This document shows, one piece after another, positions 1 through 35,899 of a stretch of DNA of 35,899 nucleotides. The position numbers and the translations under genes were made by a program. The stretch spans positions 1 through 35,899 of the forward strand of contig JASGMM010000015.1 in NCBI GenBank assembly GCA_030156435.1. Direction: 5' to 3'. The notes beneath the pieces are model-generated. The model was not told the DNA's origin. It ran no database searches and was given only the letters and a program-made list of their open reading frames with translations. The DNA comes from Clostridiales bacterium. GTDB taxonomy: Bacteria > Bacillota > Clostridia > Mahellales > Mahellaceae. How positions within the stretch are numbered: position 1 is the first letter of the stretch; each line of letters starts with the position of its first letter.

Positions 1-72
1 CAAGCGTAGGTCGGGCATGGACGCCCGACCAGCCGGCACTGAGCATGGACGCGAATTGCCGGCGTTAGCTTG
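1..72. repeat. Nested inverted repeats, possible three-way junction
   Basis: This gene-free stretch folds on paper into a closed three-way junction. CAAGC (1-5) pairs with GCTTG (68-72). GGTCGGGC (9-16) pairs with GCCCGACC (23-30) around a six-base loop. GCCGGC (32-37) pairs with GCCGGC (58-63). The joining segments are GTA, A and GTTA. The decamer GCATGGACGC occurs twice (16-24 region and 43-52). The hairpin flanks (GCGTAGG on the left, CCAGC on the right) recur in the next element at 111-247. The window starts inside or at the edge of this block, so it may extend upstream. I do not recognise a known repeat or RNA family. Confidence 0.6.
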
Positions 73-110
73 CTCAAGCGAAACGAATTGTAAGTACGCA
101 ATCATTACGC

Positions 111-247
111 GGTATAAGGCTTGACATATATGCTGAGCGGGCTTTTGAAGCGTAGGACCACAGCAATCTTTGATTGCGTAGTGGTCCAGCTTCACAGCCG
201 TAGTGAGGTATATATGTCAAGCCTGTAGCGGGCGTAGGCTTTATATC
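111..247. repeat. Large imperfect palindrome with recurring GCGTAG motif
   Basis: A 15-bp perfect outer stem pairs 117-131 with 210-224 (arm begins AGGCTTGACATATAT). Inside it, GAAGC (147-151) pairs with GCTTC (189-193), GGACCAC (155-161) with GTGGTCC (181-187), and GCAATC (163-168) with GATTGC (172-177), closed by a TTT loop. The stems are separated by mirror-image 3x1 internal loops (GTA opposite A). GCGTAG is present at 4, 150, 176 and 232, with a CCGTAG variant at 198. AGCGGGC is repeated at 136 and 227. The regular architecture suggests either a mobile palindromic repeat or a structured RNA. Bases 248-389 are AT-rich leader for the next gene with no further feature I can support. Confidence 0.65.
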
Positions 248-389
248 ATTGCATGCGCTAAACTTACTATATTACGAATCGAAGATTTATTTTAAGTTAG
301 CTGGATTTTTTGGTTTTTTTATGATATGCTATATATTGTCATGAATTAGAAGAATAGATAGTCGAAAATAGAGCGGAGGTGCTTTATTT

Positions 390-1619
390 ATGAAAATAGC
401 CCTGTTTACAGACAGCTTTCTGCCCCAAATAAACGGTGTGAGCGCCGTTTTGGGCCAAATGATAAATTATTTCAACCAAAATAATATAGACTATATGGTC
501 TTTGCTCCGGAATACAAGGGCTATTGCGAGGATGAGGGCAATGTACAAAGGCTGTCCAGTTTTCGCTTCGTATTTTATCCAGAATCGCGTTTCGCCTTGC
601 CCAATTACTCAACAATAAAAAAGCAACTGGATATATATAAACCGGATGTGATACATATAATGACGCCATTTTCAATGGGCATATGCGGCCTTATATATGC
701 GATAGAACATCCCGTACCAGTAGTAGCTACATATAACACCAACTACGCTGAACAGATAAAATCCTATAAGATACCTATAGCCGATTCAGTGATGTGGCAA
801 TATCTGAAATGGTTCTACAGCAGATGCAAAACGGTATGCTGTCCCTCATCGGCTTCCAAGGCTCAGTTAGACAAACATGGCATAAATAATGCGCTGGTAT
901 TCCCAAATGGCGTTGATATACAGCAGTTCAGTCCCGTCTACCGCGATGATAATTGGCGGCGCGAAATGGGAATTGATAGCAAAATAGCGCTTTTATACGT
1001 AGGTAGGATGTCCAAGGATAAAAACCTGTCGGTATTGATGGATACGATGAATATATTGAATTCACGCGGCTATGAGCAAAATATAAGGCTGATAATGGTG
1101 GGGGACGGCCCTATAAAGGATAAACTGGCACGTCACGCACCTGAAAACGTATGTTTTACAGGATATATGGCAACACCCCAGCTTTCCATAGCATACGCCT
1201 CCAGCGATATATTCATATTCCCATCGTATATAGAAACCTTCGGCAATGTAGCGCTCGAGGCCATGTCGGCAGGATTGCCTGTTATAGGCGCTAAAGGCAG
1301 CGGTTGCATGGACATCATACAAAATGGTTTTACAGGCATGCTGTGCAACCATTGGAGCCCCGTGGCCTTCGCTGATGCTGTAGAAACAATGATAAAGAAC
1401 GAGCAATTAATACAAAACATGGCTCAAAATGCTCGTGCTGCAGCTATCCAATATGATTGGGACAATATAATGTCGCGGTATATGTACCTATATTCTATAG
1501 CCGACAGCTTGCAGAAAGAGCTATTGTGGAAAAAGCAAACACAAAAGCTCTATCGCCTTGCCCGGCGCAGTTACATAAAAGGCAGGCGCTTTATGGAAAG
1601 ATTTCACTTTATGATATAG
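390..1619 (+). CDS. GT4-family glycosyltransferase
   Basis: This is a 409-residue GT-B fold glycosyltransferase of family 4, which transfers a sugar from a nucleotide donor, probably to a lipid or cell-envelope acceptor at the cytoplasmic face. The N terminus (FTDSFLPQINGVSAV) is the acceptor-side signature of MgtA/PimB-like enzymes. The donor-binding loop GRMSKDKNL follows near residue 205. The EX7E motif (ETFGNVALE) lies around residues 281-289 and is intact. Length is normal for the family. The ATG is preceded by GGAGGTG at good spacing. The gene is followed after 9 bp by the ATPase gene, so the two are probably co-transcribed. The exact donor and acceptor cannot be told from sequence. Confidence 0.9.
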   Translation: MKIALFTDSFLPQINGVSAVLGQMINYFNQNNIDYMVFAPEYKGYCEDEGNVQRLSSFRFVFYPESRFALPNYSTIKKQLDIYKPDVIHIMTPFSMGICGLIYAIEHPVPVVATYNTNYAEQIKSYKIPIADSVMWQYLKWFYSRCKTVCCPSSASKAQLDKHGINNALVFPNGVDIQQFSPVYRDDNWRREMGIDSKIALLYVGRMSKDKNLSVLMDTMNILNSRGYEQNIRLIMVGDGPIKDKLARHAPENVCFTGYMATPQLSIAYASSDIFIFPSYIETFGNVALEAMSAGLPVIGAKGSGCMDIIQNGFTGMLCNHWSPVAFADAVETMIKNEQLIQNMAQNARAAAIQYDWDNIMSRYMYLYSIADSLQKELLWKKQTQKLYRLARRSYIKGRRFMERFHFMI

Positions 1620-1628
1620 GCTGACGTT

Positions 1629-3527
1629 ATGATTATAAGAAAGCTTTACATTTCAAACTTCGGCAAATTCAAAGACAATATTATAGAATTAAAGCCCGGG
1701 CTTAATGTCATATACGGTGCCAACGAGGCTGGCAAGTCGACTATACGCAGTTTTATAGAAGGCATGCTGTATGGATTTAAAAAAGCCGATGCCCGCAGAC
1801 GCTCATTTACCGACAGTAGACAGCGCTATAGGCCATGGCTTGGTTCTTCATACACAGGCGCTATAGAATATGAAACCGACAGTAGGGTTTACCGTATAGA
1901 ACGGGACTTTGCCAATGATAGAGTAAACATATACGATGCTACCACTGGAGAGGATATCGGCGCTACCTGCGCTATACTCCCCGGCACGCGTGAACCCGAT
2001 GCGATAATACGGCATTGGGGGTTAAATGCCACAGCCTTTACCAATACCGTAAGCATAGATCAACGCAACGCCTTTTCATCCAAAACAATGGCCAAAGAGG
2101 TATCCGACGCATGGATCAATATGATGCAATCCGGCCAACAGGACGTGTCTGTCAACAAAGCATTATCATGCTTAAATAACATATTGGATGAGATCGGGTC
2201 GGATAACGCGCCGACACGCCCATGGGCCAAAGCCGCACAAAAGCTGCGGCAGCTTGAAGCTGAGAGAACCATGACACAAAAGTGCATGGATGATATGCGG
2301 GAAAGCATAGCCAAAGCGCATGACCTCAGAAAAGAAATAGCAGCCATGCGCGATGGCCGGATGAGCGATGATGCCGCCATACTATCCAACAGGCAGAATA
2401 GAACAAAACTAGAATATGAACTTAACCGAATGAATACACTCGCCGAATATATAAAGCAAAACAACGGCGACCCATTAGAGCAACTGATGTCGCTGGACAG
2501 GCAATTGGAGAGCATAAGGATCGAATTGGCTCAATACGACCGCAGTCAATCCGCCGTTTCGGACAACGGCCTGCACAATATAAAAAAGCGCCGAACGCTT
2601 TATATAATACTCATGGCGGCGATAGCAGCGGCCTCGATAGCCCTGCCGCCTTTGATAATAGCCGTAATACCTCTAATATGGCTGTTTTTGCGCGACAATA
2701 ACAAGCTACGTCGGTTAAAAAGCACCCTCGAGCAGCACAGCATGGCAATCGAGCAACAGCGCCAACAGTTGCTGGATCGTTGCGGAATACTGGAAGAACA
2801 AAAGCATGAAATCCTTTCGAAAATAGGAGCATCGGATACATCCCATGTTATATCGATGATGCGTCAACTCGATAACCTGACACACGATATAGAGCGCCTT
2901 GATGCCGAATATGAACGGTTGGTGCAACAGGCTATACACGATAAAGAAGTGGAGTTAACGGCATTGGAGGCTTCTATAGACGCTTCATTAACCGGTATAA
3001 GACCCTTAGCAGCCATAGATGAGGATATACAAAGTGTCAAGAATGACATCGATGCAATGTCATTAAAAAAGCAGGCTGCTCAAAAGGCCATAGACGTTAT
3101 AACAGAATTATCGGCCGATATACAGCGCGATTTTGCGCCGTATCTGGACCGATCCGCTGCCTCTTTAGCCAGCTATATAACCGATGGCCGCTATTCATCA
3201 CTAAGAGTATCTTCCGAGCTAGATATAAAGGTAATTGATCCCGATACAGACAAACTGGTATCGCTGGAACAATTGAGCACCGGCACTATAGATCAGCTTT
3301 ATATAGCAGTAAGGTTGGCCATAGCCGATATGTTGTCGAATAACAAGCCGCTACCTATCATAATAGACGATGCATTCTCGGAATACGATGACATAAGGTT
3401 AAAAAGGATTCTAGCTCATATAAGCCAACTGGCACAAAAAAGGCAGGTCTTATTTTTAACCTGCCATCAAAGGGATATACAAACACTACATGAACTCAAA
3501 GCGCCTTTCAATTACATAGATCTCTAA
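1629..3527 (+). CDS. SMC/Rad50-like AAA ATPase with central membrane hairpin (YhaN-like)
   Basis: The 632-residue protein begins with the RecF/SMC-type ATPase start (LYISNFGKFKDN) and a Walker A (GANEAGKST) near residue 34. It then has a long heptad-rich coiled coil, a hydrophobic pair of segments around residues 323-352 that looks like a membrane hairpin, a second coiled coil, and an ABC-type half with signature LSTGT and Walker B IIIDDAFSEYD. This layout matches the YhaN family of membrane-associated SbcC/Rad50 relatives, but it is clearly shorter than Bacillus YhaN. The Walker B glutamate position is Asp (DD instead of DE). The usual nuclease partner (a YhaM/SbcD-like phosphoesterase) is not adjacent; the neighbour is a glycosyltransferase. 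Its 3' end overlaps the convergent flhP by 4 bp. The role is unknown. Confidence 0.75.
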   Translation: MIIRKLYISNFGKFKDNIIELKPGLNVIYGANEAGKSTIRSFIEGMLYGFKKADARRRSFTDSRQRYRPWLGSSYTGAIEYETDSRVYRIERDFANDRVNIYDATTGEDIGATCAILPGTREPDAIIRHWGLNATAFTNTVSIDQRNAFSSKTMAKEVSDAWINMMQSGQQDVSVNKALSCLNNILDEIGSDNAPTRPWAKAAQKLRQLEAERTMTQKCMDDMRESIAKAHDLRKEIAAMRDGRMSDDAAILSNRQNRTKLEYELNRMNTLAEYIKQNNGDPLEQLMSLDRQLESIRIELAQYDRSQSAVSDNGLHNIKKRRTLYIILMAAIAAASIALPPLIIAVIPLIWLFLRDNNKLRRLKSTLEQHSMAIEQQRQQLLDRCGILEEQKHEILSKIGASDTSHVISMMRQLDNLTHDIERLDAEYERLVQQAIHDKEVELTALEASIDASLTGIRPLAAIDEDIQSVKNDIDAMSLKKQAAQKAIDVITELSADIQRDFAPYLDRSAASLASYITDGRYSSLRVSSELDIKVIDPDTDKLVSLEQLSTGTIDQLYIAVRLAIADMLSNNKPLPIIIDDAFSEYDDIRLKRILAHISQLAQKRQVLFLTCHQRDIQTLHELKAPFNYIDL

Positions 3528-4318
3528 CGCCTTATGCTGTTGGCCAGTCCTATCATCTCATCAGCGGTCTGCAATACTCTGGCATTTAGCTGATATGCGC
3601 GCTGTGCGCGTATCATGCGCGCCATTTCATCGGCTATATCCACATTAGATGCTTCAAGGAATCCCTGTCTTACCTTGGAATCCCCGTCGGTCAAATAATT
3701 CGGGCCGACGTTATCTGTTACAGCATAAAGATTATCGCCGCGCGCTTCCAGCGCCTGCGGGTTTGTAAACTCCACCAATGCGATATCGGCTATGTGCGCT
3801 CCCTCGACCATCACCGCTCCGGAAGGATCTATGGATATATCGCCCTCTATCGCACCTGCCGGAATCTCTATGCGAGCACCTTCCGTATCCAGCAACCAAT
3901 AGCCATTTGCTGTGGTTATATAGCTGTGGATCTGTCCATCCTCACCCTCAGCCTCTGTAAGCTTAAAATTGCCGTCCCTCGTATAAAACACATTTCCCTG
4001 GCCATCTGTCACAGCAAAAAACGCTGTACCGTCTATGCCCAGATCCAGATTGCGCTCGGTCTGCTGCATAGGTCCCTGCGCAAAATATTTGGGCGAAGAT
4101 ACCACCCTAGCACCTGTACCCATATGCGGCAACACGCCCTCATTATCGGCTTGACGGATGGCTGGATTCAGCTTATATACATAGGGCATATCCTCGATAT
4201 GCGCCGTATTTCGCTTGAATGCTGTTGTATCGACATTAGCGATATTGTTGGCTATAGTATCCACATTATACTGCTGACTTATAAGGCCGGCTCCTGCCGT
4301 CCATAATGCCTGTATCAT
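3524..4318 (-). CDS. flhP: Flagellar hook-basal body protein, FlgG-type
   Basis: The 264-residue protein has both rod/hook family ends. The N-terminal motif is NNIANVDTTAFKRN, and the C-terminal domain reads GFLEASNVDIADEMARMI followed by an RAQRAYQLNARVLQTADEM-type helix. Such proteins build the distal rod/hook base outside the membrane and are exported by the flagellar type III apparatus without a cleaved signal. It overlaps the upstream flagellar gene as ATGA, so the two are translationally coupled. In Bacillus subtilis the paralogues next to mbl are called flhO and flhP, and I use those names by synteny; flgG would be the generic name. Confidence 0.88.
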   Translation of the reverse strand: MIQALWTAGAGLISQQYNVDTIANNIANVDTTAFKRNTAHIEDMPYVYKLNPAIRQADNEGVLPHMGTGARVVSSPKYFAQGPMQQTERNLDLGIDGTAFFAVTDGQGNVFYTRDGNFKLTEAEGEDGQIHSYITTANGYWLLDTEGARIEIPAGAIEGDISIDPSGAVMVEGAHIADIALVEFTNPQALEARGDNLYAVTDNVGPNYLTDGDSKVRQGFLEASNVDIADEMARMIRAQRAYQLNARVLQTADEMIGLANSIRR

Positions 4319-5103
4319 ACCCTTCCCACCTCGTTTACTGTTTTGTCCAGCGTCTGATCCAGCATAGACACGATACGCTGAGCTGATTCATAATGGCGAT
4401 ATACCTCCATCATATCGGTTATCTCTTTGTTTATATCGACATTGGACACTTCTATATGCCCCTGTTTTATACCGGTGCCTACAGGGTAAGATTGATATTG
4501 TTCAGGGTCATAGACGATATAGAGATTATCGCCGGCCTTTTCCAAAGCATCATCTCTATTATCAAAATCCTCTACGGCTATTGTACCCGCATACTGCTGC
4601 TGGTCGGTATATATATTACCCGCCGGATCCACGCTGAAACGCTCATTACCTACAAGTATATCCACAAATTCGTTCTGATCATCATACCCCTGAACCCGAT
4701 ATCCATTTTGATTAACCAAATAACCGCCTGCATCTACAGCAAAAGCACCATCCCGGGTATACCGATAATCATTCTGGCCTACCCTGAGTACAAAAAAGCC
4801 GTCCCCTGTTAATGCCAAATCAGTATTATTATCGGTCTGCTGCAAAGGCCCTTGTAACCAGTCGGTCTTTACCTGATCCACATGTACACCATGATTTATA
4901 GAGCCAATGATATCAAAAGGCCTTACTACGGCGCCGGCTTTATTCCCTATTCTGGCCACAAGCACATCAGGGAAGCTTTGTGACACCATTTTATCCTTTT
5001 TATATCCCGTCGTCTCTGCATTAGCTATGTTATTGGCTATGGCATTCAGACGCGCAGTTTCTACCTGCATAGCGGTAGTTGCATTATATAAACCGCGAAG
5101 CAT
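4315..5103 (-). CDS. flhO: Flagellar hook-basal body protein, FlgF/FlgG-type
   Basis: This is a FlgF/FlgG-family rod protein of about 262 residues. It has NNIANAETTGYKKD at the N terminus and GHIEVSNVDINKEITDMMEV near the C terminus, the paired coiled-coil ends that polymerise in the rod. I start it at the ATG at 5103 because GGAGGG lies 7 bases upstream. A TTG five codons earlier is in frame but overlaps that ribosome site. It is first in a two-gene operon with flhP and is preceded by a sigma-D-type promoter (5137-5164), fitting late flagellar expression. Compared with B. subtilis, where mbl-flhO-flhP are co-directional, the pair here is inverted and separated from mbl by spoIIQ and spoIIID. 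Confidence 0.88.
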   Translation of the reverse strand: MLRGLYNATTAMQVETARLNAIANNIANAETTGYKKDKMVSQSFPDVLVARIGNKAGAVVRPFDIIGSINHGVHVDQVKTDWLQGPLQQTDNNTDLALTGDGFFVLRVGQNDYRYTRDGAFAVDAGGYLVNQNGYRVQGYDDQNEFVDILVGNERFSVDPAGNIYTDQQQYAGTIAVEDFDNRDDALEKAGDNLYIVYDPEQYQSYPVGTGIKQGHIEVSNVDINKEITDMMEVYRHYESAQRIVSMLDQTLDKTVNEVGRV

Positions 5104-5136
5104 CTCGTTTCCCTCCAAATCTTACACTTGATTCTT

Positions 5137-5164
5137 TATTCGGCATCCTGCGCACAAAACTTTA
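5137..5164 (-). promoter_or_regulatory. Sigma-D (flagellar) promoter for flhO-flhP
   Basis: On the minus strand TAAA (5161-5164) is followed after 16 bases by GCCGAATA (5137-5144). This is close to the B. subtilis sigma-D consensus TAAA-N14-16-GCCGATAT. It lies about 34 bases upstream of the flhO ATG. Confidence 0.75.
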
Positions 5165-5180
5165 TACGAACAATATTCGT

Positions 5181-5211
5181 GTATAAACATTGCATAAAAT
5201 GGGAGAATATA
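5181..5211 (+). promoter_or_regulatory. Sigma-F (forespore) promoter for spoIIQ
   Basis: GTATA (5181-5185), a 16-base spacer and GGAGAATATA (5202-5211) match the published sigma-F pattern GywTA-N16-GgnrAnAnTw at all but one defined position. B. subtilis spoIIQ is sigma-F dependent, so motif and gene identity agree. Just upstream an imperfect palindrome with arms ACGAA and TTCGT (5166-5180) lies between this promoter and the divergent sigma-D promoter. Confidence 0.75.
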
Positions 5212-5260
5212 TAGTGAATGTAGCTTTATATTACGATATTAGGAGGTATCCGGATATAAA

Positions 5261-6046
5261 ATGAAACGAATAGGCACATGGTTTAAAAATACATTCGCAA
5301 AAGATAAAATAGTCCATTTTCTGGATAAACAGGGCTTTTACATCGTTTTATTCGCCTGTATAGCCATTATAGCCGCTACAGCTATAATAACATCCGATAA
5401 CAACTTTTTGCCCAATCCCGAACAACTATCGCTGAGCGAGCCTGCAAAAGAAACACAGCCTTCAGCTCCGACCGATTCGGTAGTAGACGACGCAAAAGTC
5501 GAACTCAAAGTAGAGGATGTCAATGATAAGGAAACAGGCCAACAAACAAAAGAGGAATCGCCGGCAACACCGGCCAAAACAGCAAATATAGTAAAAACCG
5601 CCAAAGCAGCGTCTGCTGCAACATCCAATGCAACCGCCAGTACAAAGCTGATACCGCCAGTACCTGGTCAGATAAGCGTAGAATATGCCAAAGATCACCT
5701 GGTGTACTCAAATACCCTCGAGCAATGGGGTACACACGATGGCATAGATATAGCCGCTGCCACCGGTACTGAGGTTAAGGCTGCTGCCGCTGGCAAAGTG
5801 GAAAGTATAACCAAGGACGATAAGCTCGGCATCGTAATAACAATAGATCATGGCAACGGCATAAAGACCAGATATGGTAATCTCTCTACGGGCGATATGG
5901 TTAAAGTCGGGCAAAGGGTAGAAACAGGCCAGACTATCAGCGGCGTGGGCAATACCGCGGCGTTTGAAATAGCCGATGCTCCTCACCTCCATTTCGAGGT
6001 TATCGTAAACGATAAACCGGTAGATCCTAAGAAATATATAAAATAG
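5261..6046 (+). CDS. spoIIQ: SpoIIQ-like M23 (LytM) family forespore membrane protein
   Basis: The 261-residue protein has a short cytoplasmic N terminus, one membrane segment (about residues 26-45), a low-complexity Ala/Lys/Thr linker (55-130) and a C-terminal LytM/M23 domain (about 140-261). The zinc-binding set is intact: H159 and D163 in HDGID, and H244 in HLHF with H242 beside it. The catalytic His usually found in the Y-x-H-L motif is Asn here (YGNL, N207). SpoIIQ forms a channel-like complex with SpoIIIAH across the engulfment space. The assignment rests on domain layout, the adjacent spoIIID-mbl genes and the sigma-F promoter. AGGAGGT precedes the ATG. A strong terminator overlaps its stop codon, so it is probably monocistronic. 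Confidence 0.85.
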   Translation: MKRIGTWFKNTFAKDKIVHFLDKQGFYIVLFACIAIIAATAIITSDNNFLPNPEQLSLSEPAKETQPSAPTDSVVDDAKVELKVEDVNDKETGQQTKEESPATPAKTANIVKTAKAASAATSNATASTKLIPPVPGQISVEYAKDHLVYSNTLEQWGTHDGIDIAAATGTEVKAAAAGKVESITKDDKLGIVITIDHGNGIKTRYGNLSTGDMVKVGQRVETGQTISGVGNTAAFEIADAPHLHFEVIVNDKPVDPKKYIK

Positions 6047-6076
6047 AGGAAATGCTCTCGGTATTTCCTCTATTTT
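6041..6076 (+). terminator. Intrinsic terminator after spoIIQ
   Basis: A 13-bp perfect stem pairs AAATAGAGGAAAT (6041-6053) with ATTTCCTCTATTT (6063-6075) around a 9-base loop, followed by further T residues. The left arm includes the spoIIQ stop codon. Confidence 0.85.
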
Positions 6077-6150
6077 ATTCTATCCTTTCTTTTTACAGCA
6101 TATTAATTATAAAGAATATAATGGTTTTGTCTTAGAGGGGGTTAAAAGCT

Positions 6151-6405
6151 TTGAAGGAGTATATCGAAGAAAGGGTAGTCGCAACGGCTCAGTATATAAT
6201 AAAATACAGGGCCACTGTCAGAGAAGCCGCAAAGGTATTTAAGGTAAGCAAAAGCACAGTACATAAGGATATGTCGGAAAGACTACCGAAGATAAACCCC
6301 ATATTATACAATCAGGTAAAAAAAATCGTAGATAAAAACAAAGCAGAAAGGCACATACGCGGAGGACGCGCAACAAAACTCAAGTACATAGCCAAAAAAA
6401 TATGA
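6151..6405 (+). CDS. spoIIID: Sporulation transcription factor SpoIIID
   Basis: The 84-residue DNA-binding protein closely resembles Bacillus SpoIIID. It has a helix-turn-helix with the motif VSKSTVHKDMSERLP, then the HIRGGRATKLKY basic tail that makes additional DNA contacts. SpoIIID switches genes on and off in the mother cell after sigma-E activation. The start is a TTG at 6151 with AGAGGGGG about 10 bases upstream; no better ATG exists. The upstream region has an AT-rich run (GCATATT and later TATAAT near 6098-6120) that might hold a sigma-E promoter, but I cannot fit the consensus firmly. mbl follows after 80 bp, the same order as in B. subtilis. Confidence 0.97.
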   Translation: MKEYIEERVVATAQYIIKYRATVREAAKVFKVSKSTVHKDMSERLPKINPILYNQVKKIVDKNKAERHIRGGRATKLKYIAKKI

Positions 6406-6485
6406 AAATATTTTAAGAAAATGATATATTATATGATATAATGTAATAAAGAAATCGGGTAATACACAGAAGAAGGAGAGTAGCC

Positions 6486-7520
6486 ATGTTCGGAATTCAT
6501 GATATGGCCATTGATTTAGGAACTTCATCGGTACTAGTATACGTCAAAGGTAAAGGCATAGTTCTTAAGGAGCCATCAGTAGTAGCCATAAATAAGAATA
6601 CCAACCAGGTGCTAGCCGTAGGCAGTGAAGCCAAGCTTATGCTGGGCCGTACACCGGGCAATATAGTAGCTACACGGCCGCTGAGAGAAGGCGTTATATC
6701 GGACTATGACACCACGCAAAAAATGTTAAAATATTTTATACGCAAGGTATCCAAATATGTACGGTTGAGCAAGCCTCGAATAATAATATGTATACCCACC
6801 GGCATAACGCAGGTGGAACAAAAAGCCGTATTGGACGCTTCGTATGATGCCGGGGCCAATAAGACCTACCTTATGGAAGAACCCATAGCCGCAGCTATAG
6901 GAGCAGGCATCGACATATCGTTACCAAATGGCAGCATGGTAGTGGATATAGGCGGTGGTACCACCGATATAGCGGTTATATCGCTCGGCGGGGCAGTGGT
7001 AAGCGATTCCATAAAGGTGGCCGGTGACAAATTCGACGACGCTATTATACGTTACATGAGGCGCAAATACAATATATTGATCGGCGAGAAAACAGCCGAA
7101 GATCTGAAAATAACCGTAGGTGCTATATATCCTCCCAAAGAACAAAAATCGATGGAGGTATGCGGCCGCAACCTTATATCGGGCTTGCCCAAAGTGGTAA
7201 ACGTTACAACAGATGAAATGGTAGAAGCACTTAAAGAACCGGCTGACATCATAGTAGAGGCTATACATTCGGTGTTTGAACGGACACCACCTGAGCTGTC
7301 AGCCGATATAAGCGAAAGAGGTATCATAATGACAGGAGGCGGCGCCTTACTAACCGGCATGGATAAGCTAATACAGGAGCAGACAGGCATACCGGTCTAT
7401 GTAGCATCTGATCCAGTATCATGCGTCGTCCTCGGAGCCGGAAAGGCTTTGGAAAATATAAGCGTATATTCCGAAAGCGCATTAATGGATAACAGCAATT
7501 CCCCTGTGTACATAGGATAG
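6486..7520 (+). CDS. mbl: Rod-shape actin homologue Mbl (MreB family)
   Basis: The 344-residue bacterial actin organises cell-wall synthesis along the cylinder at the inner membrane face. It has phosphate-1 motif DLGTSSVLVYVKG, phosphate-2 motif DIGGGTTDIAV and adenosine motif TGGGALLTGMD, all intact. The amphipathic N terminus is MFGIHDM. Sequence details (KGIVLKEPSVVA, GRTPGNIVATRPL) and position directly after spoIIID favour Mbl over MreB or MreBH. AGAAGGAGAG precedes the ATG. A TATAAT at 6437-6442 could be its own -10, although no good -35 is seen. A strong terminator follows the stop. Confidence 0.95.
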   Translation: MFGIHDMAIDLGTSSVLVYVKGKGIVLKEPSVVAINKNTNQVLAVGSEAKLMLGRTPGNIVATRPLREGVISDYDTTQKMLKYFIRKVSKYVRLSKPRIIICIPTGITQVEQKAVLDASYDAGANKTYLMEEPIAAAIGAGIDISLPNGSMVVDIGGGTTDIAVISLGGAVVSDSIKVAGDKFDDAIIRYMRRKYNILIGEKTAEDLKITVGAIYPPKEQKSMEVCGRNLISGLPKVVNVTTDEMVEALKEPADIIVEAIHSVFERTPPELSADISERGIIMTGGGALLTGMDKLIQEQTGIPVYVASDPVSCVVLGAGKALENISVYSESALMDNSNSPVYIG

Positions 7521-7525
7521 TGAGG

Positions 7526-7570
7526 AAGAATGATACACTGGAAATCGATACCTAGTGTATCATTCTTTTT
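7526..7570 (+). terminator. Intrinsic terminator after mbl
   Basis: A 14-bp perfect stem pairs AAGAATGATACACT (7526-7539) with AGTGTATCATTCTT (7554-7567), followed by T residues. It separates mbl from the convergent murA. Confidence 0.88.
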
Positions 7571-7624
7571 AATAAATATGCTATTTTATAGTATAAGTCT
7601 ATGTAGAAGCTACAGCACCAATCA

Positions 7625-8881
7625 TCATATAGATATACGCTTTATGTCTGCTCCCAAGCTTATTAATTTCTTATCTATATTTTCATAACCTCTGTCTATA
7701 TATTTTACATTGTTTATTTCGGTAACGCCCTCAGCCATAAGCCCCGCAACGACCAGAGCCGCACCAGCTCTAAGGTCGGTGGCAGTAACAGGCGCACCTG
7801 TCAATTTATCGACGCCATCTATTATAGCCACTCTATCCTCTATTTTGATTTTAGCGCCCATGCGTTTGATCTCCTCTATATGTTTGTAGCGGCTCTCCCA
7901 TATATTTTCCGTTATAATACTTGTGCCATCGGCTACAGATAATAGCGCTGACATGGGCTGTTGCAAATCGGTCGGAAATCCAGGATAGGGCAACGTCTTA
8001 ACAGTAGTGTGCTTTGGCCTGCCATTGCTTTTGACATGCACGGAGTCATCGCCCTCCGATACTTCTATACCCATCTCGCTCAGCTTTGCCGACACCGATT
8101 CCAAATGAACCGGTATCACATTCTTTATAATGACATCGCCATACGTCGCAGCAGCGGCTATCATAAAAGTTCCGGCTTCTATTTGGTCAGGCACGATATT
8201 ATGGCGACAGCCTCTAAGCGCCTTAACGCCTTTAATCTTTACCACATCGGTACCTGCGCCTTTTATATTTGCTCCCATAGCATTCAAAAAATTAGCCGTA
8301 TCCACTACATGAGGCTCCTTAGCCGCATTGACTATCTCGGTTATCCCCTCGGCCATAGACGCAGCCAGCATTATATTTATGGTAGCACCCACGCTTACCA
8401 CGTCAAGATATATCTCCGCACCTTTAAGTCCGTCTGTATACGCCTTTATAAAACCGTGTTCTATGGAAACCTTAGCACCCAGTGCTTCCAAGCCCTTTAT
8501 ATGCTGGTCTATAGGGCGCACTCCTATATCGCAGCCGCCTGGAAACGCCACCTCTGCTCGTCCAAACTTAGCTAACAAAACACCGAGCAGATAATACGAC
8601 GCCCGCATACGACGAGCTAATTCCATCGGGGTAACGAATGTGTCAATGCCCGCTGGATCTATATACATACTGCCGTCGCCAGTAAGCTCGGCTTTCGCTC
8701 CCATAGCCGTCAATATATCCTTTAATACTAAAACATCATCTATATAAGGCAAGTTTTCAATCGTCGATGGGCTATCAGCCAAAATAGCAGCCGGTATTAC
8801 AGCCACCGCTGAATTTTTACATCCGCTGACACAAACCTCGCCTTTTAACGGCTTACCACCGTATATAAGCAACTTGTCCAT
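7625..8881 (-). CDS. murA: UDP-N-acetylglucosamine 1-carboxyvinyltransferase MurA
   Basis: This cytoplasmic enzyme adds enolpyruvate from phosphoenolpyruvate to UDP-GlcNAc, the first committed step of peptidoglycan synthesis. The 418-residue length is standard. K22 in SGCKNSAV is the conserved substrate lysine, and C117 in FPGGCDIG is the catalytic, fosfomycin-reactive cysteine. RPIDQHIKG follows as expected. The motif reads GCKN rather than the common GAKN, a mild change. The ATG is preceded by GGAGG. In B. subtilis murAA lies close to spoIID and spoIIQ, so its presence here next to the spoIIQ-spoIIID-mbl block is conserved synteny in altered orientation. Confidence 0.97.
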
Positions 8882-8933
8882 ATCTCAAAGTTTACCTCCG
8901 AAATTCGCATAATAAACAACCAGTGCAATTATA

Positions 8934-9728
8934 TCATTTATATAACAATTTTGCACCTATTTCTTCCCCGTGGCCCATGGAATCTAATATACTCACTATA
9001 TATTTATCGCCGTATCTATCGACCATATCCTTAACTATCAGGAATGATTGTCTATACGCCTGATATTCATCAAGTTTATCAAAATTTTTTGTAAGCTGTT
9101 CAATGCTGTATGGCTCTTTTACATCTATACCAGCCGTCCAATCGTAACCCATTATACGGTACTCCATATACGTGGCTATACCCTCGGTCAACCATACAGG
9201 TACATTGCCGCGCGTCATCTCATCTACAACCATATGGGTAATCTCATGTACTAAAGGACTGGAAGCTCTAAAATACCCTTCTATATCCATTTTTGGAGCA
9301 TCAGGCCATTCATACGGCGATAATATCGTTATCTTGCCCATATAATAAGCTCCCTCCACCGTACGGTTTCTGGATATATGCAGCGCATCGCGCATGTCAT
9401 CAGCATTATCGTATATCACTATTTCTACCGGTTTAGAAGGACGGTACGAGAAAAAATCGTATACCCGCCGGCTATCGCTTTTCAGCGAATCCAAAACCAT
9501 ATACGCGACATCGCGCTTATCTTTTGGGTATTCTATTATAAAATCGTTCCAGCCTATAGAGCTGTAACCCTCATTCTCATCATAAACCATTGCGCCGCCC
9601 ACCGCCTTAATAAGCGGATAAAAAGTCACTTTAACTTTACCTGGGAAAAAGCAAAACGTGACCGCGAGCACTGCACACAGTATCACTGCGATTAATACCA
9701 AAATATTCTTTTTGCACCTCACATACAT
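8934..9728 (-). CDS. Membrane-anchored gluzincin metallopeptidase (peptidase MA-like)
   Basis: The 264-residue protein has an N-terminal membrane anchor (about residues 8-28) and an extracytoplasmic gluzincin domain. The zinc site is HEITH (H161, E162, H165), with the third ligand in WLTEGIATYMEY (E182). This is the arrangement of the peptidase MA family. Substrate is unknown; an extracellular protein or cell-wall peptide is likely because of the anchor. AAGGGGG precedes the ATG. It sits directly upstream of murA on the same strand (52-bp gap), where other Firmicutes often keep spoIID or ywmB. Confidence 0.75.
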   Translation of the reverse strand: MYVRCKKNILVLIAVILCAVLAVTFCFFPGKVKVTFYPLIKAVGGAMVYDENEGYSSIGWNDFIIEYPKDKRDVAYMVLDSLKSDSRRVYDFFSYRPSKPVEIVIYDNADDMRDALHISRNRTVEGAYYMGKITILSPYEWPDAPKMDIEGYFRASSPLVHEITHMVVDEMTRGNVPVWLTEGIATYMEYRIMGYDWTAGIDVKEPYSIEQLTKNFDKLDEYQAYRQSFLIVKDMVDRYGDKYIVSILDSMGHGEEIGAKLLYK

Positions 9729-9918
9729 ACCCCCTTGGTAAATATGTATGCCCGATATATTTATTATATCATAGAAATTTACATAAAGATATAGGAAAAT
9801 ACATGTAACAAAATGTCACATAATATCATATTAAATAGTATATTTGACCTATTTCTAATCTATGAAATTTATGGTACACTAATATTGTCGAAATAATGAA
9901 AATATTGGAGTGCGATTT

Positions 9919-10080
9919 ATGAGCTTGCTTAGTGGGCTGCGCAAAGTATTTCATAAAAAACGGCCGTTTGAGCCTATAGATAGGTACAGGTTAACTTCTG
10001 AGGAAAGAGAGAAGGTAACAGCATTTTTCAGCGTAATAGGCGCTGTGCTTACGATAATAGTTATAATATTGATCGCTTAA
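9919..10080 (+). CDS. Small single-pass membrane protein, 53 residues
   Basis: This short reading frame has GGAG at 9907-9910 before ATG 9919 and is followed by a strong terminator, so it behaves like a real monocistronic gene. The product has a basic N terminus (MSLLSGLRKVFHKKRPF), a charged middle (TSEEREK) and one C-terminal hydrophobic helix of about 18 residues ending ...IIVIILIA at the C terminus. That suggests a tail-anchored or single-span membrane protein with the basic part inside. It is flanked by divergent or convergent neighbours and belongs to no operon. I do not recognise a family. Confidence 0.7.
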   Translation: MSLLSGLRKVFHKKRPFEPIDRYRLTSEEREKVTAFFSVIGAVLTIIVIILIA

Positions 10081-10109
10081 TGAAATCGAGGACCCCTTTC
10101 AAACTTTAA

Positions 10110-10143
10110 GCCCGGCTAAGTTCTCCCCAGCCGGGCCTTTTTT
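10110..10143 (+). terminator. Intrinsic terminator after the 53-residue membrane protein gene
   Basis: GCCCGGCT (10110-10117) pairs with AGCCGGGC (10129-10136) around an 11-base loop, followed by a run of T residues on the plus strand. It also lies in the gap after pepV but has a poor T run in that direction. Confidence 0.88.
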
Positions 10144-10168
10144 GTAATCTTCTAATGTACTAAGGTCA

Positions 10169-11566
10169 TCATTTGCTGGCGCACATCTCGCATATGGCAT
10201 GCGCATACACCAAAGCATTTTTCATCAGGTCATCGACCATTATATGTTCATCGGCCTGATGCGCCATATCCGGGCCGCCCGGAAACACCGCGCCGAATGC
10301 CACACCCTTAGCCATAGCCCGCGCATACGTGGCGCCGCCCATAGACAGGGTGTACCCTCTCTGGCCCGTAACATCGCTGTAGGCCTTAAGCAGCTTTTGC
10401 ACCAAAGGTGAATCTTCGGGTACATAATGTGGCTCTTTATGATTTAATATTTTAACCCTTATACCCACTGGTTCAGCTTTAGCCTTTATAGCCGATAATA
10501 TATCGTTGAGCTCGACTGTTATGGGATAACGTATATCTATGTCAGCTCGGCCGCTGTTTTGCGAACCGTTTATCAGACCAAGATTCAGAGTCAAAGGCCC
10601 GGATAATTCATCTGACATCTTTATGCCCAAGCCCTTCCCACTATAATCCATCCCTATAGCATCGCCGATGAAAGCGATAAAAGGATTGACGATGCCCGCT
10701 TGTTTCAAAAACAACAACATGGCAGCTATGGCGTTTTTGCCCTCTTCCGGATGACTGCCGTGTGCCATTCTCCCATGGGATTCTATAATGCACCTGCCGC
10801 CCTGCTGGTCAATGCTTAATGACATGGAGAACTCATCCTTATACGGGAATTTGCTCAAGCTCTCTCTTATAAACCCCTGTTTATCGGCCGATGCTTTGAT
10901 TATGCATCGGCAACTGCCCGGCACCATATTGACCCGGCTTCCACCGGTTATACTTTCCAGCATTATTTCATCCGATGCCAGGCTGGCAAATTCAGCGCTC
11001 AGTGCCAACGACAGCAGGCCCTTCTCTCGGTTCACCACAGGATACATGGCATCGGGAGCAAAGCCTTCTTCAGGCATGTGTTCATGGCGGGCGTAATATT
11101 CCACACACTTCCAATCATTTTCTTCATTGCAGCCCAACACCAAACGCACCGGCCGTACGAGTTTTACGCCTGCCTCTTTAATGGCACGCATTGCGAAAAG
11201 CGCAGCCACAGCCGGCCCTTTATCGTCAGATGCACCCCGGCCATATATAGCGCCATCCTCCAAGGTAGCTTCAAATGGTGGCTTAGTCCAACCGTCGCCT
11301 TCGGGCACTACATCCAGATGCACCAGTATACCGAATGGATGATCGCCATCACCGTACTGCAGGTGCCCTGCGTATCCGTCTGCATCTTTTGCTTCAAAGC
11401 CTAAACGCCGCCCTGCATTCAGCATATACTGCAAAGCCTCATATACGCCGTTCCCAAACGGCCTGCCGGGCTTCGGCTCATCGTACACGCTTTTTATGCG
11501 CACAAGTTCGCTTAGTGAGATTATCATTTCATCTTTATATGATTGTACTAGTTCATCAATATTCAA
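10169..11566 (-). CDS. pepV: M20-family dipeptidase, PepV-like
   Basis: This is a 465-residue dizinc aminopeptidase of the PepV branch of family M20, which cleaves dipeptides in the cytoplasm. Motifs seen: HLDVVPEGDGW with ligand H83 and catalytic D85, GRGASDDKGP with the bridging Asp, NEEND with the catalytic/ligand Glu pair, and a late HQADEH with the last His ligand. The start is a TTG at 11566 that lies inside the end of mtaD (11-bp overlap), with GAGGAG upstream. The PepV N-terminal pattern fits this start and no ATG nearby does better. It is the last gene of the minus-strand cluster. Confidence 0.88.
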   Translation of the reverse strand: MNIDELVQSYKDEMIISLSELVRIKSVYDEPKPGRPFGNGVYEALQYMLNAGRRLGFEAKDADGYAGHLQYGDGDHPFGILVHLDVVPEGDGWTKPPFEATLEDGAIYGRGASDDKGPAVAALFAMRAIKEAGVKLVRPVRLVLGCNEENDWKCVEYYARHEHMPEEGFAPDAMYPVVNREKGLLSLALSAEFASLASDEIMLESITGGSRVNMVPGSCRCIIKASADKQGFIRESLSKFPYKDEFSMSLSIDQQGGRCIIESHGRMAHGSHPEEGKNAIAAMLLFLKQAGIVNPFIAFIGDAIGMDYSGKGLGIKMSDELSGPLTLNLGLINGSQNSGRADIDIRYPITVELNDILSAIKAKAEPVGIRVKILNHKEPHYVPEDSPLVQKLLKAYSDVTGQRGYTLSMGGATYARAMAKGVAFGAVFPGGPDMAHQADEHIMVDDLMKNALVYAHAICEMCASK

Positions 11567-12836
11567 AGTCGCTCACCAACTCCTCTACATCATGATAAAG
11601 CCTTTCTTCATCAATGGTTTTAACTTCTTTATGTTCCATTACCACCCGGCCATCTATTATGACGGTATCCACATCAGTATCCTTGGCCGAATACACTATG
11701 TGCGACACATGGTCGTACAACGGGTGAGCATGCGGTCCATCGACATCGAGCAATATGACATCGGCCTTCATGCCGGGCTTTAATACGCCCGCCTTATCTA
11801 TACCTAGTGCTGCAGCGCCATCTACAGTAGCTGACCTTAAAATCTGCCACGCCGGTATGGCAACAGGGTTTTTCAGCCTACCCTTTTCTATCAGCGCCGC
11901 AGCATGCATTTCCTTAAATATGCTAAGGTTATTGTTGCTGGCGGCGCTGTCGGTGCCCAGTCCAACCCTTATCCCCTGATTTATATACTGGTCAACCGGG
12001 CAAAAGCCGCTACCCAGTTTCATATTGCTCACCGGGTTATAGGCAACGTTCATATTATCAGCTTTCAACAAGGCTATATCATCGCCCACCGGATAAACGC
12101 AATGTGCCGCTATCATAGGAAACATCGTAAGGCCCGCCCTATGGGCGAGCTCTATAGGCGAGCAACCGTAAGCTGCTATACAGTCGTCCACTTCCTGCTG
12201 CGTCTCCGATAAGTGCATATGCACTCCGGTATGAAGTTCGGCAGCCAGGTCAGCCACTTTTTCAAGATATTCGGGATTACATGTGTATACCGCATGCGGC
12301 CCCACCATTATACTTATGCGGCCGTCGCCGGCATCATTCCAATCCATGTAAAGTCTGCGATTCTCCTCAAGGCGGGTATCGCCTTTATCATCATCCTGTA
12401 GCCCACGGGCCAATACGGCACGCACTCCGCTATCCAGCACCGCCTGAGCCGTTTTATCCATAAAGAAGTACATATCGGCGAATGCTGTAACCCCAGCCTT
12501 TATCATCTCCAGTATACCCAGCATTGAAGCATGGTACACCATCTCAGGCGTAAGCTTGTCCTCGAGCGGCCATATCTTATCGTTTAGCCACCGCATAAGC
12601 GGCATATCATCGGCATAGCCGCGAAACAGCGTCATGCCCACATGGGTATGGCAATTGATCAACCCCGGCATAGCTATGCGGCCGTGTCCATCTATAACCT
12701 GACAGTCATCGGGCATCTCATTCGACTCACCTATACGCTCTATCGCATTGCCTTTTATCTCTATAAAAGCATCCTTTATTACAGGATGCTGCTCATCCAT
12801 AGTAACCGCCAATACGTTCTTTATAAGCATATTCAT
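11556..12836 (-). CDS. mtaD: 5'-methylthioadenosine/S-adenosylhomocysteine deaminase
   Basis: This 426-residue amidohydrolase deaminates S-adenosylhomocysteine, methylthioadenosine and related adenosines to the inosyl forms. The metal site is visible: HTH (H63, H65), the His in HMHLSETQQEV, the His in AAHCVYP and the Asp in LGTDSAASNNN. The stretch after the HTH motif (LFRGYADDMPLMRWL) strongly resembles the Thermotoga maritima enzyme of this type. Its ATG overlaps the ahcY stop as ATGA, so the two enzymes are made together. This pairing suggests that SAH is partly or fully deaminated to S-inosylhomocysteine during methyl-cycle recycling. A role in methylthioadenosine salvage is an alternative. 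Confidence 0.9.
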   Translation of the reverse strand: MNMLIKNVLAVTMDEQHPVIKDAFIEIKGNAIERIGESNEMPDDCQVIDGHGRIAMPGLINCHTHVGMTLFRGYADDMPLMRWLNDKIWPLEDKLTPEMVYHASMLGILEMIKAGVTAFADMYFFMDKTAQAVLDSGVRAVLARGLQDDDKGDTRLEENRRLYMDWNDAGDGRISIMVGPHAVYTCNPEYLEKVADLAAELHTGVHMHLSETQQEVDDCIAAYGCSPIELAHRAGLTMFPMIAAHCVYPVGDDIALLKADNMNVAYNPVSNMKLGSGFCPVDQYINQGIRVGLGTDSAASNNNLSIFKEMHAAALIEKGRLKNPVAIPAWQILRSATVDGAAALGIDKAGVLKPGMKADVILLDVDGPHAHPLYDHVSHIVYSAKDTDVDTVIIDGRVVMEHKEVKTIDEERLYHDVEELVSDFEY

Positions 12837-14077
12837 TCGCTGCTCTCCAAATAAGCGCGTTGTTCATCGCTCAGGCTATCTATAGTTATACCCAGTGACG
12901 CCAATTTCTTTTTGGCAACCAGTTGATCTATCTCATCAGGCACATCGTATACGCGCTTATCCATCTGCCCTTTATGCTCTACCAAATATTTAGCCGACAG
13001 CGCTTGAAGCGCAAAGCTCATGTCCATTATCTCGGCTGGGTGACCGTCACCGGAGGCCAGATTGACCAGGCGACCCTGCGCCAAGAGATTGATCCAACGG
13101 CCGTCAGCCGTTCTGTAGCCCGTTATGTTATGCCGAAGCTCTTTCTCCTCCGCCGCTACTGCTTTGAGATCGGGTATATTTATCTCGACATCGAAATGCC
13201 CTGCATTGGCCAGTAACACGCCGCTCTTCATGCGTTGGAAGTGCTCACCGCGTATGACGTCCTTGCAGCCGGTTACCGTAATAAATATATCACCTATCGA
13301 TGCAGCCTCATCCATCGTCATCACGCGGAAGCCGTCCATAACGGCCTCTATGGCCTTTATAGGATCTACCTCGCATACTATCACATTTGCGCCCAAGCCT
13401 TTGGCCTTATTGGCCACGCCCTTACCGCACCAACCATAACCAGCCACTACTACGTTCTTACCAGCCACTATAAGGTTGGTGGTGCGCATTATGCCGTCCC
13501 ATACCGACTGACCTGTACCATACCTGTTATCGAAGAGGTATTTGCAGTAGGCATTGTTTACCGCTATCATCGGGAATGCCAGCGTACCTTCTTTTTCTCT
13601 AGCCTTAAGGCGCAATACACCGGTAGTGGTTTCCTCGCACCCCCCTATCACACGGTTTTGCAAGCCGCTGCGTTCTGAGTGTAGCAGATGCACCAGATCA
13701 CCGCCATCGTCTATGATTATGTCGGGCTCTATATCCAGTATATGATTCAAATCCTCCATATACTGCTGCAGGGTTGCGCCGTGATGAGCCGCTACAAACA
13801 AGCCGTCCTCGGCAAGCGCTGCTGCCACATCGTCCTGCGTAGACAACGGATTGCTGCCACTTATGCCCATATTGGCGCCTCCAGCGGCTAATACCTTGCA
13901 TAGGTATGCCGTCTTTGCCTCCAGGTGTATTGACAATGCTATATTTATGCCTTCGAATGGTTTTGTATCGGTAAATTCCTGTTCTATATCGCGCAACAGC
14001 GGCATATACATCTTCACCCAGTTGATTTTATCGTGACCGCTGGGTGCCAGCGATATATCGTTTATATAATTTTCCAT
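12833..14077 (-). CDS. ahcY: Adenosylhomocysteinase (short, archaeal/Thermotoga type)
   Basis: The enzyme hydrolyses S-adenosylhomocysteine to adenosine and homocysteine with tightly bound NAD. Seen: HLEAKTA near residue 51, the DDGGDLVH substrate loop, NNAYCKYLFDNRYGTGQS, and the NAD-binding VAGYGWCGKG near residues 211-220. At 414 residues it is the short form that lacks the C-terminal K-x-x-x-Y-R-Y tail of the eukaryotic type; it ends LSDEQRAYLESSE like thermophile and archaeal members. GGAGG sits 8 bases before ATG 14077. It follows the phosphoesterase gene by 3 bp and overlaps mtaD. With the deaminase next door, the physiological substrate could be S-inosylhomocysteine, as shown for Methanocaldococcus. 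Confidence 0.95.
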   Translation of the reverse strand: MENYINDISLAPSGHDKINWVKMYMPLLRDIEQEFTDTKPFEGINIALSIHLEAKTAYLCKVLAAGGANMGISGSNPLSTQDDVAAALAEDGLFVAAHHGATLQQYMEDLNHILDIEPDIIIDDGGDLVHLLHSERSGLQNRVIGGCEETTTGVLRLKAREKEGTLAFPMIAVNNAYCKYLFDNRYGTGQSVWDGIMRTTNLIVAGKNVVVAGYGWCGKGVANKAKGLGANVIVCEVDPIKAIEAVMDGFRVMTMDEAASIGDIFITVTGCKDVIRGEHFQRMKSGVLLANAGHFDVEINIPDLKAVAAEEKELRHNITGYRTADGRWINLLAQGRLVNLASGDGHPAEIMDMSFALQALSAKYLVEHKGQMDKRVYDVPDEIDQLVAKKKLASLGITIDSLSDEQRAYLESSE

Positions 14078-14080
14078 GTT

Positions 14081-14785
14081 TTAATCCTCCAGTTTCAATG
14101 GTATAAATTGCAGGTATTCAGATGCTGTAAGGTACATATCTATGCCCTCATGCCCTCCATTTATGGCTATACGCTTACCAGAATCGTGGAGATGTCCATA
14201 AACGCAACGCTTCACACCATACTCATTCATGATATCTATAAATCCGGAATGAGGGTTTATTATGGTGGCCGGCGGATAATGCATGGCCACCAGTATTTCG
14301 CTGCCTTTCAACTTAGCTCCCTGCTCAAGCGAAAGCCGGAGACGCATGAGCTCGCGCCTATATACCTTTTCATCTTCCGCGGTAAATCCGGGATCCCCAG
14401 GCAGCGCCCAACCCCGGCTACCGCATATGACAATATCCTTGTATATATAAGCATTATTGTGTAAAAAAACCATATTGCGGAATCCATGCGTTTCAATATA
14501 TTTCTTTAATTTAGACATGGAATTCCACCAATAATCGTGATTTCCTTTCACAAAGACCTTTTGCCCCGGCAATCGATTTAAAAATTCGAAGTCTTTATCC
14601 AATTCTTCTATATTGATAGCCCATGATATATCGCCTGCTATTATAATGCAGTCGTTGTCCGTTATAGTCGCCATCCAGTTATCCGCTATGCGGTCCATAT
14701 AATTTTCCCATTGCTTGCCGAATATATCCATAGGCTTATTGACGCTCAGCGCCAAATGTATATCTGCCATCGCATATAATGCCAC
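14081..14785 (-). CDS. Calcineurin-like metallophosphoesterase
   Basis: The 234-residue cytoplasmic protein has all five motifs of the dimetal phosphoesterase fold: ADIH, AGDISW, GNHDYWW, MHYPP and GHLHDSG. This family contains nucleases, phosphodiesterases and phosphatases, and the sequence does not identify the substrate. The start is GTG 14785, which shares one base with the upstream stop (TAGTG) and has AGGAG upstream. An ATG five codons later would cut into the first strand of the fold. Position between the cyclase and ahcY suggests a link to nucleotide or methyl-cycle metabolism, but this is inference. Confidence 0.88.
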   Translation of the reverse strand: MALYAMADIHLALSVNKPMDIFGKQWENYMDRIADNWMATITDNDCIIIAGDISWAINIEELDKDFEFLNRLPGQKVFVKGNHDYWWNSMSKLKKYIETHGFRNMVFLHNNAYIYKDIVICGSRGWALPGDPGFTAEDEKVYRRELMRLRLSLEQGAKLKGSEILVAMHYPPATIINPHSGFIDIMNEYGVKRCVYGHLHDSGKRIAINGGHEGIDMYLTASEYLQFIPLKLED

Positions 14786-15456
14786 TAAATATTACGCTCC
14801 TGTTCTTCGGTATCGCACAACAGCACAGCCCTAACCGGGCTGCCGTTGCCTTTAACTATTTTCAACGGAAGACATATCAAATAATACACTCCGCTTTCCA
14901 CTGCTCTTAAATCCAGGCCTTCTATTATGCCCACTTCGTGGCTGAGCAATATGTGATGTACCGGCGCCCCTTCATGATGAAAGCCCTCTACCGATAGGTA
15001 ATCTATCCCCACCGCTTTGATACCCTTACGTATCAGCCACCATGCCGCATCTTCGGATAAATATACAAAATCCGGTTCAAAAGCCGGCATATCCCATAGT
15101 CGGCCATTCATCGTTTTAAAAAGGACTATATCGTTTGAGCCTATGCACAAACCGTCCAATACATCGGCGTTTATGACCTTATACATGCCTATGTCAAAAA
15201 CCTTGGCCCGTCCCATAAAGCGGTTCAAATCCGCTTCGGCAGTATCCTTCCCCCCCGCTATAAAGTGCAGCGGTGCATCGACATGAGTGCCGGTATGCAT
15301 GCTCATATATATAGCAGATACATTGTTATTATCACCGCGAGCCAAAGATGAAAGCTCATCGATGGCCACGTCAGGGTCCCCCGGCCATACTACCATACCT
15401 TCGGCTACAGGCCGCGTTATGTCTATTATTTGATATGCCATAAATTTCACCCCCAT
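14785..15456 (-). CDS. Cyclase/kynurenine formamidase-like metal-dependent hydrolase
   Basis: The protein of about 223 residues belongs to the cyclase family that includes bacterial kynurenine formamidase. The signature HTGTHVDAPLHF provides the metal ligands, and DITRPV...WPGDP at the N terminus is typical. Two starts are possible. ATG 15456 has AAGGGAGG nine bases upstream, but that site is part of a hairpin (15466-15488). ATG 15441, five codons inside, has GGGGGTG six bases upstream and is outside the hairpin. No tryptophan-degradation gene is nearby, so the real substrate is unknown; several family members act on amides or cyclic compounds. It is the first gene of the tightly packed cyclase-phosphoesterase-ahcY-mtaD-pepV run. 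Confidence 0.82.
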   Translation of the reverse strand: MGVKFMAYQIIDITRPVAEGMVVWPGDPDVAIDELSSLARGDNNNVSAIYMSMHTGTHVDAPLHFIAGGKDTAEADLNRFMGRAKVFDIGMYKVINADVLDGLCIGSNDIVLFKTMNGRLWDMPAFEPDFVYLSEDAAWWLIRKGIKAVGIDYLSVEGFHHEGAPVHHILLSHEVGIIEGLDLRAVESGVYYLICLPLKIVKGNGSPVRAVLLCDTEEQERNI

Positions 15457-15465
15457 AAAGGCAAA

Positions 15466-15488
15466 CCTCCCTTTTTGGCAAAGGGAGG
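15466..15488 (-). terminator. Hairpin between oxidoreductase and cyclase genes
   Basis: A 9-bp perfect stem pairs CCTCCCTTT (15466-15474) with AAAGGGAGG (15480-15488) around five bases. Read on the minus strand it follows the oxidoreductase stop by about 25 bases and is followed only by a broken T run (TTTGCCTTT). It also contains the best ribosome-binding sequence for the cyclase ATG at 15456. It may be a weak terminator, a translation-controlling hairpin, or both. Confidence 0.55.
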
Positions 15489-15513
15489 CTCATAGATATA
15501 ACTATATAACAGT

Positions 15514-16563
15514 TTACAGAAGTATTTCCTTACCCGCTTGAGCCGAAGCATAAATGCCGTTCAACATTTTCTGCACTGCCAGGCCGTCCTCGGCCGGAGA
15601 TATCGGCTCCTCTCCCGATTTTACACAATCGAGGAAATGCCTTATTTCATTATCAAAATTATTTTCTTTACTAAATGTCGGGTATTTATCGACTAAATAA
15701 TCGTCTTCCTCCCCGTATATAGTCAACGGGTCTAGATTAGCGCCAGCTTTGGTACCGAATATCTGACTATATATGCCGGTATCCTTGCCGTTTATTGCCC
15801 AGCTTACCTCAAACGACAGGCTGGCACCATTATCGAATTTTATAAAGCCGGCTGCCGCATCCTCTGTATTATAGACCGGGTTATCATGATCCAGTGCCAC
15901 CCAGCGGTCTACTCCCTTAGTCTTATAATCGCCGAACTTAGCATATGTCGAGGCGACTACGCTAACCGGTTTGGGTTTGCCCATAAAATACCATGTAAGG
16001 TCTATCACATGAACGCCTATATCTATAAGTGGACCACCACCGGACTTCTCCGCGTCAGTAAACCAACCCAGCGGTGTACCTCTGCGGCGCAGCCATCCGG
16101 CCCTTGCAAAATAGATGTCGCCTAAGCGGCCATTATCTATGTACTCTTTCAGCAACTTGCTGTCAGCGCGATAACGGTTGGTAAAACCCATCATAAATAT
16201 GACGTTGTTCTCCCTTGCGGCTTTAATCATCGCCTCGGCCTGCTCTACATTCATGGCCATGGGCTTCTCGCATAGTATATCCTTACCGGCATTAGCTGCT
16301 GCTATGGCTGCCGCGGCATGGGCGTTATTCCATGTACATACCGAAACAGCGTCGATTTCTTTCAGCTTCAGCATATCATTAAAATCGACATAATAATGCT
16401 TAAAGCCAAATCTCTCCGCAGCCTCTTTGGCACGGGCTTCATTTATATCGCATATCGCCACCAATTCAACATCTTCCTGTTTAAGATAAGACGGTATGTG
16501 ACAGTTCTGCGCTATATTGCCTGCGCCTATTATGCCTATACCCACCTTTTTGTCCTGGCTCAT
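15514..16563 (-). CDS. Gfo/Idh/MocA-family NAD(P)-dependent oxidoreductase
   Basis: This is a sugar or cyclitol dehydrogenase-type enzyme of about 349 residues. The Rossmann motif GIIGAGNIAQNCHIP is at the N terminus, the CEKPMAMN motif carries the catalytic Lys, and DIGVHVIDLTWYF carries the conserved Asp/His pair. I start it at ATG 16563 (MSQDKK) because AGGGGG lies upstream. The longer frame to 16599 has no ribosome site and overlaps the predicted transcription start. It is transcribed away from the adjacent LacI-family regulator gene on the same strand, and that regulator is the obvious candidate controller. The substrate cannot be told from sequence; no sugar transporter is nearby. Confidence 0.88.
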   Translation of the reverse strand: MSQDKKVGIGIIGAGNIAQNCHIPSYLKQEDVELVAICDINEARAKEAAERFGFKHYYVDFNDMLKLKEIDAVSVCTWNNAHAAAAIAAANAGKDILCEKPMAMNVEQAEAMIKAARENNVIFMMGFTNRYRADSKLLKEYIDNGRLGDIYFARAGWLRRRGTPLGWFTDAEKSGGGPLIDIGVHVIDLTWYFMGKPKPVSVVASTYAKFGDYKTKGVDRWVALDHDNPVYNTEDAAAGFIKFDNGASLSFEVSWAINGKDTGIYSQIFGTKAGANLDPLTIYGEEDDYLVDKYPTFSKENNFDNEIRHFLDCVKSGEEPISPAEDGLAVQKMLNGIYASAQAGKEILL

Positions 16564-16606
16564 ACTAACTGTAATCCCCCTTGCATTTTTTAAACTCATC
16601 TCTTAT

Positions 16607-16636
16607 ATAATACCACTATCCATATTGATTTTTCAA
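16607..16636 (-). promoter_or_regulatory. Promoter with overlapping palindrome, oxidoreductase gene
   Basis: On the minus strand TTGAAA (16631-16636) and TATTAT (16607-16612) are 18 bases apart. The 16-bp inverted repeat TATTGA-TTTT-TCAATA (16623-16638) covers the -35 box and could be an operator, although it lacks the central CG usual for LacI-family sites. Confidence 0.45.
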
Positions 16637-16651
16637 TAGTTTTTGCCTATA

Positions 16652-17656
16652 TCAGTTTATTTTTTTAACCGACTCCCTTTTTATCAATTGAGTTTTCAAG
16701 CGCAGTATAGTAGGAAACGGGCCGCTATTATCCCGCATCATTCTCTTATATATCAATTCCGCTGCAGCTTGACCCATTTTATCCATGGGCTGAACTACAA
16801 CTGTAAGGGGTGGTTTTATAACTTTTGTCAATTCCATATCATCGAAACCTATAAACGAGAGTTCTTCTGGTATATTTATGTGACGCTCATTAGCAGCCAT
16901 TATTGCTCCTATCGACATATAGTAGTTGGCTGCAAATATCGCTGTAGGTGGTGAAGGTAGATCCAGCAATTCATTCATCAATTTATATCCACTTTCTATA
17001 TGCAAATCACCATATCTAATGATTTCGGCATCAATATTCAACTGATAATCGGTATAAGCCCTTTCATACCCTATTAAACGTTCCTTACCGACAAATATAT
17101 GCTGGGGACCACTTATAAGTCCTATGCGCCGGTGCCCATTCACTATCAGGTGTTCAACAGCATCATAGGCACCGTTTATATTATCCACCAATATAGCATC
17201 CGCCTGTATATCTTCGATAAACCTGTCCACTAACACTATTGGGGTGCCATCGTCTTGAATCCGTTTAAGATATGGTTGTTGATCTCCTACCGGTATTATG
17301 ATTATGCCATCTACAAACTTATCTTTAAGGAAGGCTATCTTCTCCCTCTCGCCTTCAATGCTTTCATCGCTGTCACACACCATAATGCTATAGCCATATG
17401 GATGCAGAGCTTTCTCTATGCCTTTTGCTATAGTAGTAAAAAATACGTTGGATAGATCGGGTACAATTACGCCTACTGTCATCGTTTTGTTTGTTTTTAA
17501 TGCACGTGCCAGCGTATTTGTCGAATAGTTCAATCGTTTGACGGCTTCTTCCACTCGCCTGCGGTTTTCTTCCTTTACATTTTCTCCGTTAAGCACCCTC
17601 GATACAGTAGCCGTCGATACGCCGGCTAACTTTGCTACGTCCTTTATTGTAGGCAT
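16652..17656 (-). CDS. LacI-family transcriptional regulator
   Basis: The 334-residue repressor-type protein has a LacI helix-turn-helix at the N terminus (IKDVAKLAGVSTATVSRVLN, residues 4-23), the hinge helix region (NTLARALKT), and a periplasmic-binding-protein-like effector domain from about residue 60 (TVGVIVPDLSNVFFTTIAKG). The sensed ligand is probably a sugar or nucleoside but is not identifiable. GAGGAGATA precedes the ATG. It has its own good promoter with a CG-rich palindrome, suggesting autoregulation, and it lies just upstream of the oxidoreductase gene. Confidence 0.93.
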   Translation of the reverse strand: MPTIKDVAKLAGVSTATVSRVLNGENVKEENRRRVEEAVKRLNYSTNTLARALKTNKTMTVGVIVPDLSNVFFTTIAKGIEKALHPYGYSIMVCDSDESIEGEREKIAFLKDKFVDGIIIIPVGDQQPYLKRIQDDGTPIVLVDRFIEDIQADAILVDNINGAYDAVEHLIVNGHRRIGLISGPQHIFVGKERLIGYERAYTDYQLNIDAEIIRYGDLHIESGYKLMNELLDLPSPPTAIFAANYYMSIGAIMAANERHINIPEELSFIGFDDMELTKVIKPPLTVVVQPMDKMGQAAAELIYKRMMRDNSGPFPTILRLKTQLIKRESVKKIN

Positions 17657-17701
17657 TTTCTATCTCCTCAAGCTTATTAACAGTAAAGCATTACAGCAGC
17701 T

Positions 17702-17730
17702 ATTATACTACCGCGGTACAGCATTTGCAA
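17702..17730 (-). promoter_or_regulatory. Promoter and candidate operator of the LacI-family gene
   Basis: On the minus strand TTGCAA (17725-17730) and TATAAT (17702-17707) are exactly 17 bases apart. The spacer holds the perfect 10-bp palindrome TACCGCGGTA (17709-17718). The placement between -35 and -10 suits a repressor site, most simply for the downstream LacI-family protein itself. Confidence 0.65.
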
Positions 17731-17741
17731 GGGTGAGGATT

Positions 17742-19034
17742 TCAATTGGTCTCAGATTGACCATTATCCGGCTGTGGTTGCTCGGCAGGCGGTTCTTCAA
17801 CCTCATTGTTATCGGGCTGCGGTTGCTCAGCAGGTGGTTCTTCAACCTCATTGTCATCCGACTGTGGTTGCTCGACAGGTGGTTCTTCAGCAGGGCCTTC
17901 ATCGGACGGTTGCTGCATACCAGGCGATTTTCCTTGACCAGATGATGGTTTCGATGGCTTTGACGGCTTATCAGAGTCATCGGAGGCATCACTATTTTCA
18001 TTAGAATCATTATTTTCTTTAATAGTGCTTTTGTACTGGTTCTTTATAACGTATACGTCATAGCGCATATTGGGTTCAACATCTATGCCGAAAACTTGTT
18101 TTAACATGGCCACTCTTTTGTTCTCATCTATGCCCCAGTAGCTTATTCCGTTCATATCCAAATAATCGCCCGGCATCAAATGGGTATTGACGTTATTTAA
18201 ATCCAAATCGGATGCAAACAGGGCCAATGCCGCTATTTGAGTAACATTCAAATTAGTATACATTTTGTCTTTAAAACTGTTATATATATCAGGTAAGTTA
18301 GCCAACTGTTTGAGTGATTTCATTTGATCGAACAATGCCATCAGTATCTTTTGCTGGCGCTTAACGCGATCTATATCGCCGCCCGGCGTGGAATGGCGAT
18401 CCCTTACATAGTATAAAAAAGCCTTTCCATTCAACTTTTGATATCCGGCTTTTAACAGCAAACGACCATTACCGTCCCTCACATCTTTTTCTACATCATA
18501 ATAGACTCCACCTATAGCATCTACCAGGGATATAACCACATCCATGTCCATAGCGACGTAATAATTTACAGGTACATTGCCCAACACAGAGCTTATAGTA
18601 TTGAGCGTAGTATTGAACCCATCACCATCGAAGCCCCCGCCATGCAGAAAGGCCGAGTTTATTTTATCCATATACGTTTTACCTGCTATCTTCACATAGC
18701 TATCCCTTGGAATAGATATTATGTCGATCTTCTTGGTATCAAAATCTATAGCAAATACCATTATAGTATCCGTGCGAAACGAATCACCATATTCTTCCAT
18801 TCGCCCGGCGTTTTTGTCCAATCCAAGCAATGCGATATTGATCTTTCCAGTTGGCATTTGCACTGTACCGCCGTCCTGCTCATTTCGGGCTTTTACTATA
18901 CTGGACGGTTGATTAAATGGCTCTTCAAACACATTCTGGGGATTATTTTTTATCTCATAATAAAATCCTGCTGCCATGCCCCCTATAAGCAAAATCACCA
19001 TAGCTATCGCTGATATTATAATCTTCTTTTTCAA
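17742..19034 (-). CDS. LytR-CpsA-Psr (LCP) family cell-wall glycopolymer ligase
   Basis: The 430-residue protein has one N-terminal membrane segment (residues 4-25), an external LCP domain (about 65-300) and an acidic, Pro-rich C-terminal tail. Key LCP features are the DSFRTDTIMVF, SIPRDSYV and GGDIDRVKRQQ segments, which hold the Asp/Arg residues that bind the pyrophosphate lipid. LCP enzymes attach teichoic acids or capsule to peptidoglycan. The tail carries a 15-residue EVEEPPAEQPQPDNN-type tandem repeat, perhaps spanning the wall. The start is TTG 19034 with GGAAGG upstream. A CapD-like dehydratase gene lies 36 bp upstream, supporting a surface polysaccharide locus. Confidence 0.9.
   Translation of the reverse strand: MKKKIIISAIAMVILLIGGMAAGFYYEIKNNPQNVFEEPFNQPSSIVKARNEQDGGTVQMPTGKINIALLGLDKNAGRMEEYGDSFRTDTIMVFAIDFDTKKIDIISIPRDSYVKIAGKTYMDKINSAFLHGGGFDGDGFNTTLNTISSVLGNVPVNYYVAMDMDVVISLVDAIGGVYYDVEKDVRDGNGRLLLKAGYQKLNGKAFLYYVRDRHSTPGGDIDRVKRQQKILMALFDQMKSLKQLANLPDIYNSFKDKMYTNLNVTQIAALALFASDLDLNNVNTHLMPGDYLDMNGISYWGIDENKRVAMLKQVFGIDVEPNMRYDVYVIKNQYKSTIKENNDSNENSDASDDSDKPSKPSKPSSGQGKSPGMQQPSDEGPAEEPPVEQPQSDDNEVEEPPAEQPQPDNNEVEEPPAEQPQPDNGQSETN
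17773..17895. repeat. 45-bp tandem repeat inside the LCP gene
   Basis: Three near-identical units start at 17773, 17818 and 17863 (period 45 bp, third unit diverging at its end). They encode the Glu/Pro/Gln/Asp-rich 15-residue repeat of the LCP protein tail. Copy number is likely to vary between strains. Confidence 0.85.
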
Positions 19035-19070
19035 ATTGCTAAACCTTCCCCCATTTATTCTTGTAACGAA

Positions 19071-20912
19071 CTAATTATTGGCCGCTCTTCTATAAGTAGG
19101 AACAAGTTTGCTGAGGAAATCCACTATTTCATCACCATTGCCCAACAGTATAAACCTTAGTTTTTCCAGCTCTTCCTTCAGCAGCCTTATATCATAATCA
19201 ACCGGCTGAGCTATATAGATTTTTTTATGCTTTGTAGCCTGTAAACCCTCTTCCGCCATAAGCAATTCTTCATATAGCTTTTCTCCCGGCCTTAATCCGG
19301 TGAATTCGATTTTTATATCCTTGTCGGGCTCCAGCCCCGATAACTTTATAAGATCACGAGCCAAATCCAGTATCTTTACTGGTTGACCCATATCCAGTAC
19401 AAATATCTCTCCACCATTAGCCATGGCGCCTGCCTGTATAACGAGCTGAGCGGCCTCGGGTATGGTCATGAAATAGCGCGTTATATCGGGGTGTGTAACC
19501 GTAACAGGCCCACCTTCGGCTATCTGTCTTTTAAATAGCGGTATCACGCTGCCATTGCTACCCAATACATTTCCGAATCGCACCGCGGCAAATATCGTAT
19601 CGCTGTGTTTGGCCATAGCCTGTATCAGCATTTCAGCTACGCGCTTTGTAGCACCCATAACGTTGGCAGGATTTACAGCTTTATCAGTGGATATAAGCAC
19701 AAATCGCTTAGCGCCGTGTTTATCGGCCATTTCAGCTACATTTAATGTGCCGAATACATTATTTTTAATAGCTTCTGTAGGATTTTCTTCCATAAGCGGT
19801 ACATGCTTGTGAGCAGCTGCATGAAATACCACATCCGGTTTATATTGTTCAAATATGCTATCCAATCTGGCCCTGTCCCTTATAGAGCCTATCAAAACTT
19901 TCAAATCCAACGATGGGTAATGTATTTTAAGCTCATTCTGAACATCATAAGCACCATTTTCATATATGTCAAAGATTAACAGTTGTTTCGGATTAAACCT
20001 AGCTATCTGCCGGCATAACTCCGAACCTATAGAACCCCCGCCTCCGGTTATCAATACTACAGCATTGGTAAGATAACCCGCTATAGACTGCATATCAAGC
20101 TCCACAGGCGCTCTGCCCAGTAAATCCTCTACCTTCACATCGCGTATTTGATTTATAGTAACATCACCGTTTATAACCTCATAAACGCCTGGCATTATTT
20201 TTAAACGGCATCTTGTCTTCTTGCATTCATCCAATATGGATCTCAATTCGTCTCTACTAGCCGATGGTATAGCTATTATAATCTGATCTATATGAAGCTC
20301 TTTTGCTATCTCCGCAATATCCTCGCGTCTTCCTAATACAGGAACGCCATGTAGCCTGCCATGCAGTTTATTATCATCATCATCTATTATGGCTACCGGC
20401 ACCATTCCTAATTCGCGATGCTTTTTTAGCTCTTTTATAACCATGGCACCAGCCTCGCCGGCACCCACTATGAGCACCTTATTTTGCTGTTTGGGTTCCC
20501 TCGATAATATGGGCCTATAAAATGCAACACCTCTAAATATCAAACGGCTTGAACCTACCAGTAATAACGTAAATAACCAGCTCAAAAGATAAATGCTGCG
20601 TGGAAAACGTATCGTTATGAGATATAAACCGGCCATGTTTATCGCCGTACCCAGTCCCGTAGCTAAAGTTATAGATACCATATCGTCCACACTGGCATAT
20701 TTCCACAGACTATCATACAATCCGAAAACGTAAAACACAGCCAACATTATGATGGTATACACCGGCATTACGCGCATATATGTGTTTATATACACGTCGC
20801 TTACTTGCAGCCATCCGAAACGTGCCCAAAAAGCCGCTATTATACCCATATTAATGAATAAAACATCCAGCACAAGCCAGAACGCTTTTTTCCAATTTAT
20901 ATTTATATTCAT
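19071..20912 (-). CDS. Membrane nucleotide-sugar dehydratase/epimerase, CapD/PglF-like
   Basis: This 613-residue protein has four N-terminal membrane helices (residues 10-120), a first Rossmann domain (VLIVGAGEAGAMV), and a second, SDR-type domain (VLITGGGGSIGSELC near residue 287). The catalytic motif is NVMGATKR, with Met in place of the usual SDR Tyr, as is typical of the PglF/WbpM/CapD group that makes 4-keto-6-deoxy sugars from UDP-GlcNAc. The GLRPGEKLYEELL motif near the C terminus is also characteristic. It likely supplies a modified sugar for a surface glycan, joined to the wall by the LCP ligase downstream. GAGGTG precedes the ATG. Confidence 0.92.
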   Translation of the reverse strand: MNININWKKAFWLVLDVLFINMGIIAAFWARFGWLQVSDVYINTYMRVMPVYTIIMLAVFYVFGLYDSLWKYASVDDMVSITLATGLGTAINMAGLYLITIRFPRSIYLLSWLFTLLLVGSSRLIFRGVAFYRPILSREPKQQNKVLIVGAGEAGAMVIKELKKHRELGMVPVAIIDDDDNKLHGRLHGVPVLGRREDIAEIAKELHIDQIIIAIPSASRDELRSILDECKKTRCRLKIMPGVYEVINGDVTINQIRDVKVEDLLGRAPVELDMQSIAGYLTNAVVLITGGGGSIGSELCRQIARFNPKQLLIFDIYENGAYDVQNELKIHYPSLDLKVLIGSIRDRARLDSIFEQYKPDVVFHAAAHKHVPLMEENPTEAIKNNVFGTLNVAEMADKHGAKRFVLISTDKAVNPANVMGATKRVAEMLIQAMAKHSDTIFAAVRFGNVLGSNGSVIPLFKRQIAEGGPVTVTHPDITRYFMTIPEAAQLVIQAGAMANGGEIFVLDMGQPVKILDLARDLIKLSGLEPDKDIKIEFTGLRPGEKLYEELLMAEEGLQATKHKKIYIAQPVDYDIRLLKEELEKLRFILLGNGDEIVDFLSKLVPTYRRAANN

Positions 20913-21049
20913 GTTTTCACCTCTATCTCAGTCAACATTACAACCACACGTTTAATTATAAATCAAAATTATTACTAAATCATTGCCAAAATATTAAAAG
21001 TATATTATGAGCTGTATATATTATATATTAGAATATGCTTGTCTGCAAC

Positions 21050-21083
21050 AAAAAAGGCTACAGAAAATACTCATTCTGTAGCC
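21050..21083 (-). terminator. Intrinsic terminator after the isocitrate dehydrogenase gene
   Basis: A perfect 10-bp stem pairs GGCTACAGAA (21056-21065) with TTCTGTAGCC (21074-21083). Read on the minus strand it is followed by six T residues. It ends the aconitase-isocitrate dehydrogenase transcript. Confidence 0.88.
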
Positions 21084-21137
21084 CTTTGTGACTATTCAGC
21101 TGGCTTTGGCTCCCTATGCTCCATTATTACAGAAGGC

Positions 21138-22142
21138 TTAACATATATGTCTTATAACTGCTTGTGCATATTCTTTTGTCCCCGTGTTGCCGCCCAAATC
21201 ATAGGTCACCTCTTTGCCCTCGGCTATAACCTCAGCCACCGCCTTAACCACTCTATCAGCAGCCTCATTCTCACCTAAATGCCTGAGCATCAAAGCAGCC
21301 GACAATATGGTAGCTGTTGGATTAGCCATATTGAGTCCGGCACGTTTTGGAGCGCTTCCATGTATAGGCTCGAATACTGCGGCATCATCTCCTATATTGG
21401 CGCCCGGTGCTATACCAAGCCCACCTACCAAGCCGGCGCACAGATCAGACAATATATCGCCGTATAAATTTGGCATAACCAATACATCGTAGTTTTCCGG
21501 CGATTGAACGAGTTTCATGCTCATGGCATCCACTATCATATTATCGAACTCTATCTGCGGGTAATCCTGCGCTACCTTCTGAGCGCACTCCAAGAATAAT
21601 CCGTCAGTCAATTTCATAATATTAGCTTTATGCACTGCCGTAACCTTTTTGCGGCCTTCTCTTACAGCATATTCAAAAGCGAAACGAACTATACGTTCCG
21701 ATGCCTCACGCGTTATGATCTTTATGCTCTCGGCAGCATGCTTGCCCACCATATGCTCGATACCGGCATAAAGGTCCTCTGTATTCTCCCTTACTATAAC
21801 GAGATCTATCGGTACATCTTCGTAATGAGTTTTAACGCCCTTGAATGAAATACACGGACGCAAATTAGCATATAAATCCAATTCTTTCCTCAAAGCAACA
21901 TTCACGCTTCTGAAACCTGTACCGACCGGCGTGGTTATGGGGCCTTTCAGCGCTACCTTGTTATGCCGTATCGAGTCCAGCACATAATCGGGCAACGGTG
22001 TCCCGTAATCTTTCATGACAGCCTCACCGGCCTCCACTACATCCCATTTTATTGATACGCCCGTGGCATCCACAACATCTCTCGCCGCATAAGCTACCTC
22101 CGGTCCTATACCGTCTCCCGGTATTAATGTCACATTATACAT
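21138..22142 (-). CDS. icd: Isocitrate dehydrogenase (short IDH/IPMDH family form)
   Basis: The 334-residue beta-decarboxylating dehydrogenase oxidises isocitrate to 2-oxoglutarate. Seen: [10 protein letters not shown] at the start, the substrate loop [19 protein letters not shown] with the isocitrate-type Ser-x-Asn, the catalytic Tyr/Lys region ([18 protein letters not shown]), and the metal-binding [12 protein letters not shown]. At the cofactor site the sequence is [18 protein letters not shown] enzymes usually have Asp-Ile there, and E. coli NADP-IDH has Lys-Tyr, so Lys-Arg hints at NADP. It overlaps the aconitase gene by 8 bp. Homoisocitrate or isopropylmalate as substrate is less likely given the neighbours. 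Confidence 0.85.
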
Positions 22143-24075
22143 CGCTCGCTTCTCCTCCTTTTTTAGTATAATTAAGCAATCCGCCTGCCAGCAATATCTC
22201 CTTAAATCGCGGTGATACAGTTAAGGCGACACGATATCGTAGGCCTTTACTGCGGTTATCCACGATCAGTATATCATCTGCTTTCACTTGCGCCGGCGCG
22301 TTTTCTATAACCAATTCATCGCCTTGCTCTATGGTATCATAATTGGCTTGCTCCACGAATACAAGCGGCAATATACCAGAGTTTATGAGATTGGATGCAT
22401 GTATGCGGGCAAAAGATTTCGCTATAACAGCCTTTATTCCGAGATATAGCGGTACTAAAGCCGCATGTTCGCGGCTGGAACCCTGCCCGTAGTTTACGCC
22501 GGCCACAAGTATGCCGCCCCCATTCGCCTTAGCCCTAGCAGGAAACTCTGGATCTACCGGCGTCAGGCAATAATCGGAAAGGTGCGGTATATTCGATCTG
22601 TACGGCAATAATTTAGCATTGGATGGCATTATATGATCAGTAGTAATATTATCGCCCATTTTCAGCAACACCTTACCTTCTATAATATCCGGCATAGGCT
22701 TGTTTATTGGGAATGGCTTTATATTAGGCCCTCTTATCACTTGCACATCGTCAGGATTCTCTGCCGGCGGTTGTACCATATTGTCGTTTATAAAAAACCG
22801 CTCTGGCAGATCAACGATCATCGGCTGCCCAAGAGAACGCGGATCTGTCAATGCACCGTTTATAGCCGTTGCCGCCGCCACCTCAGGGCTGGCCAAGTAT
22901 ACTTTAGCGCTGGGCGTACCGCTGCGGCCGTAAAAATTACGGTTAAACGTGCGTATCGACACAGCGTCTGTAGCGGGAGCCTGACCCATACCTATGCACG
23001 GCCCACATGCTGATTCCAATATACGTGCGCCGGCTGCCACCATATCCGCTAAAGCACCGTTTTGCGCGAGCATGGTATATACCTGTCTTGAACCCGGAGA
23101 TATGACCAGGCTGACATCGGGATGCACTGTTTTACCTTTGAGTATAGCTGCCACCTTCATCATGTCGGCATACGATGAATTGGTACAACTGCCTATGGCT
23201 ACCTGATCAACCGGCATGCCTTCTATGTCCTTGACTTTTACCACGTTGTCCGGACTATGAGGCTGGGCTATCATGGGCTCTAATTTATCCAGATCTATAA
23301 TAATTTCTTCGTCGTATATGGCATCGCTATCAGCTGCCAAAGCTACCCAATCGTCCTGCCTGCCCTGTGCCCTTAAGAATTCTAATGTGCGTTCATCGCT
23401 GGGGAAAATAGAGGTGGTAGCTCCCAGCTCAGCGCCCATATTGGCTATAGTAGCGCGCTCTGGCACCGACAGAGAGGATACACCCTCCCCTCCATACTCC
23501 ATGACTTTGCCTACTCCGCCCTTAACGGTAAACCGCCTTAACAGCTCCAATATGATGTCTTTAGCCGATACCCATGGCTGTAGTTGGCCTTTCAATACTA
23601 CATGGCATACCTTAGGCATGGTCAAATAATAAGGACCTCCAGCCATAGCCACGGCTACATCCAAACCGCCTGCACCTATAGCCAGCATACCTATGCCGCC
23701 GCCGGTCGGCGTGTGGCTGTCCGAACCCAAAAGCGTCCATCCGGGCTTGCCGAAACGCTCGAGATGAACCTGATGGCATATGCCGTTGCCCGGTCGCGAG
23801 AAGTAAACACCGTGTTTAGCCGCCACCGTTTGAATATAACGATGGTCGTCAGCATTTTCAAAGCCCGTCTGTAACATATTATGATCTACATACGCTATGG
23901 AAAATTTGGTTTTAACCCTGGGAACACCCATGGCTTCAAACTGGAGATATGCCATGGTACCGGTGGAATCCTGCGTAAGCGTCTGATCTATGCGTATGGC
24001 TATCTCCTGTCCTGCTGCCATATCGCCTTTGACTAAATGCGAGGCTACTATCTTCTGTACCAGATTTTTGCCCAT
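22135..24075 (-). CDS. acn: Aconitate hydratase (short clostridial form)
   Basis: The 646-residue iron-sulfur enzyme interconverts citrate and isocitrate. The [4Fe-4S] cysteines are visible in [12 protein letters not shown] and [29 protein letters not shown] and the C-terminal swivel domain with [11 protein letters not shown] (substrate Arg/Ser) are intact. The single-chain length fits aconitase rather than the two-subunit isopropylmalate or homoaconitase enzymes. GGGAGGAG precedes ATG 24075. It is followed by icd with an 8-bp overlap and preceded by the NifV-like synthase gene, from which it is separated by a terminator-like hairpin. Confidence 0.93.
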
Positions 24076-24108
24076 TCATTCTCCTCCCAAAAATCTTTCG
24101 TTTTATCA

Positions 24109-24137
24109 ATTATATCAAAAAAAACCGGGGTTTTAAA
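24109..24137 (-). promoter_or_regulatory. Possible internal promoter for acn-icd
   Basis: On the minus strand TTTAAA (24132-24137) and a perfect TATAAT (24109-24114) are 17 bases apart. The -35 lies in the loop of the terminator hairpin that follows the synthase gene. The TTTAAA box is a weak match. Confidence 0.4.
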
Positions 24138-24144
24138 CCCGGTT
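24117..24144 (-). terminator. Intrinsic terminator between NifV-like synthase and aconitase
   Basis: Directly after the synthase stop codon the minus strand reads AACCGGG, a short loop, CCCGGTT and then eight T residues. It would lower read-through into acn-icd, so either it attenuates the operon or acn-icd uses its own promoter. Confidence 0.8.
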
Positions 24145-25305
24145 CTAAGCGCTTTGTTTTTCCTTCAGATACTCTTCGTATAACGAAACTAGCTCTTTAT
24201 CGAACAGAGGCCTTTTTAACTCTACTGAGAGTGCTCTGACCTTCACCAGCAAGGCGTTTGCATCTTTTTCGTCGAGTTGTATGCCGTATTCCTTAAATTT
24301 ATTCTTTATAGCCGCCGTGCCGGAATGCTTGCCTATAACTATCTGGCGTTCGAGACCCACCTCTTCAGGATTAAAAACCTCATACGTGCGTGGGTTTTTG
24401 ATGACGCCATCAGCATGTATTCCGGCCTCGTGGGCAAACATATTAGAACCCACTATAGCCTTCCATATGGGCAGCTCCCTGCCCGATGCTGTAGCTACAT
24501 ATTCTGACAGTGCTTTGAATTTTTTAGTATCCACATCGACCTTGTAACCCCATACGTATTTTATGGCCATGATAACCTCTTCCAGCGCTGCATTGCCAGC
24601 CCTTTCACCTAATCCATTTACCGTAACCCCGACGTAATTAGCACCGGCTTTAAGGCCTGCTAAAGCATTGGCGGTAGCCATGCCGAAGTCATTATGCGTA
24701 TGCATTTCTATATCGATATCCACATTATTCAGCAGCGTGGTTATCTTGTCATATGTCATAAATGGATCCAGTATGCCCATGGTATCGCAAAAGCGCAGTC
24801 TATCAGCACCAGCCTCTTTGGCCGTCCTGGCAAAGGTGGCCAAAAACTCGTCATCGGTGCGCGAAGCATCCTCAGCATTGACTGAAACGTAAACGCCGTT
24901 TTTCTTGGCGAATTCCACAGCTTTGACCATGCTCTCCAACACCCATTCCCTGCTCTTTTGCAGTTTATACTGTATGTGTATATCCGACGTCGAAATGGAT
25001 ATAGCCACAGCATCCACACCGCAGTCGATGGAATGCTGCACATCGGCTACCACAGCACGGTTCCATGCCATTATGCTAGCCTTCAGGTTAGCCTTTACAA
25101 TAGCCCTTATAGCCTCTTCTTCATCCCCGCCCATAGTAGGGATGCCGACCTCCAATTGATCAACTCCAAGTTCGTCCAGCATCTTGGCTATTTCAAGTTT
25201 CTCAGTATTGGCAAACACTACACCCGCTGTCTGTTCTCCGTCTCTTAATGTGGTATCTACAGTATATATCTTATCCCTTTTGTATCCCGGTCTGTCTATT
25301 GGCAT
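24145..25305 (-). CDS. NifV/homocitrate synthase-family enzyme, probable Re-citrate synthase
   Basis: The 386-residue TIM-barrel condensing enzyme of the isopropylmalate/homocitrate synthase family joins acetyl-CoA to a 2-oxo acid. Seen: DTTLRDGEQTAGVVF (catalytic Arg and metal Asp), HTHNDFGMA (metal His pair), GLGERAGNA, and the C-terminal HAEAGIH-like segment HEAGIHADGV. By sequence alone homocitrate is possible. However, it is next to aconitase and isocitrate dehydrogenase, no classical Si-citrate synthase is in view, and Clostridium kluyveri and C. acetobutylicum use a relative of this family as Re-citrate synthase in the same gene order. I therefore favour citrate formation. GAGGAGGAAAT precedes the ATG, and a good promoter lies at 25343-25371. 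Confidence 0.82.
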   Translation of the reverse strand: MPIDRPGYKRDKIYTVDTTLRDGEQTAGVVFANTEKLEIAKMLDELGVDQLEVGIPTMGGDEEEAIRAIVKANLKASIMAWNRAVVADVQHSIDCGVDAVAISISTSDIHIQYKLQKSREWVLESMVKAVEFAKKNGVYVSVNAEDASRTDDEFLATFARTAKEAGADRLRFCDTMGILDPFMTYDKITTLLNNVDIDIEMHTHNDFGMATANALAGLKAGANYVGVTVNGLGERAGNAALEEVIMAIKYVWGYKVDVDTKKFKALSEYVATASGRELPIWKAIVGSNMFAHEAGIHADGVIKNPRTYEVFNPEEVGLERQIVIGKHSGTAAIKNKFKEYGIQLDEKDANALLVKVRALSVELKRPLFDKELVSLYEEYLKEKQSA

Positions 25306-25342
25306 TTATATTTCCTCCTCAATTTCCGATTTGTATGTATAT

Positions 25343-25371
25343 ATTCTATACAATATATGTAGCGATGTCAA
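25343..25371 (-). promoter_or_regulatory. Sigma-A promoter of the synthase gene
   Basis: On the minus strand a perfect TTGACA (25366-25371) and TAGAAT (25343-25348) are 17 bases apart, about 38 bases before the start codon. No riboswitch or T-box-like leader fits in the short 5' region. Confidence 0.8.
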
Positions 25372-25557
25372 TAGCAATATGCATATTTTTTATAAAAAAA
25401 TTCATTACAGGCCAAATCGCCTTATTGGGCATTATTAACTCCATCCGAAATATTCATCTTATTTAAGCGCTATACAGCCATGCGTCGCATATATATGCAA
25501 TAGGTTCGCGCCCGCCTAATTGCAAGTTATTAGCGAATTCCTGCAACGATTCGCCTC
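25372..25557. other. Divergent intergenic region with nothing further seen
   Basis: Between the synthase promoter and the chemotaxis-receptor promoter I see AT-rich DNA with no start site, terminator or convincing repeat. A minus-strand reading frame that enters here from the receptor gene is a shadow. Confidence 0.5.
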
Positions 25558-25585
25558 TAAAGTAATGTGCAGAATTCGTCGAAAT
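25558..25585 (+). promoter_or_regulatory. Sigma-D-type promoter of the chemotaxis receptor gene
   Basis: TAAA (25558-25561), 16 bases and GTCGAAAT (25578-25585) agree with the sigma-D consensus at six of eight -10 positions. The same spacing is seen upstream of flhO at 5137-5164. Confidence 0.65.
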
Positions 25586-25619
25586 ATTATATGAATTTAT
25601 ATCGATGAGGAGGAACATA

Positions 25620-26876
25620 ATGGAACAGTTTGTAACTAAATTGAAAGGCATAATCACTAAAAACATCATGCAGTTCCCTATAGCAGCATCTATAATATTG
25701 GCCATCCTATTTATGTTATTCGGTATGAGCTTTGTAAACGCATTGATCTTCGCGATATTTGCCGCCCTAATATCAGAAGTCGCAATATATGTGCTAAAAA
25801 GCGATGTAGACAAACGCATAGACACCGTTACATATCTTATGAATCGCGTCAAAAATAAGGATTTTTCCCAATCGCTTTCTGATGAAGAATTCGGAGGTAT
25901 GGAATCTATATCGACCAGCTTTACAGCGATGATTTCTGAGTTAAGGACCATACTGAGCAGCTTAAACGATATGTCACACCGCTTAGTGGAATCTTCCGAT
26001 ATGATGGTCAAAAATGCCGAAAAAGTAACAGAATCAGTCAATGAGATAGCCGCCACCGTAAATGAGATAGCCAGAGGGGCATCGGAGCAGGCTGCCGAGG
26101 CAGAAAGAGGCGTGCAGATGATAAACGGCCTTTCCGAGCAGATAAATACTTTGTATGATAGCTCCCGAACTATCTCGGAGCATACCGGCAATATGATGTC
26201 CCTTAATCAGCAGGGTATAGAAGCCATGCAAGTACTGCAGGATAAAAATAAACAGAGCAATAAGGCATCATCCAACGTAATGAGCATCATAACATCCTTC
26301 ACTGACAAGATGAAAAATATAACCGACTTCGTAAATACTATAAACGACATAGCCGAGCAAACCAATCTATTGGCATTAAATGCGGCTATAGAGGCCGCGC
26401 GTGCAGGCGATGCTGGACGCGGTTTTGCAGTGGTGGCCGACGAGGTGCGAAAGCTGGCCGATGAAAGCCTCCAAGCGGCCGAAAACATCAATGATGTGGT
26501 AAGCGATATAGCCGATGAAAATGCCAAAGCCAGCCGTATGATGAACGATGTGACATCCGTCATGGAGGCTCAAAACGATGCAGTCATTCATGCCAGCAGC
26601 ACATTCAAGTCCATAGCCCAAGGTATTGAGACCATAGTTGAACGCATAGACCACATAACCGATTCCATCGCGGCTATAGAACAGAGTAAAAACGACGTGA
26701 TATCAACCATGGAGAGCATATCGGCGGTAACTGAGCAGGCCGCTGCAGCCAGCCAGGAGGTAGCAGCAAATACTGAAGAACAGCAGGAAGCGGTCAATAA
26801 GATATTAGATTCCTCCAGAGATCTCAATAAATTGGCCACAGAATTGCGGCAGAAATTGATAGTATATAAATTTTGA
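25620..26876 (+). CDS. Methyl-accepting chemotaxis protein without extracellular sensor domain
   Basis: The 418-residue receptor has two closely spaced membrane helices (about residues 18-56) with almost no external loop, then a linker and a full cytoplasmic signalling coiled coil. The CheA/CheW-contact hairpin tip is intact ([18 protein letters not shown] near residue 245, then [16 protein letters not shown]). It therefore probably senses something inside the cell or in the membrane, such as energy state. I use ATG 25620 because GAGGAGG is just upstream; an earlier in-frame ATG at 25605 overlaps that site. The sigma-D-type promoter ties it to motility. It sits between two glutamate-related loci without sharing a transcript with either. 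Confidence 0.9.
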
Positions 26877-26877
26877 C

Positions 26878-26922
26878 AATAAAATGCCGTATATGTCATC
26901 AAAACATATACGGCATTTTATT
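26878..26922. terminator. Bidirectional terminator between receptor and gdhA
   Basis: An 18-bp perfect stem pairs 26878-26895 with 26905-26922 (arms read AATAAAATGCCGTATATG and its complement), with T-rich ends in both directions. It serves the two convergent genes. Confidence 0.92.
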
Positions 26923-26928
26923 GAATAG

Positions 26929-28176
26929 CTATACCCAGCCGCGAAGTTTCATGGCCTCAGCCACCCGTTTTACCGCTACTACATAAGCAGCTTGACGCAT
27001 GTTTATTTCGTATTGTTTTGATGTGTCGAACACCGACTTATAAGCAACGGTCATTTTTTTATCCAGGCGCTCATGCACTTCAGCTTCGTCCCAATAATAC
27101 ATATAGAGGTTCTGCACCATTTCAAAATACGATACCGTCACCCCACCTGCATTGCACAGAAAATCAGGGATAACATGCACACCATTTTTATAGAGTATGT
27201 CGTCGGCTTCAGGTGTAGTAGGTCCATTAGCCAGCTCAGCAACAATCTTTGCCTTGACATTAGCAGCATTTCTTTCGGTTATAACATTTTCCAAAGCCGC
27301 TGGAATCAATATATCTACGTCCAGCTCCAATAACGCTTCATTGGTAATGGGGCTTGTTCCTGCCAGCTCAACTACCGAACCGGTTTTATCCTTATGAGCT
27401 TTGGCCTCCTCCGGATCAATGCCTTGCTCATTGAATATTCCGCCTCTGCTATCGCTTACAGCTACAATTTTGCAGCCGAGCATCGATTGCGCCAGCACCG
27501 CGGCATAATAACCCGCATTGCCGAAGCCTTGTATAGCCACTCTGGCTCCTTTTAAATCTACACCTAATGCTTTAGCCGCCTCTCTTACTGTATATAATCC
27601 GCCCCGTGCCGTAGCATCACCTCTGCCAGCCGATCCTCCGACGGCTAAAGGTTTACCGGTCACTACACCAAACTGATTTTTGCCACATGCCTTCGAATAT
27701 TCATCGGCCATCCACGCCATTATCTGTGGATTGGTATACACATCTGGAGCGGGTATATCTTTATCCGGCCCTATAAACGGATGAATAGCTCGTATGTAGG
27801 CACGGCTTAAGCGCTCAAGCTCTCCCTGAGACATTTCTTTGGGATTGCATATTACACCACCTTTGCCTCCTCCAAGCGGTAGATCGAGGAGTGAGCATTT
27901 CCATGTCATCCAGGCAGCAAGCGCTCTGACAGTATCTATTGTTTCCTGAGGATGGAATCGTATTCCGCCTTTGGTCGGACCCTTCGCATCATTATACTGA
28001 ACCCTGAAGCCCTGAAATACCCTCGTAGAGCCATCATCCATGCGCACTGGTAATGACACCCATATCTCGCGCATAGGCCTTCTTAGAAGCTCATGTGTAG
28101 CCTGATCCAGATTGAGAATCTTAGCACAGGTATCCAGCTGTTCTTGCGTTATCTCGAAAGGATTAAGTTTCTCCAT
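26929..28176 (-). CDS. gdhA: Glutamate dehydrogenase (hexameric, about 415 residues)
   Basis: The enzyme interconverts 2-oxoglutarate plus ammonia and glutamate in the cytoplasm. Seen: KGGIRFHP, the substrate Lys in WMTWKCSL (K93), PLGGGKGGV with catalytic K105, [13 protein letters not shown] with the catalytic Asp, and the dinucleotide-binding [10 protein letters not shown]. The length matches RocG/GudB and thermophile enzymes. The long open frame extends 39 codons further upstream, but those residues are not family-like. I start at ATG 28176 (MEKLNPFE), which has AGGGAG upstream and lies downstream of the predicted promoter. With the citrate branch 900 bp away it closes a route from acetyl-CoA to glutamate. 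Cofactor choice is not clear from sequence. Confidence 0.95.
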
Positions 28177-28206
28177 ATATACAATCGACTCCCTTGTCGT
28201 ATTATT

Positions 28207-28224
28207 TTGTGGACCGTACCACAA
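28207..28224 (-). promoter_or_regulatory. Candidate operator in the gdhA leader
   Basis: TTGTGG and CCACAA flank a six-base centre (TTGTGG-ACCGTA-CCACAA). It begins right at the expected transcription start, a usual place for a repressor site. Confidence 0.5.
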
Positions 28225-28231
28225 TGACTTT

Positions 28232-28260
28232 ATTTTATAATAAATATGCATATTATGCAA
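28232..28260 (-). promoter_or_regulatory. Sigma-A-type promoter of gdhA
   Basis: On the minus strand TTGCAT (28255-28260) and TAAAAT (28232-28237) are 17 bases apart, about 55 bases before the gdhA ATG. The position supports the shorter gdhA start. Confidence 0.6.
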
Positions 28261-28410
28261 TATGGAATATAAAAAATTGCAAAATTCGCACATTTATTGA
28301 ATCGCATATGGGCTTTATGAATAATGAAAGAGTTCGTATATGCATTTAACGCGCCAAAGGAATGGGGTTGTTGTCATGCAACACACAACATCATCCCCTT
28401 AGGACTTATA

Positions 28411-29439
28411 TCACCGAAAATTGCTCATGGAAAACTCAACATCACCGAAGGGATTTATAAGCGTTGCATCGTTTATGCCATTTGCTTTTAAATGCTTATA
28501 CAGGTTCTCCCATTGAAGATTGCGTATATCATCGCGGTTTCCATAATGATGAAGTATTTGGTCCGCAAGCCCTGATATTTCCTTCCCTGATACGGGCATG
28601 GTGCAGAATTCTCTAATGGACGGAACAAAATAAGTACCATCTTGAGCTTGCTCGTATTCTTTTAGAATGTAATTGCCGTTTTCATCCTTTTTATAGGTGA
28701 TTGCCGATGGAATGACGCTGCCCCCAACTTCATTCAATACATTGTCATAGAGCTTATACGTTGCGCTGAAGGTAGTAACAAAAACTTTCAGCAAACCATC
28801 TTCCTCATAGCTGCCGAATATTTTCGGCGCAACGATAGTAAATCCCCGTTGAGGTTGGGAATTCTTCTCGATTTCTGTAGCGTAAATCAGCTTTTCTACG
28901 GAATCGTTCCCGTCATACTCAAAGTCCGGCAGTTCAATCTCCTCTCGGATAGAAAGGGCCTTGTACCATTCCCGCGGGGTGAGCGTTTGGTCATTCACGT
29001 TGTTTCGATCTCCCAAAAGGTCCTTGCACAACTGCATCATAATAACACCGCGAAGGCCACCGGCATTGCCGCTTTCAAACTGCGACAGCATGTAATCGAG
29101 GGCTTCGTCGCCCATTTTCAATATGCTCTCATACTCATTCTGATGCGCTTGAATATAGGGATACGGACTTGATGCTTCTTCTGGTGAAGACATGATGGTT
29201 TCAAGATACTGCTCTATCTTATTGCCTGTTGTCGAGTTTAAATCATAACTTTCCCCTATAGGCAAATTAGCCACTCTATCGATAAGGCTTTTAAGAGTTT
29301 CAGCATTACCCACAAAACTGCGCAGATCTTCGCCTATCAGTTCTTCTGACCCTTCTCTCGTAAAGGAAATACTATATATAGCCCCGTTATACTCGTTAGT
29401 TTTGTCGACTAGTATAAGGGAAATAACCTTTTGGGCGGC
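28411..29439 (-). pseudogene. 5'-truncated remnant, probably C-terminal part of a BlaR1/M56-type protein
   Basis: The open frame runs from an in-frame TAG (29440-29442) to 28411 without a credible start. The only early candidate is GTG 29311-29313, which has no ribosome site. The sequence upstream of that GTG still looks protein-like (VISLILVDKTNEYNG, SISFTREGSEELIGEDLRS). Before the TAG another 14 in-frame codons also look protein-like (IDIFLLHIEPEG), so the TAG seems to be a nonsense mutation. The downstream part carries YIQAHQNEYESILKMGDEAL and GLRGVIMMQLCKDLLG, a pattern I associate with C-terminal regions of clostridial BlaR1-like M56 membrane metalloproteases. No HExxH or membrane helices remain. 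The family assignment is from memory and uncertain; a degraded or domesticated fragment is the safest reading. Confidence 0.6.
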
Positions 29440-29501
29440 CTATCCCTCAGGTTCAATATGCAATAGAAATATATCGATAGACTCTTAAAAAGCTACATAA
29501 C

Positions 29502-29566
29502 GACAACAAAGAACTCCTCTTTTCGGCAACCGACATCCGCTAAATTAAGAGGAGTCCTTTGTTGTC
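29502..29566. repeat. 65-bp inverted repeat (20-bp arms, one mismatch)
   Basis: The left arm 29502-29521 (GACAACAAAG then A then ACTCCTCTT) pairs with 29547-29566 with a single mismatch, around a 25-base loop. Neither side has a T run, so it is not a normal terminator. It stands between the degraded BlaR1-like frame and the P-loop ATPase gene. A small mobile palindrome or a protein-binding site are options. The remaining bases 29443-29501 and 29567-29671 show nothing else. Confidence 0.7.
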
Positions 29567-29671
29567 TTAATAAACACATATATTGCAAATATAACGCTAG
29601 CAAACTGGATATAATACGCCTGCTCCTCCTGCACGCTCGGCCATACGTTCTTGCCATCAAATGCTCTATCG

Positions 29672-30091
29672 CTATTCTTCAATTATAAGGTATTTGTTCA
29701 AAAAAGCAGGAATATTTTGAGGAGAAGCGCTTACATCGGCTACAATACGAACGTCTATTTTTTCGGATAATTGGTCCAGACTCGAAAAAAATTCATCCAA
29801 TTCGTCAAGCTCCATATTCACTAATTTCAGGAAATCGTCGATGAAAATCATGTCTATATCGAAATCGCGCGCTATGATGCCGCATAGAAAGCCATACAGC
29901 ACTCGTGGATCATCTAGTTTGAATTCGCTGGCATCAATAAATCGAACTTGATGGATTAAATCATACATGTATCTTTTACCGTCATCGATAAAAACGATAT
30001 CTCCCTTGCAACTTTCTGCAGCCTTGTTAGCCATATCGATCATCTTTTTCGTTTTTCCCGACCCTGTCTCTCCAAATATAACGTTTAACAT
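29672..30091 (-). CDS. Small orphan P-loop ATPase
   Basis: The 139-residue protein is essentially one P-loop NTPase domain. Walker A is GETGSGKTKK at residues 7-16, and a Walker B-like strand IDMIFIDDF lies near residue 81-89 with an acidic pair. A further strand ends VRIVADVSA, which fits the sensor position of the RecA/DnaB or thymidine-kinase-like group. No helicase, membrane or DNA-binding extension is present. AGGAGGGG precedes the ATG. It is monocistronic with its own promoter. I do not recognise a characterised family; the small size and Asp-Asp Walker B recall accessory ATPases that control secretion, pili or DNA uptake, but none of those genes is nearby. Confidence 0.75.
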   Translation of the reverse strand: MLNVIFGETGSGKTKKMIDMANKAAESCKGDIVFIDDGKRYMYDLIHQVRFIDASEFKLDDPRVLYGFLCGIIARDFDIDMIFIDDFLKLVNMELDELDEFFSSLDQLSEKIDVRIVADVSASPQNIPAFLNKYLIIEE

Positions 30092-30170
30092 TTTAGCCCC
30101 TCCTACTTTCGCTGTAAATGTACCTTTAACGCTCTACCGTACTTTACGCTTACTCTATTTCATCGCTTTT

Positions 30171-30206
30171 ATAATATCTTAATAAACCTAATATTGTCAA
30201 GACAAT
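30171..30206 (-). promoter_or_regulatory. Promoter and overlapping palindrome of the P-loop ATPase gene
   Basis: On the minus strand a perfect TTGACA (30195-30200) and TATTAT (30171-30176) are 18 bases apart. The inverted repeat ATTGTC-AA-GACAAT (30193-30206) covers the -35 box and could be a repressor site. Confidence 0.6.
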
Positions 30207-30333
30207 TTTCCATCCCCAATTTACATGAAAATTGTAATATTAAATGCCGTCCTAAATAATGGCAATCCCATATAATGTATAGGCAATGGTAACTGAGCAG
30301 TCATCTAAGATCGCCGCGTTGGGTTAGTGAATG

Positions 30334-30363
30334 TTAACACTTTTATACACTACTTCATATAAT
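30334..30363 (+). promoter_or_regulatory. Promoter of the LysM-protein gene
   Basis: TTAACA (30334-30339) and a perfect TATAAT (30358-30363) are 18 bases apart, about 44 bases before the start. Between the two divergent promoters (30207-30333) I see no other feature. Confidence 0.6.
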
Positions 30364-30406
30364 GCAGTATATGCGAAGAATATCTAAAAATAAGGGGGGT
30401 CATCCT

Positions 30407-30943
30407 ATGGATGAAAATGAGAACTACGAGGCAGAGTCTCAGGCATGTCCTGGCGGCTTTATTTACACTATACAACCTGGCGATACTATATACCGTCTGT
30501 CATTGCGTTTTAACGTAAGCATGGACGCTATATTGCGCGCCAATCCCGGTATAAATCCTGATAATTTGCAGATAGGCCAGCAAATATGCATACCGGCAGG
30601 TACACCGGTACCGCAATGCCCCAACGGCATATTATATGTTATACGGCAGGGCGATACCTTGTATAGGTTAGCACAGCGTTTCGGCATAAGCGTTGATTCT
30701 ATCATCGCCGCCAATCCCGGTATAAATCCTGATAATCTGCAAATAGGGCAGGTTATATGCATACCGATAAAACCGGTACCCGAATGCCCTAATGGTTTCC
30801 CATATATTATACGGCAAGGCGACACCTTCTATAAGTTGTCCAAACAATTTGGAGTAAGCGTTGACTCTATAATAGCAGCTAATCCCGGAGTTAACCCAAA
30901 CAATCTCCAGATAGGACAGCGCATATGCATACCTTATAGGTAA
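30407..30943 (+). CDS. Three-LysM-domain protein, spore or wall associated
   Basis: The 178-residue protein is built of three LysM domains (about residues 18-63, 77-120 and 134-177). Each begins with a Tyr-x-Ile-x-x-GDT segment (for example YVIRQGDTLYRL) and ends LQIGQ-x-ICIP, and they are separated by short CP-N/G-G linkers. LysM binds N-acetylglucosamine in peptidoglycan or chitin. There is no signal peptide and no catalytic domain. That resembles spore-coat/cortex LysM proteins such as SafA or SpoVID relatives, which are made in the mother cell. Regular cysteines (one in each linker and one in each ICIP) could cross-link. I start at ATG 30407 because AAGGGGGG lies just upstream; the open frame begins earlier. 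The repeats are also near-identical at DNA level (30540 and 30714 regions). Confidence 0.88.
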   Translation: MDENENYEAESQACPGGFIYTIQPGDTIYRLSLRFNVSMDAILRANPGINPDNLQIGQQICIPAGTPVPQCPNGILYVIRQGDTLYRLAQRFGISVDSIIAANPGINPDNLQIGQVICIPIKPVPECPNGFPYIIRQGDTFYKLSKQFGVSVDSIIAANPGVNPNNLQIGQRICIPYR

Positions 30944-30955
30944 CATTATACCTAT

Positions 30956-30983
30956 AAAAAAGCCGGCATATGCCGGCTTTTTT
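30956..30983. terminator. Intrinsic terminator after the LysM gene
   Basis: A symmetric palindrome with arms AAAAAAGCCGGC and GCCGGCTTTTTT around ATAT (30956-30983). It works in both directions. Confidence 0.9.
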
Positions 30984-31015
30984 ATAAAATTAATTCAAGT
31001 ACCCCTTATACACCA

Positions 31016-31044
31016 TTGTATATTGTAAATAGCCATGATATAAT
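31016..31044 (+). promoter_or_regulatory. Promoter of the ABC exporter operon
   Basis: TTGTAT (31016-31021) and a perfect TATAAT (31039-31044) are 17 bases apart, 40 bases before the first exporter gene. No leader peptide or attenuator is visible in that short region, unlike the bmrB leader of B. subtilis. Confidence 0.65.
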
Positions 31045-31083
31045 ATCTTTCGACATTATGAAATAATCGCAAAGGGGTATTTT

Positions 31084-32832
31084 ATGGGGGAATTTAGAAC
31101 ACTCAACTGGTTTTTCTCCAAATATAAATGGCGTTATATAGGTGGCATTTTATGTCTGTTAGTCGTAGACATACTGCAACTTGTCATGCCCAGGTTGCTT
31201 GGATTGATAACCGATAATCTGCAGCAACATACAATGACCTATGCCACGCTTGGCTGGTATGCCATAATAATAGTGATCATAGCTGTGGCTATAATGATAT
31301 TGCGTTACATATGGCGTTTGCTTATAGTAGGCGGATCGCGTTTACTCGAAAAAGAGCTGAGGAATAGGTTTTTCGCTCATCTCACTACGTTGTCGCCGAG
31401 ATATTATAATATGCACAAAACCGGTGATCTTATGGCTCATGCCAGCAATGATATAAACGCCATACGTATGTTTGTAGGCCAGGGTATAGTGATGGCCACT
31501 GATTCGCTGTTCATGATCATAGCCTCGCTCATAGTGGTGTTTGCCACCATAGACTGGCGCTTGAGCATGCTGGCGTTGATCCCTTTCCCTCTTATGGCCG
31601 CCTCGGTACTGATAGCCGGTCGTTTCATACGCCAGCGTTTCGAAGAGGTTCAGCGAGCATTCTCAAATCTGACCGACACCGTAGAAGAGAATTTCACCGG
31701 CATACGCGTGATTAAGGCTTTCGTACAGGAAAATGCCGAGCTCAAGAAATTTGCCAAAGCAAACAAGCACAATATGGATATGAATATGCGTATGGTAAAG
31801 ATATGGGGCGTTATGGAGCCGCTAATGCAGTTTTTATCCGGTCTGAGCTTTATAATAGTATTGTATTATGGTGGCATGATGGTGATAAACGGCGAAATAA
31901 CCATGGGGCAATTCGTATCGTTTAATGCCTACCTGGGCATGCTCATATGGCCGGTTATAGCCATAGGCTGGGTGGTGAACATGGCGCAACGCGGCACTGC
32001 ATCCATGAAACGTGTAAATGTTATAATGAATGAACGCCCGGAGATATACGACAACAACCCTGAGGATATAGACGAAATATATGGGAACATAGAATACAAA
32101 GACTTAACATTTAGATACGAACCAAATCTACCTCCGGCACTGACCGATATAAATATCTCGGTAAAACAAGGAGAGACACTGGCCATAGTAGGGCGCACAG
32201 GCAGCGGCAAGACTACGCTCATAAATGTGCTACTCCGACTGTATAAAGTAGAAGACGGACATGTATTCATAGACGGCACAGATATAAATCGAATACCATT
32301 AGGCATACTGCGCGAAAGCATAGGCTATGTGCCTCAGGATAACTTTCTCTTCTCCACGACTATAACTGAAAATATAGCTTTTGGAGTGGATAACTATACC
32401 ATGGAACAGGTAGAACAAGCCGCGCGCATAGCACAGCTATATGACGACGTTATGGATTTCCCTGATAAATTCAATACCATAGTGGGAGAACGCGGCGTAT
32501 CGCTTTCCGGTGGTCAAAAGCAACGCGTATCTATAGCAAGGGCTATCATGAAGGATCCGAAAATACTCATATTGGATGACAGCCTTTCAGCGGTAGATAC
32601 GGATACCGAAGAACGGATATTAAAGGGTTTAAGCAAGGTGCGAAAAAATCGAACCACTATAATAATAGCACATCGTATATCCGCCGTAAAGGATGCTGAT
32701 CAGATCATAGCACTGGATGATGGCCGCATAGTGCAGCGCGGCACGCATGAGCAGCTCATACAGCAAGACGGATTATATAAAGAACTTTATGAGATGCAAA
32801 AGCTTGAAGAAGAATTGGAAAGGACGCAATGA
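31084..32832 (+). CDS. ABC exporter half-transporter, subunit 1 (degenerate-site subunit)
   Basis: The 582-residue protein has a six-helix exporter membrane domain (residues about 15-310) fused to an ATPase domain. Walker A is GRTGSGKTTL (near 369), the signature is the canonical LSGGQ (near 472), and the H-loop is IAHR. The Walker B reads LILDDSLSAVD, so the catalytic Glu is Asp. This is the hallmark of the non-catalytic site in heterodimeric exporters such as BmrC/BmrD, LmrC/LmrD and Thermotoga TM287/TM288. Such pumps export drugs, lipids or peptides. AAAGGGG precedes the ATG, and the partner gene starts 9 bp after the stop. Confidence 0.92.
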   Translation: MGEFRTLNWFFSKYKWRYIGGILCLLVVDILQLVMPRLLGLITDNLQQHTMTYATLGWYAIIIVIIAVAIMILRYIWRLLIVGGSRLLEKELRNRFFAHLTTLSPRYYNMHKTGDLMAHASNDINAIRMFVGQGIVMATDSLFMIIASLIVVFATIDWRLSMLALIPFPLMAASVLIAGRFIRQRFEEVQRAFSNLTDTVEENFTGIRVIKAFVQENAELKKFAKANKHNMDMNMRMVKIWGVMEPLMQFLSGLSFIIVLYYGGMMVINGEITMGQFVSFNAYLGMLIWPVIAIGWVVNMAQRGTASMKRVNVIMNERPEIYDNNPEDIDEIYGNIEYKDLTFRYEPNLPPALTDINISVKQGETLAIVGRTGSGKTTLINVLLRLYKVEDGHVFIDGTDINRIPLGILRESIGYVPQDNFLFSTTITENIAFGVDNYTMEQVEQAARIAQLYDDVMDFPDKFNTIVGERGVSLSGGQKQRVSIARAIMKDPKILILDDSLSAVDTDTEERILKGLSKVRKNRTTIIIAHRISAVKDADQIIALDDGRIVQRGTHEQLIQQDGLYKELYEMQKLEEELERTQ

Positions 32833-32841
32833 GGTGAGATT

Positions 32842-34641
32842 ATGCCCGATTATGTAGATGAAGAAATAAGCAGAAAACCATATGACCCACAGATAATGCG
32901 CCGCCTGTTGCGCTATATGATACCTTACTGGGCACCGATATTATCATGCATAGTGCTTCTATTCCTGATAACGGCAGGCAATTTGTTGACGCCTTACCTC
33001 ATGAAGCTGGCTATAGATAATTACCTTTTTAAGATAACAGCCCAAAGCGTAAGCGGTATAACGCGTATATCCATTATATATCTTATTATAACGGTCGCCA
33101 CCGGCATAATGAATTATATACAGATATATGTGCTTCAATATACGGGACAACGCATAATATATGGCATGAGAGAGGAGATCTTCTCTCATATAGAGAATAT
33201 GCCGCTCGGTTTTTTTGATAAGAATCCAGTAGGGCGACTGGTAACTCGCGTTACCAATGATACCGACACTATAAATGAAATGTACACCAGCGTGGTGGTC
33301 AATCTGTTCCGCGACGCGTTCATGTTAATAGGCATAACCATTGCAATGCTTCTGTTAAATTACAGATTGGCATTGGTAGCCATAGCTTTTTTACCTATAG
33401 TTATAATACTTACCATATTATATAGAAAATGGGCTACAGAGGCCTACCGGTTAGTAAGGGTTAAGCTGGCTCGCATAAATGCCTTTTTATCAGAACATAT
33501 AATGGGCATGCGCCTTATACAGATCTTTCACAGGGAGCGGCATAAGCAACAGGATTTCGAGGCTATAGACGAAGAATACTATGACGCCAACATGAAACAG
33601 ATAAAGGTGTTTGCCGTATTCCGTCCTGCCATGGATGTCATATATTCGTTGACGCTGGCTGCTATACTGTGGGTAGGCGGCGGCGATGTCATACGCAATG
33701 TGCTGGAATTCGGTGTATTGTATGCTTTCGTAAATTATACCATGCAGTTTTTCCAACCCATATATGAGATGGCTGAAAAATACGATATACTGCAAGCTGC
33801 CATGGCAGCCGCCGAACGCATATTTATGCTGCTGGATCAGAAATCAACCATAGAAGATCCTCCGGAACCCTTGTCTCTCGACCATGTAAAAGGAGAAGTA
33901 GAGTTTAAGAATGTATGGTTCGCGTACAACGATGAGGATTGGGTGCTCAAAGACGTCAGTTTCCATATAGAGCCGGGTCAAACGGTAGCTTTAGTTGGAC
34001 ATACCGGTGCCGGCAAAACATCTATCATAAACCTGCTCAGCCGCTTTTATGATATACAAAAGGGGCAGATATTGATAGACGGCATAGATATAAGGGATGT
34101 CAGACAGGCTGATTTAAGACGGCACATAGGCGTGGTGCTGCAGGATGTATTCCTGTTCACAGGCGATATAAAAGGCAATATACGTCTTAATGAAGAAGGT
34201 ATACCCGAGCAAAAAATAAAAGAAGTAGCCTCCTATGTCAATGCCAACCACTTTATAGAGAAACTGCCCAAGAAATACGATGAACCAGTTATGGAGCGCG
34301 GTGCTACTCTGTCGGCCGGCCAACGACAACTATTGGCCTTTGCACGTGCATTGGCTTTCGACCCGGAAATATTAGTATTGGATGAGGCTACCGCTAACAT
34401 AGATACCGAAACCGAAGCGCTTATACAAGACGCTTTAGAAAAACTGTCGCGCGGCAGAACCACCATAGTTATAGCCCACAGATTATCCACCATACAGCAT
34501 GCCGATAAGATAATCGTGCTGCATAAAGGGCATATACGTGAGGAAGGCACGCATCAGCAACTGCTGGCTAAACGCGGCATATACTATGCATTGTATCAGC
34601 TGCAGTATAAAAACATGGAGACCAAAGCCGTTGCCGAATAG
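32842..34641 (+). CDS. ABC exporter half-transporter, subunit 2 (catalytic-site subunit)
   Basis: The 599-residue partner has six membrane helices (about 30-320) and an ATPase domain with Walker A GHTGAGKTSI (near 385), Walker B LVLDEATANID with the catalytic Glu (near 511), and H-loop IAHR. Its signature is LSAGQ rather than LSGGQ (near 489). Paired with subunit 1, the complete ATP site uses this Walker B and the LSGGQ of subunit 1, while the other site combines the DD Walker B with LSAGQ. The asymmetry matches known heterodimeric multidrug exporters. GAGGTGAG precedes the ATG. The substrate is unknown. Confidence 0.92.
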   Translation: MPDYVDEEISRKPYDPQIMRRLLRYMIPYWAPILSCIVLLFLITAGNLLTPYLMKLAIDNYLFKITAQSVSGITRISIIYLIITVATGIMNYIQIYVLQYTGQRIIYGMREEIFSHIENMPLGFFDKNPVGRLVTRVTNDTDTINEMYTSVVVNLFRDAFMLIGITIAMLLLNYRLALVAIAFLPIVIILTILYRKWATEAYRLVRVKLARINAFLSEHIMGMRLIQIFHRERHKQQDFEAIDEEYYDANMKQIKVFAVFRPAMDVIYSLTLAAILWVGGGDVIRNVLEFGVLYAFVNYTMQFFQPIYEMAEKYDILQAAMAAAERIFMLLDQKSTIEDPPEPLSLDHVKGEVEFKNVWFAYNDEDWVLKDVSFHIEPGQTVALVGHTGAGKTSIINLLSRFYDIQKGQILIDGIDIRDVRQADLRRHIGVVLQDVFLFTGDIKGNIRLNEEGIPEQKIKEVASYVNANHFIEKLPKKYDEPVMERGATLSAGQRQLLAFARALAFDPEILVLDEATANIDTETEALIQDALEKLSRGRTTIVIAHRLSTIQHADKIIVLHKGHIREEGTHQQLLAKRGIYYALYQLQYKNMETKAVAE

Positions 34642-34718
34642 AGGATTAACATGAATCTCGGATGTTGGAAACAAAAATAATAGCCCGAGGCATATCTAAA
34701 GGCAGGCTAAAAGTATCA

Positions 34719-34747
34719 TTGTCAAATTCATAAATATACTGTAGAAT
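34719..34747 (+). promoter_or_regulatory. Promoter of the HD-GYP gene
   Basis: TTGTCA (34719-34724) and TAGAAT (34742-34747) are 17 bases apart, leaving a leader of about 55 bases. Within the leader AGGGGGTGTG is followed by a six-codon mini-frame (ATG 34758 to TAA), which may be chance. Confidence 0.55.
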
Positions 34748-34808
34748 AAGGGGGTGTGATGTCGATAAAACTTAAATAAACTACAGATATGGAGGCACCG
34801 CAACGCAC

Positions 34809-35372
34809 ATGCAAGATCCAGCCGCTATTTCAGCATTATACGACTTAATAAATACAAAACAGCCTAATTTACATGAACATTGTAAAAGAGTAGCCGAATA
34901 TGCGCTTATGCTGGCCGATAAAACAGGATTGGACGAATCACAGCGGCAGATGTTATATGATAGCGCTATGCTACATGATATAGGGAAGGCAGAAATACCA
35001 GACAATATATTGAATAAACCTGGAAAATTGACCCCTGAAGAATACGATGTTATAAAACAACACACCATCGCGGGATATAATGCCATAAAAGATATAAATG
35101 AGCTGAAATCTTTAGGTCCCGCAATACTCCATCATCATGAAAGAATAGATGGGAAAGGATACCCATGCGGATTACAGGGGGATGATATACCCCTTTCGGC
35201 TCGCATACTGGCCATAGCGGATAGCTTCGACGCTATGACGTCTTATCGGCCCTACAAAAACGCTATGACGATCCAAGAGGCTGCCGATGAACTGCGTACT
35301 AATAGCGGCTCGCAATTTGACAGCCGATTGGTAGAATGTTTTTTAAGCTTACCTATATTCAACGATCTTTAA
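34809..35372 (+). CDS. HD-GYP domain phosphohydrolase
   Basis: The 187-residue single-domain protein has the HD metal pair in MLHDIGK (H56, D57), an earlier His (HEHCKRVAEY), a further His in KQHTIAGY, and the HHHERIDGKGYP element that defines the HD-GYP group. The family cleaves cyclic di-GMP or related dinucleotides, lowering the signal that favours sessile growth. It has no receiver or sensor domain, so activity must be set by expression or by partners. GGAGG lies 13 bases upstream of ATG 34809, slightly far. Its stop overlaps the convergent gene by 4 bp. Confidence 0.88.
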   Translation: MQDPAAISALYDLINTKQPNLHEHCKRVAEYALMLADKTGLDESQRQMLYDSAMLHDIGKAEIPDNILNKPGKLTPEEYDVIKQHTIAGYNAIKDINELKSLGPAILHHHERIDGKGYPCGLQGDDIPLSARILAIADSFDAMTSYRPYKNAMTIQEAADELRTNSGSQFDSRLVECFLSLPIFNDL

Positions 35373-35857
35373 TGTACCTTTTGCTCTTCCAGCAATTTAA
35401 CCATGGTCTGATCCGGCTGAAAGAGCACTTTGCATATTTGCCCGTCATGATCGAATATGGCATAATAGACCTTATCCTTACGCGATACATGCACAAACCT
35501 ATACACTTCATCCGCTTTTATAGTCTGCTGCATTTTTGCATCAGACGGTAACAGGTACAACATCTCGCTCAACTTAACATTCAATGATGCGGTGCGATGC
35601 CCGCCTATCATTTTCTCAAATACGAGGTCATCCCCTATCAGCGAATATTTATATTCTACCGCGCGTCTCCTGAATACCTCCCATGCTATATACACCATAA
35701 CTATATATACCATGTAATTGATAAATTCAAAATGATATATATTATAAATCACATTGCATAATGCCGTAAACGTAATAATCAATAAAATAATTAAAAGAAT
35801 AAACAACGCTGTCTTTCTAAATTTCATTGGCTCTGATTTAACAATTTCCCTATACAT
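35369..35857 (-). CDS. Two-helix membrane protein with soluble C-terminal domain
   Basis: The protein of about 162 residues has a basic N terminus, two membrane helices (roughly residues 15-38 and 46-62), and a C-terminal domain of about 95 residues rich in short beta-type segments (YKYSLIGDDLVFEKMIGGHR, YYAIFDHDGQICKVLF). The layout resembles small bacterial PH-like or YcxB-type membrane proteins, but I cannot assign a family. I start at ATG 35857 because GAGG lies 9 bases upstream; a GTG at 35881 is also open but touches that site. The gene is complete and near the window edge, so its upstream context is not visible. Confidence 0.65.
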   Translation of the reverse strand: MYREIVKSEPMKFRKTALFILLIILLIITFTALCNVIYNIYHFEFINYMVYIVMVYIAWEVFRRRAVEYKYSLIGDDLVFEKMIGGHRTASLNVKLSEMLYLLPSDAKMQQTIKADEVYRFVHVSRKDKVYYAIFDHDGQICKVLFQPDQTMVKLLEEQKVH

Positions 35858-35899
35858 ATTAATTAACCTCACAATTAGCACACATAGTAAAAAGACCGG

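Follow-up and report, generated by a model that had tools for sequence, protein, structure and literature searches.

A head-to-head flhO-spoIIQ region in Mahella that probably joins two independent, conventional promoters

Bidirectional promoter regions of bacteria hold two promoters facing apart, back to back, within a short intergenic region. Compared to those known, the region between flhO and spoIIQ in Mahella would pair promoters of two different alternative sigma factors belonging to alternative cell fates. Described counterparts exist for each half. The flhO-flhP operon of B. subtilis, located downstream of mbl, consists of distal rod genes orthologous to those of Mahella; flhO is named among the SigD-controlled genes and the operon has a promoter of its own (PMC5540618), and its products are the rod subunits FlgF (FlhO) and FlgG (FlhP) (PMC12153297). 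The order mbl-flhO-flhP is reported for Bacillus, Geobacillus and Oceanobacillus (PMC3720852). Compared to B. subtilis, flhO-flhP of Mahella points away from spoIIQ-spoIIID-mbl and lies on its other side. In C. difficile, spoIIQ (CD0125) is under sigma-F control, and the account of its promoter in the same source, unlike what is seen in Mahella, describes no divergent flagellar promoter (PMC3789822). In Clostridia at large, the spoIID-spoIIQ-spoIIID-mbl-flhO-flhP cluster has the same genes and the same kinds of promoter box as Mahella.

The window, i.e. the whole stretch of 35,899 nucleotides that was analysed, belongs to a draft genome of 2.19 Mb in 104 contigs. Among 79 genomes searched, the only relatives of the same genus were G001 and G002, the latter being M. 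australiensis, and together with the window's genome these form the set of three close genomes referred to as Mahella. M. australiensis is motile by peritrichous flagella and forms spores (PMC3156404).

Two FlgF/FlgG-type rod proteins and an M23 SpoIIQ-like protein are encoded on either side of the intergenic region, as the initial annotation had it. On the minus strand, flhO (4315-5103, ATG at 5101-5103) encodes a FlgF-like distal rod protein (TIGR03506, 178.2 bits; TIGR02490 flgF, 166.4 bits, below the cut-off of 178.5) and flhP (3524-4318) a FlgG-like one (TIGR03506, 200.8 bits, cut-off 70.25; TIGR02488, 205.4 bits, below the cut-off of 252.75; Pfam Flg_bbr_C, D1, Flg_bb_rod). On the plus strand, spoIIQ (5261-6046, ATG at 5261) encodes an engulfment protein with an M23 peptidase fold (Peptidase_M23, 98.8 bits), which scored 73.4 bits with the NCBIfam SpoIIQ model, below the cut-off of 250, and 76.0 bits with another M23 model, Pgp3, also below cut-off; its homologues in relatives sit between spoIID and spoIIID. 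Ribosome-binding sites read directly from the sequence, GGAGG for flhO (5112-5116, minus strand, 8 nt before the ATG) and AGGAGG for spoIIQ (5241-5246, plus strand, 14 nt before the ATG and thus rather far), are kept in all three Mahella genomes. An intrinsic terminator-like hairpin of 19 pairs with a T-rich tail follows spoIIQ (6038-6078, plus strand). Beyond it lie spoIIID (6151-6405, plus strand; TIGR02844, 132.8 bits, cut-off 111.5), the MreB-like mbl (6486-7520, plus strand; TIGR00904, 466.1 bits, cut-off 365.75) and, convergent with mbl, a murA paralogue (7625-8881, minus strand; TIGR01072, 550.6 bits, cut-off 392.7). Mahella has two murA genes, the one adjoining mbl and another, about 52% identical, adjoining spoIID in G001 and G002 (L180, L181). 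No Rfam family matched the window at gathering scores.

A flagellar and a forespore promoter had been annotated within positions 5137-5211, and direct reading of both strands finds both motifs there. On the minus strand, TAAA-N16-GCCGAATA faces flhO-flhP, with the -35 element TAAA (TAAAGT) at 5161-5164, a 16-bp spacer at 5145-5160 and the -10 element GCCGAATA at 5137-5144. The -35 element and all 8 columns of the -10 element are invariant in the three Mahella genomes, while the spacer varies at 4 of 16 columns. Boxes of the TAAA-N16 kind also precede flhO in relatives. The motif letters (TAAA, about 15-16 bp, then a GCCGATAW-type -10), which we took to be those of sigma-D, were later supported by three Mahella flagellin loci (L173, L174, L175; one per genome), where TAAA-N16-TCCGATAT scores 12/12; the remaining four of the seven flagellin-domain loci contained no sigma-D box within 300 bp before the start (best 8-9 of 12). 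With spaced boxes upstream of a flagellar gene in a genome that encodes FliA (TIGR02479, 236.1 bits, cut-off 189.6), the site has the features expected of a putative sigma-D (FliA) promoter. It scores 10/12, under the threshold of at least 11 applied to relatives, and since 280 of 2000 shuffles of the 157-bp intergenic region reach this score, the sigma-D box, taken by itself in this single sequence, could be due to chance. A genome-wide scan for TAAA-N14..16-GCCGA gave 132 places against 106 for the control, and the pattern is thus too common to be informative.

On the plus strand, GTATA/TGGGAGAATAT faces spoIIQ. The sigma-F-type -35 element GTATA (5181-5185) is invariant in the three Mahella genomes, and the same box occurs upstream of spoIIQ in relatives and of two further genes in Mahella, as GTATA-N15-GGTGAGCAT before gpr in all three genomes and as GTATA-N15-GGTTATAAT before the one sigG examined, that of the window's genome. 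No good sigma-F box was seen upstream of Mahella spoIIR (L207, L208, L209; best 8 or 9 of 11), and one genome-wide sigma-F pattern scan did not have the window's own site among its listed matches. The -10 element TGGGAGAATAT (5200-5210, plus strand) brings the site to 10/11 against GYATW-N14..16-GGNNANAAT, with an ambiguous register (spacer 14, 15 or 16); the first G of the GG is missing in the best register, and G001 reads GGCAGAATAT, a G-to-C change. Describing both motifs as good fits to consensus was therefore slightly generous, as they score 10/12 and 10/11 and the sigma-F -10 has no single register. The G upstream of the -10, a trait of C. difficile sigma-F promoters (PMC3789822), is kept before Mahella spoIIQ, with the reservation that the register is ambiguous and that the site may also overlap in specificity with sigma-G. 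From this -10 to the ATG there are 52 nt; in the 45 non-Mahella spoIIQ loci with a box, the distance from box end to start was 16-24 nt in 35 and 40 nt or more in three. Here too, spaced boxes stand upstream of a forespore gene in a genome that encodes the matching factor, SigF (TIGR02885, 330.7 bits, cut-off 321.45), which is consistent with a sigma-F promoter. SigG (497.6 bits, NCBIfam cut-off 457), SigE and SigK, likewise above their NCBIfam cut-offs, and SigA are encoded as well.

The boxes were compared in 110 loci around spoIIID, of which 30 comprise the window and relatives and 80 came from further genome contigs. An upstream region, at most 200 bp long, was definable for spoIIQ in 60 loci and for flhO in 31. 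Because tblastn hits were used to position the starts, some are off by a few codons, the assumed flhO start not being a start codon in 7 of the 31, and in some loci there is hardly any gap between mbl and flhO. The consensus letters were adjusted on relatives before the test, and since the sigma-F motif was written after four relatives had been viewed, those four are not independent. A sigma-F box scoring at least 10/11 was found upstream of spoIIQ in 48/60 loci, versus 6.4% of shuffles. Without Mahella, it was present in 45/57 loci on the sense strand and 0/57 on the antisense strand, and upstream of flhO, as a swapped-gene control, in 1/28. Sigma-D boxes scoring at least 11/12 preceded flhO in 8/31 loci, versus 1.1% of shuffles. 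All eight were among the 28 non-Mahella loci (8/28 sense, 0/28 antisense), the other 20 scoring below 11; at a threshold of 10 the non-Mahella counts were 12/28 sense and 2/28 antisense, and the swapped-gene control with at least 11 upstream of spoIIQ gave 0/57.

As the strand and swapped-gene controls are clean, each box goes with its own gene, and the comparison supports both the predicted identities and the predicted targets, a sigma-D promoter for flhO-flhP and a sigma-F-type promoter for spoIIQ, as first proposed. Chance matches at one or both boxes, with the genes driven by other promoters such as sigma-A promoters, would be in keeping with the shuffles of the Mahella intergenic region, of which 280 of 2000 reach the sigma-D score, 82 the sigma-F score and 15 both together. 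The boxes recur in Clostridia ahead of the expected genes and on the expected strand, which argues against this, as does the lack of a sigma-70-like match at the threshold of our scan in 5104-5260, and we give this explanation very little credence.

Both spoIIQ and flhO were visible in 29 of the 110 loci. In all 26 of these from outside Mahella, spoIIQ, mbl and flhO are co-directional and the cluster is collinear, whereas flhO and spoIIQ are head to head in the three Mahella loci (window, G001, G002) and in no other of the 29. In a tree built from Mbl and SpoIIID (64 rows), L015 came out as the sister of Mahella with support of 99/94; it has the co-directional order, both boxes, and spoIID just upstream of spoIIQ. 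The head-to-head order is thus derived and, within the present sampling, arose on a single lineage. The spoIID gene of G001 and G002 is found at a different place, adjoining another murA, and no SpoIID exceeded the family cut-off in the draft genome of the window, perhaps due to an assembly gap. The separation of spoIID from spoIIQ in G001 and G002, when the two adjoin in L015, fits an inversion of the spoIIQ-spoIIID-mbl block.

Divergent box pairs were also searched for in 391 genomes sampled from the class. An exact two-box pattern gave two matches, which did not include the window because the Mahella -10 departs from the pattern. A relaxed pattern matched 10 genomes, namely the three Mahella and seven others, against four matches for the reversed-pattern control. 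In the seven others, each match overlaps an open frame of at least 120 codons, and in the loci of about 3 kb around them tblastn (E up to 1e-3) matched none of flhP, flhO, SpoIIQ, SpoIIID, Mbl and MurA of the window. Within the 391 genomes, a divergent sigma-D/sigma-F pair at these genes outside Mahella was therefore rejected, relaxed matches lying beside them only in the three Mahella genomes.

The spoIIID gene alone is flipped in 4/26 of the co-directional loci, and it is inverted relative to its neighbours in L023, L026, L094, L095, L136 and L148; with several lineages involved, the sporulation cluster seems prone to small inversions.

The 157-bp flhO-spoIIQ region of Mahella is therefore best read, with a high degree of confidence, as two independent conventional promoters that would be older than their adjacency, were joined by a rearrangement and are each switched by their own sigma factor. 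The ancestral order would have been murA-spoIID-spoIIQ-spoIIID-mbl-flhO-flhP in one direction, with spoIID and spoIIQ flanking the sigma-F box, and mbl and flhO the sigma-D box. On the branch leading to Mahella, the spoIIQ-spoIIID-mbl block may have been rearranged relative to flhO-flhP, as by a three-gene inversion, and parted from murA-spoIID, and this would have joined the upstream sides of both promoters. A FliA/sigma-D promoter would then drive flhO-flhP in motile cells, and a sigma-F promoter, possibly used by sigma-G as well, would drive spoIIQ in the forespore. The sequences themselves establish the boxes and genes with their conservation, order and polarity, whereas the positions of the starts, the sigma factors used, the inversion and the source of the palindrome are inferences. 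The region consists of ordinary parts in a lineage-specific arrangement and does not reveal a new regulatory mechanism.

It had been proposed that the shared region, with the palindrome between the promoters, could coordinate or insulate motility and sporulation. The comparison lends this no support, as the head-to-head order was seen only in Mahella (3 of the 29 loci) and is derived, the boxes occur apart and the palindrome is at chance level. Relatives carry each box with its own gene though the genes are not neighbours, which leaves a shared motility/sporulation switch unsupported.

A related possibility is that Mahella gained a cis switch through the compact arrangement, where a polymerase at one promoter, or the hairpin at the junction, would reduce firing of the other and add a layer to the choice between motility and sporulation. 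With a spacing of 7 bp from the -10 element, the predicted starts fall near 5130 (minus strand) and 5216 (plus strand), about 86 bp apart. A gap of 16 bp separates the two -35 boxes. Upstream polymerase contacts at the two promoters would overlap, by about 25 bp if textbook footprints are taken to their -55 edges; at the nominal -40 edges (about 5170 and 5176) the footprints would stay just apart. Interference between the predicted promoters is thus physically possible. Conservation of the junction would be in line with such a switch, as the stretch 5165-5214 has only two variable columns (5170 and 5203) among the three Mahella genomes. The whole intergenic region has 14, with none in the sigma-D boxes, four in the 16-bp sigma-D spacer, one in the palindrome, none in the sigma-F -35 and spacer and one in the sigma-F -10. 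Against such a switch, the two sigma factors are active in separate cells and at separate times, so that simultaneous occupancy should be rare, and the pairing is found in one genus only (3/29 loci; at these genes, relaxed matches in only three Mahella of 391 genomes). We consider the cis switch unlikely, and two promoters switched independently by their own sigma factors remain the preferred reading.

The palindrome ACGAA-CAATA-TTCGT is present, as annotated, at 5166-5180, exactly between the two -35 elements, and it is perfect in two of the three Mahella genomes. A regulator acting on both promoters could in principle use such a site as an operator. Perfect arms of at least five were, however, found in 387/1000 shuffles of the 75 bp, which places the palindrome no higher than chance, and the left arm reads ACGAG in G002 (M. 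australiensis). Nor does the pattern recur as an operator would, ACGARNNNNNYTCGT being present at only 3, 2 and 3 places in the three genomes, below the reversed-pattern control (14, 22 and 24 per strand). A shared operator is thus unsupported and highly improbable. The initial annotation had suggested aligning the region from related species, and in such an alignment of the three Mahella genomes the sigma-D boxes and the sigma-F -35 are invariant, one arm of the palindrome is changed in G002, and the sigma-F -10 is changed in G001.

In plus-strand RNA, the palindrome could fold into a hairpin of eight pairs, one of them G.U, at 5163-5183. Its presence is probably either due to chance or the trace of an earlier terminator-like stem overlapping the ancestral sigma-F -35. 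That the hairpin is such a remnant, or a stand-in for an ancestral stem shielding spoIIQ from read-through, is plausible yet conjectural. The sister locus points in this direction. The sigma-F -35 of L015 sits within the 3' arm of a hairpin with 17 pairs (-21.5 kcal/mol, z -11.2; L015:350-392), and a second stem, located after mbl (z -2.5; L015:2904-2944), has the sigma-D -35 at its 3' end, so that the -35 boxes of spoIIQ and flhO are both placed in 3' arms of stems that follow the preceding gene. A stem overlapping the sigma-F -35 was present in 12/48 loci versus 3.3 expected; three of the 12 are the near-identical Mahella loci, and several of the stems are without a G-C pair. In Mahella, too, the end of the stem falls within the sigma-F -35, and the 35 nt around this stem, a segment chosen for the stem, fold alone at -6.3 kcal/mol (z -3.1) in the window and at -6.0 kcal/mol (z -1.7) in G002, where the A-to-G change keeps a G.U pair, weak evidence as a single substitution. 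Against a remnant, the stem is within reach of chance, 8-pair stems allowing G.U being equalled in 30/500 shuffles of the 75 bp and 115/500 of the intergenic region. No terminator-like site was called at 5163-5190, where no T tract follows the hairpin, and the missing U-tract means that the Mahella stem does not qualify as an intrinsic terminator. Antisense transcription arriving from the left across flhP-flhO might nevertheless be slowed by it; taken together, we regard this explanation as doubtful, though better placed than the switch or the operator. No plus-strand terminator was called from position 1500 to 6037, which makes antisense read-through across flhP-flhO toward spoIIQ possible.

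To the left of the operon, an AAA-type ATPase gene (1629-3527, plus strand) with weak Rad50/SMC-like matches converges with flhP on the minus strand, with a 4-nt overlap at 3524-3527. A terminator-like site serving flhO-flhP lies inside this ATPase gene (3442-3465, minus strand).

The Mahella region appears to be a natural case in which promoters serving opposite cell fates were brought together and kept recognizable boxes, which suggests that the specificity of sigma factors alone keeps the two programmes apart. It offers an easy test case for whether close divergent promoters of alternative sigma factors interfere, and the conserved forespore box of spoIIQ may be used in annotating Clostridia.

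The upstream regions of three Mahella flagellin genes (L174, L175, L176) contain a repeated 5' leader, GGCATGGATGCC, that precedes the ribosome-binding site and could fold as a small hairpin with GGA in the loop. CsrA sites have GGA in a hairpin loop in the same manner. In each of the three regions, GCCGAATAAA, a sequence similar to the flhO -10, comes after the leader.
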